This document shows positions 1-64,000 of a stretch of 64,000 bases of DNA, one piece after another. The position numbers and the translations under genes are program-made. Position 1 is the first letter of the stretch, and the number at the start of each line of letters is the position of its first letter. Source of the stretch: Stackebrandtia endophytica (GTDB lineage Bacteria > Actinomycetota > Actinomycetes > Mycobacteriales > Micromonosporaceae). The DNA is taken from the NCBI RefSeq assembly GCF_006716355.1, contig NZ_VFOW01000001.1, positions 4,340,001-4,404,000 on the forward strand, in the 5' to 3' direction. The notes below the pieces were generated by a model that was not told the origin of the DNA, made no database searches, and saw only the letters and a program-made list of their open reading frames with translations.

Positions 1-200
1 CGTCGGTGACCGCCAGGCGCACCGGCGGGATCACGATCCTGGTGTCCCACCGGTTCTCCACCGTACGGATGGCCGATCTGATCGTGGTGTTTCGCGACGG
101 AGCCGTCGCCGAGACCGGGACGCATCGGCAGTTGACGGACGCGGGCGGGTACTACGCGCAACTGTTCGCCTTGCAGGCCAAGGCGTATCGAGCGGACTGA
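1..200 (+). CDS. ABC transporter, ATP-binding C-terminal fragment (partial)
   Basis: The gene enters from the left edge; the frame is open from base 3 and ends at the TGA at 198-200. The fragment has the H-loop of a nucleotide-binding domain (ILVSHRFSTV, with the switch His) followed by the usual tail GAVAETGTHRQL. This ending is typical of exporter-type ABC half-transporters with fused membrane and ATPase domains. The membrane part is outside the window, so the substrate cannot be named. The first GTG inside the window is internal and not a start. Confidence 0.85.
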   Translation, partial: SVTARRTGGITILVSHRFSTVRMADLIVVFRDGAVAETGTHRQLTDAGGYYAQLFALQAKAYRAD

Positions 201-212
201 CGTGCGGCGGGA

Positions 213-503
213 TCAACCGATCGCCAGGTCGACCGCGACGTGGTCACCCTCGGACAGTTCTTCGGCGCGACGGATGTCGGCCTTGACTGGGACCACGTAG
301 CGGCCGTCCTTGGCGAACAGCGAGGTCTTCCAGGTTGAGCCGCCGATGGTTGCGGTCGCGGGGATCATTCCCCAGCCGTAGGTCAGCGAGGCCGATTCGT
401 CCTTGATGACCTCGCTGTCGTCGTCGGGCACGGTCACGAAGTACCACGGTGCCGGGCCACGCCAATACCACAGTGGACCGGAGAAGGTCAGTCGAATGCT
501 CAC
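213..503 (-). CDS. DUF1905 domain protein, 96 aa
   Basis: Small cytoplasmic protein of the DUF1905 type, a beta-barrel-like domain common in actinobacteria and of unknown function. The aromatic stretch LWYWRGPAPWYFVTVP near residues 11-26 and the downstream GSTWKTSLF are typical of the family. The start is taken as GTG at 503, because a GGGAGA site lies about 6 nt before it and homology begins at once; the frame remains open further upstream over the transporter gene, which is not credible coding. It lies downstream of, and on the same strand as, the MMPL transporter, but a hairpin separates them. Confidence 0.75.
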   Translation of the reverse strand: MSIRLTFSGPLWYWRGPAPWYFVTVPDDDSEVIKDESASLTYGWGMIPATATIGGSTWKTSLFAKDGRYVVPVKADIRRAEELSEGDHVAVDLAIG

Positions 504-525
504 GGTGTCTCCCAGTTGACGGCAT

Positions 526-551
526 GGGCATACTCGTCGGCGAGTATGCCC
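526..551 (-). terminator. Hairpin after MMPL gene
   Basis: Perfect 11-bp inverted repeat GGGCATACTCG / CGAGTATGCCC with a 4-nt loop, starting 20 nt past the MMPL stop. It probably ends or attenuates that transcript. No clear U-tract is seen. Confidence 0.55.
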
Positions 552-571
552 GTCACCTGTGACAGTTCGGC

Positions 572-2698
572 TCAGGACTCGAGCGACCGGCTGGGCCTGA
601 TCTTCTTCGACGGCCACCAGATCGCGCTGCCGATGTCGAAGCCGAGCGCCGGAACCAACAGGGTCCGAACCAGGAACGTGTCGAGCAGGACCCCGAAGGC
701 GACGATGAACGCCAGCTGCGCCAGGAACAGGATCGGTATGACCGCCAACGCCGCGAAGGTCGCCGCCAGTACGATCCCGGCCGAGGTGATCACGCCACCG
801 GTCACGCCCAAGCCTCGGTGGATGCCCTGCTCGTTGCCATGAATCAACGCCTCCTCCCTGACTCGTGTCATGAGGAAGATGTTGTAGTCGATGCCCAGCG
901 CCACCAGGAACACGAACCCGTACAGCGGGACGCTGGGGTCGGCGCCGGAGAACGCGAACAGTTCGTTGAAGACCAGTGCGGCCACGCCCATCGCGGTGCC
1001 GAACGACAACACGGTCGTGGCGATCAGCAGGATCGGCGCCAGGATCGCCCGCAGCAGCAGCATGAGAATCAACAGGATGACCGCCAGGACGACCGGGATG
1101 ATCAGGTCGCGGTCGTGGGCGGCGGTGTCCTTGGTGTCGACGCCGGTCGCCGTCGTTCCACCTATCTGGACGGTCGATCCGAGGTCGGCACGCAGTCGAC
1201 GGATCGTGTCCTCCGCCAGGGTGCTGTCGGTCGGAGCGGTGAGGGTGGCCTGCAGCAGCACGTCGCCACGACTGACCGTGGGTGCCGGAGCGTCCGGCGG
1301 CCCACCGACCGGTGTCGTCCCGCTGGGACTGTCGGCGGAGGTCACGACGACCGAGTCGACGCCGTCGTCGGCCAACAGCGTCGCGGCGACCTGCTCCATC
1401 TCGTTCTTGGGAGTCAGCACATAGGCCGGTGTGCCCGACCCGGCGGGGAAGTGTTCGGACAGCAGCTGTTGGCCATCGCGTGCGTCGGAGGAACCGAGCA
1501 CGAACTCGCTCTGCGGCACCCCGTCGGCTCGCAGCTGGGTCACGAACGCCGCGCCCAGGAGCAGCAGCAGGGTGCAGCCGATCCACACCGTCCGGGGGCG
1601 TCGCTCGATCCATCCGCCGATGCGCGCGTAGGCGCCGGTGTTGGCGGCGGCGTCGTCGTCCCGGTCCGGCTGGTAGCGCGGCCTGCGCGGCCAGTAGGCG
1701 GCACGGCCGAATGCGAACAGCAACGCCGGCAGCAGGGTCAACGCGGAGAACATCGCGAACAGAATGCCGATGGCGGCGACCGGACCGAGGGACTTGTTGG
1801 AGCCCAGGTCACTCAACAATAGACACAGTAGACCGGCGATGACGGTGCCGCCGGAGGCCAGCACCGGCTCCAACGTGCCCTTGACGGCCGCGCGGGTGGC
1901 GGTGCCGCGATCCTGGTGGCGGCGTAGTTCCTCGCGATATCGCGCCGTGTACAACAGTGCGTAATCGGTCGCGGCACCGATGACCAGGATGAACAGGATT
2001 CCCTGGGTTTGGCCGGTCAGGATGACCACGTCCGCCTTCGCCAACCACCAGACCGTCAACAACGCCACACACAACGCGAACAGGCTGGTGGCCAACACGG
2101 TGATGGGCAGCAGCACCGATCGGTAGACCACCAACAGGATTACCAGGACCGCGATCAGCGCGACCACCAACAGCAGCCCGTCGATGCCGGAGAACGCCTC
2201 GAGCAGGTCGGCGCTGAACCCGGCCGGACCGGTCACCGCGGAGGCTAGCCCGATGGGCAGTTCCCGACTGATGAGGTCGCGGATCTCGGTGACGACACCG
2301 TCGATGTCGGCACTGGAGTCGATGGGTACGAACACCTGTACCGCGTACTTGTCGTCGGACAGAATCGGTGGCGACACCCCACGATGAACGCCGTCGACGT
2401 CTTGGATCGGTTCGATGGCCGCGGCGATGTTCTCGCGCTCGGACTCGGTGAGCGGTGTGTCGGAGCTGACGACGATGATCGCCGGAATGGTATCGGAGTC
2501 GAGAAACTCGCCGAGTCGGTCCTGCACCCGGGTCGCCTCGGCGCTCTCGGGAAGGTAGGTCGTGTTGTCGTTGGAGGACACCTCGCTGACACGACCGAAG
2601 TAGGGGCCGCCGATGGCGGCGGCGACGAGCCACGCCAGGATCACCAGTGCGGGCAACAGGATCCGTATGATGCGGTTCCCACGGGCGGGCTTGTTCAC
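572..2698 (-). CDS. MMPL-family RND transporter, 708 aa
   Basis: Inner-membrane RND-superfamily transporter of the MMPL class, which exports lipids or hydrophobic small molecules in actinobacteria. One N-terminal membrane helix (about 10-30) is followed by a soluble loop to about 160, then a helix bundle. The same half-arrangement repeats in the second half. The paired MMPL signatures GAATDYALLYTARYREEL (Asp near 243) and ALGIDYNIFLMTRVREE (Asp near 603) sit in the helices expected to relay protons. Length about 700 aa is normal for the short actinobacterial type. No partner regulator is adjacent, so the substrate is unknown. Confidence 0.9.
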   Translation of the reverse strand: MNKPARGNRIIRILLPALVILAWLVAAAIGGPYFGRVSEVSSNDNTTYLPESAEATRVQDRLGEFLDSDTIPAIIVVSSDTPLTESERENIAAAIEPIQDVDGVHRGVSPPILSDDKYAVQVFVPIDSSADIDGVVTEIRDLISRELPIGLASAVTGPAGFSADLLEAFSGIDGLLLVVALIAVLVILLVVYRSVLLPITVLATSLFALCVALLTVWWLAKADVVILTGQTQGILFILVIGAATDYALLYTARYREELRRHQDRGTATRAAVKGTLEPVLASGGTVIAGLLCLLLSDLGSNKSLGPVAAIGILFAMFSALTLLPALLFAFGRAAYWPRRPRYQPDRDDDAAANTGAYARIGGWIERRPRTVWIGCTLLLLLGAAFVTQLRADGVPQSEFVLGSSDARDGQQLLSEHFPAGSGTPAYVLTPKNEMEQVAATLLADDGVDSVVVTSADSPSGTTPVGGPPDAPAPTVSRGDVLLQATLTAPTDSTLAEDTIRRLRADLGSTVQIGGTTATGVDTKDTAAHDRDLIIPVVLAVILLILMLLLRAILAPILLIATTVLSFGTAMGVAALVFNELFAFSGADPSVPLYGFVFLVALGIDYNIFLMTRVREEALIHGNEQGIHRGLGVTGGVITSAGIVLAATFAALAVIPILFLAQLAFIVAFGVLLDTFLVRTLLVPALGFDIGSAIWWPSKKIRPSRSLES

Positions 2699-2828
2699 AC
2701 TGTTCCCCTTCGTTGGTCAACCACTAAGCATGGTCTTGTGACCCAGGCCACGATAGGGGAGATGGCCGGATTCGCCCTCCGACGCCGCCGAACGGGGTGT
2801 CGGCGAGGTTCCCGGCTGAGATCGGTGC

Positions 2829-2859
2829 GAGGGAGGCACCCGCCAGGGGTGCCTCCCTC
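2829..2859 (-). terminator. Hairpin after M23 peptidase gene
   Basis: Perfect 13-bp stem GAGGGAGGCACCC / GGGTGCCTCCCTC with loop GCCAG, 19 nt past the M23 stop codon on the minus strand. Likely intrinsic terminator of the PGRP-M23 unit. Confidence 0.75.
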
Positions 2860-2877
2860 GGTTGGTTGTGGCGTGCG

Positions 2878-3786
2878 TCAGCCGCAGTGGCCCCATTTAC
2901 TGGTGAACGAGACTCCGGCGTGGGAGCCGCCCCATTGGACGCATTTGCTGGCGGCCTTGAACTTCACCGGTCCGGCGTAGTACTGGAAGCTGCCGCTGTC
3001 GTTACCCCTGGGGCCGTCCTTCACTCGGAGGAACGCCACGGTCTTGGTCTTCTTGTTCAGGTTGGTGAGCTTGAGCGTGACCACGCAGTTCTGCTTGGTC
3101 GAGGAGTTGTACATCAGGACGATGCGGGCGACCTTCTTGCCGCTGCCGTTGGTCAGCACCTTGGAGTTGATCTGGCTGAAGTTCGCGCCGCAGACTTGTT
3201 TGGCGGTGTACGGGTTGGAGGCGGTGCCGCATCCGTTGGTGCTCTTGTAGTTCTTCGTACCCCAGTACAACGCCTGCTTGCCGTCGAAGGCGATCTTCAC
3301 GGCCGAACCGTTGAGACGCTGTTCGAAGTGCAGGTGGGGGCCCGTCGAGCCGCCGGTCGAGCCGACCTTGCCGATCACCTTTCCGAAGCCGACCTTCTGC
3401 CCCTTCGACACGTTGACCGCGCTCAGATGCGCGTACACGGTCGACCAGCCACTGGCGTGGCTGATGATGATGTAACGACCGTAGCTGGTGCCTCCGGTGT
3501 TGCCGACCGTGGTGACTGTTCCGGGGGCGCTGGCGACGACCGGGTCGCCGAGGTCGTTGGCCCGGTTGAAGTCGATCGACGGTTGCGGGCTGTGGTTGGT
3601 GCGGGTTTGACCCGACCAGACTTGTCCACAGGGGAACGGTAGTTTGAAGTTGGGCTTGGCGTTGACACCGACCTCGTCGGCGACGGCGGTTCCGGGTGCG
3701 ATGAGCATCGTGACCGCCAGCGCCAGGCTGGCCGCCAGGGCCAACACGGCGCTGATTCTCAGCGTTGGTCGGGACGTCGTTGTCAT
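2878..3786 (-). CDS. Secreted M23 (LytM-type) metallopeptidase, 302 aa
   Basis: Secreted peptidoglycan endopeptidase-like protein. A Sec signal peptide covers about residues 1-36 (basic start, hydrophobic core, cut near AVA-DE). The M23 zinc site is complete: His65 and Asp72 (NHSPQPSIDFN), His120 (YAH) and the HLH pair His151/His153. The last 140 residues have no family I recognise and are rich in Lys, Asn and paired Cys, possibly a wall-binding or stabilising region. The PGRP amidase gene lies 39 nt upstream on the same strand, so the two wall hydrolases are probably co-transcribed. Confidence 0.9.
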   Translation of the reverse strand: MTTTSRPTLRISAVLALAASLALAVTMLIAPGTAVADEVGVNAKPNFKLPFPCGQVWSGQTRTNHSPQPSIDFNRANDLGDPVVASAPGTVTTVGNTGGTSYGRYIIISHASGWSTVYAHLSAVNVSKGQKVGFGKVIGKVGSTGGSTGPHLHFEQRLNGSAVKIAFDGKQALYWGTKNYKSTNGCGTASNPYTAKQVCGANFSQINSKVLTNGSGKKVARIVLMYNSSTKQNCVVTLKLTNLNKKTKTVAFLRVKDGPRGNDSGSFQYYAGPVKFKAASKCVQWGGSHAGVSFTSKWGHCG

Positions 3787-3825
3787 GGGCTGGACTCCTT
3801 GTCTGACTGGGGGAATCGGGGGCCG

Positions 3826-4488
3826 TCATAGCTGTCGTCGGACTGCGGTTCGCAGCTCGACGATTCGCCGGTACATGCGACGACCTGGGCAGGCGGTCGC
3901 CGAGAAGTCCCGGTGACCGAAGATCTTCTTGGCCGGTATCCGGTATTTGCGGCAGGCGAAGGTGCTCAGGTGCACCAGGGCCCGCCACTGCGCGGCCGGG
4001 ATCGGCGCGGTCACGTCGTAGTTGCCCTCCAACGCGATGCCGACGCCCTTGTCGTTTTGGCCGGTGGTGTGGGCGCCGAGGACGAAGTCCTCGCCGTTGC
4101 GCAACCGGGCGAGGCTGCGGTGTCGGCCTTCGGTGATGAACCCGCCGCGGCTGACGATGAACAGGTAACCGGTGTCGCGCCAACCGTTGCCGTCCATGTG
4201 GATGTCCTGCACCTGGCGGGCGTGACGTTTCGCCTGTTTTTTACTGAAGTCGCCGGTGTTGGCCGTGACGGTGTGGTGAATGATCAGCTTCGCCGGTCGG
4301 CGTCGTACCAGGGTGATGGGCTCCGACGGTGGCCGTGCACCCCAGTTGCCGCAGCCGATGATCTCCGGCGCGGCGAACTCTTCGACGTCGGCTGCGATGC
4401 CGGTGTCGGCGCCGATGAGGCTTCCCGCCGCCAGGCCGGTGACGCCACCCAGGAGGGCGCGTCGGGTCCATGATGATTCATCGTTCAT
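3826..4488 (-). CDS. PGRP/amidase_2 N-acetylmuramoyl-L-alanine amidase, 220 aa
   Basis: Secreted peptidoglycan amidase with a Tat-like N-terminus (WTRRALLGG, then a hydrophobic stretch to about 33). Zinc ligands of the amidase_2 fold are present: the His71/His72 pair (LIIHHT), His192 (GHRD) and Cys200, with the family's 8-residue His-to-Cys spacing. The catalytic Tyr is kept (Tyr108 in DTGYLF). It starts divergently from the AfsR-like regulator 145 nt away and reads into the M23 gene. It is paralogous to the amidase at 63290-63961, sharing the QDIHMDGNGW and SRGG..TEGRH.SLA blocks. Confidence 0.9.
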   Translation of the reverse strand: MNDESSWTRRALLGGVTGLAAGSLIGADTGIAADVEEFAAPEIIGCGNWGARPPSEPITLVRRRPAKLIIHHTVTANTGDFSKKQAKRHARQVQDIHMDGNGWRDTGYLFIVSRGGFITEGRHRSLARLRNGEDFVLGAHTTGQNDKGVGIALEGNYDVTAPIPAAQWRALVHLSTFACRKYRIPAKKIFGHRDFSATACPGRRMYRRIVELRTAVRRQL

Positions 4489-4558
4489 GGTGTGTCCAAA
4501 GTGGCTGTGTCGAGTCGCCGGAGTGTCGGCGGCTCGTGGTCAGGGCAGTTTCGCAGTC

Positions 4559-4576
4559 GTCGCTTTCCAGTCGCTT
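4559..4576 (+). promoter_or_regulatory. Direct heptamer repeat, SARP-type spacing
   Basis: GTCGCTT at 4559-4565 is repeated exactly at 4570-4576, an 11-nt period with 4-nt spacers TCCA and ACCA; a weaker third unit GTAGATC follows at 4581. SARP regulators are known to bind direct heptamers with 11-bp period. The site lies between the PGRP-M23 pair and the SARP gene, 58-75 nt before the SARP start, so either or both could be targets. Binding is inferred. Confidence 0.45.
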
Positions 4577-4633
4577 ACCAGTAGATCGGCAGCTCGGGCC
4601 GATAAATTGCACGAGGCATTACCATATGCAAAT

Positions 4634-7447
4634 ATGGAGTTCCGGGTGCTGGGGGGCGTGACCGCCACGATCAGCGGTCGACCGGTGCTGCGGATCCGGC
4701 GACGTGAATGGTTGCTGCTGGGCATCCTCCTGCTGGAGGCGGGCCGCCCCGTCACCGTCGACCGCCTGGCCGACCTGTTGTGGGGCGACGACCTCCCGCG
4801 CAATCCACGACAGACCCTCCAGGTGTACGTGTCCCGGCTGCGCACCCAACTCGGCCCCGCGGCGACACTGTTGCGGTTCGAATCCGAGGGCTACCGGTTC
4901 GACGTCGAGCCGACCACCGTCGACGCCCACCGGTTCACCGCCCTGGTCAACCGGGCCGACACCTTCACCGACCCCGCGAAGCGCTCCGCTCTGCTGAGTG
5001 AGGCACTGGAACTGTGGCGCGGCCCGTTGCTCGCCGACGCCGCCGACGACCGGGTGCGGGATCGATTGGGCGGCGGCCTGGAACAGCAGCGCCTCACGGC
5101 GTTGGAGTCGCGCATCCACGCCGACCTGGAACTGGGCCGAGAAGTGTCGCTGCTGCCGGAACTGACCGAGCTGACCGACCGAAATCCGATGCGGGAACGA
5201 CTGATCGCCGCCCACATGACGGTGCTGCACCGAAGCGGCCGCACCGGCGAGGCGGTCGAACTGTTCCAGAGGTGCGCGCGACGAATGGTCGACGAGTACG
5301 GACTCGACGTCGGTGACGAGCTGCGTCGACGCTACGTCGCGATCCTGCGAGGCGACCCGGCCCTGCGACCACCGGACCGGTCAGCCCGCGTGCCGGCCGA
5401 ACTGCCACCGGTTCCGGCGGTGTTCGTCGGCCGGGAATCGGAGACGGCCGAACTGTGCGCCGTCCGCCCCCGAACCGTGGGTCGGGCCGCGGTCATCGCC
5501 GTCGACGGTATGGCTGGTGTCGGCAAGACCGCGCTCGTCGTCCACATCGCACACCGGATCGCCGACCGCTATCCGGACGGCCGACTGTATGTGGACCTGC
5601 ACGGTTTCAGCCCGGACATGAAGCCGGTCGGCACCTCGGCGGCGCTGGACCGGATGCTGCGCTCGTTGGGCGTGGCCGGCGGCGACATCCCCCAGGACCT
5701 CGACGAACGCGCCGCCCGGTTCCGCAGCGTACTCGCCGACCGACGGGTACTGATCATTTTGGACAACGTCCCCGACGCCGACCACATCAGACGGTTGATC
5801 CCGGCCGCGCCCGGGTGCCTGGTATTGGTGACCAGTCGCCGGAGTCTGGCCGGTTTGGATGACGACGGCCGACTGACGTTGCGGCCGTTGCCTCACGAGG
5901 AGTCGGGGAGGTTGTTCCGGGAGATCACGCAGGTGGCGGCCGAGGACGAGGTCGTGGAGGAGATCGCCGCACGTTGCGGACATCTTCCGCTGGCTCTTCG
6001 CGTGGTGGCCGCGCAGCTGCACCACACGCCACACCGGACGGTCACCCGACTGTTGGACCATCTGCGGGACAACGAGGAGCTGGTCGCCACCGACGCCGCT
6101 TCGGCCGTCACCACCGCGATGGCGGTCTCGTATCGGAACCTGTCCGACGGTGCCAAGGCGATGCTGCGGTTCCTGTCGCTGGTCCCGGTTCGATCCTTCG
6201 ACCTCCTGACTGCCGCTGCGGTCGCCGATGTTTCACCACAGCGTGCCGAGCAGCTGCTCGGTGAACTGGTCTCGGTGCGCATGCTGGAGGCCGATGACGC
6301 CTATCGGTTCCACGACCTGGTCAGACGGTTCGCCGGTCGGATGTTGGCCGAGGACGCCACGGCCGGTCAGCGTCGCGACGCGCTGCGGCGGCTCATGCAT
6401 CACTGCCTGGCCACCGCCAACCTCGCCGCCTACCGGCTCAACCCCGGCAGGGTGACGGTCGCCGACCATCCCGACTGCCCCAACCCGATTCCCGATCCGG
6501 GCAGCTACGACCGGGCGTTGGAGGTCTTCGACGACAACCGTGCGCTGCTCACGGACATGGTCGAGATAGGACATATGGAGGGGATGCACACGCAGGTGTG
6601 GCGGTTGTGCGTGTTCCTCACCATGTACTACCAACTGCGTCACCATTACGACTCCTGGCACACCACCCACCGGCTCGGTCTGGACTCGGCCGTCAAACTC
6701 AACGACGTCCACGCCCGGGCCCGTATGACGCACCGCCTGGCCGGAATGCACCAGGCGAGGAAGAACCTCCCGGAGGCGATCGCCGGGCTGCTCGACGCCG
6801 AACGCCTCTACGCCGAGACCACCGATGTCCTCGGGCGCGCGGCTGCCTGCAACAGCCTCGGCTCCACCTGTTTGGACGCCGGCGACGACCCGGACAGGCT
6901 GACCGCCGCCGTCGACCACCTGGAACGGGCCCTGCGGCTGTATCGAGCCATCAACGACGCCACCGGTGAGGCGATGGCCATGACCAATCTGGGTCGTGCC
7001 CACCGACTACGCGGAGGTCTCGACGAGGCCACCGACCTGCTCACGGAGGCGTTGAAGCGATTCGAGGAGCAGGGACGAGTCGGGGGCAAGGCCGTCGCGC
7101 TGCACCAGTTGGGGTGCGTCCACGCCGATTCGGGTCGAGACGAGACGGCCATGGCCCACTACGACCGGGCCATGGCGGCGGCCCGCGAGGCGGCGTCGAT
7201 CGGCAGCCTCACCGACCTGTTGGCCGACATGGGGAAGGTGTGCCTTCGAATGGGGCGACACCGTGACGCGCTTCGACATCATGAGGAGTTGGACGCCCTG
7301 CTGTCCAGCGGCAGACACCAACACGCCGCGATGGACGTCCACCGTATGCGGACGTCCATCGCGGTGACCTATCGGGCCAATGGGTTGCCGGAGCGGGCGG
7401 ACCGTCAACTGGCACTGGCCGATGCGGCCAAACGGCCCTCGGGCTGA
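4634..7447 (+). CDS. AfsR/SARP-family transcriptional regulator, 937 aa
   Basis: Large DNA-binding regulator. Residues 1-95 are an OmpR-like winged helix (LGGVTATISGRPV; LADLLWGDD; LQVYVSRLRTQLG), about 96-250 the bacterial activation domain, and about 265-600 an NB-ARC ATPase with P-loop GMAGVGKT (292-299) and Walker-B-like LIILDN. The rest is TPR-like helical repeats. ATG at 4634 is chosen because the winged-helix homology begins there; the frame is open 350 nt further upstream over the divergent gene. Such proteins activate secondary metabolism or development genes; no biosynthetic cluster is seen beside it. Its upstream region has SARP-type direct repeats. Confidence 0.9.
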   Translation: MEFRVLGGVTATISGRPVLRIRRREWLLLGILLLEAGRPVTVDRLADLLWGDDLPRNPRQTLQVYVSRLRTQLGPAATLLRFESEGYRFDVEPTTVDAHRFTALVNRADTFTDPAKRSALLSEALELWRGPLLADAADDRVRDRLGGGLEQQRLTALESRIHADLELGREVSLLPELTELTDRNPMRERLIAAHMTVLHRSGRTGEAVELFQRCARRMVDEYGLDVGDELRRRYVAILRGDPALRPPDRSARVPAELPPVPAVFVGRESETAELCAVRPRTVGRAAVIAVDGMAGVGKTALVVHIAHRIADRYPDGRLYVDLHGFSPDMKPVGTSAALDRMLRSLGVAGGDIPQDLDERAARFRSVLADRRVLIILDNVPDADHIRRLIPAAPGCLVLVTSRRSLAGLDDDGRLTLRPLPHEESGRLFREITQVAAEDEVVEEIAARCGHLPLALRVVAAQLHHTPHRTVTRLLDHLRDNEELVATDAASAVTTAMAVSYRNLSDGAKAMLRFLSLVPVRSFDLLTAAAVADVSPQRAEQLLGELVSVRMLEADDAYRFHDLVRRFAGRMLAEDATAGQRRDALRRLMHHCLATANLAAYRLNPGRVTVADHPDCPNPIPDPGSYDRALEVFDDNRALLTDMVEIGHMEGMHTQVWRLCVFLTMYYQLRHHYDSWHTTHRLGLDSAVKLNDVHARARMTHRLAGMHQARKNLPEAIAGLLDAERLYAETTDVLGRAAACNSLGSTCLDAGDDPDRLTAAVDHLERALRLYRAINDATGEAMAMTNLGRAHRLRGGLDEATDLLTEALKRFEEQGRVGGKAVALHQLGCVHADSGRDETAMAHYDRAMAAAREAASIGSLTDLLADMGKVCLRMGRHRDALRHHEELDALLSSGRHQHAAMDVHRMRTSIAVTYRANGLPERADRQLALADAAKRPSG

Positions 7448-7450
7448 CGA

Positions 7451-7487
7451 GGACCGTGCCGGACGCCCGTCGCGTCCGGCACGGTCC
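7451..7487. terminator. Bidirectional terminator
   Basis: Perfect 16-bp stem (7451-7466 with 7472-7487, loop CCGTC) in the 47-nt space between two convergent genes, the AfsR-like regulator and the subtilisin. Confidence 0.8.
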
Positions 7488-7494
7488 GGCGTCT

Positions 7495-8640
<1,146 letters not shown>

Positions 8641-9066
8641 GGGGAGGACACCTTTCGGGCAGGATCGCACGGCGACCTTCGCCGGGCCGTGGATCACAGG
8701 GGTAGACCACCGCCACCTGTGGAGAACGAAGCGGCTCGGCGGTGATCCGTTGGGCAAATCGAATCGGGGGAGGTTCCGGTTCGATGCCCAATATATTGAC
8801 AAAGATCGATGCACAAGGCAACCGTTCGATGTTCAGTGAATTCGCAGTATTCGATTCGTAACTGATGATCAGAAGTGTTGCGGCGCAACAAAAATGTCCG
8901 CCGACGGCATAGGATGTCGTCAATCGATCGCGGCTGGTGTCGGTGGTTGGTCGCGTGTTTCGCCGGGAACGCCTTCGATCGAGCGGGACACCGCCGAACG
9001 TCGTCGTCGCACTCGACGCCGCCCGAACCGCCGCCGCATTCAGACGCTCACCAGACGGAGGCCACC
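8641..9066. promoter_or_regulatory. Long divergent intergenic region with a candidate leftward promoter
   Basis: A 426-nt non-coding stretch between the subtilisin (leftwards) and methyltransferase (rightwards). On the minus strand, TTGCCT (complement of 8816-8821) and CAATAT (complement of 8793-8798) are 17 nt apart, a plausible -35/-10 pair giving a 5' leader of about 150 nt for the protease. The stretch around 8790-8900 is clearly more AT-rich than its surroundings. No ORF, hairpin or repeat of note is seen in the rest. Confidence 0.35.
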
Positions 9067-9894
9067 ATGACCGACGCCGACCAGGGGACACTGCCACCGG
9101 GAGTCGACGGCACCGTTCCCACCACCGCACGCACCTACGACGCCCTACTGGGGGGAAGCGAGCATTCGGTGGCCGATCAGCAGGCCGCCGAGATCTTCGT
9201 CCGGCACATCCCACAGGCCCGGGAATGCGCCCGCGACAACCGGGACGCGCTCATCCGCGGCGTGCGTTATCTGGTCCGGGAAGCCGGCATGGAACAGCTG
9301 CTGGACATCGGATGCGGACTGCCCACCCAGCAGAACACTCACCAGGTCGCCCAGGAGATCAACCCCGCCGTTCGCGTGGCCTATGTGGATCATGACCCGA
9401 TGGTCCGGGTGCACGGTGAGGCCCTGTTGGCCGCGAACGAGTCGACGACGTTGGTGACCGCCGACCTGCGTGACCCCGAGGGCATTCTCGCCCACCCCGA
9501 CATCCGGTCGTTCATCGACTTCGACCGCCCGGTCGGCCTCATGGTCATCGGGATGATCATGCAGATCAGCGACGACGAGGGGCCCGACGAGATCCTGGAG
9601 ACCCTGATGGACGCGTTGCCCTCCGGCAGCCACCTGTTCATCACCTCGTGGCCCGACACCGGGCACCCGGCGCAGCGGGCGCTGTCGGACGCGTGCATCG
9701 AAACCCTGGGTAACGGCTGGATTCGGCCGGTGACCTCGCTGCGGGCACACTTCCTGGATCTGGACCTGGTCGCGCCCGGGTTGGAATACCTCGCGCGGTG
9801 GTTCCCGGAGGATCCTGACACGCCGGTTCGGGCCCTGTCCGATCTGGAGCCTCACGAGCGAACCCAGATGGCCGGTATCGCAAGAAAGCCCTGA
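9067..9894 (+). CDS. SAM-dependent methyltransferase, DUF574/Methyltransf_19 type, 275 aa
   Basis: Class I methyltransferase of a family expanded in actinomycetes. The AdoMet motif I is LLDIGCGLPTQQN near residue 80, with the acidic motif II VAYVDHDPMV following. The opening ARTYDALLGGS is diagnostic of this family. Substrates are not known for the family. ATG at 9067 is preferred over an upstream in-frame start because CGGAG sits 6 nt before it and homology begins just after. A hairpin follows and no operon partner exists. Confidence 0.85.
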   Translation: MTDADQGTLPPGVDGTVPTTARTYDALLGGSEHSVADQQAAEIFVRHIPQARECARDNRDALIRGVRYLVREAGMEQLLDIGCGLPTQQNTHQVAQEINPAVRVAYVDHDPMVRVHGEALLAANESTTLVTADLRDPEGILAHPDIRSFIDFDRPVGLMVIGMIMQISDDEGPDEILETLMDALPSGSHLFITSWPDTGHPAQRALSDACIETLGNGWIRPVTSLRAHFLDLDLVAPGLEYLARWFPEDPDTPVRALSDLEPHERTQMAGIARKP

Positions 9895-9904
9895 TTCAAC
9901 TGAT

Positions 9905-9935
9905 GCTCCCCCGGTCCGCACCGGGCCGGGGGAGC
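9905..9935. terminator. Bidirectional terminator
   Basis: 10-bp stem GCTCCCCCGG / CCGGGGGAGC with an 11-nt loop, between the convergent methyltransferase and the transglycosylase-like gene. Confidence 0.65.
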
Positions 9936-9944
9936 GATCGGGTG

Positions 9945-10736
9945 TTACCCGTTGACCTCCGCGATCACGTCCCAGGCCATGCCCTCCCACTGGGCGTAAC
10001 GGTCGGGGAACGCCGACTTCTGCACCGCCTGCGCGGCCACGGTCAGATCCATGTTCTCCCAGCCGTCCACTTGCGCCAGTGCGTTGTAGAACGTGGTGGT
10101 CGAGTACTCGACGTCCATGCACTGCTCGATGGTGCCCCAACCCATGCTGGGGCGCTGCTGGAACAGACCCACCGAGTCGTAGTCGATCATGATGCCCTCG
10201 TGCGGGTACTGCAGCGATTCCGGAACCGCGTCGCTGGCCACATTGCGCATCAGGCTCTCCTGCATCGCGGTCACCAGCGCCACGGCCTGACCGCGTTCGG
10301 AGAAGCCGAGTTCCTTACCGATCTCGACCACGGTCACCGCGTTGGCCATCTGCACCTCGTCCAGACCACCGACGGGTCGGGGTGGTTCGGCGGGTTCGGG
10401 TTCCTCGGTCGGTTCCTCGACGGGGTCGGCCGTCTCGGACTCCTCGACGTCCGGTTCCTCGACCTGTTCGCGGACGGTGGAGCGGTCGGCGTGCTCGTCA
10501 CCGCGCTCGACGGCCGCGGTGTCGCCGATGTCGCCGACCGGTGGTTGGCCCTGCGCCGCCCACATCCCCACGGTCACGACCGCGACCACGCCCAGCGCGG
10601 CGGCGCCGCGTCGCAGGGTGGAGCGGTTGACCGACAGATGGCCGAGCCAGGCGAAACGGGAGGTCGTTCTGGTGTCGTCGTCAGTGGTGTCGGGGCCGTC
10701 GATCTCGGCGCCGTCCTGTTGGTGGGGTGTTGGCAT
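9945..10736 (-). CDS. Membrane-anchored, lysozyme/transglycosylase-like protein, 263 aa
   Basis: One membrane helix lies near residues 45-65 (GAAALGVVAVVTVGMWAA), then a Glu/Pro-rich linker to about 135 and an extracytoplasmic domain. The domain contains AMQESLM and YDSVGLFQQRPSMGWG, a pattern common in actinobacterial proteins of the lysozyme-like fold, with Glu of MQES as candidate catalytic acid. The role is probably wall remodelling, though activity is unproved for this type. ATG at 10736 is preferred; a start 23 codons upstream lacks a ribosome site. Nearby PGRP and M23 genes fit a wall-hydrolase theme. Confidence 0.6.
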   Translation of the reverse strand: MPTPHQQDGAEIDGPDTTDDDTRTTSRFAWLGHLSVNRSTLRRGAAALGVVAVVTVGMWAAQGQPPVGDIGDTAAVERGDEHADRSTVREQVEEPDVEESETADPVEEPTEEPEPAEPPRPVGGLDEVQMANAVTVVEIGKELGFSERGQAVALVTAMQESLMRNVASDAVPESLQYPHEGIMIDYDSVGLFQQRPSMGWGTIEQCMDVEYSTTTFYNALAQVDGWENMDLTVAAQAVQKSAFPDRYAQWEGMAWDVIAEVNG

Positions 10737-11028
10737 CCGGCCACCATAAGTGGCAAAACCGCAGGTGAAAAGCCGTGCCGAACTGACGAGACGGACCAGT
10801 GTCACGTCGTGTGACGACTCGATATCGCTGTGCCGGAATGCCTGTCTTGTTCGTCGATGTCCCAGTCGTTCCGTCGTGAGTTTCGGTGCGCGGCTTTGTC
10901 CTCCGCCTACGGTGTCGCCGCCGAGGGCCGAATGGCTGAGTTATCCGGATGGTGGGATGGATCACAGTGCCGATCGGTCCACGATGGAGGCGATCACTGA
11001 GTGGTACCGACCGCCTCCGAACGGTGCT
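10737..11028. other. Intergenic stretch with small palindrome
   Basis: A 292-nt space between two leftward genes. The only structure noticed is GTCACGTCGTGTGAC (5-bp arms) at 10801-10815, about 65 nt upstream of the transglycosylase-like start, a possible operator. Frames crossing this stretch are shadows of the neighbouring gene. Confidence 0.4.
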
Positions 11029-11841
11029 TCACGGTCGCTTCGGGGACTTCCGGTGGATGACGCGCGGCTGTATTCGGTACTCGTTGTCGCACAGCTTCGT
11101 CGAGGTCGCGACGATCCGCTGATAGTGCCGATTCGGCCAGCGCGTCGCGTTGTTCCAGCGCACGCCTCGCAGGCTTCCCCGGAAATGGAGGTCGTCGTCG
11201 GGTATCGCCGCCTCGGACAGGTCGGCGCCGACGAAGTCGTTGACCAGGCTCTCCAGCTGATCCAACGGTCTTGTCCCCGCCAGGCTTCGGCGGCCGTAGA
11301 CGTTGGCCAGGTGGTGGATGACGATCTGCCATTCGAAGCCGACCGGAGGGGTGTTCTCCCAGCGGTGCAGCCCGGCGGTGGTCCGATACAGCGCCGCGCG
11401 GGCCTCGTTGAGCTGTTCGGTGATGGCCCAGCCGAGGTCCTGGATCGTCGTCGATCCGATTCCGCCGAGGCTGAACGTGATGCCGTGTGTGTCAACGGGC
11501 AGGTCGATGAAGCCGATCTCGCGTCCGGGCAGGCGATTGCGGGAGATCGAACGTAGCGCGTTTCCGAACTGTGATTCGATGCTGCGCAGTCCTTGGTAGG
11601 CGTGCAGCAGGTGGGAGCGGCGGGATAGTCGTTGTGTCGGACTGAGTGGAGCCAATGCGGCGACCAGGTCGCCGACGAGCGGGACTTTACGGCTGGTCGC
11701 GGTGTTCTTGGTGGCCGCGGTGGCGAGGGCCTTGCTCATGCCGTAGAACGGATAGACCTTCGCGATCACCGGCGACGCCATGTGCCAGGCGACGAAGGCC
11801 GTGCCCCGGAGCCGGGAGACGTAGCGACTGAGGTTACTCAT
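11029..11841 (-). CDS. Uncharacterised protein, 270 aa
   Basis: No family recognised. Near residues 20-50 there is a mildly hydrophobic stretch (AFVAWHMASPVIAKVYPF) and the rest is a soluble alpha/beta composition. Notable blocks are IQDLGWAITEQLNEARAAL, FEWQIVIHHLANVYGRRSL and a Trp/Arg-rich end. The start is ATG at 11841, with AGGTGG 6 nt upstream, favoured over a GTG three codons earlier. It stands alone, 45 nt beyond the end of the upstream GNAT gene on the same strand, so a two-gene unit is possible. Function unknown. Confidence 0.65.
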   Translation of the reverse strand: MSNLSRYVSRLRGTAFVAWHMASPVIAKVYPFYGMSKALATAATKNTATSRKVPLVGDLVAALAPLSPTQRLSRRSHLLHAYQGLRSIESQFGNALRSISRNRLPGREIGFIDLPVDTHGITFSLGGIGSTTIQDLGWAITEQLNEARAALYRTTAGLHRWENTPPVGFEWQIVIHHLANVYGRRSLAGTRPLDQLESLVNDFVGADLSEAAIPDDDLHFRGSLRGVRWNNATRWPNRHYQRIVATSTKLCDNEYRIQPRVIHRKSPKRP

Positions 11842-11886
11842 GGTTACCACCTCATATCGGTTTATATCGACGATACCCGGTCGCCA

Positions 11887-12447
11887 TCAACGGTCTACTG
11901 TGCTTAATCGGCGGTGGAGCCAGGTGCGCAGTCGCACGGTGTTGCCGGCGGGTCGGGGGCGCACCACGATCGGTTCATCGGTCAGTTCGAACCCGGCGGC
12001 ACCGGCCACCGACTCACTCGCGAGATTGCCCGGGTCGATGCGCAGCAGCAGCCGACTCAGCCCCAGCTCGTCGTAGCCGTACCCGGTCATGATCCGTACC
12101 GCGCGCGGCGCCAACCGTCGACCCCGAAACGCCGGGCCGACGGCGTAGGCGAGTTCCGCCTCATCGGGCTGTCCGGTGCGGAACAGCAGTACCTCACCGC
12201 AGGCTTGGTCGCCGTCGGTGGTGATCGCCAACTGGATGCCGCGATCGTCGGCGCGGGACCGATGTGAGGCCGCGAGGTAGGCGCGGGCCGCTGCCAGGTC
12301 GAACGGCGAGACCAACGGTGTCCAACGGTCGACCAACGGGTCGTCGAACAGCTCGATCATGGCGGTGACGTCCTCGTCGGTCCAGTCGCGCAGAATCAAT
12401 CCGTCGCCCGATACCGTGATGTCGCGGGAAAACCGAACACGCTCCAT
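11887..12447 (-). CDS. GNAT-family N-acetyltransferase (RimJ-like), 186 aa
   Basis: Acetyl-CoA-dependent N-acetyltransferase. The opening LILRDWTDEDVTAMIELFDDP is typical of the RimJ/RimL branch, and AYAVGPAFRGRRLAPRAVRIMTGYGYDELGLSRLLLRIDPGN carries the acetyl-CoA pyrophosphate loop (RGRRLA, a loose Q/RxxGxA) and the conserved strand-helix after it. Substrate unknown. ATG at 12447 is used, with AGAAGAGA upstream; an ATG/GTG further up would add 14 residues without family similarity. It may be transcribed with the following unknown gene. Confidence 0.8.
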   Translation of the reverse strand: MERVRFSRDITVSGDGLILRDWTDEDVTAMIELFDDPLVDRWTPLVSPFDLAAARAYLAASHRSRADDRGIQLAITTDGDQACGEVLLFRTGQPDEAELAYAVGPAFRGRRLAPRAVRIMTGYGYDELGLSRLLLRIDPGNLASESVAGAAGFELTDEPIVVRPRPAGNTVRLRTWLHRRLSTVDR

Positions 12448-12549
12448 ATGCGTCTCTTCTGGTCGTTGAGTGGACTCCGCAGGGCACACAGCATACCGAT
12501 CACCGGATGGCTTCCACAGTGCTCGAACCGGGTAATCGAATGATCCGTC

Positions 12550-15285
12550 TCACCCCGGCCACAACGGGTTGGGCATCGGGGGCGGTGTGGTCGCCAGGAT
12601 CTCGGTCAACTCCGACAGAGTGATCAGATTCAGCGTGTGCAACGATCTGGCGGCCTGATCCCACATCGGCCGTGCCGACGCGGTGTGTCCCTGGGCGTGC
12701 CGGGAGTCGGCGAGCCCCCACAACTTGTCGGCCTCCGGCAGTGTTCCGGTCAAACCGTTGGCCCGCAACACTTCTAGTGATGCCGTGAACGCGGCCACCG
12801 CCTCGTCGTACCGGTGAGTCCGTTGGTGGAGGTACCCCAGGTTTCCCTGTGCGGCGGCCAGTGAGCGCAGATGCCCGTGTCGGTCGGCGAGGTCGGCGGC
12901 GGCCTGCTGCGTGGTCAGCGCCAGGTCGTTTCGTCCACCGAAGTGGTACGCCAGCCCCAGGGAGATCAGCGTGGCGATCTCACTGTGGACGTTCCCGATC
13001 GCTTGGGCCAGATCGCGTGACTCGGTCAACGCCGCCACCGCCTCATCGTGCTGCTTGAGCAGAGTGTGGACGTTGCCGAGTCCACCGAGGACTCCGACGC
13101 GTTCGGCGACCAGGCCGTGTCGGCTGGTCAGGTCGCGTGCCCTGGTCAGTACGTCCAACGCCTCCGGGATGCGTTTCAGGTTCTTGTACGCCATCCCGAG
13201 GTCGCGCATCGCGATCGCCAGCGGCCCGGGTTCTCCGTCGGCGGCGATGTCCACCGCCAGCTGTGCCAGTTCGACCAGCAGTTGCCAGTGGCCGTGGGAG
13301 TACAGCAGGCGGGACAGGGCCGCCACCAGTGGTGGAACCCGTTCGGGACTGCAATCGGCGGTTTGTTTCACCACCGCGGAGAAGCTGCCCACCTCCTCGT
13401 TCAGCCATCCGGTGAGCGTCTGGTCGATGGGGGAGGCGCCGGGATGCCCCATCGTTCGGGCGGTGGCCAGGTAACCGTCGAACCCCCTGGTGAGTGCGGC
13501 CTGCCGCTGCGACGCGGGGTCGATGCGCAGTGCGGATTCGCGAGCGTACTCACGGACCAGGTCGTGCATCCGGTACCGGTCGCCCGACGGGTTGTCCACG
13601 AACTGACACTGCACCAGCTGGTCGAGCAGGTCCTCCGCGGTCGGGATGTCGACTCCGGCGATGGCCGCGATGGTGGCGGTTTGAGCGTCCTGGGCGTTGA
13701 ACAACCCGAACAGTCGGAACAGCCGCGCCGCCGCCCGCCCCCGCGTCGTCGCGATGAGACACCGATAGGTGACGTCGAAAGTGGATCGAACCGCCCGATA
13801 CGGACCGGACAGCTCGTCGAGTCGCCGTTCGTCCAGCTTGCGGGCCATCCGCTCGACGCGCCAACCCGGGTGAAGGTTGAGGCGTGCCGCAACCAGACTC
13901 AACGCCAGGGGCAGGCCGCCGCAGGAGCCGGCGATCCGATCGATCGCGGTCGGTTCACTCGCCGCACGGTCGTCGCCGAGCAACTGGGTCAACAGGCCAA
14001 CCGATTCGTTGTGGGACAACTCGGTCAGCCGTACATGGCGGTCGGGGCGCATCGCGATCGAACCGGTCCGTGTCGTCACCAGCACGGCGCAGCCGGGACT
14101 GCCCGGCAACGCCGAGATCAACTGTTCGCCGTCTCTGGCGTTGTCCAACACCACGAGGATCCGTCTCGACGACGTCGCCGACCGGAACAGCGCGGCCAAC
14201 TCGTCGATCGTCGGGTCGTCCCTGACCTCCACGCGCAGTGAACGCAGCATTCGGGCCAACACCTCGCCGGGCGCCAACGGTGACATGCCGGGGGTGCCGC
14301 CGTGCAGGTCGATGTAGAGCTGACCGTCGGGAAACCGTGCGGCGACACGATGTGCGGCATGCACCGCCACCGCGGACTTTCCGATCCCGCCCAACCCGGA
14401 CACTGTCACCACCGGCGGTACCGAGGACGGTTCGGTCAACCAATCGGTTATCCGATCCACGACGGCGGTGCGGCCGGTGAAGGCGACGGTGTCGGCGGGC
14501 AGCTCGGCCGGGGCCGAGGGCGCCGTCGTCACCGACGGGGCCGGTGTCGAATCGAGCACGACCGCACGGTTGAGGATGTCGTGATGCAATCGGTGGAGGC
14601 TCGGGCTCGGCTCCAGTCCGTGCTCATCGACCATCCGGGAACGCCCGGAACGAAACGCCTGCAACGCTTCGGCCTGTCGGTCACAGCGGTACAGGGCCAG
14701 CATGTAATGGTGCAGGAATCGTTGCCGTAGCGGATGTTCGTCGACCAGTGTCGACAGTTCGGCGATGAGATCCTGATGCCGTCCCAGGGCGAGGTCGGCG
14801 TCGCAGCGATCCTCGATCGCCTTCAGCCGCAGCTCCTCCAGCCGCTGCGCCTCGGTGCGGATGCCCGGGATGGTCGTCAGGTTTCCGTATGCGGGTCCCC
14901 GCCACAGCTCCAGCGCCTCGGTGAGCAGCCGACCGGACTGTTCGGGGTCGTGGCGCAGTCGGGCGGCGCGGCGGGTCAGCAGGTCGAACCTGCGGACGTC
15001 GAGGTCGGCTCCGGTGAGGTCGATCGCGTAGCCGCCGTCACGCCAGACCAGCCGGTTCTCCCCGCCCAAGCGAGACCGCAGCCGGGAAACATGCCAGCTC
15101 AGGCTCTTCCTCGCATTGACGGGTTGGTCCTCATTCCACAGTTGACGTAGGATTCGCGGCACGGGAACCACGGTCTCGGGCGTCAGCAACAACATCGCCA
15201 GGATGCTCTGTTGTTTCGCGGCGGTGGGGGTGAGGGATCGGCCGTCGTGTGAGACCTCAAGCGGGCCGAGCACGGCGAAGAGCAC
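12550..15285 (-). CDS. AfsR/SARP-family transcriptional regulator, 911 aa
   Basis: Same architecture as the regulator at 4634-7447. Winged helix 1-95 (AVLGPLEVSHDGRSL; SLSWHVSRLRSRLG), activation domain about 95-245, NB-ARC with P-loop GLGGIGKS near 297-304 and LVVLDN, then TPR-like repeats to the end. The start is GTG at 15285, with AGGAG 6 nt upstream and homology beginning at once; the frame is open beyond it. It is transcribed divergently from the LamG-RHS giant pair with 164 nt between, which contains direct repeats of SARP type. This suggests, without proving, that it controls that pair. Confidence 0.9.
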   Translation of the reverse strand: MLFAVLGPLEVSHDGRSLTPTAAKQQSILAMLLLTPETVVPVPRILRQLWNEDQPVNARKSLSWHVSRLRSRLGGENRLVWRDGGYAIDLTGADLDVRRFDLLTRRAARLRHDPEQSGRLLTEALELWRGPAYGNLTTIPGIRTEAQRLEELRLKAIEDRCDADLALGRHQDLIAELSTLVDEHPLRQRFLHHYMLALYRCDRQAEALQAFRSGRSRMVDEHGLEPSPSLHRLHHDILNRAVVLDSTPAPSVTTAPSAPAELPADTVAFTGRTAVVDRITDWLTEPSSVPPVVTVSGLGGIGKSAVAVHAAHRVAARFPDGQLYIDLHGGTPGMSPLAPGEVLARMLRSLRVEVRDDPTIDELAALFRSATSSRRILVVLDNARDGEQLISALPGSPGCAVLVTTRTGSIAMRPDRHVRLTELSHNESVGLLTQLLGDDRAASEPTAIDRIAGSCGGLPLALSLVAARLNLHPGWRVERMARKLDERRLDELSGPYRAVRSTFDVTYRCLIATTRGRAAARLFRLFGLFNAQDAQTATIAAIAGVDIPTAEDLLDQLVQCQFVDNPSGDRYRMHDLVREYARESALRIDPASQRQAALTRGFDGYLATARTMGHPGASPIDQTLTGWLNEEVGSFSAVVKQTADCSPERVPPLVAALSRLLYSHGHWQLLVELAQLAVDIAADGEPGPLAIAMRDLGMAYKNLKRIPEALDVLTRARDLTSRHGLVAERVGVLGGLGNVHTLLKQHDEAVAALTESRDLAQAIGNVHSEIATLISLGLAYHFGGRNDLALTTQQAAADLADRHGHLRSLAAAQGNLGYLHQRTHRYDEAVAAFTASLEVLRANGLTGTLPEADKLWGLADSRHAQGHTASARPMWDQAARSLHTLNLITLSELTEILATTPPPMPNPLWPG

Positions 15286-15378
15286 AGTCGACTCCTGTCG
15301 GGCTCCCTGCCGGCGGGGGCGTCTGGATTTCAGTGGGCTCTCACATCGTCTCGCATAACTTCCCGATCGACAAATCCG

Positions 15379-15398
15379 GAGCACACCGCGAGCACACC
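15379..15398 (+). promoter_or_regulatory. Direct repeat with 11-nt period upstream of LamG-RHS pair
   Basis: GAGCACACC occurs at 15379-15387 and exactly again at 15390-15398, an 11-nt period. It lies 52-71 nt before the LamG start and between it and a divergent SARP gene. The AT-richer AATTCATA follows at 15411-15418, in the place of a -10 region. SARP activators bind such repeats; the assignment here is inference. Confidence 0.45.
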
Positions 15399-15449
15399 GG
15401 CGGCGGCCAGAATTCATAGCGCCCACACACGTGACAACAGGGAGTACTC

Positions 15450-18400
15450 ATGGCGGCTGCCCGACGGCGCATCTGTGCCTTGGCGGTATCGGCGGGACTG
15501 GCGGTCACGCTGATTCAGCCGGAATCGTTTCCGCTCAACGGTTCTGCGACGACCGACGATGAGTGCGCGAGCCCGGCGACTCACCTGGAGTTCGAATCGG
15601 AGGCCGTGGCGTTGGCGACGGCGTGCGGTGTGCCGGTGGAGATCTCATCGGCCGGTTCCCCCGACACCGAGGTGTTCGCCGAGCCCGACGGCCAGGTCCG
15701 CGTGAGCTCCTATGTGGAACCAATTCGGGCTCGACTGGACTCCGGCGAGTGGGCGCCGATCGACACCACCCTGTCGACCCATTCGTCGGGTCGGATCATC
15801 CCGGCTAACACGGTGTTCCCGGTGAGTTTCTCGCCGGGCGGCGACGCGGCGCTCGCCGTCGGCGACAACGCCGACGGCCGGTTCGCGCTCAGCTGGCCCG
15901 ACCCGCTGCCCGAGCCCTCCCTGACCGGGGACACCGCGACCTATCCCGAGGTATTGCCGGGAGTCGATCTCACCGTCACCGCGACGGCGGCCGGTTTCTC
16001 GCACGCCCTAGTGGTCAAGGACGCGACCGCCGCCGACAACCCGCGACTGGCCGAGATCCGTTTCGGGCTCCAGACCGACGGTGTGACGGCTCGACTGTCC
16101 GAGTCCGGCGGCATCGACCTCCTCGACGCCGCCGGTGAACAGGTGTGGACCACCCCGACCCCGCAGATGTGGGACAGCCCGGAGTCGACCTCGGGGGAAT
16201 CGGAGGAGCCGCAACGTCGCGTCGCCGACATCGGTGTCACCTTGGAATCCGACGCCCTGGTGCTGCATCCCGACGTCGACCTGTTCGACGGCGCCGTCTA
16301 TCCGGTCATCATCGACCCACTGTGGAACGGTGGGGGGCTGCGCAGCGGGGAGTGGACCACCGTGTGGTCCAAATACCCCACCACCAGCTTCTGGAAGCGC
16401 GCTGACACCGGGGGCAACGACAAGACCTTCGGCGCGGCCAAGGTGGGGCGGGTCTGTAACTACGACACCAACGGCAACTGTCTCACCTCGACCTATGTGG
16501 TCCGGTCGCTGTTCCGGATGAACACCGAAGGCGTGCAGGGAAAACAGATCACCTCCGCCACCTTCAAGATCCTGCAGAAGCACGCCTGGCAGTGCAGCCC
16601 CAAGACCAAGGCCAAGGTATGGCGCACCGAACTGGTGAAGTCCTCCCACACCTGGAACAACCAACCCACCTGGACCTCGGAGACGGCCACCAGCCACGAC
16701 TACGCCAATTACCGCGCCGGCTGCGGAACCCAGGGCCTGGTCGAGTTCGACGTGACACCGATGGTGGTCAAGTCGGCGGCCAACAACTGGATGAGCATCA
16801 CCCTGGGTATGAAGGCCATGGACGAGTCGACCACCGCGCAGTGGAAACGCTACGACCACTCCACCGCCAAGATCGACATCTACTACAACTCGGTGCCCGG
16901 AACCCCGACCGACCTCGCCCTCAACGGCACCGCCTGCATCACCGACTGGACCGACGGCGGCCTGTGGTTCGACGACGCCCGGCCGGAGTTCGCCGGGAAG
17001 GTCACTGACGCCGACGGCACCGTTCGTGCACGGGTTCAACTGTGGGCGTTGGAATCCGGCGCGACCGACCACCACGTCGTCTACGACCAGACCAGCGGCA
17101 ACCTGACCTCCGGGGCGATCTATCGCTGGCGACCACCGGCCGATCTGGACCAACTGCGCAACTACTGGTGGCGGATGCAGGCCACCGACGGTCAGGCCAG
17201 TGGGCCCTGGACGCAATGGTGTTACTTCCAAGTCGACACCACCCCACCCGCGGCACCGGAACTGGACCGTGTGGGCGACCCGCCGCTCGCCGGTGACGAC
17301 GTGCGGATCAACCTGCGCGGACCCTCCTCGGACACCGTGTCGTTCTCGTACGGGCTCAACCGCGACACTCCGGATCAGACGGTCACGGCCGTCGACGGCA
17401 CGGCGTCGATCACCTGGAACAACCTTCCCCAGGGGCCGAACCTGTTGTACGTGTGGGCGAGGGACCGTGCCGGGAACCTGAGCCAGCGAGCCGTAATCCA
17501 GGTGTTCGGCGGCCGGATCCTCGACCCGCAACCACAGGGCGTGTGGCGCTTCGCCGGGGACACCCGAGACGACTCGTTCGGTGAACACGACATCACCGGC
17601 GACGTCGACTACACCGTCGACCAGCAGGGACGAGCCGGGGGAGCCTTGGCGCTCAACGGTTCCAGCTGCCTGAGCACCGAGAAGTCGGTGCTGCGGACCG
17701 ATGGGCCGTTCACCGTGACCAGCTGGGTCCGACTCAACCAGACCACCACCGACCAGATGGTCCTGTCGCAGGTCGGCGACCAACGCGGTGCGTTCGAGCT
17801 GTACTTCGAGTCGGCCACGAAGTCCTGGGTCCTTGCCGCCCCCGGGGTGGACGAGTGGACACCGGACCTGTCCGACTGGTCGCGCGCCGTCAGCGCCGAA
17901 GAGGCCACCGCCGACAGCTGGACCCACCTCGCCGCCGCCGTCGACCCGGTCGCGCAGATCATGCGGCTCTACGTGAACGGACAGATGGCCGGCGAGGCCG
18001 CCCTGCCGTTTTCGACCTGGCGGGCCACCGGCCCGTTGACCATCGGGTGCGTCACCGGACAGGAGCACGGTTTGACCTGGCATCACTTCGACGGCGCCAT
18101 CGCCGCCACCAGCGCCTGGCACGGACTCATGTCGGGTGACCAGATCGAAGCCGCCGCCGTCGAGTTGCCGTTGGGCGTCACCGGCAGTTGGGCGCTGCGG
18201 TCGGAGACCGGCGGTACCGACGCCAGTCGACACGAACGCGGATTCACCATGCCGCCGTCGGCCTCCTATGTGGCCGACTCCTCGGGCCGCACCGGCAGCG
18301 CCTGGCAGGCACGCGGCGAATCGTGCGCGGTCACCGACAACACGGTGATCCGCACCGACGACTCCTTCACCGTCGCGACCTGGGCCAAACTGGACACCAC

Positions 18401-19424
18401 CGGGACCGACGCGGTTCTGCTGAGTCAGGACGCCGCCACCGACTCGTCGGTCAGGCTCGGCTTCGACGCCGCCTCCGGCGGTTGGGCCCTGTGGCTGCGA
18501 TCGGCCGACGGCACCCGGAAGCTCACCTCGTCGCCGGTCGACCTCGGTGAATGGACGCACCTGGTGGCCGTCTACGACGACGCCACCGGCACCGCGGCCC
18601 TGTACGTCAACGGCGAACTCGCCGCCGACGCCGCGACGGCCCGACCAGAAGCCGCGACCGGCCCGCTGCGACTGGGTTGTGCGCTGACCGCGGGATCCGA
18701 AGCGGCGCACTGGCCCGGCGCGATCTCACATCTGGTGACCTGGCGAGGCGCCGCCGACGCCGGACAGGCCGCCTGGATCCACGGCGGCAACCCGTCGGTC
18801 AAGGAACTGTCGATGTGGGCGTTGGAAGGCGACGGCGCCGACTCCTGGGGAACGACCGAGATGACCCTGGTCGGTGACTACGAATGGGTCGAGGACCGGG
18901 TCGGCTGGCCGGGTTCGGCGCTGGGCCTGCAGATGGACGGCACCGGATACGGCCACACCGATGCCGCCGTCGCCGACACCACCGACTCCTTCACCGTGTC
19001 GTCCTGGGTCAAACTCGACGACCTCGGTCGCGACCAGACCGTCGTCGCGCAGGCCGCCGGTTCCGAAGCGGCGTTCACGCTGGCATACGACGCCACCGCC
19101 GCGCGGTGGGTGTTCCGGATGCCCTCGGGTTCGACGGTTGCCGAGGTGAGGTCGTCGGCGGCACCGACGGTGGGCCAGTGGGTCCACCTGACCGCGACTT
19201 TCGACCGGGCCGCCGCGACGATGCGGTTGTACGTGGACGGTGTGGCGCAAGGGGAGTCGGCCGCTCCGGCATCGCCGCACCACTCCACCGGTCCCACGCT
19301 GCTGGGAGCTTCGGGTGACACCTCCGGAGCCACCTGGGACCTGTTGATCGGAGCCGTTGACGACGTCCGCATCTGGCGCGGTGTCGTCCACCCCGACCGC
19401 ATCCGTGATCTAGCCGTCGCCTGA
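15450..19424 (+). CDS. Giant secreted DNRLRE/LamG-domain protein, 1324 aa
   Basis: Extracellular multidomain protein of the type found just upstream of RHS genes in actinomycetes. A short hydrophobic N-terminus (about 8-25) is followed by a polymorphic-toxin-associated beta region to about 290, then a DNRLRE domain about 305-480 (VRSLFRMNTEGV; SHTWNNQPTW), an Fn3/Ig-like stretch with Trp-rich strands, and three LamG/concanavalin-type domains near 690-890, 910-1105 and 1120-1315. Each LamG domain carries a SFTVxxWxxL block and a MRLYVNG-like block. It starts with ATG after GGGAG. Only 33 nt separate it from the RHS gene, so the two are an operon. It is probably a surface or delivery partner of the RHS protein. 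Confidence 0.85.
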   Translation: MAAARRRICALAVSAGLAVTLIQPESFPLNGSATTDDECASPATHLEFESEAVALATACGVPVEISSAGSPDTEVFAEPDGQVRVSSYVEPIRARLDSGEWAPIDTTLSTHSSGRIIPANTVFPVSFSPGGDAALAVGDNADGRFALSWPDPLPEPSLTGDTATYPEVLPGVDLTVTATAAGFSHALVVKDATAADNPRLAEIRFGLQTDGVTARLSESGGIDLLDAAGEQVWTTPTPQMWDSPESTSGESEEPQRRVADIGVTLESDALVLHPDVDLFDGAVYPVIIDPLWNGGGLRSGEWTTVWSKYPTTSFWKRADTGGNDKTFGAAKVGRVCNYDTNGNCLTSTYVVRSLFRMNTEGVQGKQITSATFKILQKHAWQCSPKTKAKVWRTELVKSSHTWNNQPTWTSETATSHDYANYRAGCGTQGLVEFDVTPMVVKSAANNWMSITLGMKAMDESTTAQWKRYDHSTAKIDIYYNSVPGTPTDLALNGTACITDWTDGGLWFDDARPEFAGKVTDADGTVRARVQLWALESGATDHHVVYDQTSGNLTSGAIYRWRPPADLDQLRNYWWRMQATDGQASGPWTQWCYFQVDTTPPAAPELDRVGDPPLAGDDVRINLRGPSSDTVSFSYGLNRDTPDQTVTAVDGTASITWNNLPQGPNLLYVWARDRAGNLSQRAVIQVFGGRILDPQPQGVWRFAGDTRDDSFGEHDITGDVDYTVDQQGRAGGALALNGSSCLSTEKSVLRTDGPFTVTSWVRLNQTTTDQMVLSQVGDQRGAFELYFESATKSWVLAAPGVDEWTPDLSDWSRAVSAEEATADSWTHLAAAVDPVAQIMRLYVNGQMAGEAALPFSTWRATGPLTIGCVTGQEHGLTWHHFDGAIAATSAWHGLMSGDQIEAAAVELPLGVTGSWALRSETGGTDASRHERGFTMPPSASYVADSSGRTGSAWQARGESCAVTDNTVIRTDDSFTVATWAKLDTTGTDAVLLSQDAATDSSVRLGFDAASGGWALWLRSADGTRKLTSSPVDLGEWTHLVAVYDDATGTAALYVNGELAADAATARPEAATGPLRLGCALTAGSEAAHWPGAISHLVTWRGAADAGQAAWIHGGNPSVKELSMWALEGDGADSWGTTEMTLVGDYEWVEDRVGWPGSALGLQMDGTGYGHTDAAVADTTDSFTVSSWVKLDDLGRDQTVVAQAAGSEAAFTLAYDATAARWVFRMPSGSTVAEVRSSAAPTVGQWVHLTATFDRAAATMRLYVDGVAQGESAAPASPHHSTGPTLLGASGDTSGATWDLLIGAVDDVRIWRGVVHPDRIRDLAVA

Positions 19425-19457
19425 CTCGCCCACCGGTATCGAAAGAGGCCACCGCCC

Positions 19458-22400
19458 GTGAATACTGAAGCCCCCCGAGCCGTACCCATCGGGCGAAAAG
19501 CCCTGGCGATTCCACTGTCGGCGATCCTGATCGCCGGACTGATCATGGTGGTGCAGGTCATCGCCGGGACGGAGTTCGGCCCACCCGCCGTCCAACAGGA
19601 GGAATCCATCCCGGTGACCGGCGTACCGGTGTCGGCGGGTGGTACACCCACCGCGGCCGGCGACGTCTGGGACGGTCCACGACGGATTGAGTGGCCGTCC
19701 CCGGCGCGAGGTGTCGTCGACGTCGGCGCCTCCCATCCCGACCTTCCGGTGTCGATCACCGCGACGGGCGACGGGCCCAGCCGCGTCGAGGTCGAGGTGA
19801 AGGACCGGGACGGTGCCGAGAACCTCGGCCTGACCGGGCCGTTGTTCACCGCGTCCGGAGTCGACGGCGACGGCGAGGTCGAGCTGACGTTCCGCTATGC
19901 GGAATTCGTCGACCTGTACGGCGGTGACTGGGGCGCGCGGCTGCGCCTCGTCGAACTTCCCGGCTGTGCCGCGACCACCCCGTGGCGGTCGGAATGTCAA
20001 GGCGGACAATGGTTGAGCACCGACAACACCGACGGTACGGTCAGCGCGATGGTGACGCTGTCCTCATCGGACTCGGTGTTCGGTTTGGCTGCGGAGGAGG
20101 AGTCGGAGTCCGGCGACTACAAGGCCACCGACCTGGAACCGGCCGGTGAGTGGACCGCCGGCGGCAACTCGGGTGGCTTCAGCTACAAGTACCCGCTGGG
20201 TGGGCCTCCGACCGAGGGGCCGCAGCCGTCGATCGACCTGACCTACTCCTCGCAGAGCATCGACGGACGCACCTCGGGCGCTAACAACCAGGCCCGTTGG
20301 GCCGGCGACGGGTGGAGTATCTCCACCGACTACATTGAACGCTCCTATATGTCCTGTACGGACGATCGGGAGGTTCGGGACGGCAAGACCCCCAACAACG
20401 CCAACACCAAGACCCAGGACCAGTGCTGGTTCACCGATAACGCGACGGTCTCACTCAACGGCATCAACGCCTCGCTGGTAAAGAACAGCGAGACCGGTCG
20501 GTGGCACACCGACAACAACTGGCGCATCGAACAGCTCTCCGACTCCGCGTTGAACGGCTACGACGACAACGGCGAGTACTGGCAGATCACCACCGAGGAC
20601 GGTACCCGGTATCTGTTCGGGCGCGAACCGGCCAGTTCGAAGTCCACCTGGACCACTCCGGTGTACGGCAACCACCCCGGCGAACCCTGCCATAAGACGG
20701 CGTTCAAGGATTCCTCGTGCAAGCAGGCGTGGCGCTGGATGTTGGACACCGTCATCGACCCGGTGGGCAACATGGCCCGGTATCACTACCAGACCGAGAC
20801 CGGGCATTACGGCGCCGGAGGTGACGCGAACAACCGGGTTTCGTACATCCGAAACGGTTGGCTGGAGCGCATCGACTACGGCCTGCACACCGATCACCCG
20901 GATGTCGCCGCCACCGCCCGCATCAGTTTCACGGCCGAGGATCGTTGCTTCAAGGACCCGTGCTGGAAGGACGACGCGAAGACCAAGCCTGAGCCCAAGA
21001 ACTGGCCGGACGTTCCCTGGGACGCCGTGTGCGAGAAGGCGCCCTGTACCTACACGAAGACGCCGTCGTTCTTCACTCAGAAGCGACTCGCGGAGGTGTC
21101 CACTTCGGTGCGAATCGGCGAGGACTTCGTCAAGGTCAACACCTGGAAGCTGGAGCACGAATCTCGCAAGCCGGGTGACAACACCACGCCGATCCTGTGG
21201 CTGAAGTCCATCACCCGGGTCGGCCACCACAACGGTGAGGAGTCGATGCCGACCATCGAGTTCACCCCGGTCGGCATGGACAACCGGGTTGACACGCTCG
21301 ACGGTATCGATCCGCTGCACCGTTTCCGAATCGGGAACATCCGCACCGAATCCGGTTCGGACATTCACATCACCTACTCGGTACCCGAGTGCGATCGGGA
21401 CGGCACCATGCCCGCCAAACCGGAGGACAACGCGATGCGGTGTCACCCGGTGTACTGGACGCCCGACAACCACGAGAAGGAGATCCTCGACTGGTTCCAC
21501 AAGTACGTGGTCACCGAGATCTCCGAGATCGACAACACCGGTGGATCGGTCCCGGTCACGACCCGGTACGAGTACCACCTGGACGGTGGCGGTACCGAAC
21601 AGTTGTGGGCATACGACACCAACGTGTTCACCAAGAAGAAACACCGCACCTACGGCGAGTGGCGAGGCTACCCGCGGGTGACGGTGCGAGTCGGAGACCC
21701 CGCCAACGGCGCGCCGCTGACCACGGAGGAGCGCTATTACCGCGGGATGAACGGCGAGAAGCTCCCGGAGGGAACCCGGTCGGTGGAACTCACCGACTCC
21801 CGCGGCGACACCGTCGTCGACCACGAGGCCCTGGCCGGCAACCTCTTCGAGTCCATCACCTACGACGGCGACGACATCTTCAGCACCGATGTCAACCGCT
21901 ACTGGATCAAGAAGATCGCCGAACACACCGTCGACGGCGTGACCGCCAAAGCCCACCTGTCCGGTGTGTCGGAGAGCATCTCGCGATCGCTGCTGGCGGC
22001 CGACTCCTGGCGGACCACCAAGACGGTCACCGAGTACAACGACCACGGGCACCCGAAGACGGCCAGTGACCTCGGTGACCTCGCCGTCGACGGCGACGAA
22101 CGCTGTACCCGGTTCACCTACGCCGACAACATAGAGCGGTGGTTGATCGGTATGACGGTCAGGGAGGAGACCGTCGCGGTCGCCTGTGACGTCGAGCCGT
22201 CGCGACCCGACGACCTCCTCGGCGACACCCGCACCTTCTATGACGGAAGCACTTCATTCGGGACCGTGCCGACCACGGGGCAGGTGACCAGGGAGGAGGC
22301 TCTGGATTCTTGGTCCAACGGTCCGATATACGCGTCGCAGGGTGAAACCCGATTCGACGAGCTCGGCCGGATCACCGCCGAAGTCGACGCGCTCGGCAAC

Positions 22401-25400
22401 ACCACTACGACGCGGTTCGTACCGGCGGGTGCCGGCCCCGTGGAGTACTCCATCGTCACCAACCCGCTGGGTCATGCCGTCACCACCTACCAGCATCCAC
22501 AGTGGGCTGAACCGTGGAAGGTCGTCGACGCCAACGGAGTGGTCACCCAGCTGACATACGACCCGTTCGGGAGGTTGACCGGTGTCTGGAAGGACGGCCG
22601 AAGTCTCGACGAACCGGCGAACCTGAAGTTTTCCTATGTGGTGCGTGCCGACGGTCCGTTGGCCGTCACCAGTCAGGAGCTTGGGCCCAACGGCGTCTAC
22701 ACCACCGAGATCGAGCTGCTCGACAGCCTCTACCGGCCTCGACTGACCCAAACCAGCAGCCAGGACGGTGGGCGCCTGCTCACTGAGACCGGGTACGACG
22801 ACCGCGGGCAGGAGGCGTACCAGTCGGGACCGAACTTCAACGCGGCCGGTGTCGACACGAACCTGGTGACCGTCGGACGCGGCGAGGACCTGACCCGGAC
22901 CGTCAACAGTTACGACTCGCTGGGGCGGGTCATCGCCGAAGCCTGGTGGTCGAAGAACGTCGAATGGTGGCGCACCACCACGACCTACGGCGGCAATCCC
23001 GATGCCTGGCAGGTGTCGGTGACCCCGCCGAACGGCGACACCGCCACCGCACAGCTGACCAATGCCCGGGACGAGGTGATCGAGTTGCGGCAATACCACG
23101 GCCCCGAACCCACCGGCGACTACGACGCCACTCGGTACACCTATCACGCCAACGGCGAACGCACCTCGGTCACCAACGCGTCCGGTCTGGTCTGGCGGTT
23201 CGAGTACGACCTGCGCGGCCGCCAGGTCCTCGCCGCCGATCCCGATGGCGGATCGACGACCATCGAATACGACGACGTCGACCGGGAGATCGCCCGCACC
23301 GACGCGCGCGGCAACCGGGTGGAGACAACGTACGACGCACTCGACCGGGAACTGACGCAGCGAAGCGGCGACACACTCCTGGCGGAGTACGTCTACGACA
23401 CCGCTCTGCTTCCCAACGGGAATCCGGCCACCGGCCATCTCTCCTCGTCGACCACCTACATCGAGGGACAGGCACTAGTCCAGGAGATCAACAAGTACGA
23501 CTTCGGGTACCGCGCGACACAGACCAGTGCGATCATTCCGTCGATACCCGGCCTGACCGGACTGTCCGGGACCTACCTGGGAACCACCACCTATTACCCC
23601 GACGGCAGCATCCACCGGATGGGGCTGCCGGCACTGGGCGGTCTGGAACGGGAGATCGTCGCCCACGAGTACAACGAGTTGGGCCAGCCGACCCGGATCG
23701 TGGGCACCATGTACCCCTCCGGCGAAGTAACCGCCTATGTGGACGATGCGACCTACAGTCCATACGGTGACCTGGCGCAGCGGGTACTCGGTTCCGGCGA
23801 TGGACCGCAGGCGTACCAGACCTACCGGTACCAGGACGGCACCCGACGGCTGGAGCGGTTCTCATTCGACCGGGATGCCACCGTCACCAACGTCGCGTCC
23901 TCAACCTACTGGTACGACGCGACGGGCAACATCCTGTCCGTCGCCGACCTGCCGGAAGGTCAGGAGAGTCTCAACGACGTCCAGTGCTTCCAGTACGACT
24001 ACCTGAGACGGATGACCGAGGCGTGGACCCAACCGAGTATCGGCTGCGTCGACGCACCCGACGCCGGAACGGTCGGCGGCACCACTCCCTATTGGAACTC
24101 CTACGGTTTCGACACCGACGGCAATCGCACGTCCTACGAGTTCGGCGGAGCCACCGATCGCACCGCGGTGTCCTATACATACGGTGATGGTCATCGGCTG
24201 GACTCCGTGATCCACCCCGATCGCACCGACCGGTTCGAATACGACGCCTCCGGAAACACCGTTGTACGTGATGTCGCCGGATCGCGTCAGGAGTTGGGTT
24301 GGGACGCCCAGGGACGACTGACATCCATCGCCGAACCCTCCGGCGACACCACTCGGATGTACTACAACACCGGCGGCGACCGCTTGGCCCGAGTCGACGC
24401 CGACGGTGGAGCGACCCTGTTCCTCATCGGGCACGAGCTCACTCGAAGCGCCACCGACGGCGTGGTGAGTGCGGTGCGTTACTACGAGCACGACGAGTCG
24501 GTCATCGCCTCCCGTGACGCCGATGAACTCACCTGGTTGGGCTCCGACCACCAGGACACCGCCCAGTGGTCGGTCAACGCGACGACCATGGTGTCCACGG
24601 TGCAGCGTCAGGATCCGTTCGGTTCCAAACGTGGTGCACAGCAACAGTTCCTGGGACAACGTGGCTTCGTAGGAAGCATCACCGACCCCACCGGACTGTC
24701 GCATATGGGTGCCCGACAGTACGACTCGCTGCTGGGGAGGTTCATCTCGGTCGATCCGAAGGTCGACTACGACGACCCGCAGCGAATGAACGCATTCGCA
24801 TATTCCAACAACAGCCCGCTAACCTTCTCCGATCCGACCGGCGAAGCGTTCAACTGGAGCAAACTCGCCAAGGGCGCCGACGTGGTCAGTGCCGTCGCCG
24901 GTGGCGTCGCGCTGGTCGCCGCCGTCATTCCCGGCGCGCAGCCGGTCGCCGCCGCAGCCGGTGCCATCGGAGTCGTCGCAGCGGGAATCTCGGTGGGCAG
25001 TCACCTGGCCGCAGCACACCAGCAGAGCCAGTCGAGCAAGCCTGCGGTGCAAGCCCAGGCCAGCTCCTCCAGGTACAACGCCGCCTGGTCGGCGGTCGGC
25101 TTGATTCCCGGCGTCGGCGGCGTCGTGAAGGCCGGCCGTGCGGCGATACAGACCGTCAAGGCGTCCCGACACCTCAGCGGACTACAGCGGGCGGTTACCG
25201 CCAGCCGTACCAAGGTCGATTCGCTGCGGAACACCTTCGAGAACATGACCCGCCTGGCCAAGCCCAACCTTCCCAACCTGCGGGGAGCGTTGAGTCGGAC
25301 GATCTCGCTGTTCCGCGACCCGACTCGCCATGGCCAGGCGTTGGCGCTGCAGAACATGCGAGGGCAGCTGAGTCGGGCTCAGGACGGCTTGGCGGCTGCG

Positions 25401-25631
25401 GAGGCGAGAGCGGCGGCCTACCTCAGCCGCCTGCGCGCGGCGAGGGCGGCGGCTCGAAAGGTGAGCTGGAACTGGACCGATTGGGGCAGCAACATCCATT
25501 GGGGTCTCAGTCGCCTGCCGCTGCCGAAGTTGCAGCCTCCGAAGTACAAGAAGGTCGGCAAACCGGCGAAGAAGAAAAAGAAGTCCTCACTCGGCAAGAA
25601 CCACTGCGTGGGCAACATGTGCCTGTGGTGA
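19458..25631 (+). CDS. RHS-repeat giant protein with uncharacterised C-terminal tail, 2057 aa
   Basis: Surface or secreted RHS/YD-repeat protein. One membrane helix (about 16-35), a beta-rich N-terminal part, then many YD repeats (about 1000-1730, for example YDALDRELTQR). The RHS core ends GFVGSITDPTGLSHMGARQYDSLLGRFISVDP, and a second DPTG at 1792-1796 marks the usual core/tip junction. The tip of about 260 residues has a hydrophobic Ala/Val/Gly stretch (about 1803-1850), coiled-coil-like Ala/Arg-rich helices, and a lysine cluster followed by NHCVGNMCLW at the very end. I see no known nuclease, deaminase or ADP-ribosyltransferase motif in the tip. No immunity gene follows; a terminator and a CRISPR array do. 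GTG start with GAGG upstream. Confidence 0.88.
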   Translation: MNTEAPRAVPIGRKALAIPLSAILIAGLIMVVQVIAGTEFGPPAVQQEESIPVTGVPVSAGGTPTAAGDVWDGPRRIEWPSPARGVVDVGASHPDLPVSITATGDGPSRVEVEVKDRDGAENLGLTGPLFTASGVDGDGEVELTFRYAEFVDLYGGDWGARLRLVELPGCAATTPWRSECQGGQWLSTDNTDGTVSAMVTLSSSDSVFGLAAEEESESGDYKATDLEPAGEWTAGGNSGGFSYKYPLGGPPTEGPQPSIDLTYSSQSIDGRTSGANNQARWAGDGWSISTDYIERSYMSCTDDREVRDGKTPNNANTKTQDQCWFTDNATVSLNGINASLVKNSETGRWHTDNNWRIEQLSDSALNGYDDNGEYWQITTEDGTRYLFGREPASSKSTWTTPVYGNHPGEPCHKTAFKDSSCKQAWRWMLDTVIDPVGNMARYHYQTETGHYGAGGDANNRVSYIRNGWLERIDYGLHTDHPDVAATARISFTAEDRCFKDPCWKDDAKTKPEPKNWPDVPWDAVCEKAPCTYTKTPSFFTQKRLAEVSTSVRIGEDFVKVNTWKLEHESRKPGDNTTPILWLKSITRVGHHNGEESMPTIEFTPVGMDNRVDTLDGIDPLHRFRIGNIRTESGSDIHITYSVPECDRDGTMPAKPEDNAMRCHPVYWTPDNHEKEILDWFHKYVVTEISEIDNTGGSVPVTTRYEYHLDGGGTEQLWAYDTNVFTKKKHRTYGEWRGYPRVTVRVGDPANGAPLTTEERYYRGMNGEKLPEGTRSVELTDSRGDTVVDHEALAGNLFESITYDGDDIFSTDVNRYWIKKIAEHTVDGVTAKAHLSGVSESISRSLLAADSWRTTKTVTEYNDHGHPKTASDLGDLAVDGDERCTRFTYADNIERWLIGMTVREETVAVACDVEPSRPDDLLGDTRTFYDGSTSFGTVPTTGQVTREEALDSWSNGPIYASQGETRFDELGRITAEVDALGNTTTTRFVPAGAGPVEYSIVTNPLGHAVTTYQHPQWAEPWKVVDANGVVTQLTYDPFGRLTGVWKDGRSLDEPANLKFSYVVRADGPLAVTSQELGPNGVYTTEIELLDSLYRPRLTQTSSQDGGRLLTETGYDDRGQEAYQSGPNFNAAGVDTNLVTVGRGEDLTRTVNSYDSLGRVIAEAWWSKNVEWWRTTTTYGGNPDAWQVSVTPPNGDTATAQLTNARDEVIELRQYHGPEPTGDYDATRYTYHANGERTSVTNASGLVWRFEYDLRGRQVLAADPDGGSTTIEYDDVDREIARTDARGNRVETTYDALDRELTQRSGDTLLAEYVYDTALLPNGNPATGHLSSSTTYIEGQALVQEINKYDFGYRATQTSAIIPSIPGLTGLSGTYLGTTTYYPDGSIHRMGLPALGGLEREIVAHEYNELGQPTRIVGTMYPSGEVTAYVDDATYSPYGDLAQRVLGSGDGPQAYQTYRYQDGTRRLERFSFDRDATVTNVASSTYWYDATGNILSVADLPEGQESLNDVQCFQYDYLRRMTEAWTQPSIGCVDAPDAGTVGGTTPYWNSYGFDTDGNRTSYEFGGATDRTAVSYTYGDGHRLDSVIHPDRTDRFEYDASGNTVVRDVAGSRQELGWDAQGRLTSIAEPSGDTTRMYYNTGGDRLARVDADGGATLFLIGHELTRSATDGVVSAVRYYEHDESVIASRDADELTWLGSDHQDTAQWSVNATTMVSTVQRQDPFGSKRGAQQQFLGQRGFVGSITDPTGLSHMGARQYDSLLGRFISVDPKVDYDDPQRMNAFAYSNNSPLTFSDPTGEAFNWSKLAKGADVVSAVAGGVALVAAVIPGAQPVAAAAGAIGVVAAGISVGSHLAAAHQQSQSSKPAVQAQASSSRYNAAWSAVGLIPGVGGVVKAGRAAIQTVKASRHLSGLQRAVTASRTKVDSLRNTFENMTRLAKPNLPNLRGALSRTISLFRDPTRHGQALALQNMRGQLSRAQDGLAAAEARAAAYLSRLRAARAAARKVSWNWTDWGSNIHWGLSRLPLPKLQPPKYKKVGKPAKKKKKSSLGKNHCVGNMCLW

Positions 25632-25660
25632 TGCCCGGTTGATGTCGCGCTCGATCGGTG

Positions 25661-25691
25661 ATGCCCCGAATCCGACCAGGATTCGGGGCAT
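25661..25691. terminator. Bidirectional terminator between RHS gene and CRISPR array 1
   Basis: Perfect 13-bp stem ATGCCCCGAATCC / GGATTCGGGGCAT, loop GACCA, 29 nt after the RHS stop. It lies between rightward RHS and the leftward array and can serve both. From 25692 to 25912 no gene is seen. Confidence 0.8.
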
Positions 25692-25912
25692 CATTCGTGA
25701 GCGTCGGCGACGATCGAAAGTGTCACCGACCGCGTGTCGAGTTGGCGATCGGCTCGGTGGCACGTAGACTAGAGCCGTCTTCCATGTCTGTCCTCCAACT
25801 TTCATGGTCGACACCCGGCCGGACTCGTTCACTCGAGCCCGGCCTTATCTCTGCCCGCCACTGACTCCACCCATTACGGGCCACAGTGGATATTTGAGGT
25901 TGTGATCTGCCG

Positions 25913-26123
25913 GCGGGTGCCATACGTGCGCGGGGCTTACTCGAGCACGGCTACGGCATCGTTTCCCGAGTCGTGACCATCCCCGCGTGCGCGGGGCTTG
26001 CGGGCCGGGTGTGGGTAAGGGCCGTCGCCGAGACGGTCCATCCCCGCATGCGCGGGGCTTGCACGAGTGACAAAATCGACTTGACTATGTACGTCGGTCC
26101 ATCCCCGCATGCGCGGGGCTTGC
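25913..26123 (-). CRISPR. CRISPR array 1: 4 repeats, 3 spacers, type I-E-like
   Basis: 28-nt repeats at 25913-25940, 25974-26001, 26035-26062 and 26096-26123, with three 33-nt spacers. Core CCCCGCGTGCGCGGGG forms the I-E hairpin; two units read CCCCGCATGCGCGGGG. The leftmost repeat keeps only its right 16 nt (CGTGCGCGGGGCTTAC). Read on the minus strand the repeat begins GTAAGCCCCGCG and ends GGGGATGGNC, matching the orientation of type I-E repeats, so transcription is leftwards, the decayed unit is the trailer end, and the leader lies on the right. No cas genes are in the window. Confidence 0.93.
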
Positions 26124-26200
26124 AAGGGCCGACCTGTGGTTCTATCGCCGACCTCATCGATTCCGGAGCATGATCACTAAGCGGTCCATTGTGTATTTCT
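26124..26200 (-). promoter_or_regulatory. CRISPR leader 1
   Basis: Sequence directly right of the last repeat, conserved with the same position at the other two arrays. Shared elements are GCATGATCACT starting 44 nt from the repeat (26168) and TCCAYTGTG starting 17 nt further (26185). It is expected to hold the array promoter and adaptation signals, read leftwards. Confidence 0.75.
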
Positions 26201-26221
26201 CGTCTGATTCGATTGCCGCCG

Positions 26222-26428
26222 TCATCGGTCGTGGCTGAACCGCAACTCTGCTTCTGCGTTCAGACCTAGGGAGCCCAGATAGTCGCGGACCATGGCGGCC
26301 GCATGGCTCAGCGTGTCGCATTGGGTGACCCCTACTCCCGAGATATGAAGTTCCCAACCGTGGGCCCAGCGAACGGTGCGGACGTCAATCGGTTCGGATG
26401 CGGGCACGGCTTCATCCAATGTGTTCAT
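26222..26428 (-). CDS. Small HicB-like protein, 68 aa
   Basis: A small protein matching the actinobacterial pattern of HicB-like antitoxin-type proteins (VRTVRWAHGWELHISGVGVTQCDTLSHAAAMVRDYLGSL): a partial RNase-H-like/HicB fold of beta strands and one helix. ATG at 26428 has GTAGG 2-6 nt upstream. No HicA-like toxin gene is adjacent. It lies between CRISPR arrays 1 and 2 and on the same strand as both, so it sits between the tail of array 2 and the leader of array 1. The function may be antitoxin-like or unrelated; identification is by pattern only. Confidence 0.6.
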   Translation of the reverse strand: MNTLDEAVPASEPIDVRTVRWAHGWELHISGVGVTQCDTLSHAAAMVRDYLGSLGLNAEAELRFSHDR

Positions 26429-26532
26429 TGCCTACAACTCTAGTCGCCGCACGTTCCGGTCATGATGGTGACGCAAGGATCACAAGGGAGATCGTGGCTC
26501 GGCATCCGGGCGGATCAGCGCCAGTGTCATGA

Positions 26533-26804
26533 ACGTTATCCCCGCGTGCGCGGGGCTTACCGGGCGGCGTCGACGGTGATGGCGACACGACCGGGACCAT
26601 CCCCGCGTGCGCGGGGCTTACAGAAAGCCCGTCGGACTGCGGAGCGTGCGGCCAGGACCATCCCCGCGTGCGCGGGGCTTACCACGACCGGATCGGACCC
26701 GCCGCAGCAGCAGCCGGACCATCCCCGCGTGCGCGGGGCTTACCCACGACCACCGTGGCCGGGGTAGCCACCATCGGGACCATCCCCGCGTGCGCGGGGC
26801 TTAC
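26533..26804 (-). CRISPR. CRISPR array 2: 5 repeats, 4 spacers, type I-E-like
   Basis: Repeats at 26533-26560, 26594-26621, 26655-26682, 26716-26743 and 26777-26804, spacers all 33 nt. Four repeats are identical (beginning GGACCATCCCCGCG and ending GCGGGGCTTAC); the leftmost differs in its first five bases (ACGTT), consistent with the trailer end. Spacers are GC-rich and different from each other. Transcription is leftwards from the leader at the right. Confidence 0.96.
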
Positions 26805-26910
26805 AAGGGGCGACCTGCGGTTCTATCGCCGAAGCTTCTGAATCCGGAGCATGATCACTTGGGTATCCACTGTGTAGTTCGAGGCGGGTCGCCGTTCCGT
26901 CAGTATCGCA
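26805..26910 (-). promoter_or_regulatory. CRISPR leader 2
   Basis: Highly similar to leader 1 over the first 75 nt (both begin AAGGGSCGACCTG). It carries GCATGATCACT at 26849 and TCCACTGTG at 26866, with the same 44-nt and 17-nt spacing, and CAGTATCGCA at 26901, which leader 3 also has at 60721. Confidence 0.75.
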
Positions 26911-27008
26911 AAGTGACGCAGGGTCACTTCGACCGGTGACCCGGCGCCCGACACATCTCGACGAAGTTCGTCCCGTTGGGGGAGAGACGATCCGCCCGAA
27001 CCCCTTTT

Positions 27009-27050
27009 ACCGGCCCACCATGCCCGGCCCACCACGCCCGGCCCACCACC
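27009..27050 (+). repeat. Three tandem 14-mers
   Basis: Unit CCCGGCCCACCAYG in three direct copies (27009-27022, 27023-27036, 27037-27050), with one mismatch in the first and one in the last. It lies in the non-coding stretch 26911-27104 between leader 2 and the end of the next leftward gene. Confidence 0.7.
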
Positions 27051-27069
27051 CGAGACCTCCACGGTCCCG

Positions 27070-27102
27070 GACCGCCACGGCCCGCATTGGGCCGTGGCCG
27101 GT
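27070..27102 (-). terminator. Terminator of the 201-aa protein gene
   Basis: Stem CCACGGCCC / GGGCCGTGG with loop GCATT, extended by GACC/GGTC after one mismatch, immediately beyond the stop of the leftward gene at 27105. Confidence 0.65.
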
Positions 27103-27104
27103 CA

Positions 27105-27710
27105 TCACAGGGAGTGGAGCCACGGGTCGGTCAGATCGAAGAACGTCATCGACTCCGGAGTCATCTCGTCCTCGTCGAACAGGTCCTTCAACTCCTGCGG
27201 TGGTTCCTTCTTCTCTCCTTCGCGGGCGGCGGCTTCCGAGGTGAAGTAGATCGCCTCGGTGTAGTGCTGTCGGTCGGGATGAATCGCGATGTTGCTTCCG
27301 ATGATCTCGGGACGGAACTCGGTCATCACCTCGGTCGCCTGCTCCTGCGCCGTCTCCAGTTTCGCGACGTCGGACACCGGCCCCTGCATGACCTGCACGA
27401 ATCCGGCGTCATCGGATCCGCCGTCCAGGAACTTCAGGGTTTTGGTGCAGTCGTGGAAGACGACGTCACCGGAGAACAGCTTCGAGGTCTCCATCCACCA
27501 GTTGTGCTGTTCGGGCCGATTGCTGTTGGCCCGGGCATCTTCGACGGAGGTGAACCGGACCAGTGCGATGAACTTGTTGTCGGCGGTGACTCCGGCGGTC
27601 GTGCCCAGCCACCCGATCGCGTCCGGTGCCAGGTGTTCCAGCCAGTGATCGAAGGCCGCCTTAAGTTCGTCGGCATCCGAGGTCTCCGCCTGCACTATTT
27701 GAATGAACAT
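27105..27710 (-). CDS. Two-domain ferredoxin-like (Dabb/ABM-like) protein, 201 aa
   Basis: The protein appears to be two similar halves, each starting with a short strand (MFIQIVQAETSDADELKAAF; FVQVMQGPVSDVAKLETAQ) and including a strand with acidic residues followed by an FTSxExA helix (RFTSVEDARA; YFTSEAAARE). This is the pattern of dimeric alpha/beta-barrel proteins fused as a tandem. Members include monooxygenase-like and stress proteins; no catalytic residues can be named. No signal peptide. Single-gene unit with its own hairpin. Divergent from the TetR operon at 27880. Confidence 0.6.
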   Translation of the reverse strand: MFIQIVQAETSDADELKAAFDHWLEHLAPDAIGWLGTTAGVTADNKFIALVRFTSVEDARANSNRPEQHNWWMETSKLFSGDVVFHDCTKTLKFLDGGSDDAGFVQVMQGPVSDVAKLETAQEQATEVMTEFRPEIIGSNIAIHPDRQHYTEAIYFTSEAAAREGEKKEPPQELKDLFDEDEMTPESMTFFDLTDPWLHSL

Positions 27711-27850
27711 GTGTCTGCCCCCTTCGCATACGGCGTCGGTGGGGCACCCCGCCGAGTGGTTACCCGTACGGCCGCCCGGTCAATCACCCGGTACGGAAAC
27801 CAACTGTGCCAACCGTTCTGGATTCGCGACGCCTCACGCGCTAAGGTGAT

Positions 27851-27866
27851 AAGTAAGTACTTACTT
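27851..27866. promoter_or_regulatory. Perfect 16-bp palindrome, probable TetR operator
   Basis: AAGTAAGTACTTACTT is fully self-complementary and lies 13 nt before the TetR start, in the space shared with the divergent gene at 27105-27710. Likely autoregulatory operator. Confidence 0.7.
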
Positions 27867-27879
27867 TCTAAGGATGGGC

Positions 27880-28500
27880 ATGGCAACCGACGACGGCACC
27901 GGGCGGCGAACCCTCACCCGAGAGCGCATCCTCACCGAGGCCATGCGGCTGTTCGGCGAAAACGGTTACCAGGCGACCAGCGTCGCGGCGATCGAGGAGG
28001 CGGCCGGTCTTTCGCCGGGTTCCGGGGCGCTCTACAAGCACTTTCGTTCCAAGGCCGACCTGCTCGCCCACGGAATCGGTGGCCAGCTGGAGACCAGTGC
28101 CGATCTCTTCGAGCACCTCGGCGACACCGGACCATCCGATGTGCCGTTGAACGAGCGGCTGGCCCATCTGGTGGTGGCCGGGTTGCACCGTCTCGATCGG
28201 GAGCGGGACCTCAACCGATTGATCTTCCGTGACCTCGCCCGGTTTCCCGACCTGCTGGAACAGGTTCGCCGACAGGAGATGCAGCGGCTCGCCCACGCCG
28301 TCGGGGAGTGGCTGGCCGGGCAAGTCGGGTCGGACCGGGAGCGTGACTGGTCGGCGATCGCCACGGTTCTGACCGGGGCCGTCGCGAACTACTGGGCGCT
28401 GCGTGACGTCTTCGGCTCCCACCCGTCCGGGGTGTCGGAGGACGAGTTCATCGCCGCCGTCGTCGACCTGGTGGCGGCACTCATCACCTCAAGGAGTTGA
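27880..28500 (+). CDS. TetR-family transcriptional regulator, 206 aa
   Basis: One-domain repressor. The N-terminal helix-turn-helix is at about 15-58 (ILTEAMRLFGENGYQATSVAAIEEAAGLSPGSGALYKHFRSK), followed by a ligand-binding helical domain. ATG at 27880 is preferred over the ATG two codons upstream because AAGGA is then 5-9 nt before the start rather than overlapping it. It heads a three-gene operon with a small membrane protein (4 nt downstream) and an NAD-dependent epimerase. The 16-bp palindrome just upstream suggests it represses its own operon. Confidence 0.88.
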   Translation: MATDDGTGRRTLTRERILTEAMRLFGENGYQATSVAAIEEAAGLSPGSGALYKHFRSKADLLAHGIGGQLETSADLFEHLGDTGPSDVPLNERLAHLVVAGLHRLDRERDLNRLIFRDLARFPDLLEQVRRQEMQRLAHAVGEWLAGQVGSDRERDWSAIATVLTGAVANYWALRDVFGSHPSGVSEDEFIAAVVDLVAALITSRS

Positions 28501-28504
28501 TCAC

Positions 28505-28918
28505 ATGACCGCGAAGAGCACGCCGTCTCCGGGACCGCTGCTGACGACGTTGACCGTGGTGGCGAGTCTCGTCATGCTGCTGCCGGGCGGCTGGGCGTGG
28601 ATAGATCCCGCTTCGTTCTCGGTGTTCGTGAACTGGCCGAACCACGAACACTTCCTGCACGACGCCGGAGCGTTCCAGATCGCCATCGGGGTGGGGATGC
28701 TGGCGGCACTGTATTGGCGGGATGCCTTGGCCGTCACCATCGGCGGCTTCCTGTTCGGGAACACCCTGCACACCGTTAACCACATCATGGACAGTGACCT
28801 GGGCGGCGGTAACGCCTCGGATCCGCTCGTGCTGGGATCGTTCTCGGTGGTGGCGGCGGTCGCGTTGGTTCTGCGGTTGCGGCAACTGTCCGCCGCCTCC
28901 GACACCGAGGACGCCTGA
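28505..28918 (+). CDS. Four-helix membrane protein, 137 aa
   Basis: Integral membrane protein with four hydrophobic segments (about 14-33, 53-75, 77-95, 105-125). The stretch FVNWPNHEHFLHDAGAFQIAIG with HNE-type polar residues between the first two helices recurs in small actinobacterial membrane proteins of unknown function. AAGGAG is 9 nt before the ATG, and the stop overlaps the next start (TGATG), so it is co-translated with the epimerase. Its function with the TetR regulator is unknown. Confidence 0.75.
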   Translation: MTAKSTPSPGPLLTTLTVVASLVMLLPGGWAWIDPASFSVFVNWPNHEHFLHDAGAFQIAIGVGMLAALYWRDALAVTIGGFLFGNTLHTVNHIMDSDLGGGNASDPLVLGSFSVVAAVALVLRLRQLSAASDTEDA

Positions 28919-29859
28919 TGCGCGTCGTGGTAGCCGGTGCGACCGGGGTGATCGGGTCCGAACTGTGTCGTCAACTGTCGTCCGCCGGCCATGCGGTCAT
29001 CGGGATCACCCGGACCGAGCCGGGCGCGAGACGGTTGCGTGAACGGGGTGCCGATGCCGTCATCGCCGATGTCATGAACCGGGACGCCCTGCTGAGAGCT
29101 CTCGACGGTGTCAACGCCGATGCGGTGATCCATCAGGCCACCGCAATCTCCGGTGTACCCGTGGCGCACCGCGACGTCTATGCCACCGATGCGTTGCGCG
29201 ACAGGGGAACAGCCAACCTATTGGCGGCTGCTCGTGGCCTCGGGGCCGAACGGTTCGTCACCCAGTCGTTCCTATTCGGATACGGCTATCGGGATCACGG
29301 CGAAGCGCCGGTCACCGAGGCGGCGCCGTTCGGATTGCCGGAGGGGACCGCGTTCGATCCACACCTGGCGGCGATGCGCGCCAACGAGGATCAGGTGTTG
29401 GGCGCCGACGACCTGGTCGGGGTGTCGCTGCGCTACGGAATCTTCTACGGGTATGAGCCGTCGACGCTGAGTCTGTTCACTATGGCCGAACGACGTCTCC
29501 TGGTCGCGCCACGACGTGGTGGGGCCGTCTCGTTCGTCCACATCGCCGATGCGGCTTCGGCCGCCGTGGCGGCGTTGCGTGACGGCCGTGCCGGTCAGGC
29601 CTACAACATCGCCGATGACGAGCCGGTCGGTTGGGCCACCTATATGGACGCCATCGCCGCCGAAGTGGGGCGCCGCAAGCCTTGGCGGATACCGAACACA
29701 CTCCTACGACTGGCGCCGTACCTCGCCACCCTGATGACCCGATGCCGCCTGCGCCTGGACACCACCAAGGCCCATCGCGACCTGGACTGGCGACCGCGAT
29801 ACTCCTCGATCCACGCCGGGTTGCGTGAGGCGGCGGCACTCCGCCGGGACGACGCCTGA
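28918..29859 (+). CDS. NAD(P)-dependent epimerase/dehydratase, 313 aa
   Basis: Extended short-chain dehydrogenase fold. Rossmann motif GATGVIG at residues 7-13; the active-site YxxxK pair is not in the usual place (YGYRD replaces it), so it may be an atypical or NmrA-like member. SFLFGYGY and YNIADDEPVGW (binding of the substrate side) are typical of nucleoside-diphosphate-sugar epimerase-like proteins. It overlaps the upstream membrane protein gene by one base, a coupled operon. Substrate unknown. Confidence 0.78.
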   Translation: MRVVVAGATGVIGSELCRQLSSAGHAVIGITRTEPGARRLRERGADAVIADVMNRDALLRALDGVNADAVIHQATAISGVPVAHRDVYATDALRDRGTANLLAAARGLGAERFVTQSFLFGYGYRDHGEAPVTEAAPFGLPEGTAFDPHLAAMRANEDQVLGADDLVGVSLRYGIFYGYEPSTLSLFTMAERRLLVAPRRGGAVSFVHIADAASAAVAALRDGRAGQAYNIADDEPVGWATYMDAIAAEVGRRKPWRIPNTLLRLAPYLATLMTRCRLRLDTTKAHRDLDWRPRYSSIHAGLREAAALRRDDA

Positions 29860-29871
29860 GCCGGAGGAGCC

Positions 29872-30345
29872 TCAGGTCTCATCCCGATACTCCCGCGCGA
29901 CGGCCGACACCTGGCGCAGGAACCGATCGATGGTGGCCAGTTCATCGTCGGTGAGTGACGCCATGGAGTCGACGACCCGGTCGTTGAGCGGATGCCAGTA
30001 GTCGTTGTGGGTGCGCTCGGCCCGCCGACTCGGCTTCAACAGCACTCGTCTGCGATCCACAGTGTCGCGTACCCGATGCAGGTGCCCGGCTTGTTCCAGT
30101 CGGTCGATCAACGCTGTGACCGAGGCCGACGGCAGCCGCAGTTGTCTGCCCAACTCGCCCGGTGTCATGAGCGCCCCGTCGCTGCGCCGTGCGGTGTTGA
30201 TGACCAGCAGCAGCGCCTCACCCTCGACGCCCTGTAGGCCCCGGATCGCGTCGAAGTGATCGCCCAGCTGGGCGAGGGAGATGGCGGCGGAGAAGAGCTG
30301 TTCGGCGACCTGCTGGCGTGCGGCCGGGTTGTCGGATCGAGTCAT
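29872..30345 (-). CDS. MarR-family transcriptional regulator, 157 aa
   Basis: Winged-helix regulator. Core TPGELGRQLRLPSASVTALIDRLEQAGHLHRVRDTVDRRRVLLKPS holds the recognition helix and the DxRR wing diagnostic of MarR. Dimer helices flank it at both ends. It is divergent from the beta-propeller gene at 30402 with an inverted repeat between them, so it likely represses itself and that gene. Its end faces the epimerase gene with only 12 nt between. Confidence 0.88.
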   Translation of the reverse strand: MTRSDNPAARQQVAEQLFSAAISLAQLGDHFDAIRGLQGVEGEALLLVINTARRSDGALMTPGELGRQLRLPSASVTALIDRLEQAGHLHRVRDTVDRRRVLLKPSRRAERTHNDYWHPLNDRVVDSMASLTDDELATIDRFLRQVSAVAREYRDET

Positions 30346-30358
30346 GACGATACCCTAG

Positions 30359-30377
30359 TCTCTCAGAAACCGAGAGA
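30359..30377. promoter_or_regulatory. MarR-type operator
   Basis: TCTCTCAGAAACCGAGAGA is an inverted repeat with 6-bp arms and 7-nt centre, 14 nt from the MarR start and 25 nt from the divergent start. Size and position fit a MarR dimer site. Confidence 0.6.
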
Positions 30378-30401
30378 TTCGAAGAGGGAGAGAATCGGTT
30401 C

Positions 30402-31538
30402 ATGAGAGATGTGGTCGACAGGTGGCGTACATCGGGGGCTCGCGGTGCCGCGGTCTTCTTCGACATGCTGACCGGTCTTCGTCCGGTTCGAAACGTCCTG
30501 GGAGTCAGTGATCCCGACGTCCACAAGCTGGACGGACGTTGGGTGATGTTCCTCGGTGGAATGACCAACCGACTCAAGGTTCAGTTGTTCACCGCGACCC
30601 TCCCGATCGGTGCGCCACTGTCGAGCGGGGAATGGTCGCTGGTCACCGACCCGAAGCGTCCAACCCGGGCCGTCCCGGTCGTCCCGCTGCCGCCGAAGGG
30701 CGAGTGGGACTCCCGGGGCATGCACACGCCGTCCTACGTTCGCGGGCGGCAGCCCGACGGGACGACGGAGGAGCGGATCTACTACGCCGGCCACTCGGCA
30801 CGCGCGGTCACGGGCAATCGGAGTCGCTATTCGATCGGTTATCTGCGGCGTACCGCGACCGGCTGGTCGCGGTACGGGCCGCCGGTCCACGCCGGAACAC
30901 CGGAGCGCCCCAGCGTCCTGGAGCCCCTGGTTCGGTACGACGAGGGGCTGTGGCGCATGTGGTACCTGAGTGCTCCCCACGAAGTGGGGCCGGGGGAGAT
31001 GCCCGACTATCAGCTCGAATACGTCGAAAGCCCTGACGGGATCCACTGGGGCACACCGGAAATCATGTTCACCACCGTGGACGGATTCTTCGACAACGCC
31101 GTCATCGCGGTGGACGGCCACTACGAGATGGTGGTGGCCCGCGGTACCAACCTGCACGGCACCCCGAACTTCCCGGAACAGGGACTGTGGTGGTTGCGAT
31201 CGCCGAAGCCGTCGGGGCGACGGTCCGATTGGACCGACCATCCGGTGCGCCTGTTGAACAGCGAGGTCGAGCCGCTGCCGTGGTTCGCCAACGGGGGCTG
31301 CGGCCCGGCATTCCACTATGGTGACACCGAAGCCGACCGGGACACCATGTACATCTTCTTCACCGGTACCCGCCGGAAGATCAACTGGTTCGCCCATGCA
31401 GTGCGGCGACTGCTACGCGGACGTCGGCCACCGGTCCCGTCGCCCTTTCACCTGGCGACCGGTCGCATCGAGATACCCGGAATGCGGGTCGGCGATCGGC
31501 CGGAACAAATCGGCGTCCCGGCCGATCGGCGCGAATGA
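30402..31538 (+). CDS. Glycosidase-like beta-propeller protein, 378 aa
   Basis: Sequence pattern of a five-bladed beta propeller of the GH43/GH32/DUF-type clan: repeated D-x-H/W motifs and SGEW, GEWDSRGMHTPSYV, WRMWYLSA, ESPDGIHWG, WWLRSPKP. There is an acidic residue early (DPDVHKLDG) and one in SPDGIHW. No signal peptide, so it would act inside the cell. The precise family is not recognised. It is a monocistronic unit facing the GH16 gene tail to tail with only 4 nt between, and controlled with the divergent MarR gene. Substrate unknown. Confidence 0.55.
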   Translation: MRDVVDRWRTSGARGAAVFFDMLTGLRPVRNVLGVSDPDVHKLDGRWVMFLGGMTNRLKVQLFTATLPIGAPLSSGEWSLVTDPKRPTRAVPVVPLPPKGEWDSRGMHTPSYVRGRQPDGTTEERIYYAGHSARAVTGNRSRYSIGYLRRTATGWSRYGPPVHAGTPERPSVLEPLVRYDEGLWRMWYLSAPHEVGPGEMPDYQLEYVESPDGIHWGTPEIMFTTVDGFFDNAVIAVDGHYEMVVARGTNLHGTPNFPEQGLWWLRSPKPSGRRSDWTDHPVRLLNSEVEPLPWFANGGCGPAFHYGDTEADRDTMYIFFTGTRRKINWFAHAVRRLLRGRRPPVPSPFHLATGRIEIPGMRVGDRPEQIGVPADRRE

Positions 31539-31542
31539 CGAC

Positions 31543-32793
31543 CTACGCGCGGGTCCACTTCTGGTTCGCATGGCCGGTGCAGGTCCACAATCGCAACGGC
31601 GTGCCGTCGGCTCCGCTGGGGTCGGTGGCCTCAAGGCACTTGTCGGCCTGAGGGTTGACCAGGTCTCCGGCACCGGTGTGAACCCATTGCTGGGCACCGG
31701 ATCCGTTGCAGGTCCACAGTTGCACCCTGGCCCCATCTGCGGTGGAGCCGCCCGAGACGTCCAGACACTTGCCCAACGCCCGCACGGTCCCGTCGGAGGC
31801 GAAGTTCCAGTTCTGGGCGACGTTGCCGCTGCAGTTGGCCAACTGCACCTGGGTTCCGTCGGCGGAGTCACCCCAGGCGACGTCGACGCAGCGGCCGCCG
31901 ACCCCGACGATCTGCCCGGCGTTGCCGCCGCCGTCTCCGTCGAGTGCGTTGACCCGGATGTAGTCGATCACCATGGTCTGCGGGAACTGGGTGCTGCCGT
32001 CGGGATATCCCGGCCACTCACCGCCGACCGCGAGGTTGAGGATCATGAAGAACGGATGGTCGAAGACCCACTGGTTCCCACCGACGCCGCCGGGGGTGAG
32101 GTGGAAGAACTGGTTGCCGTCGACGTACCAGGTCAGCGACCCGGGTGCCCACTCCAGCTTGAAGACGTGGAAGTCGTCGGCGAACTCCTGCCCGTTGGGG
32201 AGGGTGTAGCCGTTGCCGATTCCCCCACCGCCGGAGTAGCCGGGCCCGTGAACCGTGCCGTGCACGGTGCCGGGTTCGCGGCCGATGTTCTCCATGATGT
32301 CGATTTCGCCGCTGTTGGGCCAACCGACGTCACCGAAGTTGTCGCCCAGCATCCACCACGCGGGCCAGATCCCTTGTCCGCGTGGCAGTTTGATGCGTGC
32401 CTCGTAGGTGCCGTAGGCGTGGTTGAAGGTCTGCGCGGTGGTGATCTTTCCGGAGGTGTATTCGCATTTGCCGTACCAGCAGTCGTAGTTGCCGGGGTTG
32501 CCCTGGCGGGCGGTGATCACCAGATTGCCGTTGCCGTCGTGGGCGATGTTGTCGGTGCTGTCGGTGTAGTACTGGTGCTCGGCGTTGCCCCAGCCGTTGC
32601 CGCCGATGTCGTGGCGCCACTTGGTGGGGTCGGGTGGGCTGCCGGCGGGCAGGTCGAATTCGTCGGCGAAGACCAGCGGGCCCACCGTCGGGGCGACCTC
32701 GTCGTCGTCGGCGGTGGCGGGCTGGATGAGAGTGAGTGTGCTGACCAGTACGGCGGCGGCTATGGCCGCCACCGTCCGTCGAATGGGCATCAT
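31543..32793 (-). CDS. Secreted GH16 endo-beta-glucanase with ricin-type lectin domain, 416 aa
   Basis: Extracellular glycoside hydrolase. Signal peptide about 1-28 (cut near ATA-DD). GH16 domain about 38-275, with the ExDxxE signature GEIDIME giving Glu163 as nucleophile and Glu168 as acid/base, and WPAWWMLG upstream, typical of laminarinase-like members. A ricin-B (beta-trefoil) carbohydrate-binding domain covers about 285-416, with the QxW units (QNWNF, QQWVH, QKWTR). It probably cleaves beta-1,3- or mixed glucans in fungal or plant walls. ATG at 32793 with AAGGA upstream. Confidence 0.92.
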   Translation of the reverse strand: MMPIRRTVAAIAAAVLVSTLTLIQPATADDDEVAPTVGPLVFADEFDLPAGSPPDPTKWRHDIGGNGWGNAEHQYYTDSTDNIAHDGNGNLVITARQGNPGNYDCWYGKCEYTSGKITTAQTFNHAYGTYEARIKLPRGQGIWPAWWMLGDNFGDVGWPNSGEIDIMENIGREPGTVHGTVHGPGYSGGGGIGNGYTLPNGQEFADDFHVFKLEWAPGSLTWYVDGNQFFHLTPGGVGGNQWVFDHPFFMILNLAVGGEWPGYPDGSTQFPQTMVIDYIRVNALDGDGGGNAGQIVGVGGRCVDVAWGDSADGTQVQLANCSGNVAQNWNFASDGTVRALGKCLDVSGGSTADGARVQLWTCNGSGAQQWVHTGAGDLVNPQADKCLEATDPSGADGTPLRLWTCTGHANQKWTRA

Positions 32794-32838
32794 GTCAATG
32801 TCCTTAGTGCCGGATCGGTGACGTGACTCCGAAAGTTC

Positions 32839-32856
32839 ACTTACTATCCTGTAAGT
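32839..32856. promoter_or_regulatory. Inverted repeat upstream of GH16 gene
   Basis: ACTTAC-N6-GTAAGT lies about 45 nt before the GH16 start. The half-sites match those in the palindrome at 27851, but in a different arrangement. Operator role is possible; the controlling protein is unknown. Confidence 0.4.
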
Positions 32857-32919
32857 AAGTCACCGTACCGGCACGGTATCGAAAAACATCTAAGAATGTC
32901 AATAGATGCTGACGATGGG

Positions 32920-33330
32920 TCAGGCGTACTGCTCGGCGAACTCGCCCTGCGGTGGGATCACGGTGATCAGGTCGATCAGGATTCCGTTCGGGTCGGTGAT
33001 GATGAAGTGCCGCTGTCCGAAGTCCTCGCTGCGAATGTCGAGCACCGGGCGGTGGCCGCCTTCGACGACCAGCCGTCGATACTGCGCGTCGACGTCGGCG
33101 ACCTCGAAGTTCAGCAGCATTCCGGCGGCGGCCGTGCGGAAGCCCTCCGGCACCGTCGGATGGTCGGGTTGAAGCAGGGCCAGCTCGAAGTGCGGTTGCT
33201 CGGAGTGCTTGAGGCTGACGTACCAATCCGCCGCGAAGGTCGTCTCGAAGCCCAGCTGTTCGGTGTAGAACGCCTGCGACTCGGCGATCTTGTGCGTTCC
33301 GATGACGGGGTAGAAGCCGGTGAGATTCAT
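32920..33330 (-). CDS. VOC/glyoxalase-fold protein, 136 aa
   Basis: Vicinal-oxygen-chelate superfamily protein, two beta-alpha-beta-beta-beta halves. The opening FYPVIGTHKIAESQAFYTEQLGFE is typical, and a late strand has ITDPNGILIDLI with the end-type Glu replaced. Metal-ligand residues cannot be fixed, so it could be dioxygenase, bleomycin-type binding or stress protein. ATG at 33330 has GGAGT 6 nt upstream. Divergent from a TetR regulator with a double operator in between, which suggests inducible expression. Confidence 0.85.
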   Translation of the reverse strand: MNLTGFYPVIGTHKIAESQAFYTEQLGFETTFAADWYVSLKHSEQPHFELALLQPDHPTVPEGFRTAAAGMLLNFEVADVDAQYRRLVVEGGHRPVLDIRSEDFGQRHFIITDPNGILIDLITVIPPQGEFAEQYA

Positions 33331-33351
33331 GTGTCCACTCCTTCGATAATC

Positions 33352-33396
33352 CATACCCTCGGTATGTGTGTGGGTGAGAAACATACCATGGGTATG
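33352..33396. promoter_or_regulatory. Double TetR operator
   Basis: Two copies of CATACC-N3-GGTATG, at 33352-33366 and 33382-33396, with centres 30 bp apart (about three helical turns). They lie between the divergent VOC and TetR genes and fit two repressor dimers on one face of the DNA. Confidence 0.75.
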
Positions 33397-33487
33397 GATT
33401 GTGTCGATCGCCTCCGAGGTGAGATCGGGCACCGCGTCCCGCACCGGCCGCAGGCATTCGCGAGTCGGCGTCATGCGAGACTGCGGC

Positions 33488-34069
33488 ATGGCCCGAACCA
33501 AGGCACAGCAACGCGCCGACACCACGACGGCTCTGTTGAAGCAGGCTCGAAAGCTGTTCGCGGCGCGCGGATACGGCGACGTGGGACTGACCGAGATCGC
33601 CGAGGCGGCGGGTGTCACGAAGGGGGCGCTCTACCACTACTTCGGGAGCAAGCAGGCACTCTTTCGCGCCGTGGTCGAAACGATCCAGCAGGAACTGGGG
33701 GAGAAGGTCGCCCGCGCCGCCGACGCCGCCGACGACCCCTGGGACCAGTTCGTCGCCGGGTGCGTGGAGTTCCTGCGGGCGGGCTCCCGCCCGCGAGTGC
33801 GACGCATCCTGTTGATCGACGCCCCGGCGGTACTGGGCTGGAACGACTGGCGCGCCATGGACGAGGCCCACTCGGCGCGGCATCTGCGTGAGGCACTGGC
33901 CTCACTCATCGAGGCCGAGATCCTGCCACCGCAACCGATCGAGCCGATAACCCGGTTGCTGTCGGGCGCGATGAACGAGGCGGCGCTGTGGCTGGCCGAC
34001 TCCCGCGCCGACCTTTCGGAGGCCGTCGCCGCGTTGACCGATCTGTTGGAGGGGCTGCGAAAGAGTTGA
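33488..34069 (+). CDS. TetR-family transcriptional regulator, 193 aa
   Basis: N-terminal helix-turn-helix at about 12-55 (LLKQARKLFAARGYGDVGLTEIAEAAGVTKGALYHYFGSK) with the canonical KGALYHYFxSK recognition helix, then a helical ligand domain of usual length. The start at 33488 is favoured by alignment of the family N-terminus; an in-frame ATG five codons earlier is possible. It is divergent from the VOC gene; the two inverted repeats in between are its likely sites. Followed by a hairpin. Confidence 0.88.
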   Translation: MARTKAQQRADTTTALLKQARKLFAARGYGDVGLTEIAEAAGVTKGALYHYFGSKQALFRAVVETIQQELGEKVARAADAADDPWDQFVAGCVEFLRAGSRPRVRRILLIDAPAVLGWNDWRAMDEAHSARHLREALASLIEAEILPPQPIEPITRLLSGAMNEAALWLADSRADLSEAVAALTDLLEGLRKS

Positions 34070-34073
34070 CGAC

Positions 34074-34103
34074 CGAACGTGCCCGGTCGACCGGGCACGT
34101 TCG
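34074..34103. terminator. Bidirectional terminator
   Basis: Perfect 13-bp stem CGAACGTGCCCGG / CCGGGCACGTTCG with loop TCGA, between the convergent TetR gene and the beta-helix gene. Confidence 0.8.
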
Positions 34104-34113
34104 CGATGATCGA

Positions 34114-35778
34114 TTACGGCGTCACCGGGATGTTGGTCAATCCGTTGGTGGCGCCGGAGACGGTGTTGGAGGCGTAGACGATGTTGGGACTGTCGCACCG
34201 CGACTGCGTCGTCACGTTGACGGCCCAGCCGCCGACACCGCCCAGATCCGAGTGGTTGTTCCGCCAGACGTTGCCGCAGCCGTTGGGGAAGGCCGGCGAG
34301 GTCGTCGGACCGTGCACCTCGTAGCCGTGGGCGAACACGCCCGGCGATTCGAAGTCCCCGGTGTTGCCCTCGATCAGGTAGTCGACGCCCTTGACGTCGA
34401 CCCAGGAGTCGGCGTAGTTCTGACCGGACAGGCCCTGACCGTGGAAGGTGTTTCCTGCGATGACACCGCCGAAGGTGCCCTCCTTGACGTCGATGTGCTC
34501 GGCACCGACCCACGGACCGATCCGATTGTCGAGGACCTGGACCCGGTCGGATCGGTCGGCTCCACCGGTGTTGCCGTAGCAGCGCCAGTTCGACACCGCC
34601 GATCCGATGTAGACGCCTTCGCCGTACTGGGGTTGGGCCAGACCGGTGTGCTCGACGACCGAATCGCGAATCACACCGTCGCTTGAGGACTTGCGGAAGT
34701 GCACGCCCTCGTCGTCGATGCGTTGTACCCGAACGCCGTCGATGGTCACGTGGGACGAGTCGTCGATGACGATGCCCTTCTTCGAGTCGGCGACGGTGAA
34801 ACCTTCGATCATCCAGTGGGGAGCCTCGTAGAGCCAGAACCCGTAGCCGGAGTTCCAGCCTGGTTCCGGTGCCGGACACGAGGGCGCGGTGCCCGACGGG
34901 CCCGGGTTGACCAGCACCGCGTCGGCGGGCCCGGTGATCGTGATGGGCTGCTGTGCGGTTCCGGCGTTGGTTGATCGGAACGAGCCGCGGTACTCACCCG
35001 GGGCCAGCGCAATCGTGTCGCCGGGTTGGACCGACGCCAGGGCCGCGGTCAGCTCGTCGGCGGTGCCCACGTCGATCACGGCTCCGCTTCCCCGCGCGGG
35101 AAGGGTTCGCACCGACACCGAGGTGCTCGCGGCCGAACGGTTCCCGGCGGCGTCCTCGGCACTCACGGTGAACCGGTACTCGGTGTCGGCGGCCAGGCCG
35201 GTGACGGTGACCTCGGTGCCGGGATGGGGCTGTGCCCGGGTTCCGTCTCGTTCCACGAGATAGCCGGTGACTCCGGTGTCGTCGGTGGCGGCGTTCCAGC
35301 CGAGGGTGACGCTGCCGGTCGTGGTGGCCACGACGCGCAGGCCGGTGGGGACGGTCGGTGCCTCGGTGTCGGGTGGTGTCCCGTCCTGGCACGGTGCGCC
35401 GTTGACGGTGCAGTCGAGCGGGGTTCCCAGGCCGGTGACGGTGAAACCGAAGTCGCGGCTGCCGCCCGGTGATACCAGCCCGTTGAAGGCGGCGTTGTCG
35501 AACCGGTGGTGATCGCCGGTGGTGGTGCGTTGCGAGCTCCACGAGTTGGTGATCCGGGTACCCGACGGCAGATCGAATTCGATGGTCCAACCGTCGACGG
35601 CGGTGGGGGAGTCGTTGGTGAGGGTGACCGTCGCGGTATAGCCGGTGGCCCATATCGAGGTCTGTTCGAATCCGACGTGCAGGTCGGTGGTGGGGTCGGC
35701 GTGGGCGGCGGGGGCCGCGATCAGGCTGAGGACGCCTGCGGTGGCCAGTGCGAGGAACTTACGTCGAAGCGTTGCCAT
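34114..35778 (-). CDS. Secreted CBM2-FN3-parallel beta-helix protein (pectate lyase-like), 554 aa
   Basis: Extracellular carbohydrate-active protein. Signal peptide about 1-27 (AHA-DP), a CBM2 cellulose-binding domain about 30-128 (WATGYTATVTLTN; WTIEFDLPSGTRITNSWSS; single Cys pair near the end), an FN3 domain about 140-225, then a right-handed beta-helix domain with repeated short strands (ITITGPADAVL, HVTIDGVRVQRID, GVIRDSVVEHTG, NRIGPWVGAEHIDV). The helix is pectate-lyase/polygalacturonase-like, but the catalytic residues are not assignable by eye. It is divergent from uronate dehydrogenase across a region with palindromes, suggesting a role in releasing uronates from plant polymer. Confidence 0.8.
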   Translation of the reverse strand: MATLRRKFLALATAGVLSLIAAPAAHADPTTDLHVGFEQTSIWATGYTATVTLTNDSPTAVDGWTIEFDLPSGTRITNSWSSQRTTTGDHHRFDNAAFNGLVSPGGSRDFGFTVTGLGTPLDCTVNGAPCQDGTPPDTEAPTVPTGLRVVATTTGSVTLGWNAATDDTGVTGYLVERDGTRAQPHPGTEVTVTGLAADTEYRFTVSAEDAAGNRSAASTSVSVRTLPARGSGAVIDVGTADELTAALASVQPGDTIALAPGEYRGSFRSTNAGTAQQPITITGPADAVLVNPGPSGTAPSCPAPEPGWNSGYGFWLYEAPHWMIEGFTVADSKKGIVIDDSSHVTIDGVRVQRIDDEGVHFRKSSSDGVIRDSVVEHTGLAQPQYGEGVYIGSAVSNWRCYGNTGGADRSDRVQVLDNRIGPWVGAEHIDVKEGTFGGVIAGNTFHGQGLSGQNYADSWVDVKGVDYLIEGNTGDFESPGVFAHGYEVHGPTTSPAFPNGCGNVWRNNHSDLGGVGGWAVNVTTQSRCDSPNIVYASNTVSGATNGLTNIPVTP

Positions 35779-35905
35779 GTGTTTTCCCTTGGGATGCAAC
35801 GGATGGGCGAGGGCCGGTGCGGAGACCGGGGCGGGACGGCCGATTCCCATAGTCAACTTAAATGAGGAATCCGCATATGTCAATGTCGGCCTCATTCTCG
35901 GTGAA

Positions 35906-35943
35906 TGTCCACATATGTGTCCAATGCGTCCAGATATTTGGAC
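35906..35943. promoter_or_regulatory. Palindromic operators between beta-helix and udh genes
   Basis: TGTCCACATATGTGTCCA at 35906-35923 contains the perfect palindrome CACATATGTG. GTCCA-N6-TGGAC follows at 35928-35943, with centre 21 nt away. The first resembles the 18-nt site at 37852 in front of the transport operon, so both are candidate IclR sites. Confidence 0.5.
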
Positions 35944-35998
35944 GCGATCCCCATGTGTGGCTGCGATCCAGTCCGATACGGTACTGTGGCGCTTCCTT

Positions 35999-36008
35999 GA
36001 ACCGGTTC
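35999..36008. promoter_or_regulatory. GAACCGGTTC palindrome near udh start
   Basis: Perfect 10-bp palindrome, 16 nt before the udh ATG and just upstream of its GAGGAG ribosome site. Possible second operator or translation-level element; no supporting copy was seen elsewhere. Confidence 0.3.
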
Positions 36009-36024
36009 GACTTGAGGAGTAGAG

Positions 36025-36843
36025 ATGACGCGACAGACGATTCTGATCACGGGTGCCGCCGGTGGTGTCGGCACCCTGCTTCGCCCCCGCTTGGCTCGCG
36101 AGGACCGCACCCTGCGACTGCTGGACATCGTCCCGGCCGTCGACCCACAGCCGGGGGAGGAGGTGGTGACCGGATCGGTGACCGACCTCGACACCATGGT
36201 CGCCGCCTGTCGGGGCGTGGACACGATCATCCACCTAGGCGGTCAGAGCCGTGAACACACCATCGACAACGTCCTGGAACTCAACGTCGCCGGTACGTAC
36301 ACCACATTGGAGGCCGCCCGGATCGCCGGTGTCGGCACCGTCATGCTGGCTTCGTCGAACCACGCGGTCGGATTCAGTCCGCGCGAGGGTATCCCCGAAG
36401 GCGGGCTGCCCGCCGACACGCCCGCACGTCCTGACACCCTGTATGGACTGTCCAAGGTGGGTATCGAGGCCGCCGGTCGACTGTTCGCCGATCGCTACGG
36501 TCTCAACGTGATCTGTGTGCGGATCGGCTCCTGGTTCCCCACACCGCCCGGCGTTCGCGGTTTGGCGACCTGGTTGTCCCCCGACGATGGTGCCCGCCTG
36601 GTCGAGGCCTGCATCGCCGCCGAGGATCCGGGATACCGGCTCATCTGGGGAATCAGTCGCAACACCCGCCGCTGGTTCTCGCTGGCCGAGGGCGAGGCCA
36701 TCGGTTACGACCCGCAGGACGACGCCGAGAGCTTCGCCGATCAACTGATCGAGGGCGCCGAACCCGACTTCATCAACGACCCCGAGCTCAACCGTGCCGG
36801 CGGGACCTGGTGCGAGGTTGAACTCGGAAAACCCATGATGTGA
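36025..36843 (+). CDS. udh: Uronate dehydrogenase, 272 aa
   Basis: NAD-dependent oxidation of D-galacturonate or D-glucuronate to the aldaro-lactone, first step of the oxidative uronate route, in the cytoplasm. Rossmann GAAGGVG at residues 10-16 and the SDR pair Tyr140/Lys144 in YGLSK. The blocks LASSNHAVGF, ARPDTLYGLSK, VRIGSWFPTP and TWLSPDDG match known bacterial uronate dehydrogenases closely. GAGGAG precedes the ATG. It stands alone and divergent from the beta-helix protein, with the IclR gene convergent downstream, and functionally joins the operon at 37882-45777. Confidence 0.9.
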   Translation: MTRQTILITGAAGGVGTLLRPRLAREDRTLRLLDIVPAVDPQPGEEVVTGSVTDLDTMVAACRGVDTIIHLGGQSREHTIDNVLELNVAGTYTTLEAARIAGVGTVMLASSNHAVGFSPREGIPEGGLPADTPARPDTLYGLSKVGIEAAGRLFADRYGLNVICVRIGSWFPTPPGVRGLATWLSPDDGARLVEACIAAEDPGYRLIWGISRNTRRWFSLAEGEAIGYDPQDDAESFADQLIEGAEPDFINDPELNRAGGTWCEVELGKPMM

Positions 36844-36849
36844 GACCGA

Positions 36850-36884
36850 AAAGGCCGTGCCCGGGGATCCCGGGCACGGCCTTT
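36850..36884. terminator. Bidirectional terminator
   Basis: 16-bp stem (36850-36865 with 36869-36884, 3-nt loop) with A and T runs at the ends, between the convergent udh and IclR genes. Confidence 0.8.
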
Positions 36885-36893
36885 CGTTGCAGG

Positions 36894-37697
36894 TCAACGG
36901 ATCCCGTGTCGCCGAAGAGTGGCCGCCAACCGGTGGGTGTGGGACATGAGCGCGTCGGCGACCCGCTGCACCTCCACCTCGGTGGCCAACTGGATGGGCA
37001 TGGAGCAACTGATCGCGTCGGTGGCCGGGATCCGGTATTCCACCGCCACCGCGACACAGGCGACCCCCGAGGTGCCCTGTTCGCGTTCCAGGGACCAGCC
37101 GCGCGAGCGGACCTCGTCCAGTACGGTCCGCAGCTGATCGTGATCGGTGATCGTCGCCGGCGTGAAGCCCTCCAACTCCGTCGGCAACACCTCCGACACC
37201 TCGGCCTCGGTCAACTGGGACAGCAGGGCCTGGCCCAGCCCCGTCAGGTGAGCCGGCAGTCGGCGGCCGACCCGCGAGACGATGCGGACGGAGTCGCGAG
37301 ACTCCCGACTGGCCAGGTAGAACACGTGCGAGGCCTCTCGCCGTGCATAGTGGATTGTGTAGCCGAGTTCGGCGCGCAGATCCTCCAATGTCTCGTAGGC
37401 ATAGGGCAATGCCGGATCGCGATCGAGGTACGCGGTGCCCGACAGAAGCGCGTGTGCGCCCACGCCGAAGGCGGAGCCACTGTCATCGGCCTCGATCCAA
37501 TTGAGATCGCGCAGCGTGCGCACCAGCGCATGCAGGCTCGATCGTGGATATCCGGTGGCCTCCTGTAGTTGCGACAGGGTGAGTCGTCCGGGGGAGGCGG
37601 CGAGCGTCTCCAGGATCCGCACGGTCCGCTCGGCCGACTTCACCGGTTGACCTTCCGGCTCACTGCGGGGCGGGGTACTGCTGCGACGTGCCGCCAT
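36894..37697 (-). CDS. IclR-family transcriptional regulator, 267 aa
   Basis: Winged-helix domain about 18-80 (SAERTVRILETLAASPGRLTLSQLQEATGYPRSSLHALVRTLRD) and a C-terminal effector-binding domain about 95-260, with GxxxPAHLTGLGQALLSQL and GTSGVACVAVAV. Such regulators respond to small acids, and the context suggests a uronate or aldarate intermediate. ATG at 37697 is used, with AAGGAA upstream; a longer frame lacks a family match. It is divergent from the solute-binding protein gene, with palindromes between, and downstream of udh. Confidence 0.88.
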   Translation of the reverse strand: MAARRSSTPPRSEPEGQPVKSAERTVRILETLAASPGRLTLSQLQEATGYPRSSLHALVRTLRDLNWIEADDSGSAFGVGAHALLSGTAYLDRDPALPYAYETLEDLRAELGYTIHYARREASHVFYLASRESRDSVRIVSRVGRRLPAHLTGLGQALLSQLTEAEVSEVLPTELEGFTPATITDHDQLRTVLDEVRSRGWSLEREQGTSGVACVAVAVEYRIPATDAISCSMPIQLATEVEVQRVADALMSHTHRLAATLRRHGIR

Positions 37698-37782
37698 GGC
37701 GATTCTGTTCCTTCGTTTTCTCGATGTTCCTTGTGTCCAACCGATTCTCACGATCGTGACACCGTGACGCAAAGATCCTTGC

Positions 37783-37869
37783 ATACATGTATTGACCGTC
37801 ACTAACCTGAATGTTAACCTCCCGTTGATTATAAGTCACATTGAAGGATGTTGTCTTCATATGTAGACA
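37783..37869. promoter_or_regulatory. Two palindromes upstream of the uronate transport operon
   Basis: ATACATGTAT (perfect palindrome, 37783-37792) and TGTCTTCATATGTAGACA (37852-37869, one mismatched pair, central CATATG). The latter ends 12 nt before the ATG of the solute-binding protein and shares TGTCNNCATATG with the site at 35906. Likely IclR operators. Confidence 0.5.
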
Positions 37870-37881
37870 GGAGATTGCCAT

Positions 37882-39138
37882 ATGATCCGTGGTCGCCCTC
37901 GGGCCCGGTTCGTGACACTTGCTTTGGCGGCGGTTCTGCTGGGCACAACCGCCGCATGCGGAAGCGGCCCCGTTCAGACCGAACAAGACCCCAACGCGGT
38001 ACTGGAGATCTGGGTCCGCAAACCACCCGACAGCGCCAGCGCCGCAACCGCGAAGACCCTGGCCGACGCGTTCACCGAATCCACCGGTATCCCCACCACG
38101 GTGACCGCGATATTCGAAGACTTCGAAACCAAGATCCAACAGGCCGCGGCCCAACAGGATCTGCCCGACATCGTCATCAACGACACCGCCCAATTGGGAA
38201 CCATGGCCGGTCAGGGAATCGTTCGCGAGATCGATCCCGACCAATTGGCCGGAAGTCAGGACCTCACCCCCGGTTCCTGGGACGCCAGCCGCACCGTCGA
38301 CGGCAAGACATACGCCGTTCCCTTCTCTGCGCAGTCGTTCGCGCTGTTCATCCGCAAGGACTGGCGAGAGGCCGTAGGCGCCGACGTCCCCACCAGCTGG
38401 GACGAACTACAGGCGCTGGCCGAGAAGTTCACCACCGAAGACCCCGACGGAAACGGCAGCGACGACACCTACGGGTACGTCGTCCCCGGATCCACCAAAC
38501 GCGGCTACACCTCCTGGTACTACTCCAGTTTCCTGTGGTCGGCCGGTGGCGACTTCCTCACCGAGTCCGGCGACGGCTACACCCCCGTCATCGACAGCGC
38601 CGCCTCGGTCGCCGCGCTGCAATGGTTCCAGGACGCCGCCTGCGACGGGACGATCGTGCCCGACGCGCCCACATTGGAAACCAGCCAGGCGCACCCGCTG
38701 TTCGAAAGTGGAGTCGCCGGGATCTACCTCACCGGTCCCTACATGATGGCCAGGTTCGACGAGAACCTCGGCGCCGACAAGTACGAGATCGTTCCGCTGC
38801 CGGCGGGACCGGGTGGTCAGGCCAGTGTCCTGGCCGAGGGCGAGAACGTCTACCTGATGGCCGGTTCGGCCAACGAGGCCGGACAGCAGAAGTTCGCCGA
38901 GTTCGCGGTATCCGTCGAGGGCCAGACCATCGGAATGGCCGGAGACTCCGACGGCAACATCGTCCGACTGCCGGTCAACAGTCAGGTCGCGATCTCCGAG
39001 GTCCGCCAGGACGAACGCTGGCAGATCTTCGACGAGGTCTACCGGGACTCCAGCCGCTACGTCCCGATCGTTCCGGAGTGGACACCCATTCTGCAGAACT
39101 CCGCCGAGGCGTTCAACACCATCATCGCCGACTGTTGA
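37882..39138 (+). CDS. ABC solute-binding lipoprotein, 418 aa, shortened by an in-frame TGA
   Basis: Family 1 sugar-type extracellular solute-binding protein. Lipobox TTAAC with Cys26 after a short signal; the body is a two-lobe binding fold. The frame ends at TGA 39136-39138 (after IIADC), but the next 26 codons, same frame, encode IDVGTRLGELSDTIAAELEKQG and a final VVGL, a normal C-terminal helix, and end at TGA 39217-39219. That second stop overlaps the permease ATG at 39216 as ATGA, like the next three junctions in the operon. So the first TGA looks like an acquired nonsense codon, a sequence error or a read-through stop. It probably binds a uronate or oligouronate. Confidence 0.88.
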   Translation: MIRGRPRARFVTLALAAVLLGTTAACGSGPVQTEQDPNAVLEIWVRKPPDSASAATAKTLADAFTESTGIPTTVTAIFEDFETKIQQAAAQQDLPDIVINDTAQLGTMAGQGIVREIDPDQLAGSQDLTPGSWDASRTVDGKTYAVPFSAQSFALFIRKDWREAVGADVPTSWDELQALAEKFTTEDPDGNGSDDTYGYVVPGSTKRGYTSWYYSSFLWSAGGDFLTESGDGYTPVIDSAASVAALQWFQDAACDGTIVPDAPTLETSQAHPLFESGVAGIYLTGPYMMARFDENLGADKYEIVPLPAGPGGQASVLAEGENVYLMAGSANEAGQQKFAEFAVSVEGQTIGMAGDSDGNIVRLPVNSQVAISEVRQDERWQIFDEVYRDSSRYVPIVPEWTPILQNSAEAFNTIIADC

Positions 39139-39215
39139 ATCGACGTCGGTACCCGCCTGGGTGAACTGTCCGACACCATCGCCGCCGAACTCGAGAAGCA
39201 AGGAGTCGTCGGCTT

Positions 39216-40190
39216 ATGACAACCACCGGTCAACCGGTGGCGGTGGAACTGGAATCTCCACCGCCACCGGGACCGGCTCAGCCACCACCTCGTCGCAGGT
39301 TCGGTTCGATCCGGTTGCGCGGCACCCTCACCGCCGCCGTGTTTCTCGCACCCGCACTGATCACCTTCCTACTGTTCAAGTTCATCCCGATGGGACGCGC
39401 CATCCAGATGAGCTTCCACGAGGTGCGGCCCTATCTGGGCGACGTCTGGGTCGGTTTCGACAACTACACCCGACTGCTGAGTGAAGCCGAGTTCCTCACC
39501 GCCGTATGGCAGACCGTGATCCTCGCGGTCGGGCAGACCGCCGGCTCCCTCATCGTGGGCATCGTGCTCGCCCTGCTGCTGGAAGGCAGCGCGCGTCACC
39601 TGTGGATCATCCGCACCGCCGTATTCCTGCCGACCGTGGTCGCGCTGGCCGTGGTCGCCGAAGTCTGGCGAGTCCTCTACTACCCGGGCGAAGCCGGCGT
39701 CATCAACAGCCTGATCGGCTGGTTCGGACTGGGCCCGTCGGAGTTCCTCAACTCCAGCGACACATCACTGTGGTCGGTCATGGCGGTGGGCGTGTGGCGT
39801 GGCGCCCCCTACGACATGATGATCATCCTGGCCGGTCTCGCCGGCGTCGACCGCACCCTCTACGAAGCCTCCGCCGTCGACGGCGCGAGCATCCGGCAAC
39901 GCCTGTGGCACGTGACCCTTCCCGCGTTGCGTCCGGTCTTCGCCATCCTGATCACACTGGCCGCCATTCGGGGCCTGCGGGTCTTCACCGAGATCTTCCT
40001 ACTCACCAACGGCGGTCCGAACGGTTCGACCGAGGTCATCATGACCCTCATCTACAAGCTGGGCCTGGAACGCAGCGAGTTGGGCATCGCCGCGGCCGGT
40101 TCGGTCATCCTGCTGCTGGCCACCATCGCGTTGACCCTCGCGGTGCAGATAGCCCGCCGCGGCCGACCCTCCAGAAAGGCCAAGCGATGA
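39216..40190 (+). CDS. ABC sugar permease (MalF-type), 324 aa
   Basis: Inner-membrane permease of the binding-protein-dependent sugar class. After a Pro-rich cytoplasmic start there are six hydrophobic segments from about 35 on. The EAA motif region is YEASAVDGASIRQRLWHVTLPALRPV, with the conserved Gly, which docks on the ATPase. The end runs QIARRGRPSRKAKR. Starts ATG at 39216 and ends ATGA-overlapped with the next permease. No ATPase gene is present, so a shared one such as MsiK elsewhere is expected. Confidence 0.9.
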   Translation: MTTTGQPVAVELESPPPPGPAQPPPRRRFGSIRLRGTLTAAVFLAPALITFLLFKFIPMGRAIQMSFHEVRPYLGDVWVGFDNYTRLLSEAEFLTAVWQTVILAVGQTAGSLIVGIVLALLLEGSARHLWIIRTAVFLPTVVALAVVAEVWRVLYYPGEAGVINSLIGWFGLGPSEFLNSSDTSLWSVMAVGVWRGAPYDMMIILAGLAGVDRTLYEASAVDGASIRQRLWHVTLPALRPVFAILITLAAIRGLRVFTEIFLLTNGGPNGSTEVIMTLIYKLGLERSELGIAAAGSVILLLATIALTLAVQIARRGRPSRKAKR

Positions 40191-41059
40191 GCCGTACCGA
40201 ACGCTTCGACACCGCGTTGGGCTTCACCAGCTCACGCCACCCGGTCACCCGGATCCTGCGGTGGGGCGTCTACGTGGTGTGCATCGTGGTGTTCGCCGGG
40301 CCACTGCTGTCGCTGTTGATCAACGCGTTCACCCCGGTGTCCAACCCGACCAGCCTCACCCTGATACCCGACACCGTCACCTTCGACAACTTCACCCGTG
40401 CGTTCGACCGCGGAGTGCTGGGCTACCTGCTCAACTCGTTCTTCGTGGTGGGATTCGGTCTGCTGGCGCAGATCCTGGTCAGCCTGTCGGCCGCGTATGC
40501 CTTGGCGCGCAAGAAGTTCCCGGGCATGCGACTGGTGCTGCTGCTGATCCTGTCCACCATGATGCTGCCGGAGGAGATTCTGGCGATTCCACTGTCCCTG
40601 GTGCTGGCCGACGTGCCGTTCATCGGGGTCAACCTGATCGGTTCGCTGTTCGGAATGATCATTCCGGTGGCGGCCTGGGGATTCTCCATCCTGGTCATGA
40701 CGGAGTTCATGAAGGAGATCCCCGTCGAACTCGAAGAGGCGGCACGCATCGACGGAGCCGGCGAGTTCCGCATCTTCATCTCGGTGATCCTGCCGTTGTG
40801 CCGCCCAGCGTTGGGCGTCATCGGAATCTTCGGGTTCGTGATGATCTGGGACCAATACATGCTGCCGTTGCTGGTCGCCACCGACACCGCTCAATACACC
40901 CTCCCGCTGGCGTTGCGCACCCTGCGCTCCGACCCGCAGGTCGGGCTGGGCGTGTTGCTGGCCGCCGCACTGTTGGCGCTGCTGCCCTCGGTGATCGCGT
41001 TCCTCGCGATGCAACGACAGTTCATGAAGGGACTGACCTCGGGCGCGGTCAAAGGCTGA
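40187..41059 (+). CDS. ABC sugar permease (MalG-type), 290 aa
   Basis: Second permease of the pair, six membrane helices, EAA motif EEAARIDGAGEFRIFISVILPLCRP near residues 180-205. The MalG-type ending QRQFMKGLTSGAVKG is typical of actinobacterial family 1 permeases. The start overlaps the previous stop (ATGA at 40187). Together with the lipoprotein and the MalF-type partner it makes the likely uronate importer. Confidence 0.9.
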   Translation: MSRTERFDTALGFTSSRHPVTRILRWGVYVVCIVVFAGPLLSLLINAFTPVSNPTSLTLIPDTVTFDNFTRAFDRGVLGYLLNSFFVVGFGLLAQILVSLSAAYALARKKFPGMRLVLLLILSTMMLPEEILAIPLSLVLADVPFIGVNLIGSLFGMIIPVAAWGFSILVMTEFMKEIPVELEEAARIDGAGEFRIFISVILPLCRPALGVIGIFGFVMIWDQYMLPLLVATDTAQYTLPLALRTLRSDPQVGLGVLLAAALLALLPSVIAFLAMQRQFMKGLTSGAVKG

Positions 41060-41097
41060 CCCGTCCATCAACAATGCCGACCCATGTGGAGAAATCT

Positions 41098-42033
41098 GTG
41101 AGACCAAAAGGCTTGCTGTCCTTCCCCCTGACTCCGTTCGGAGCCGACGACGAGGTCGACCTCGACGTGTACACCAGTCACCTGGAGATCCAGTTGGCCG
41201 CCGACCCGGCGGGGGTGTTCGTCGCCTGCGGAACCGGTGAGTTCACCGCACTGTCCGAGGTGGAGTTCCGAAAGGTCGTCACCCGCGCCGTCGAGGTCGC
41301 CGGTGGTCGTGTCCCGGTGGTCGCCGGTGCCGGTGGTGGTCCCCGGTCGGCCCGAGCCTCGGCCGAGGTCGCCGCCGACTGCGGCGCCGACGGGGTCCTG
41401 CTGCTGCCGCCGTACCTGGTGACGGCCCCGCCGTCGGGGGTGTTGCGGCACGTGGCCTACGTCGCCGCCACCAGCCGGTTGCCGATCACGGTCTACCAGC
41501 GTGCCAACGCCATCCTCGACCCGGCCGCGGCCATCGGCCTGCTCGACCTCGACAACGTCGTCGGCATCAAGGACGGCATCGGCGACGTCGAGGCGATGCT
41601 GCGGGTCGTGACCGCGGTGCGCACCAGCGGTCACCGACGCGCCGAGGAGTTCGAGTTCCTCAATGGACTGCCTACTGCGGAGCTGTCGGCGCAGGCATAC
41701 CGGGCCATCGGGATTCCCCGGTACTCCTCAGCGGTCCTGTGCTTCGCACCTGACATCGCCACCGCGTTCTACCGCGCGCACGACAGTGGCGACGACGCGA
41801 CGGTGGCGACATTGCTCAAGACGTTCTACCTGCCGTTCGCCGAACTTCGCTCCCAGGTGCCCGGATATGCGGTGTCACTGGTGAAGGCTGGAGCCCGCAT
41901 GTCGGGACTGGCCATGGGCTCGGTGCGTCCGCCACTGGTGGAGGCCGCCGACGAGCACGTCGAACAGCTGAGTCGGATCCTCGCCGAGACCCGTGAGGCC
42001 CTCGCCGCCGTGCCCGAGGCGGTGGCCGGATGA
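41098..42033 (+). CDS. kdgD: 5-dehydro-4-deoxyglucarate dehydratase, 311 aa
   Basis: Converts 5-dehydro-4-deoxy-D-glucarate to 2,5-dioxopentanoate with loss of CO2 and water. TIM-barrel of the DHDPS/NAL family: GTGEF at 45-49, Tyr133 (TVYQRAN) and Schiff-base Lys158 (VVGIKDG). The opening RPKGLLSFPLTPF is characteristic of this enzyme. GTG at 41098 has GGAG about 6 nt upstream; an ATG 24 nt earlier has no ribosome site. Stop overlaps the next gene (ATGA at 42030). Confidence 0.92.
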   Translation: MRPKGLLSFPLTPFGADDEVDLDVYTSHLEIQLAADPAGVFVACGTGEFTALSEVEFRKVVTRAVEVAGGRVPVVAGAGGGPRSARASAEVAADCGADGVLLLPPYLVTAPPSGVLRHVAYVAATSRLPITVYQRANAILDPAAAIGLLDLDNVVGIKDGIGDVEAMLRVVTAVRTSGHRRAEEFEFLNGLPTAELSAQAYRAIGIPRYSSAVLCFAPDIATAFYRAHDSGDDATVATLLKTFYLPFAELRSQVPGYAVSLVKAGARMSGLAMGSVRPPLVEAADEHVEQLSRILAETREALAAVPEAVAG

Positions 42034-43292
42034 GTCTGCTCATCACCCAGGTCACGGTCACACCGATCGCGTTTCCCGACCCGCCGCTGCTGAACGTCGC
42101 CGGAGTCCATCAGCCGTGGGCACTGCGAACCATCGTGGAGGTACGGACCGACGCGGGCGTCGTCGGCATCGGGGAGTCCTATGGCGACCAACCGCACCTC
42201 GACCTGATGAACCGGGCCGCCGCCGGACTGGTCGGGCTGGATGCCTTCGACCTCAACGGTTTGCGGGCCCGCGTCGCCGAGGCCGTCGGCGCCGAGGACA
42301 CCCCCGCCGGAACCGGGCTGATCGGCGCCTCCAGCAACCAGAAGACCATCGCCCGAGTGGTGTCGCCCTTCGAGGTCGCCTGCCTGGACGCCCAGGGTCT
42401 CGCCCTGGAACGGCCCGTCAGCGACCTGTTGGGCGGGCGAGTCCGCGACCGGGTGTCGTTCTCGGCCTACCTGTTCTACAAGTGGGCCGCACACCCCGGC
42501 GCCGAACCGGACGAGTGGGGGCCGGCGCTGGACCCCGCCGGGATCGTCGCGCAGGCACGCCAGATGATCGACGCCTACGGATTCGAGTCGATCAAGCTCA
42601 AGGGCGGCGTATTCGAACCCGACGCCGAGATCGCCGCGATCCGGGCGCTGCGCGAAGAGTTCGGCGACCACCCGCTGCGACTGGACCCCAACTGCGGTTG
42701 GACCCCGGCCACCTCGATTCGGGTGGCCGAGGAAACCACCGGTCTACTGGAGTACCTGGAGGATCCGACCCCCGGCATCGACGGAATGTCCGAAGTGGCG
42801 CAATCGGCGTCGATGCCGTTGGCCACCAACATGTGTGTGGTCGCGTTCGACCACATCGCCGAGGCCGTGGCCAAACGGGCCGTCGGTGTCATCCTGTCCG
42901 ACCACCACTACTGGGGTGGGCTGCGGGCGTCGGCGGAGTTGGCGGCCATCTGCCGCACCTTCGGCATCGGACTGTCCATGCACTCCAACACCCACCTGGG
43001 AATCAGCCTGGCGGCCATGACCCACCTCGCCGCCGCCACCCCCAACCTGGAGTACGCCCTGGACACCCACACCCCCTGGCAGGGCGGCGTCGACGTGGTC
43101 ACCGATCCGTTGACGTTCCGCAACGGGGCGCTCGACGTCCCGACAACGCCGGGACTCGGCGTCACCCTCGACCGCGACGGGTTGGAACGCATGCACCGCG
43201 ACTATCTCGACTGCGGCATCCGCTCCCGAGACGACACCGGCTACATGCGACAGTTCGAGCCCGGCTTCACGAGGAGGACCGCGTCATGGTGA
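42030..43292 (+). CDS. gudD: Glucarate dehydratase-type enolase-superfamily enzyme, 420 aa
   Basis: Dehydrates D-glucarate (or galactarate/idarate) to 5-dehydro-4-deoxyglucarate. Enolase-superfamily signatures: Lys189/Lys191 in SIKLKGG, metal ligands Asp219 (LRLDPNCGW), Glu244 (YLEDP) and Asn267, Asp291, and His318 in MHSNTHLGISLAAMTH. The close of the sequence TPWQGG matches the glucarate dehydratase branch. Slightly overlaps its neighbours on both sides (4 nt and 7 nt), so translation is coupled. It supplies kdgD. Confidence 0.9.
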   Translation: MSLLITQVTVTPIAFPDPPLLNVAGVHQPWALRTIVEVRTDAGVVGIGESYGDQPHLDLMNRAAAGLVGLDAFDLNGLRARVAEAVGAEDTPAGTGLIGASSNQKTIARVVSPFEVACLDAQGLALERPVSDLLGGRVRDRVSFSAYLFYKWAAHPGAEPDEWGPALDPAGIVAQARQMIDAYGFESIKLKGGVFEPDAEIAAIRALREEFGDHPLRLDPNCGWTPATSIRVAEETTGLLEYLEDPTPGIDGMSEVAQSASMPLATNMCVVAFDHIAEAVAKRAVGVILSDHHYWGGLRASAELAAICRTFGIGLSMHSNTHLGISLAAMTHLAAATPNLEYALDTHTPWQGGVDVVTDPLTFRNGALDVPTTPGLGVTLDRDGLERMHRDYLDCGIRSRDDTGYMRQFEPGFTRRTASW

Positions 43293-44419
43293 CCTTCGCC
43301 GGACACGCCTACCCCTGGGACGTCCTCGGGGACCCCGGGTTCGTCGACCGGGTCGGCGACCTTGGACTGGACTCGGTGACCGTGGCCGCCAGCTACCACA
43401 GCGCCCGGGCCGCGACCCCGCTCCACCCGCGCCGTCAACTGGTCGACGCACGCCACGCCGCTCTCTACCGGCCGGTGCGCGCGCAGGCCTGGGCCGGGCA
43501 ACTGCTGACACCGGGCGTCCCCACCTGGCTGGACACCACCGACGGATTCGGCGAATCGGCACGAGTGCTGTCGGACGCCGGAATCCCGGTCAACGCCTGG
43601 ATCGTGCTCACCCACAGCACCCGACTGGGCGAAGCACATCCGCAGGTCGCGGTACGCAACTGCTTCGGAGAGAGCTACCCCTACGCGCTGTGCCCCTCCC
43701 ACGAGGCGGTCCGGCAATACGCGGCGACGCTGGCCTCCGAAGCCGTCCACGACACCCCGGTGGCCTCGGTCTCCCTGGAGGCGTGCGGGCAACTCGGGCT
43801 GACCCACCTGGGACACCACGAGAAGACCGACGGCGCCTGGACACCGCAGGCGACGCGGTGGCTGTCGGTGTGCTGCTGCACCGGATGTCAGGCGGGTTGG
43901 CGTGATCGAGGACTCGACCCCGACGCGGTCACCGCGACCCTGCGCGCCGCGGTCCGGGCCGAAGCCGTCGGAGAATCGGCGCCCCCGTCGGACGAACTGG
44001 CCACGGCACTGCTGGCCAACCGGCACGCCGCGACCGACCGGCTGCGCGGCGAGGTCCTGGCCGCGGTGAGGACCGCCGCGCCCACCGCCTCGGTCACCCT
44101 GCACGCCAACCCCGACCCGTGGGCCACCGGACCGTCGGTCGGTATCACCGACCGCACCGCCGCCGAGGTCGACGCGATCCTGGTCCCGGCCTGGCCGACG
44201 ACCGGGGAGAGTGCGGATACTGTGGCCAAGGCAGCCGAACATGGACGGCCGGTCGACGCCTACGTCACCGTGCTTCCACCCACTCGGCACGACGCCATCG
44301 CCGGGCACATTCGCGGACTCGTGGAGGCCGGCGCCACCCGGTTCAGCCTGTACCACCTGGGATTGGCGCCCGCCTGGCGACAAAACTGGTTCAGTGAGTT
44401 GAGGGAGGCCCTTGTATGA
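43286..44419 (+). CDS. Uncharacterised TIM-barrel-like protein of the uronate operon, 377 aa
   Basis: No known family could be named with confidence. It has no signal peptide. Notable parts are the opening FAGHAYPWDVLGDP, EACGQLGLTHLGHHEKTDG and LSVCCCTGCQ (four Cys, CCC-x2-C), LHANPDPW and TAYVTV-like strands, ending YHLGLAPAWRQNWFSELREALV. The alternating strands and helices and the Glu/Asp ends suggest a TIM barrel of glycosidase-like or isomerase-like type. GAGGAGG precedes the ATG at 43286; 7-nt overlap upstream and ATGA downstream tie it tightly to the pathway. It could process an intermediate such as the aldaro-lactone. Confidence 0.6.
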   Translation: MVTFAGHAYPWDVLGDPGFVDRVGDLGLDSVTVAASYHSARAATPLHPRRQLVDARHAALYRPVRAQAWAGQLLTPGVPTWLDTTDGFGESARVLSDAGIPVNAWIVLTHSTRLGEAHPQVAVRNCFGESYPYALCPSHEAVRQYAATLASEAVHDTPVASVSLEACGQLGLTHLGHHEKTDGAWTPQATRWLSVCCCTGCQAGWRDRGLDPDAVTATLRAAVRAEAVGESAPPSDELATALLANRHAATDRLRGEVLAAVRTAAPTASVTLHANPDPWATGPSVGITDRTAAEVDAILVPAWPTTGESADTVAKAAEHGRPVDAYVTVLPPTRHDAIAGHIRGLVEAGATRFSLYHLGLAPAWRQNWFSELREALV

Positions 44420-45777
44420 CCGACGCGAACATCGCCGACGCCACCGGAAAAGCCGCCAGGGCGGCAGCCGGGTTCGCCGCGCTGTCGGCGACGGCACGAC
44501 GTGATCTGTTGCACGCATGTGGCGACGCACTGGACGCCGCCGGAGACGAACTCGTCGCGCTGGTGGGTGAGGAGACCGGACTGACCGAACCCCGGTTGCG
44601 CGGCGAACTCGCCCGCACCAGCGGACAACTGCGCCTGCTGGGGGACTACGTCGCCGACGGCCGTCACCTTCCCGGCGTGACCTCACCCGACGCCGCCCCC
44701 GGTGGCGGCGACATCGTGATGGCGTCGGTGGCGGTCGGCCCGGTCGCGGTGTTCGCCGCCTCCAACTTCCCGTTGGCCTTCGGCGTCGCCGGTGGCGACA
44801 CCGCCTCGGCGCTGGCGGCGGGTTGCCCGGTGGTCGCCAAGGCCCACCCGGCGCAACCCCGGACCTCCCGCAGGATCGCGGAGTTGCTGAGCGCGCAGCT
44901 GCCCGAAGGGGTCTTCAGCCTCGTCGAAGGTGGTGCCGAGACCTCCATCGCGTTGGTGACCGATCCGCTGATCCGGGCGGTGGGCTTCACCGGTTCGCTG
45001 GGAGGTGGGCGGGCCCTCATGGACGCCGCCGCGTCTCGGCCGGATCCGATCCCGGTATACGCCGAGATGGGGTCGCTGAACCCGGTGTTCGTGCTGCCCG
45101 AGGCTGCCGCCGACACCGCCTGGGCGACCAGTCTGGCCGGTGCGGTGACCGGTTCGGCGGGACAGTTGTGCACCAAGCCCGGCCTGATCGTGCTGCCGGA
45201 CACCCCGGCAGGGGAGTCCCTGTCGCGGGAACTGGTCGCGGCGATTACCGCGACCAAGGCGCAGCACCCGATGCTGACCGCCGGTATGGCTCAGGCGCAT
45301 GAGGAGTGGTTGAGTCGCGCCGAAGGCCGCGAGGAGGTGTCGGTTCACGCCGCCGACGCCGGTGACGGAGCGCGCGCCTTCGTCGTGGAGGTGTCGAAGG
45401 AGCAACTCGCCGACGAACTGCTGACCGAACACTTCGGACCAACCACTGTGGTCTGCCGAGTTCCGGTCGAGGAGTATCCGGCGATCGCCGCCCGCTTGGA
45501 GGGGAGCCTGACCGCGACGCTGTTGGGTACCGACGCCGATCACGAGGTGGCGGCGACACTACTGCCGACCCTGGGCGACACCGCCGGCCGGATCATCTGG
45601 AACGGGGTGCCGACCGGGGTCGCCGTCTGCGACGCCATGCTCCATGGTGGACCTTGGCCGGCGACCTCGGCGCCGTGGTCGACCTCGGTGGGAACCGCTG
45701 CGGTGGCACGATTCCGCCGCCCGGTCGCGCTGCAGGGCCTGCCGGAGGCGCTGATCGGTCGGGTGGCCCCCGCCTAA
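44416..45777 (+). CDS. 2,5-dioxovalerate (alpha-ketoglutarate semialdehyde) dehydrogenase, 453 aa
   Basis: Aldehyde dehydrogenase that oxidises 2,5-dioxopentanoate to 2-oxoglutarate, last step of the uronate route into the TCA cycle. Catalytic Cys252 (GSAGQLCTKPG), Glu217 (AEMGS), Asn117 (ASNFPLAF) and Lys142 (AKAHPAQ). The AKAHPAQPRTS and FTGSLGGGRAL blocks are typical of the ketoglutarate-semialdehyde class. It starts ATGA-overlapped with the previous gene and closes the operon; a hairpin follows 101 nt later. Confidence 0.9.
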   Translation: MTDANIADATGKAARAAAGFAALSATARRDLLHACGDALDAAGDELVALVGEETGLTEPRLRGELARTSGQLRLLGDYVADGRHLPGVTSPDAAPGGGDIVMASVAVGPVAVFAASNFPLAFGVAGGDTASALAAGCPVVAKAHPAQPRTSRRIAELLSAQLPEGVFSLVEGGAETSIALVTDPLIRAVGFTGSLGGGRALMDAAASRPDPIPVYAEMGSLNPVFVLPEAAADTAWATSLAGAVTGSAGQLCTKPGLIVLPDTPAGESLSRELVAAITATKAQHPMLTAGMAQAHEEWLSRAEGREEVSVHAADAGDGARAFVVEVSKEQLADELLTEHFGPTTVVCRVPVEEYPAIAARLEGSLTATLLGTDADHEVAATLLPTLGDTAGRIIWNGVPTGVAVCDAMLHGGPWPATSAPWSTSVGTAAVARFRRPVALQGLPEALIGRVAPA

Positions 45778-46097
45778 CTGGTTGTACTCGGTCGGCGGCG
45801 CGGACTGGCGCCGCCGACCTTCCTGGTTTCAAGAGAACCTTCAACCCCGGCACACACGCCTTTGAGGACTCAAACTCGAATGAGCCATCCGCTATCGCAG
45901 CGGGTGGCTCATTCGCCCTTGCAGCAACGGTTTCGTTCAGGCGGCAGTGGTCGCCAGATCCCGCCGTGGCGCCGCCGCCCCCGACCGCCCGGCCGTCCAC
46001 TCGCGACATGCTGCCCCGACATCGCGATCGATTCGCCGCCCGCCCACGCGCAAGCCCGCCAGGTCCGAGCGGACCCGGGTTGAACTGACCGCCGCCG
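45778..46097. other. Intergenic region between convergent operons
   Basis: 320 nt between the dehydrogenase and the leftward type VII-like module. It holds the terminator at 45879-45913. The short open frames further right have no ribosome site, family or codon bias of their own, so nothing coding is called. Confidence 0.5.
45879..45913. terminator. Terminator after the uronate operon
   Basis: 15-bp stem (AATGAGCCATCCGCT with AGCGGGTGGCTCATT, one G-T pair) around loop ATCGC. Probably bidirectional. Confidence 0.7.
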
Positions 46098-47051
46098 TTA
46101 CTTGAACTGAACCAACCCTGATTCGATCTCGCTCTGGCTGGCCCCCATCAGGCGCGGCTTGATCGGCAGCATGTGAGTCGCCTTCTCGTTCTTGTCCTGT
46201 CCGTACACCTCGGGGTAGACCATGAGGTCGGTTCGTTCCATGGCTTCGATCAGGGTGTTCTCCTGTTCGTCGACCTTTTCGTCGAGCTTCTTCAGCGCTT
46301 CGCGCAGGTTGTCGAGGACCTCCTCGACGGTGTCGGCGCCGAGCGGAACCTTCTCCTTGTCCTCCGGGATGAAGGGGCCGCCGATCGTCGCCCCGCTGAC
46401 GGCCGCCGCTCCCACCATGGCGAAGGTCCCGGTGCCCAGGGTCATGAAGGTGCCCACCGAGATGATCACCGCCAACGCGACCTTCAACCCGATGCCCTTG
46501 CTCTCGTTGATGGCCTCGATGGCTTTGACGGCGTCGTTGGCGATGTCCACGGCGTTCTTCCGCCGGGTCTCGTACATCGCCTTGGTCTTCAGCATCTCGT
46601 TGTGCAGCAGTCGGGCCAGTAGGCCCTGGTTCTCCATGACGATCGGCATCTTGGACAGGAAGTTCTCGGAGAAGTTGGTCGCCAACGCCCCGTCCCACTC
46701 GCTCACATATTCCTGAGCGACCGTGATCATTCCCAGGTCGGTTTCGGCGAACCCCTTATCGCTCTTTCCGAACGCCGCTGCGACGATGTCCATCTTCTCG
46801 ATCAGCAGATCGAATTCCTTGGGATGCGGAGTGTGATAGGTCTCGAACCGCTCCACGATCCAGCTGAGGCCCTCTTCGATCGCGGCGCGATCGGCGTCGG
46901 TGAGCTGTTCGCTGAGTCCGGGACCCAGGTTCGAACCGAAACCGCCGCCTTTCTTCCGCTGGGCGGCCTCGGCCGTGACCTTCTTCCTGGCGGCATCGAC
47001 GACTTCTTTCGCGGCCTCGGTGATCTCGGTGTCGGTGACGGGATCAGCCAT
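46098..47051 (-). CDS. Helical protein of type VII-like module, 317 aa
   Basis: Long helical protein with charged helices (about 1-185), a hydrophobic Gly/Ala-rich segment at about 190-225 (GLKVALAVIISVGTFMTLGTGTFAMVGAAAVSGA) and further helices to the end (LDNLREALKKLDEKVDEQENTLIEAM). No catalytic motif and no signal peptide. GGAGGAG is upstream, and its start overlaps the 152-aa gene by 8 nt. The layout recalls pore or effector proteins exported by type VII secretion, but the family was not recognised. Confidence 0.6.
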   Translation of the reverse strand: MADPVTDTEITEAAKEVVDAARKKVTAEAAQRKKGGGFGSNLGPGLSEQLTDADRAAIEEGLSWIVERFETYHTPHPKEFDLLIEKMDIVAAAFGKSDKGFAETDLGMITVAQEYVSEWDGALATNFSENFLSKMPIVMENQGLLARLLHNEMLKTKAMYETRRKNAVDIANDAVKAIEAINESKGIGLKVALAVIISVGTFMTLGTGTFAMVGAAAVSGATIGGPFIPEDKEKVPLGADTVEEVLDNLREALKKLDEKVDEQENTLIEAMERTDLMVYPEVYGQDKNEKATHMLPIKPRLMGASQSEIESGLVQFK

Positions 47052-47502
47052 GGTTCTCCTCCCAGCCGTCGGGACGGAAATCGTCGTCGGGGCGGGGGAA
47101 GCCGTCTTCAGCGAAGACGATGACCGTCGGGGTGTCCTTGGAGTCGTGCTTGCCGGTGGGGCTGTCGTCGTTGAGGATGTCGTTCAGGCCCTCGCCCGCC
47201 TCGGTCAACGCCTTGGCGTTGTCGCCGTCGCAGTACGCGTACGCGTCGATGGCCTTGTTGAGCGCGTCCCGGGCCCCGTGCAACCTGTCGTGCGTCTCCC
47301 ACATCGCGGTTTCCAGTTCATTGGCGACCATCGCCCACCACGGATGGGTCCGGCCGTACTTCTTCTCGTCGGGATCGGGTAGTTCGGTCATGCGGGCGAT
47401 CTTGTCGACGTAAACGTTCGCGACGGTCACCAGAGCGACGTTTCCGGCACGCCAGAGGTCGTTGAGGTCACCCCCGGTCACATCTCGGGTCACTTCGGAC
47501 AC
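47044..47502 (-). CDS. WXG100-like small helical protein, 152 aa
   Basis: Mostly helical soluble protein. The first 90 residues resemble ESX-type two-helix proteins (long helix NDLWRAGNVALVTVANVYVDKIARM, then HPWWAMVANELETAMWETHDRLHGARDAL), with THPWWAM as a candidate WXG-like turn. The acidic end has DDFRPDGWEENHG. GTG start at 47502. It overlaps the following 317-aa gene by 8 nt and lies 34 nt downstream of the DeoR gene, so the three could be one transcript. Family assignment is tentative. Confidence 0.5.
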   Translation of the reverse strand: MSEVTRDVTGGDLNDLWRAGNVALVTVANVYVDKIARMTELPDPDEKKYGRTHPWWAMVANELETAMWETHDRLHGARDALNKAIDAYAYCDGDNAKALTEAGEGLNDILNDDSPTGKHDSKDTPTVIVFAEDGFPRPDDDFRPDGWEENHG

Positions 47503-47536
47503 GTTGCGCGTTCCCTTCTTCTTGGCAGATGGATGG

Positions 47537-48298
47537 TCATGCCTGCACGACTCGGATTCCGGCCTGGTCGATCTCGTTGCCGAGTTCGGGGTCGAGGCCG
47601 GTGTCGGTGATCAGAACATCCACATCAGACAATTTGGCGAATCTGGCCAGGTGGTCGGTGCCGATCTTGGTGTGGTCGGCCAGCACGACCACACGTCGCG
47701 CCGCGCCGATCATGGCGCGTTTGACGGCGGCCTCGGCCTGGTCGGGGGCGGTGAGTCCCCGGTCGATGGTGCATCCGTTGGTGCCCATGAACGCGACGTC
47801 CACGTGCAGATCCTCCAGCGGCCGAAGCGCCCAGTCGTCGACGGTGGCGAGAGCCTTGCCACGCACCCGGCCTCCCAGCAACAGCACCGACAGATTGTGC
47901 TGCGGCCCCAGGATGGAGGCCAGAACCGGCGAGTTGACCACGACGGTCAACTCACGGTCGGTGGGCAACAACTGGGCGAGCCGGGCGGTGGTGGTGCCCG
48001 CGTCGATGATGATGGCGCCGTCGGTGGGCACCTCCGCCAGCGCCGCCTTGGCAATGCGTTCCTTCTCCGCTGTCAGGACGGTGTCGCGGGTGGCCACGGC
48101 ACGTTCGAAGCCGATGCGTTCGATCGGTATCGCGCCACCGTGGACTCGACGGACGACTCCGGCGCGTTCCAGAACGCTGAGGTCGCGCCGGATGGTCTCC
48201 GCAGTGACACCGAGGTCTTCGGCCAGGGTGACCACGTCGACCCGCCCGACCGAGCGTGCGCGACGCAGGATCTCCTGCTGACGTTCTTCCGCATACAT
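47537..48298 (-). CDS. DeoR-family transcriptional regulator, 253 aa
   Basis: HTH_DeoR domain at about 1-57 (RQQEILRRARSVGRVDVVTLAEDLGVTAETIRRDLSVLERAGVVRRVHGGA) and a DeoRC sugar-phosphate-binding domain after it (IIIDAGTTTARLAQLLP; GGRVRGKAL; ALRPLEDLHVDVAFMGTNG). Such proteins sense phosphorylated sugars. ATG at 48298 is used. It interrupts the type VII-like run, same strand, with 140 nt to the upstream gene and 34 nt to the following one; no sugar kinase is near, so the target is unclear. Confidence 0.9.
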   Translation of the reverse strand: MYAEERQQEILRRARSVGRVDVVTLAEDLGVTAETIRRDLSVLERAGVVRRVHGGAIPIERIGFERAVATRDTVLTAEKERIAKAALAEVPTDGAIIIDAGTTTARLAQLLPTDRELTVVVNSPVLASILGPQHNLSVLLLGGRVRGKALATVDDWALRPLEDLHVDVAFMGTNGCTIDRGLTAPDQAEAAVKRAMIGAARRVVVLADHTKIGTDHLARFAKLSDVDVLITDTGLDPELGNEIDQAGIRVVQA

Positions 48299-48438
48299 AG
48301 GTGGTTTCACCGCCGTTTCATGGTGGTTGTCGATGGCCCACACCGTCGGCGTCGTCCATCGGGTCTTCGCAGTGGTCGGTCGGGTGGTGGCCGTTGTCGA
48401 AAGCCGCGGCCATCCCGTCGCCGCGACCGTTCGGTCGT

Positions 48439-48954
48439 TCACACGAAACCGCGTCCGTAATGTTCGGCGCGAAGCTCCCGCATCTTGGTGCGATAGTCGT
48501 CGTTCATGGCGAAGTAGGCGCTGAGCGCCTGGTCGACGAACTCGTCCTCACTCAGGCTGCTCAACGCACCATTGCGGACGACGAAGGTCCACGCCACCAT
48601 TCCGGTGGTCTCGGCGTAGACCCAGCCGTCGGTGGAGAAACCGGTGCACTTCGTCTCCGCCTGGGCTTTGCGGAACCGTCGCCGATTGGCGTCCCAATCC
48701 TCGACGGAACGATCGACCGGGCGCCCGGTGGCCTCGGCGACGGCTTCGTCGTACGCGCGCTGATATCCGGTCCACATTCGAAGCGCCAGCCGGGACAGTT
48801 GCCGTCCCAGACCGTCCTCGGTGTAGTGCCGATAGGCGCCCGGGCGGAACGACAGCCGCAACGCGTCGTTATCGCGCAGCTCACCTTCGATCTGGCCGTC
48901 GGGTGAAGTCGCCTTCACCACCATGGCGGCCAGTCGATCGGCCATGATGCCCAT
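48439..48954 (-). CDS. YbaB/EbfC-like or ESX-associated protein, 171 aa
   Basis: Small soluble protein. Residues 10-55 (VVKATSPDGQIEGELRDNDALRLSFRPGAYRHYTEDGLGRQLSRLALRMWTGYQRAY) match a common actinobacterial type with a YbaB-like start, often beside WXG100 genes. The later part ends DDYRTKMRELRAEHYGRGFV. Its ATG follows directly on the stop of the upstream 591-aa gene, so coupling is certain. Role in the module unknown. Confidence 0.55.
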   Translation of the reverse strand: MGIMADRLAAMVVKATSPDGQIEGELRDNDALRLSFRPGAYRHYTEDGLGRQLSRLALRMWTGYQRAYDEAVAEATGRPVDRSVEDWDANRRRFRKAQAETKCTGFSTDGWVYAETTGMVAWTFVVRNGALSSLSEDEFVDQALSAYFAMNDDYRTKMRELRAEHYGRGFV

Positions 48955-50730
48955 TTACTTCGCCTTCCGCGTAGTGATCACGGCGGGTACCGTGATCGTC
49001 CGTATCGCCCACTCGGAGTCGGGGTCGGTGTCGTGTTTGGGTTGCTTTTTTGCTTCCTCGTCGGCTTTGGCGGCGTCGAACTTCGCGAACACCTCCTGGC
49101 CGGGCGTCCGTGACGATGGCCTGCGTCGGGCGCCGCGCTTGATCGCGCCCTCGACCGCCGGACCACCCTGTCGGGGCATCCGCTTGGCTCGTTGGCCGGG
49201 CTTGACCTCGGATGTGGCCACGGGCTTGATGTCGGGCTTGGCACCACTCTGCCGCGAGGCGGGCAGCCCGCTGGCATCGGTGGTCACCGCTCGAGGGACC
49301 GGACGCCCACCGAAGGCCAGACCACCGGCGGGTCGCGCGTTCGCGACGTTCTTGGGTACCAGTGAGACGGTGCCCTTCGTCGGACGCGGTGCCGGGGTTG
49401 CGTTGCCGCGCCCACTGCCGGGGACGGACGGGCGGGTACCGAAGGGCATCACACCGGGACCGGGTCGTCCGCCGATGACGGGTCGCACGACGGCCCCGGG
49501 GTTCTGCGGACTCGGCCGGTTGGCGACCGGCTGTACCGGGGTGCCGGGACGCGCGCCGATGACGGGCCGAACCGTACCGGTGGGGTTGGAGGCATTGGGT
49601 TGCACGGGGACCGGAGTGACCGGGGCTCCCGGACGAGTTCCGATGACGGGCCGAACCGTACCTGTGGGGTTGGAGGCATTGGGTTGCACGGGGACCGGAG
49701 TGATCGGGGTGCCCGGACGAGTTCCGATGACCGGTGGCACGGTGCCGTTCGGGTTGGGGACCACCGGAACCGGCGGCCGCGGGGGAATCGCCGTCGGCCG
49801 GGTCGGCCCGATGATCGATGGGGTGATCGGGCGGGGAGTGATTGCCGGTGGTCGGGAGCCGACCGGTGGGGGAGGCCGGGTGCCCACCGGCTGCGTCGGT
49901 TTGGTTCCGATCGGTTGGGGCGGACGGGAACCGTCTCCTGGTCGGGGACCGACCGGCGGTACCCACGGATTGAGGCCGGGGCCCGTCGGAGGGCCGCCGG
50001 GGCTCGGTGTCACCGGCGGCAGACTTGGGTTCGGGGTCACCGTGGGGGCGGTGGGACCCGGTCCCTGTAGCAGTGGTTCGGTGTCGGCGGGGGCGTGAAG
50101 ATCGGGTTCGCCGCTTGAGTCCGGTTGGCCGTCGTAGGCGACGGTGGGAACCGGTTCGGAAGCCGGTCGACTGTAGACGGGAGTTGAGGCGTCGCCGGTC
50201 GGGGTGGCGCCGTGTTGCTCGGTCCAGGATCCCGGTGTGCCGTCGGCCGACTTGCGAAGTCCATTATAGAACTTCGGTTCCGGCATCTGGTCGGCCGTGG
50301 CCAGGTAACCGCTGTTGGCCTCCTGCATGACCTGGCGGGCCTTGTCGACGTCGGCCTGATTCTGGCCGCCGTTGGAGGAGACGTGCAACTGGTCGATCTC
50401 GACCAGGGTGGCGTGCACCCGAGAGCCGAAATCGTCCATCGCCTTGGCGTTGTCCTCCAAGACCTGCGGCGCCGAACCGGCCGATGTGAACAGTCGATCC
50501 AGTTCGGTCCTCATCATCTCGGCCGACTTGCCGGACCAGGGGGCGTCGTCGACGTCCCCGGTGTCGAACAACGCCGTCATGACACCGCGCATCAGATCGA
50601 CCTTGTCGGTCAGGTCACCGGCCATCTCGCGCAGCACTCGCGCCTGTTCGGCCATGTCGCCGGCGTGCTCGGCGTCGCTGCGCGACAGCTCCAGCAGCTG
50701 GTCGAGACCGAGTGCGTCGTATTCGGTCAT
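48955..50730 (-). CDS. Proline-rich WXG100/PPE-like protein, 591 aa
   Basis: N-terminal helical domain of about 130 residues with a WSG turn (Trp65-Ser66-Gly67) like the WXG of type VII substrates (DALGLDQLLELSRSDAEHAG; LDRLFTSAGSAPQVLEDN). Then a very Pro/Gly/Thr-rich low-complexity stretch (about 190-470), including the 28-residue tandem repeats described at 49447-49757, and a basic, Lys/Arg-rich tail. No signal peptide. It overlaps the preceding gene by 4 nt (ATGA) and abuts the next. A secreted or wall-spanning structural protein is likely. Confidence 0.65.
   Translation of the reverse strand: MTEYDALGLDQLLELSRSDAEHAGDMAEQARVLREMAGDLTDKVDLMRGVMTALFDTGDVDDAPWSGKSAEMMRTELDRLFTSAGSAPQVLEDNAKAMDDFGSRVHATLVEIDQLHVSSNGGQNQADVDKARQVMQEANSGYLATADQMPEPKFYNGLRKSADGTPGSWTEQHGATPTGDASTPVYSRPASEPVPTVAYDGQPDSSGEPDLHAPADTEPLLQGPGPTAPTVTPNPSLPPVTPSPGGPPTGPGLNPWVPPVGPRPGDGSRPPQPIGTKPTQPVGTRPPPPVGSRPPAITPRPITPSIIGPTRPTAIPPRPPVPVVPNPNGTVPPVIGTRPGTPITPVPVQPNASNPTGTVRPVIGTRPGAPVTPVPVQPNASNPTGTVRPVIGARPGTPVQPVANRPSPQNPGAVVRPVIGGRPGPGVMPFGTRPSVPGSGRGNATPAPRPTKGTVSLVPKNVANARPAGGLAFGGRPVPRAVTTDASGLPASRQSGAKPDIKPVATSEVKPGQRAKRMPRQGGPAVEGAIKRGARRRPSSRTPGQEVFAKFDAAKADEEAKKQPKHDTDPDSEWAIRTITVPAVITTRKAK
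49447..49757 (-). repeat. 84-nt tandem repeat in the proline-rich gene
   Basis: Three and a half copies of an 84-nt unit encoding about 28 residues that start NPTGTVRPVIG and continue with RPG and a PVPVQPNAS stretch. Copies near 49571 and 49655 are nearly identical at DNA level over more than 45 nt, indicating recent duplication. Confidence 0.85.
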
Positions 50731-51167
50731 TCCTCCCCCAATCCGAACCAGTTCACCGGTTCGGGTTCTTCACCCGGACTGACGAGCGCGACGCTGTGCA
50801 GCCCGGCGACCAGTTCGTTGAGTTCCTCGGCGGTCAGTTCGTCGTCGGTCTGCAATTTGACGGCCATCTTGGACATCACGTCGGCCATGGCGCGCAGGCC
50901 GTCCTCGACCGCCTCGTATGCGTCGCCGCAGGACCGGATCTTGGCGGCCACGGTTTCGCCCGCCCGGGAACCGGAGTGCTCATAGGCCGGGATGCCGATC
51001 GTCACCTTGACGTCGTCCTTGACTTTGACGGCCGGACGGATGCCGTCACCGTTCGCCAGTCGTGCCAGCAACTGTGGTCGTCGTTCTCGGAGGTGTTCGG
51101 CGGCGTCGTTCAACTGCTCCGCCATCCGCTTCACTTGCTCGGTGTCTATCCGCATGCGGTTGGACAT
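50727..51167 (-). CDS. ESX-1-type/EspC-like type VII secretion target, 146 aa
   Basis: Mainly two long helices (about 5-35 and 60-100) with acidic ends: MRIDTEQVKRMAEQLNDAAEHL and SRAGETVAAKIRSCGDAYEAVEDGLRAMADVMSKMAVKL. This is the DUF2580/EspC-like pattern of type VII targets. ATG at 51167 with a GGAG 13 nt upstream, or ATG four codons later. The stop overlaps the 591-aa gene (ATGA), so it heads the module. Confidence 0.6.
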   Translation of the reverse strand: MSNRMRIDTEQVKRMAEQLNDAAEHLRERRPQLLARLANGDGIRPAVKVKDDVKVTIGIPAYEHSGSRAGETVAAKIRSCGDAYEAVEDGLRAMADVMSKMAVKLQTDDELTAEELNELVAGLHSVALVSPGEEPEPVNWFGLGEE

Positions 51168-51593
51168 GGGCCCGACCCGCTCCTCACCAGCTGCCCACCG
51201 GGTGACCGATGGCCGTCTTGAGATCTGTGTTTGTGCCCGAATGTTATTGCTATTACTTGAATCTACCCATATCGGGTGTCCGTTGACAAGAGTCGGAACC
51301 AAGAAAACGGGTGCCGCCACCGCGGCAGCCATAGTGGTTTGTCGGTTGAGGACTGCGGATCGAGAGGCGTCAGGGTCGCCGGAACGGCAGGCGAGCCTGC
51401 CCTGAAACGTCCTCGTGTGCACGGTTTGTTTTGTCAACACTCCGAGCCCGTTGACCTCCACCGCAACGGATTCCGTTAATTCAGTGAACGTATTCCCTCA
51501 TGGAGGGTGACAACCCGTGGCGCGGTCATCGGCGTCAGTTCGTTGAATGCCATCAACCTCTCGAACGGCCTCAGCGGTCGTGATAGGAGTGAC
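51168..51593. other. Long divergent intergenic region
   Basis: 426 nt between the type VII-like module (leftwards) and the first giant subtilase (rightwards). TTGACC (51451-51456) and CGTTAA (51474-51479) with 17-nt spacing are a weak promoter candidate for the subtilase. The stretch 51230-51300 is more AT-rich, and GCAGGCGAGCCTGC forms a small palindrome near 51390. No gene recognised. Confidence 0.35.
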
Positions 51594-54500
51594 ATGCAGC
51601 ATCGACCCGATACAAGCGTGAGATCCCGCAAGCGGGTATCCGCCGCAGTAGCGGCAGTGGTACTGGCGATAACGCTGGCCCCGACCTCCGCAGCCCAGGC
51701 CGAACCGGCCTCCTACGACTGGAACCTCGGCGACGACACCGCCAGAATCACCCTGGTGACCGGCGATCAGGTCACCATCAAGGCCACCGACGGGAAGGCC
51801 AGTCCCAAGATCACCCCCGCGCCCGGCCGCGAATCCGTTCCGATCCACATCAGTAACCACGACGGGAACCTCTACGTCATCCCCGCCGACGCCGGACCAC
51901 TCATCGCCGCCGGAACCCTCGATCGGCGACTGTTCGACGTCACCACCCTGGTGGAACAGGGTTACGCCGACGAGGACCGCGCCGACATTCCGTTGATCGT
52001 GCGCACTGGAAACGATCTGGCCACGACCACCGATGCCCGACCGTTGGGCGGCCTCGGTCTGGTCGCCGCGGAACAGCCGAAAGCCTTCGCTGTGGACTTC
52101 TGGGAGCAGGTGACCGGTGCCCGGGTCGGCACCCTCGCCGCCGGAGTCGACGAGATCTGGCTGGACGGCCGGCGAACCGTCTCCCTGGACTCCAGCGTCC
52201 CTCAGATCGGGGCACCCGAGGCATGGGAAGCCGGTTACACCGGGGATGGTGTCACGGTCGCGGTCCTCGACACCGGTATCGACGTCGACCATCCCGATGT
52301 CGCCGACCGGATCGTCGGGTCGCAGGATTTCACCGGTACCGACATCGGTGACCGGGTCGGGCACGGGACCCACGTCGCCGCGACGATCGCCGGAACCGGC
52401 GACGCCTCCGACGGCAAGTACACCGGGGTCGCGCCCGACACCGACCTGTTGATCGGCAAGGTGTGCGCCGACGTCGGGTGCGAGGAGTCCGCGATTCTGT
52501 CCGGTATGCAGTGGGCCGCCGAGAGCGGCGCGACCGCCGTCAACGTCAGTCTCGGCGGATTCGACAGCCCGGAGATCGACCCGCTGGAGCAGGCCGTCGC
52601 CGACTTGACCGAGCAGTACGGCACCCTCTTCGTCGTGTCCGCGGGCAACTCCGGTGGCAACCAGATGGTCGAATCGCCCGGCAGCGCCACCGACGCGCTG
52701 ACCGTCGGCGCCGTGGATCGCAACGACGAGTTGGCCGAATTCTCGTCCCGTGGACCGCGGATCGGCGACTTCGCTCTCAAACCGGACATCACCGCACCCG
52801 GCGTCGACATCGTCGCGGCGCGAGCGGCCGGAACCGAGATGGGCGAACCGGTCGGCGACCGGTATGTCGCCGCCTCGGGTACCTCGATGGCCACCCCGCA
52901 CGTCGTGGGCGCCGTGGCGTTGCTGTCGCAACAGCATCCCGATTGGACCGGAGCCGAACTGAAAGCGGCCCTGATGGGCTCCGCCGCGCCGAATCCCGAT
53001 CTCCTGGTCCACGAACAGGGCGCGGGTCGAGTCGACGCCGCCGCCGCGGTCGGCCAACAGTTGACCGCCCAACCGGCGAGTCTGTCGGCGGGGTTGTTCG
53101 AATGGCCGCAGGAGGACGTCGAGCCGGTCGACAAGACCGTCACCTACCACAACCCGACCGAGGAGGCCGTCACCCTGAACCTCGAGGTGTCAGGTGTCGG
53201 ACCCGACGGCACACCGGTCACCGGCGTCTTCGGTCTGGACGGTGACACGGTCGAGGTTCCCGCCCGGGGAGAAGCCGAGGTGGTCGTGACCATCGACCCG
53301 TCCGGCGACCTCCCCGCCGGCAACTACGGCGGCACCATCCTGGCGGCCTCCGACCTGCACACGGTCAGTACCCCCGTTCTGGCGGTCTTGGAGCCCGAAA
53401 GCTACGACCTGACCGTCACCGCCGTCGGTCGCGACGGGGAGGCACCCGAAGGCGGCTTCGGGCTGACACTGATGTCGGTCAACGACTCCGACGTGTACAT
53501 CTCGGCCTGGTTCGAGGAGACGGAGGGCACGCTACGGGTTCCGGTGGGCGAATACCACTCCGAAGTGACCGTTTACGGTGGACTCGGTGACGATGAGACT
53601 CTGAGCAAGATCGTGCGGCCCGCGATGAGCCACACCGAGGCCGCCGACTGGGCGGTCGACGCCTCGGACGCGCAACCCATCGTGGTCGACATCGACGCCC
53701 CCGACGTCACACAGCGGGCCGGTTTCTTCGGCTATGTACGTGAGTTCGCCTGGGGCTCCTATCAGAGCATGATGCTGGCCGACGACTTCGGCAGTCTGTT
53801 CACCGCCGTCGACGGCCCTGCGGCCCCCGAAGGCAGCGTCACCACCGAGGCCAGCGGTCATTGGAAGGACTCGAATGGCGCCACGTTCTATGACGTGGGG
53901 TTGGCGGAGCCGGGATTGACCGATGGATTCACCTCCGAACTGACCGAATCCGACTTCGCCGCCGTCGACATCACGATTCGCAGCCAACATGACGGCAGTC
54001 AAAGTGAGCTGATCTGGTGGCTTGAAGGTCCGCTGGGCGGTTACGGATTCGGAACCGAAGTCGACACCCCGTCGACCCTCACCGGGCATCACAATCTGGA
54101 TGACTACTGGACATGGAGGGGCGAGTTCAGCCAGAACGTCGTCAACGATGACGACGTGTTCTCGGTGACCCAGGAGTTCATCGGACCGTTCGATCACGAA
54201 GCCGGCGAGACCCATGAGCAGGTCTGGAACTCCGGAATCTTCGGTCCCGGCTTCGCCGCCGTCGGCACCGGGATGCACCGCGACGGCACCAGGTTGGAAA
54301 TCGGCATGCCGCTGTTCTCCGGTCCCGGTCTCCATCAGACCGGATACTCCGCCGTCGATTCCGGACGGACCGCGCTGTATCAGGGCGACGAGCTGATCGG
54401 CGAGTTCGACCACGTCGACTACGGCACGATCAACGGTCTCCCCGAGGAGGAACGGGAGTACCGGTTGGTGATCGAGGCCGACCGCTCGACGGTGTCCACC

Positions 54501-54863
54501 GTCAGCACCTCCATCGCGTACGAATGGACCTTCACCTTTTCCGCCGAGGACCCCGAGCCGACCCTGTTGGCGGTTCGCATGGCGCCGCAGGGACTGGACG
54601 AGTACAACCGGGCCGAGGTCGGCGAACCGGTCACGATCCCCGTGACGGTTGACAGCACCGGTACCGGCGAGGTCGACCGGTGCGACCTCTCGGTCGAGGT
54701 CTCCTTCGACGGAGGCCACACCTGGGAGGTCGTCGAGGTGGACGACGGAGCAATCACCGTCACCGCCGAGTCGGCCGGCTCGGTGTCCTTGCGTAGCAAC
54801 GCCACCGACGAGGCCGGTAACTCGGTGTCGCAGACCGTCATCGACGCCTACCTGGTGGCTTAA
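51594..54863 (+). CDS. Giant secreted subtilase (S8) with long beta-rich C-terminus, 1089 aa
   Basis: Extracellular serine protease. Signal peptide about 1-36 (AQA-EP), propeptide-like region to about 200, catalytic domain about 215-460, then about 620 residues of beta-sandwich-like repeats without a named family. Triad: Asp226 (VAVLDTGID), His257 (GHGTHVAATIAG), Ser431 (GTSMATPHVVGA). ATG at 51594 has GGAGT 4 nt upstream; the frame is open earlier without a signal peptide. Substrate unknown. It is a paralogue of the next gene, 244 nt downstream, from which it is separated by a terminator. Confidence 0.9.
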   Translation: MQHRPDTSVRSRKRVSAAVAAVVLAITLAPTSAAQAEPASYDWNLGDDTARITLVTGDQVTIKATDGKASPKITPAPGRESVPIHISNHDGNLYVIPADAGPLIAAGTLDRRLFDVTTLVEQGYADEDRADIPLIVRTGNDLATTTDARPLGGLGLVAAEQPKAFAVDFWEQVTGARVGTLAAGVDEIWLDGRRTVSLDSSVPQIGAPEAWEAGYTGDGVTVAVLDTGIDVDHPDVADRIVGSQDFTGTDIGDRVGHGTHVAATIAGTGDASDGKYTGVAPDTDLLIGKVCADVGCEESAILSGMQWAAESGATAVNVSLGGFDSPEIDPLEQAVADLTEQYGTLFVVSAGNSGGNQMVESPGSATDALTVGAVDRNDELAEFSSRGPRIGDFALKPDITAPGVDIVAARAAGTEMGEPVGDRYVAASGTSMATPHVVGAVALLSQQHPDWTGAELKAALMGSAAPNPDLLVHEQGAGRVDAAAAVGQQLTAQPASLSAGLFEWPQEDVEPVDKTVTYHNPTEEAVTLNLEVSGVGPDGTPVTGVFGLDGDTVEVPARGEAEVVVTIDPSGDLPAGNYGGTILAASDLHTVSTPVLAVLEPESYDLTVTAVGRDGEAPEGGFGLTLMSVNDSDVYISAWFEETEGTLRVPVGEYHSEVTVYGGLGDDETLSKIVRPAMSHTEAADWAVDASDAQPIVVDIDAPDVTQRAGFFGYVREFAWGSYQSMMLADDFGSLFTAVDGPAAPEGSVTTEASGHWKDSNGATFYDVGLAEPGLTDGFTSELTESDFAAVDITIRSQHDGSQSELIWWLEGPLGGYGFGTEVDTPSTLTGHHNLDDYWTWRGEFSQNVVNDDDVFSVTQEFIGPFDHEAGETHEQVWNSGIFGPGFAAVGTGMHRDGTRLEIGMPLFSGPGLHQTGYSAVDSGRTALYQGDELIGEFDHVDYGTINGLPEEEREYRLVIEADRSTVSTVSTSIAYEWTFTFSAEDPEPTLLAVRMAPQGLDEYNRAEVGEPVTIPVTVDSTGTGEVDRCDLSVEVSFDGGHTWEVVEVDDGAITVTAESAGSVSLRSNATDEAGNSVSQTVIDAYLVA

Positions 54864-54879
54864 CCCATCACATGAGAAG

Positions 54880-54912
54880 GCGACGGGCGGGCCGATACGG
54901 CCCGCCCGTCGC
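54880..54912 (+). terminator. Terminator between the two subtilase genes
   Basis: Perfect 14-bp stem GCGACGGGCGGGCC / GGCCCGCCCGTCGC with loop GATAC, 16 nt beyond the stop. Confidence 0.75.
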
Positions 54913-55107
54913 CGTCGGTATCGACGGGTTTCCACGGATACGAAGAATTCATCCTGAAGTACCGGATGCGTCCGCCAACCCCCCGCCCGGTTCACGGCGT
55001 CGATAGGGCGACCCAAGGCGAGCGGGTTCACGGCCCCGAACCTCCGCCGCGATTCACCGTCCACACCAGACTGTCGTCGGATGTGGATGGTCGGAAACGG
55101 AAGGTAC

Positions 55108-58100
55108 ATGCAGAAACCATCTCGAAGACTGCGGTTGAGGCGACGCCCCACCCTGATCGGATTGGCCGCAGTGACGGCCGCCGTGATGGCGGTGACGGTG
55201 ACACAGTTCTGGGGCCCGACGGCGGAAGCCGAGTCCGTCGAGGGAGCGCCCTCACCCGGTCGCAGCGCCGCCGTCACCCTCATCACGGGTGACCAGGTCG
55301 TCTTCCAACCCGACAACCCCGGATACACCCCACAGGTGCTAGCCGCCGACGGGCGCGAGGACATCGTCTTCCGCGTCAACCGCGACAGCGCCGGACTCCA
55401 CGTCGTACCCGCCGACGCCGAACCCCTGCTGGACAACGGCACACTCGACCCACGACTGTTCAACGTGTCCGCGCTCGTGGAAATGGGCTACGACGACGCC
55501 ACCCGCCCCGACGTCCCGTTGATCGTGCGGACCTCCACCCCCGCGACACTGGACACCTGGGCCGCCGCCGACGTGAACCTCACCAGCCTCGGCCTGTCGA
55601 CCGCCAACCCCGAGAAGTCGACGGCCACCGACTTCTGGTCCACCGTCGTCTCGCCCGACCCATCCACCCTCGACAGTGGCGTCCGGGAGATCTGGCTGGA
55701 CGGAAAACGCCGACTCCTGTTGCAGGACAGCGTTCCCCGCATCGGTGCCCCCGCCGTGTGGGAGTCCGGTTACGACGGAGACGGAGTGACCGTGGCGGTC
55801 CTCGACTCCGGCGTCGACCCCGACCACCCCGACCTGGCGGGCCGCGTCATCGAAGCCCGGGACTTCACCGGCGCCGACGACCCCACCGATCGACACGGGC
55901 ACGGAACCCACGTCGCCGCGACCATCGCCGGTGGCGGAGAAGCCTCCGACGGACGCCACCGGGGCGTCGCGCCCGGCGCCGAACTCCTCAGCGGCAAAGT
56001 CTGCGGCATGGAGGAGTGCACCGAATCCGACCTACTGGCCGGAATGCTGTGGGCGGCGCAATCCGATGCGGCCATAGTGAACATGAGCATCGGCGGCAGC
56101 GACTTCCCCGGCATCGACCCGCTGGAGGCCGCCGTCAACGACCTCACCGACCAATACGACACCCTGTTCGTCATCGCCGCCGGCAACTACGGCTTCCACG
56201 AAAAAGTCGACTCACCCGGCAGCGCCGACGCCGCACTCACCGTGGCCGCCGCCGACCTCGACGGCGCGGTGGCCGAGTTCTCCTCACGCGGCCCCCGCAC
56301 CGGAGACCACGCGTTGAAACCGGACCTGATGGCCCCCGGCGTCGACATCGTTGCCGCTCGCGCCGCCGGAACCGCGATGGGAGAACCCGTCGACGACCAC
56401 TACACCTCGGCGTCGGGCACCTCGATGGCCACACCTCACGTCGCCGGTGCTGTCGCACTGCTGCTTCAGAAACACCCCGGCCTGTCACCGGAGGACATCA
56501 AGTCCCGGATGACGGGCTCCGCCGTACCGTCGGAGGGCTTCGGCGCGCACGAACAGGGCGCCGGCATGATCGACGCGTCGACCGCCGTGAACCAGACCAT
56601 CACCAGCCAACCCGCCTCGGTCTCCGTCGGACTGCACGAATGGCCGCAGCTGCCCGACAACGCCACGAGTCACTCCGTCGAGTACATCAACACCGGCGAC
56701 GCCGACGTCGAACTGACCGTGACCTTCACCCCCGCGGGCCCGTCGGCGCCCGGCATGTTCACCCTGGACACCGACCGGATCACCGTCCCCGCCGACGGAT
56801 CAGCGACGATTGAGATCACTGTGGACACCTCTGTCGTCGATGAGGCCGGCGAGTACGGCGGCCACCTACGCGCCGAAGGCGCCGACCAGGCCGTGACCAC
56901 AGCGCTGGCGGTCACCAAGGCGGAGGAGACCCGCGACCTCACACTGCGGTTGACCGACCGCAACGGCGCCCCCGCAACCGAAACCGACGTGACCCTTCAC
57001 AACCACGACACAGGTGACGCCATCTACCTCGATGTCGACCAGCCCGAGTACGTAGCGAAGGTGCCGCCTGGCCGGTACATGTTGGAGGTGACGGTCTATA
57101 CCGGAAGCGACCTGAGCCTGATGGTGCACCCCGACCTCGACCTGACCGAGTCGGTGGAGCTGGACTTGGATGCGCGGACGGCAGAACCGGTGAACATCTC
57201 CGTCGACAACGACGAGGCCGTCAACCGGATCTCGGTCGTCAGCTATCAGACAACCGGTGAATCCAATCTGTTTGGAGCCCTCGCCACCGACTCCTTCGCC
57301 CGGCTTTCCACTGCGGCCATCGATCCCGATGCGGCAGAGATGATCACCGGCTTTTCCGGCGGATGGGCCATATTGGACGACAATGGCGGAAGCACGGGAT
57401 CGACCAAGACCTACAGCCTGGGATATCTGACGGAGGGCGCGTTCCCGACCGGATTCACCGCGTCCCCCGAAACCGAAGACCTTGCGGAGGTCACGGTCAC
57501 TCAGCGAAGCGAAGGCACGGGTCTTAACGCCGCCCTCGGCTGGAACGCCAATCACCCGAGTACCGGATTCGTGGTGGGCTCGGCGATGCGCGTCGATCTG
57601 CCGATCATCCGCACCGAGTACCGCAACGTCGAGGAGGGCTTGACGTACAGCATCCAGAACACGCTCACCGAGATCGGTGACTTCCCGATCATCGCTGCCA
57701 TCGAGGAGCGGCCGGTGGTCGAATACCAACAGGGTGGCAAGTACCGGGAAATCTGGAACGCCGCAGTACGCGGCCCGGCGATCCCGAACTCGTCGGTGGC
57801 GACCCGTACCGGAGACACCATCGACCTGGCCATTCCGATGTACTCCTCGGCGGCGGATCTGTACAGCGATTCCGCCGGTGTCGGAACAACCAGGCTGTAT
57901 CAAGGCGAGCAACTGCTGGGCGAGGAATACGGTGCCGGCTGGGGCAGTTTCGCGGGCCTGTCCGTCGAAGCCACCGAGTACCGGTTGATCGCGGACCTGT
58001 ACCAGGGCTTGTCGGACCTGGCGACACAGGTCACCAGCGAATGGACGTTCACCTCGGCCGCCGACCAGACGACGATTCCGCTGTTGGCGGTGCGATTCGA

Positions 58101-58383
58101 CGTGCAAGACCTGGACGACCACAACCAGGCGCGATCCGGACGACCCACTAAGGTGGACGTTTCATTGTGGAGTGTCACCGGGCCGGTCACCGACGGAACC
58201 GTCGCGGTCGAAGCGTCGTTCGATGCCGGGCAAACCTGGCAGTCGGTCGACCTTCGACGTGGACAACTCCTGATCGACCCACCGGTCGGAACCTCGGCGG
58301 TGTCGCTGCGAGCCACCGCCGACGACGGCTCCGGCAACACCGTCACGCAAACCATCATCGATGCCTACGGTGTGAGCGCATAG
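55108..58383 (+). CDS. Giant secreted subtilase (S8), paralogue, 1091 aa
   Basis: Same domain order and clear residue identity with the preceding subtilase (for example ITGDQV, VPADAEPLLDNGTLDPRLFNV, EIWLDGKR, FAGADD-type loop), so a tandem duplication. Signal-like helix about 16-40. Triad Asp233 (VAVLDSGVD), His265 (GHGTHVAATIAG) and Ser439 (GTSMATPHVAGA). ATG at 55108 (GGAAGG just upstream, tight spacing) is chosen; an ATG at 55081 is the alternative. Followed by a hairpin. Confidence 0.9.
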   Translation: MQKPSRRLRLRRRPTLIGLAAVTAAVMAVTVTQFWGPTAEAESVEGAPSPGRSAAVTLITGDQVVFQPDNPGYTPQVLAADGREDIVFRVNRDSAGLHVVPADAEPLLDNGTLDPRLFNVSALVEMGYDDATRPDVPLIVRTSTPATLDTWAAADVNLTSLGLSTANPEKSTATDFWSTVVSPDPSTLDSGVREIWLDGKRRLLLQDSVPRIGAPAVWESGYDGDGVTVAVLDSGVDPDHPDLAGRVIEARDFTGADDPTDRHGHGTHVAATIAGGGEASDGRHRGVAPGAELLSGKVCGMEECTESDLLAGMLWAAQSDAAIVNMSIGGSDFPGIDPLEAAVNDLTDQYDTLFVIAAGNYGFHEKVDSPGSADAALTVAAADLDGAVAEFSSRGPRTGDHALKPDLMAPGVDIVAARAAGTAMGEPVDDHYTSASGTSMATPHVAGAVALLLQKHPGLSPEDIKSRMTGSAVPSEGFGAHEQGAGMIDASTAVNQTITSQPASVSVGLHEWPQLPDNATSHSVEYINTGDADVELTVTFTPAGPSAPGMFTLDTDRITVPADGSATIEITVDTSVVDEAGEYGGHLRAEGADQAVTTALAVTKAEETRDLTLRLTDRNGAPATETDVTLHNHDTGDAIYLDVDQPEYVAKVPPGRYMLEVTVYTGSDLSLMVHPDLDLTESVELDLDARTAEPVNISVDNDEAVNRISVVSYQTTGESNLFGALATDSFARLSTAAIDPDAAEMITGFSGGWAILDDNGGSTGSTKTYSLGYLTEGAFPTGFTASPETEDLAEVTVTQRSEGTGLNAALGWNANHPSTGFVVGSAMRVDLPIIRTEYRNVEEGLTYSIQNTLTEIGDFPIIAAIEERPVVEYQQGGKYREIWNAAVRGPAIPNSSVATRTGDTIDLAIPMYSSAADLYSDSAGVGTTRLYQGEQLLGEEYGAGWGSFAGLSVEATEYRLIADLYQGLSDLATQVTSEWTFTSAADQTTIPLLAVRFDVQDLDDHNQARSGRPTKVDVSLWSVTGPVTDGTVAVEASFDAGQTWQSVDLRRGQLLIDPPVGTSAVSLRATADDGSGNTVTQTIIDAYGVSA

Positions 58384-58446
58384 ACGACCGGTGCGTGGCT
58401 TCGGCTTCGCGCCGGCTCACACCGGTCCCCGGAGGGCGGGGTCAAG

Positions 58447-58482
58447 CGGCGGTGGGTGAACCTTCCGGTTCGCCTACCGCCG
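58447..58482 (+). terminator. Terminator after second subtilase
   Basis: 16-bp stem with two G-T pairs (58447-58462 with 58467-58482) and loop TTCC, between the subtilase and chitinase genes. Confidence 0.6.
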
Positions 58483-58598
58483 TTCCCGTGACGACCCGCC
58501 AACAATTTAATCTCCCTCAATGTCTAGTCAGTGGCATCGACAACCCCTATATTGCAAGGAAGCTTTATTGACAAACCTCGATTGAGGAGGGATTGACC

Positions 58599-59621
58599 AT
58601 GACAACCCACCGACGATGGGCAGCCGCCACCGCACTGACCACCGCCATACTTCTGAGCCTTTCCCCTGCGGCACAGGCACAACCGGCCGAACCGATCGAA
58701 ACAACCAGCACCCCACCCGGCACCAGCGCGCTGCCCGACCGCGCGCTGACGGGGTACTGGCACAACTTCAGCAACGGCTCGACCGTGATGCGACTGTCCG
58801 ATGTACCCGCCAGCTACGACCTCGTGGCGGTGGCCTTCGCCGAAGCCGACCCGACTACTCCCGGCGCCGTGACCTTCAACGTGTCATCCGAGGTCTCCGA
58901 CCCACTGGGCGGCTACACCGACGAGGACTTCGCGCAGGACGTCGCCGCCCTGCAGGCCAACGGACAGAGCGTCATCCTCTCCATCGGCGGCGAACTCGGC
59001 AACGTCATCGTCAACAACCCGACCAGCGCGACCAACTTCGCGAACAGCTTGATCGACCTGATCGGACAGTACGGATTCGACGGTGTCGACATCGACCTCG
59101 AACACGGCATCGACCCGACCCACCAGGAGATGGCGCTACGTCAGGTCTCCGCCGCGATCGGCCCCGACCTCATCATCGCCATGGCACCGCAGACACTGGA
59201 CATGCAGTCGCCCGCCGGCGCCTACTTCCAACTGGCCCTGAACATCCAGGACATCCTCACCGTCGTCAACACCCAGTACTACAACTCCGGCACCATGCTG
59301 GGCTGCGACGGACAGGTCTACGCACAGGGCACCGTCGAGTTCATCGCGGCACTGGCCTGCATCCAACTGGAGAACGGCCTCGACCCCTCCCAGGTCGCGC
59401 TCGGCCTGCCTGCCACCCCCCGAGCCGCCGGCGGCGGTTACGTGAACCCGTCGGTGGTCGTCGCCGCCCTCACCTGCCTGGAAACCGGAACCGGGTGCGG
59501 CACCTTCACTCCGCCCAACACCTACCCGGGCATCCGGGGAGCCATGACCTGGTCCATTAACTGGGACGCCACCAACGGTTACCAGTTCGCCAACACTGTC
59601 GGCGGTCACCTCGACTCGTAG
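58599..59621 (+). CDS. Secreted GH18 chitinase, 340 aa
   Basis: Glycoside hydrolase family 18. Signal peptide about 1-27 (AQA-QP), then TIM barrel. The catalytic DxxDxDxE is DGVDIDLE: Asp161, Asp164, Asp166 and general acid Glu168; SIGG at the preceding strand and Trp in MTWSINWD at the barrel end are also present. Two short Cys pairs (GCDG; CIQL) occur. ATG at 58599 with GGAGGG upstream, favoured over a TTG two codons earlier. It stands alone with flanking terminators. It would hydrolyse chitin outside the cell. Confidence 0.92.
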   Translation: MTTHRRWAAATALTTAILLSLSPAAQAQPAEPIETTSTPPGTSALPDRALTGYWHNFSNGSTVMRLSDVPASYDLVAVAFAEADPTTPGAVTFNVSSEVSDPLGGYTDEDFAQDVAALQANGQSVILSIGGELGNVIVNNPTSATNFANSLIDLIGQYGFDGVDIDLEHGIDPTHQEMALRQVSAAIGPDLIIAMAPQTLDMQSPAGAYFQLALNIQDILTVVNTQYYNSGTMLGCDGQVYAQGTVEFIAALACIQLENGLDPSQVALGLPATPRAAGGGYVNPSVVVAALTCLETGTGCGTFTPPNTYPGIRGAMTWSINWDATNGYQFANTVGGHLDS

Positions 59622-59629
59622 CCTCTGGA

Positions 59630-59664
59630 CCCGGTGGCGGGCCGGTACTCGGCCCGCCACCGGG
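59630..59664. terminator. Bidirectional terminator
   Basis: Perfect 14-bp stem CCCGGTGGCGGGCC / GGCCCGCCACCGGG, 7-nt loop, followed on the plus strand by TTT, between the convergent GH18 and kptA genes. Confidence 0.8.
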
Positions 59665-59677
59665 TTTGGTGCGGTTG

Positions 59678-60223
59678 TCACGCCGACGCCTCGACCGTCA
59701 GGTATTGGGCCGGCACCCGGTCGGTCAGCCAGACGCTGTTACCCGACTGGAAGAACCGGTGGCCCGCGTCGAGCATCGCGGCGGTGTCGACGGTCAGCAC
59801 CGTTGGCTTTCCGTGCCGCGCCCCGACTCGCAGGGCCGTGGCCCGGTCGGCGGATAGGTGGACGTGGTGACGGCGACCCCGAGTGAGTCCGTCGGCGAAT
59901 ATAGAATCCAGGTTCTTACGGGCGGTGCCGTGATAGAGCGTCGCCGGAGGCACGGACGGCTCCAACCCCAGGTCAATCGGGATACTGTGGCCCTGCTGGG
60001 CGCGAATGCGGCCATCGGCGATGACGAAACGGCGTTTGTCGTTCGCGGCGACCACTTCGGACAGTTGCTCGGCCGTGACCCGGATCCCCCGGGCTTTCAA
60101 GGCCGTCAACAGGACGTCCACCCCAACCCAGCCTCCCGGGTCGAGAGTGATCCCGATGGACCCCGGATCATGCCGCAGAATGCGAGCCAGACGACGACTC
60201 AGTCGTGAAGAGTGTTCTTTCAT
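59678..60223 (-). CDS. kptA: RNA 2'-phosphotransferase (KptA/Tpt1 family), 181 aa
   Basis: Transfers the 2'-phosphate of spliced or processed RNA to NAD. All family blocks are visible: SRRLARILRHDP near residue 9, RIRAQQGHS near 72-80 (catalytic His-Ser), YHGTARKNLDSI, RHHVHLS and NSVWLTDRVP. Length about 180 is usual. ATG at 60223. Bacterial members often have no obvious RNA ligase partner, and none is seen here. It is transcribed leftwards, in the same direction as CRISPR array 3, 59 nt beyond the array's trailer end. Confidence 0.92.
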   Translation of the reverse strand: MKEHSSRLSRRLARILRHDPGSIGITLDPGGWVGVDVLLTALKARGIRVTAEQLSEVVAANDKRRFVIADGRIRAQQGHSIPIDLGLEPSVPPATLYHGTARKNLDSIFADGLTRGRRHHVHLSADRATALRVGARHGKPTVLTVDTAAMLDAGHRFFQSGNSVWLTDRVPAQYLTVEASA

Positions 60224-60282
60224 GCTGGGCCCAGTATCGATACCGTAGTGCGCCCTCCGCCAGCGGTTTTCGATGGGAGAGC

Positions 60283-60614
60283 TGAAGACCCCGCATGCGC
60301 GGGGTCTACCCGTGATCGATGTGGACGGACCCGGCAGATACGCGGACCATCCCCGCGTGCGCGGGGACCATGAGCTTCACTCGACCTGGTACACCTCCAC
60401 TTACGGACCACCCCGCGTGCGCGGGGACCATCACGGTTGGGGGTCCCGGAACGCCTCGCCCGGAGGACCATCCCCGCGTGCGCGGGGCCTACTCGCCTCG
60501 GTACAGCTCCGTCGTCCCGGTGGCGGGACCATCCCCGCGTGCGCGGGGCCTACATGCCCGACCCCACCGCATGATCGGGACCGCACGGACCATCCCCGCG
60601 TGCGCGGGGCTCAT
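60283..60614 (-). CRISPR. CRISPR array 3: 6 repeats, 5 spacers, type I-E-like
   Basis: Repeats at 60283-60310 (decayed), 60344-60371, 60405-60431 (27 nt, one base deleted), 60465-60492, 60526-60553 and 60587-60614; spacers all 33 nt. Same core as arrays 1 and 2. The 3' ends (plus strand) vary: GGACCAT, GGACCAT, GGCCTAC, GGCCTAC, GGCTCAT. Trailer on the left, leader on the right, transcription leftwards. Confidence 0.95.
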
Positions 60615-60730
60615 AAGAGCCGACATGGGGTTTGTCGCCGGACGGCTTGGATCTGACGCATGATCACTTCTTGGTCCACTGTGAAGTTCTCCGGGCCGTG
60701 GGCTCGGGATTGGCCGCGGACAGTATCGCA
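60615..60730 (-). promoter_or_regulatory. CRISPR leader 3
   Basis: GCATGATCACT at 60658 (43 nt from the last repeat) and TCCACTGTG at 60675, again exactly 17 nt apart; CAGTATCGCA at 60721. Homologous to leaders 1 and 2 over about 80 nt. Confidence 0.75.
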
Positions 60731-60876
60731 GTCAGCGCTGACCGTGGCGTGAGTGGGCGTCGCGGCGGGGCCGACGTGGAACCGTTGCGATACAGGCGGT
60801 TCCCGACCGATGTCGGCCATCGCCGACGCACCGGGGGCGGCGAGGCGGTGAACGGCCGGTTGGTTAGGCTGCGCCA

Positions 60877-61308
60877 ATGCTCGCCGACTCCCCTCAAGCA
60901 CGCGTGCGTGAGATCTACACGCCGGAACGTTTCGCGACGATCGAATACTCTCCCGACATGGACGGCCTGGCCGATCCCGGTGAGGTCGTCTGGTCTTGGG
61001 TGCCCTATGAGGACGACCCGAGCCAGGGGAAGGACCGACCGCTGCTGGTGGTCGGTCGATACGGCAAGAAACTGTTGGGCCTGATGCTGTCCAGCCGGGG
61101 CCGGGACGACCACCCCGACTGGCTGCCGCTGGGTGAAGGCAGCTGGGACAGCAAGGGCCGTCCCTCCTACCTGTGCCTGGACCGGGTGTTCGCCCTCGAT
61201 GAGGACGACATCCGCCGGGAGGGTTCGGTGCTGGACCCGGATCGGTTCGCGCGTGTGGCGGCCGTTCTCATTCGGATGCACGGCTGGGACCCGGTTCGCG
61301 CCAAGTAG
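60877..61308 (+). CDS. PemK/MazF-like protein, 143 aa
   Basis: SH3-like PemK/MazF fold. The block DPGEVVWSWVPYEDDPSQGKDRPLLVVGR is diagnostic of these RNase-type toxins. The later conserved SSRGRDDHPDWLPLG and RPSYLCLDRVF also fit the actinobacterial long branch. No antitoxin gene accompanies it, so it may be an orphan or have a housekeeping role. ATG at 60877 with a weak AGG upstream. Diverges from CRISPR leader 3. Confidence 0.8.
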   Translation: MLADSPQARVREIYTPERFATIEYSPDMDGLADPGEVVWSWVPYEDDPSQGKDRPLLVVGRYGKKLLGLMLSSRGRDDHPDWLPLGEGSWDSKGRPSYLCLDRVFALDEDDIRREGSVLDPDRFARVAAVLIRMHGWDPVRAK

Positions 61309-61420
61309 GCGACACCTGCCCCGTCACCTCGCGATTCGCGTCGCCGTCGCCGTTACATCCGCCCCGCACGTCGTGGCATGCTGGAGATAACAGTGTCAAC
61401 GCGATGTGGGGGTGAGGACG

Positions 61421-63016
61421 GTGTCATCGGTCGACGCGGTCGTGATCGGTGCCGGACACAACGGCCTGGTGGCAGCCAATCTGCTGGCCGATGCCGGTTG
61501 GGACGTGGTGGTCCTGGAGGCCACCGCCCACGCCGGTGGTGCGGTCCGCAGCGGAGAGATCGCCGCCCCCGGACACAGTTCCGACCTGTGCAGTTCGTTC
61601 TATCCGTTCGGGGCGGCGTCGCCGATCCTGTCCGACCTGGAACTGGACCGATACGGCCTGAACTGGCGGCACTCGCCGACGGTCCTCAGCCACGTGACGT
61701 CGCGGGACGATGTCGCGGTGATGGGGCGCGATGCCGCGACGACCGCGGAGTCGGTGTCGGAGTTCGCCACCGCCGACGGTGAGGCGTGGATCGAGCTGTT
61801 CACCCAGTGGGAGCGCATCTCGGAACCGTTGCGCGCGGCCATTTTCGCGCCGTTGCCGCCGGTGGTTCCGGCGGCGAGTCTGCTGGGGCGGTTGGGTACC
61901 GCCGAAACCCTGCGGTTGGTCCGGCGGTTGCTGCTGTCGGTGCGGGAACTGGGGGAGGAGTTGTTCTCCGGTGAGGGCGCTCGCCTGTTGTTGACCGGCA
62001 ATGCGTTGCACAGTGATGTGTCTCCGGAGGGTACCGGTTCCGGTGTTTACGGGTGGTTGTTGGCGATGATCGGGCAGGAGTTCGGATTCCCGGCGGCCTC
62101 GGGTGGTGCCCAGACCATCACCGACGCGTTGTTGACCCGGTTGCGGGAGCGTGGCGGGATCGTGGAGACCAACGCGGCGGTTGAGCGCCTCGTGGTCGGT
62201 AACGGCAAGGTCTTGGGTGCGATCACCTCCGACGGCCGGTCCTGGCGGGCGCATCGCGCGGTGTTGGCCGATGTCCCGGCGACGACGCTGTATCGCGATC
62301 TGGTGGGGGTGGAGCATCTGCCGGGTCGGATGGTGGCGGATTTGGAGAACTTCCGGTTCGATCGGCCGGTGTTGAAGCTGGATTGGGCTTTGAGTTCGGC
62401 GGTGCCGTGGAAGGATCACCGGTTGGCGCAGTCGGGGACGGTCCACATCGGTGGCGACACGGGTGGGTTGACCCGGTGGGCGGCTTCGTTGGCGGCCGAT
62501 GAGGTTCCCGAGGAGCCTTTCATCCTGTTCGGTCAGCCCAATGTGGCTGATCCTTATCGTTCTCGTCCGGGTAAGCAGACGGCCTGGGCCTACACGCATC
62601 TGCCGAAGTCGTTCGCGAAGTTGTCCGCCGATGACGATCGAATCATGGCCTATGTGGACAAGATCGAGTCTCGGCTTGCGGAGTTGGCGCCGGGTTTCAG
62701 TAGTTCGGTGGTCGGTCGCAGTGTTCAGGCGCCGGTGGAGTTGTCGGTGAAGAATCCGAGCATGATCGGTGGGGCGTTGGGGGCGGGTACCTCGTCGCCG
62801 GGGCAGCAGTTGGTGTTCCGGCCGGTGGTCGGGCTCGGGCGCGCCGACACGCCGATCGACCGGTTGTACCTGGCGGGGGCTGCGGCTCATCCGGGTCCGG
62901 GGGTTCACGGTGGTCCGGGGGCCAATGCGGCCAAGGCGGCGTTGCGTCGGTCGGGTCGGTTGACCGGGGATCTGTATCGGGCCGCGATCCAGGGTGCTCA
63001 CCGACTGGTCTACTGA
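61421..63016 (+). CDS. FAD-dependent oxidoreductase, phytoene-desaturase-like, 531 aa
   Basis: Flavoprotein of the CrtI/amine-oxidase-like class. N-terminal dinucleotide site VVIGAGHNGLVAANLLADAGWDVVVLEA at about residues 5-33; C-terminal end has GRADTPIDRLYLAGAAAHPGPGVHGGPGANAAKAAL, the usual FAD-binding end. Substrate may be a carotenoid or other polyprenoid, but no carotenoid genes are adjacent. GTG at 61421 has GAGG 3-6 nt upstream; two GTGs a few codons earlier are alternatives. Monocistronic. Confidence 0.88.
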   Translation: MSSVDAVVIGAGHNGLVAANLLADAGWDVVVLEATAHAGGAVRSGEIAAPGHSSDLCSSFYPFGAASPILSDLELDRYGLNWRHSPTVLSHVTSRDDVAVMGRDAATTAESVSEFATADGEAWIELFTQWERISEPLRAAIFAPLPPVVPAASLLGRLGTAETLRLVRRLLLSVRELGEELFSGEGARLLLTGNALHSDVSPEGTGSGVYGWLLAMIGQEFGFPAASGGAQTITDALLTRLRERGGIVETNAAVERLVVGNGKVLGAITSDGRSWRAHRAVLADVPATTLYRDLVGVEHLPGRMVADLENFRFDRPVLKLDWALSSAVPWKDHRLAQSGTVHIGGDTGGLTRWAASLAADEVPEEPFILFGQPNVADPYRSRPGKQTAWAYTHLPKSFAKLSADDDRIMAYVDKIESRLAELAPGFSSSVVGRSVQAPVELSVKNPSMIGGALGAGTSSPGQQLVFRPVVGLGRADTPIDRLYLAGAAAHPGPGVHGGPGANAAKAALRRSGRLTGDLYRAAIQGAHRLVY

Positions 63017-63289
63017 GCCGACGGCGGTGTCGTCGCCTCCTGCAACCGTGCCGTTCTTCGTGGCCGGTGGGTGGTCCAACCTGAAACCAAACTTCGAAAC
63101 CTTTGCATGTATTGAAGTTTCCTGACAGGATGAGGGCAACAACAGAATCTGGTCGCCGACCTCTGGCCGAGGTGGCGGTAGCCGTGGAAACGGAAGTTCG
63201 AGCGGCAATGCGACCCGCCACCGGCGCTACGACGACCAGGCGAAAGACCTCAGTGGTCTGTTGATCCCACCACCGGATCGGAGAACCTG

Positions 63290-63961
63290 ATGCCCGAACT
63301 ACCGAAACTGTCACGGCGAGCCGTCCTCGGCGGCATCACCGGGCTAGCGGCGGCGGCCAGTATCCCGGCACTGGCCACTACCGCGGCAGCCAACCAACCC
63401 AGCAACGTGTCACAGCCGACGTTCTACTCGTGCGCGGACTGGGGCGCGCGGCCGCCCAACGGCACCCCTCGATACGTGGCCACCCCGCCGAACAAGATCA
63501 TCGTCCACCACACGGCGTTCCCCAACGTCGAGGACTACTCACTGGAGTACGCGTTCCGGAACTCGCGGGACATCCAGGATCTGCACATGGACGGCAACGG
63601 GTGGCTCGACTCCGGCCAACACTTCACCAACAGCCGCGGCGGCTACCTGACCGAGGGGCGCCACGGCAGTCTGGCCACTCTGCTGGACGCGAACGGAATG
63701 ATCGAGGGCGCCCACTGCGTCGGCCAGAACACCCAGGCGATCGGCATCGAGAACGACGGCAGCTATCACCTGGGTGACCAGCCGCCGCAGGCCCAATGGG
63801 ACAGTCTGATCGCGTTCTGTGCGTATGTCTGCTTCCAGTACGGCATTGCGGCCACACAGATATACGGTCACCAGGATTTCAACAGCACGTTGTGTCCCGG
63901 TGGCATCCACGCCCGATTGCCCGAGCTACGTGATTCGGTGCAGGCGGTCCTGGACGGCTGA
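63290..63961 (+). CDS. PGRP/amidase_2-type protein, 223 aa, catalytic Tyr replaced
   Basis: Secreted peptidoglycan amidase-like protein with Tat-like start (LSRRAVLGG). Zinc ligands are kept: the His73/His74 pair (IIVHHT), His184 (YGHQDF) and Cys192, with the same 8-residue spacing as its paralogue at 3826-4488. The catalytic Tyr position reads SGQHFTN (Gln110) instead of TGYLF, so activity may be altered or lost. GGAGA precedes the ATG. The 273-nt space before it shows no other feature. It runs almost to the right end of the window. Confidence 0.85.
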   Translation: MPELPKLSRRAVLGGITGLAAAASIPALATTAAANQPSNVSQPTFYSCADWGARPPNGTPRYVATPPNKIIVHHTAFPNVEDYSLEYAFRNSRDIQDLHMDGNGWLDSGQHFTNSRGGYLTEGRHGSLATLLDANGMIEGAHCVGQNTQAIGIENDGSYHLGDQPPQAQWDSLIAFCAYVCFQYGIAATQIYGHQDFNSTLCPGGIHARLPELRDSVQAVLDG

Positions 63962-64000
63962 TTCGAAACACTCGACAACCGACATAAAGCCACTGTGGAT

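What the first reader, a model, noticed from the sequence alone, without database searches (positions are those of the whole stretch)
39120..39219. In-frame TGA splits the end of the solute-binding protein gene
TGA at 39136-39138 stops the lipoprotein after IIADC. The same frame then stays open for 26 codons that look like the family's normal C-terminal amphipathic helix (GELSDTIAAELEKQG) and ends at TGA 39217-39219. That stop overlaps the permease ATG as ATGA, the same junction used at 40187, 42030 and 44416. The overlap and the coding character indicate that the gene originally ended there. Options are a recent nonsense change, a sequencing error, or programmed read-through.
Basis: partly seen in the sequence, partly recalled or inferred. 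Interest (0 to 1): 0.72.

Follow-up and report, generated by a model that had tools for sequence, protein, structure and literature searches.

The report
Sugar-binding protein gene truncated by TGA
An actinobacterium carries an early stop codon that trims the last helix from a sugar-uptake lipoprotein which nearly all compared relatives keep whole; it looks like an ordinary recent nonsense change rather than programmed read-through.

Summary
The solute-binding lipoprotein gene (37882-39138) ends at TGA 39136-39138, and its frame stays open for 26 more codons to TGA 39217-39219, overlapping the permease ATG. Those codons are the remnant of a conserved C-terminal segment. All 87 other ortholog rows (83 genomes after removing duplicates) keep the same Cys and have a sense codon next. 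86 of the 87 then run 24-27 residues to their stop; the other is a frameshifted draft. In the closest ortholog this segment is a confidently predicted helix, residues 422-439.

The ancestral stop was therefore probably at 39214-39216, one codon earlier.

A recent nonsense mutation fits best. Sequencing error and passive UGA leakage are the main rivals; neither reads nor a second isolate could be checked. The genome has a selenocysteine system, but no relative row has Cys at this codon, and 335 of 1002 random gene positions have as good a hairpin. tRNA-Trp has an ordinary anticodon stem. Interest is low.

The parts
37882..39138 (+). Extracellular solute-binding lipoprotein gene (SBP_bac_1), 418 aa as it stands, probable lipobox Cys26 (label recalled)
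   Evidence: ortholog alignment
39133..39135 (+). Codon TGT for Cys418, present in 88 of 88 aligned rows (own included)
39136..39138 (+). In-frame TGA where 87 of 87 other rows have a sense codon (60 of 87 Gly or Ser)
39139..39213 (+). Remnant of the conserved C-terminal helical segment (25 codons); keeps the two Leu and the Gln that are invariant in 81 other tails
   Evidence: helix 422-439 in the model of the ortholog
39200..39205 (+). AAGGAG, Shine-Dalgarno-like motif of the permease, inside the tail (Gln-Gly codons)
   Evidence: duplex -7.8 kcal/mol with an assumed anti-SD sequence; 7 relatives -5.3 to -10.7
39214..39216 (+). TTA at the place of the probable ancestral stop (TGA in the TGATGA of the closest relative and three others)
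39217..39219 (+). Second in-frame TGA, overlaps the permease ATG as ATGA
39216..40190 (+). ABC permease 1 (BPD_transp_1), open frame
40187..41059 (+). ABC permease 2, open frame
41077..42033 (+). 5-dehydro-4-deoxyglucarate dehydratase family, above the cut-off of NF002958 (start approximate)
42030..43292 (+). Enolase-superfamily dehydratase, nearest model glucarate dehydratase (below that model's cut-off)
44416..45777 (+). Aldehyde dehydrogenase family
36894..37802 (-). IclR-type regulator, divergent from the transporter genes

Best explanation
A recent nonsense change (a Gly or Ser codon to TGA) in this lineage cuts the solute-binding lipoprotein after Cys418. About 26 residues, the last helix of the fold, are missing from nearly all product. 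The permease is probably still translated from its own Shine-Dalgarno-like site, which lies inside the now untranslated tail. The lipoprotein is expected to be a weakened or dead version of the uptake receptor of a hexuronate/aldarate cluster. Because UGA followed by A is described as a leaky context, a small full-length share is possible but need not be regulated. Shown: the stop, the tail in relatives, the helix in the ortholog's model, the motif before the permease. Inferred: loss of function, permease translation, the substrate and the order of events.
For: All 87 other ortholog rows (83 genomes) read on through this position, 86 of them for 24-27 residues. The model of the 82%-identical ortholog has a last helix at 422-439 with block-mean pLDDT 96-98, and all 50 solved chains listed have their last aligned residue at 437 or beyond (a range gives ends only). 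The tail still looks like family tail (15 of 25 identical to the closest relative; the invariant Leu, Leu and Gln kept), so the stop is probably young. The ancestral stop at 39214 has also been lost, to TTA, a codon seen 7 times in 47,222 training codons. GGA is 17% of Gly codons here, so GGC to GGA to TGA is a possible route. The own tail is somewhat more diverged than other pairs of like body distance.
Against: No reads or second isolate could be checked, so error is open. The extra divergence of the tail is modest: identity to the closest relative 0.60 against a mean of 0.72 (sd 0.09, minimum 0.54) for 149 other pairs in the same band; in the relative-rate test 7 of 71 body windows are as low. 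That would also fit a tail still being translated. Part of the tail may be held by the permease's ribosome-binding motif, so its persistence says less. TTA is rare but 19 of 334 called genes contain one, so it is weak evidence. The packing of the helix was not measured, and the window protein itself was not folded.
Confidence: 0.66

Rival explanations
1. Sequencing or assembly error: the true codon is a sense codon and the gene is intact.
For: The rest of the gene is open and looks constrained (body pN 0.118, pS 0.400 against the closest relative) and the operon frames are open; a single wrong base would suffice if the true codon is one step from TGA.
Against: The assembly is one contig, 99.98% complete, and the body aligns to the closest relative without a gap. 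Only 1 of the 87 other rows has a codon one base from TGA (TCA; no GGA), and the closest relative has GGC, two bases away; this limits the error and the mutation route alike. The TTA at the old stop is a second derived change in the same gene end.
Confidence: 0.14
2. Leaky UGA decoding by tRNA-Trp gives a small, useful amount of the full-length receptor, tolerated rather than programmed.
For: UGA followed by A is described as prone to tRNA-Trp misreading in E. coli (PMC5289835, passages). The tail keeps its invariant residues. In-frame stops in genes under purifying selection are reported as widespread in bacteria (PMC7918605: abstract, section 2.1, first part of the discussion).
Against: tRNA-Trp has an ordinary 5-bp anticodon stem and, compared with the E. 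coli sequence as recalled, no change in the D stem. UGA-A itself is not special here: 30 of 217 TGA stops in the sample, own included, are followed by A. The final codon has become TTA. No expression data.
Confidence: 0.16
3. Programmed recoding, for example selenocysteine at this UGA giving a Cys-Sec pair.
For: The genome has tRNA-Sec (tca), SelA, SelB and an AIRS-domain protein, probably SelD. A hairpin with G first in its loop has its loop 16 nt after the UGA.
Against: 335 of 1002 random gene positions and 92 of 217 TGA stops in this genome have as good a hairpin under the same (recalled) rules. The 61-nt fold is no more stable than shuffles, z +0.75. The closest ortholog has no hairpin by these rules. 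0 of 87 other rows have Cys or Trp here.
Confidence: 0.03

Closest known systems
Family 1 extracellular solute-binding proteins of sugar ABC importers (PF01547; e.g. 6dtr MalE3, 3k01 GacH, 5ysb)
   Different: The window copy stops before the final helix; all 50 listed solved chains have aligned residues up to 437 or beyond of the ortholog's model.
In-frame nonsense codons in otherwise conserved bacterial genes (Belinky et al. 2021, PMC7918605)
   Same: One stop in an otherwise constrained gene, relatives with sense, apparently young.
   Different: Here it falls at the very end of the gene and is seen in one genome only; that study focused on stops shared by two or more species.
Selenocysteine UGA recoding
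   Same: UGA in frame in a genome with the Sec machinery.
   Different: No hairpin beyond background and no Cys counterpart in the relatives compared.

Membership tests
Extracellular solute-binding protein family 1 | Pfam SBP_bac_1 match above cut-off | tested here: met
   117.4 bits against cut-off 26
Extracellular solute-binding protein family 1 (completeness, not part of the Pfam definition) | Terminal helix of the fold encoded before the first stop | tested here: not met
   Helix 422-439 of the ortholog aligns beyond the stop in the window; the window protein itself was not folded. Family membership rests on the Pfam match, residues 51-348
Nonsense-truncated gene | Orthologs continue past the stop with similar sequence | tested here: met
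   87 of 87 other rows continue in sense, 86 with a tail of 24-27 residues
Nonsense-truncated gene | Stop confirmed in reads or a second isolate | not testable with these tools
   Collections hold one genome per species; no reads
Nonsense-truncated gene | Relaxed evolution after the stop | tested here: inconclusive
   Tail somewhat more diverged than expected, within the spread of controls
Selenoprotein | Sec machinery in the genome | tested here: met
   tRNA-Sec, SelA, SelB and an AIRS-domain protein, probably SelD
Selenoprotein | SECIS-like hairpin better than background | tested here: not met
   335 of 1002 random positions as good or better (geometry rules recalled)
Selenoprotein | Cys at the position in homologs | tested here: not met
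   Gly, Ser, Ala, Asp, Lys, Glu or Thr; 0 of 87 Cys
UGA read-through by altered tRNA-Trp | 4-bp anticodon stem | tested here: not met
   5-bp stem GCGGT/ACCGC in the one tRNA-Trp found; feature taken from the abstract of PMC13092985

The most novel reading that the evidence does not exclude
The UGA is decoded at a useful, perhaps regulated rate, so that the cell makes a short and a long form of the sugar receptor from one gene.
Probability: 0.05. Interest if true: 0.55.

Novelty: new member of a known kind. Interest (0 to 1): 0.17.

Why it matters
As a nonsense change it shows one uptake receptor of a probable aldarate/uronate cluster being lost or weakened while the other frames of the operon stay open. 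It is also a warning for annotation, since the ATGA overlap looks ancestral but probably arose from a lost TGATGA junction. If the long form proved to be made, it would be a natural test of UGA leakage in a high-GC actinobacterium.

Tried and rejected
Selenocysteine: machinery found, but hairpin and homologs speak against it. I looked for a Sec formate dehydrogenase as a positive control. Of 6 matches to TIGR01553 none is over the cut-off, and by eye none of the 4 molybdopterin-domain genes showed coding across an upstream TGA. No positive control for a Sec gene was therefore had. The UGSC family search rang nowhere, not even in its 14 controls, so it says nothing. Rfam over 38900-39500 gave no match up to E 1. 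Altered tRNA-Trp: not seen. Relaxed selection on the tail: weak. The single-sequence fold was useless, mean pLDDT 36; only the alignment-based fold was used. Paper searches on read-through, premature stops and truncated binding proteins and on the genus gave the papers cited; no claim is made that this case is unpublished.

Full report
Observation. The gene at 37882-39138 encodes a 418-residue solute-binding lipoprotein (SBP_bac_1). It stops at TGA 39136-39138 after ...IIADC. The frame continues for 26 codons and stops at TGA 39217-39219, which overlaps the permease ATG as ATGA; the same overlap is present at 40187, 42030 and 44416.

Is it more than chance? I took 20 stretches of 20 kb spread over the same genome (one of them moved to take in the tRNA-Sec locus) plus the window, 464 kb in all. 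I trained codon log-odds on the long ORFs and scored the same-frame extension of 330 called genes. 208 extensions, this one included, reach 26 codons. Only this one reaches 0.476 per codon; the next best in the printed list is 0.41, and the high-scoring long ones seem to contain a downstream gene in the same frame (the last point is by length, not checked one by one).

Relatives. A search of 61 genomes (52 with some match at E 0.001 or less, nearly all of them distant relatives) and a scan of genome contigs (110 relatives found, the best 80 kept) gave 87 other rows. I used the 7 loci with 40% identity or more and all 80. One further 53% match in G020 had no locus and was not examined. Four rows are contigs met twice (L002/L040, L003/L047, L005/L053, L006/L049, by equal contig length), leaving 83 genomes. 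All 88 rows, own included, have the Cys at 418. 0 of the 87 others have a stop at the next codon. Tails are 24-27 residues in 86 of 87; L095, a draft, is frameshifted to 92. L007 is split by a frameshift further upstream and was counted. The closest relative is Stackebrandtia albiflava (82% identity; same genus in the tool's kinship table).

Where was the original stop? S. albiflava ends ...GGC TGA TGA; L041, L043 and L004 also show TGATGA, the other rows do not. The window has GGC TTA TGA. The likely history is that the stop at 39214-39216 was lost to TTA, and the next TGA, already there as part of the permease ATGA, now closes the frame. TTA is rare here, 7 of 47,222 training codons, although 19 of 334 called genes contain one.

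State of the tail. Against S. albiflava, 15 of 25 tail residues are identical (pN 0.264, pS 0.525) versus 82% of the body (pN 0.118, pS 0.400); 10 of 368 body windows of 25 codons are as divergent. The tail is normally less conserved than the body. At like body identity (0.82-0.86) 149 other pairs have a mean tail identity of 0.72 (sd 0.09, minimum 0.54), and this pair has 0.60. In the 0.63-0.68 band the 21 own pairs have 0.28-0.44, all below the mean of 0.46 (sd 0.07) of 264 other pairs; these pairs share the own sequence and are not independent (L007, L095 and the four duplicates dropped). A relative-rate comparison with 80 outgroups puts the own tail 0.030 below the S. albiflava tail, with 7 of 71 body windows as low. 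The two columns that are all Leu and the one that is all Gln in the 81 others are kept. So the stop is young compared with the species split, or the tail is still of use; these data do not separate the two. The Gln-Gly codons also form an AAGGAG motif before the permease (39200-39205), which by itself could hold that part.

What the tail does. A model of the S. albiflava protein from an alignment of 26 sequences (mean pLDDT 90.7) has a last helix at 422-439, block-mean pLDDT 96-98. All 50 solved chains listed have their last aligned residue at 437 or beyond. The window protein stops before that helix. How the helix packs was not measured, and loss of stability or function is an inference.

Decoding alternatives. 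The genome has tRNA-Sec with anticodon tca, SelA, SelB and an AIRS-domain protein beside the tRNA that is probably SelD. A hairpin with an admissible geometry (rules recalled) follows the UGA at -5.2 kcal/mol, but 335 of 1002 random gene positions and 92 of 217 TGA stops do as well. The local fold is no better than shuffles, and no relative row has Cys there. The one tRNA-Trp found has a 5-bp anticodon stem. UGA is followed by A, as at 30 of 217 TGA stops in the sample, own included, a context described as prone to tRNA-Trp misreading in E. coli (PMC5289835, passages read). Belinky et al. (PMC7918605; abstract, section 2.1 and the first part of the discussion) report that in-frame stops in bacterial genes are common and mostly short-lived; carbohydrate transport and metabolism is a frequent category by count, though only the mobilome is over-represented.

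Context. The operon holds two permeases, a 5-dehydro-4-deoxyglucarate dehydratase, an enolase-superfamily dehydratase and an aldehyde dehydrogenase, with an IclR regulator and an NAD-dependent epimerase/dehydrogenase beside it. This suggests uptake and oxidation of hexuronates or aldarates, an inference from the families.

Verdict. The best reading is a recent nonsense truncation (0.66); leaky decoding (0.16), error (0.14) and programmed recoding (0.03) are rivals. A new example of a known kind, of low interest.

Noticed in passing
G000:C1:4282578-4290218 (in L140): Selenocysteine system (tRNA-Sec tca, SelA, SelB, an AIRS-domain protein that is probably SelD), yet no selenocysteine-type formate dehydrogenase over the cut-off; the selenoprotein it serves was not found.
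   Followed up: partly
window 43292-44416: A 375-aa reading frame inside the aldarate operon, between the dehydratase and the aldehyde dehydrogenase, without an NCBIfam match at E 0.001 (not tried in Pfam).
   Followed up: no
L095 and L007: Two other genomes carry frameshifts in the same binding-protein gene (L095 in the tail, L007 near residue 320).
   Followed up: no
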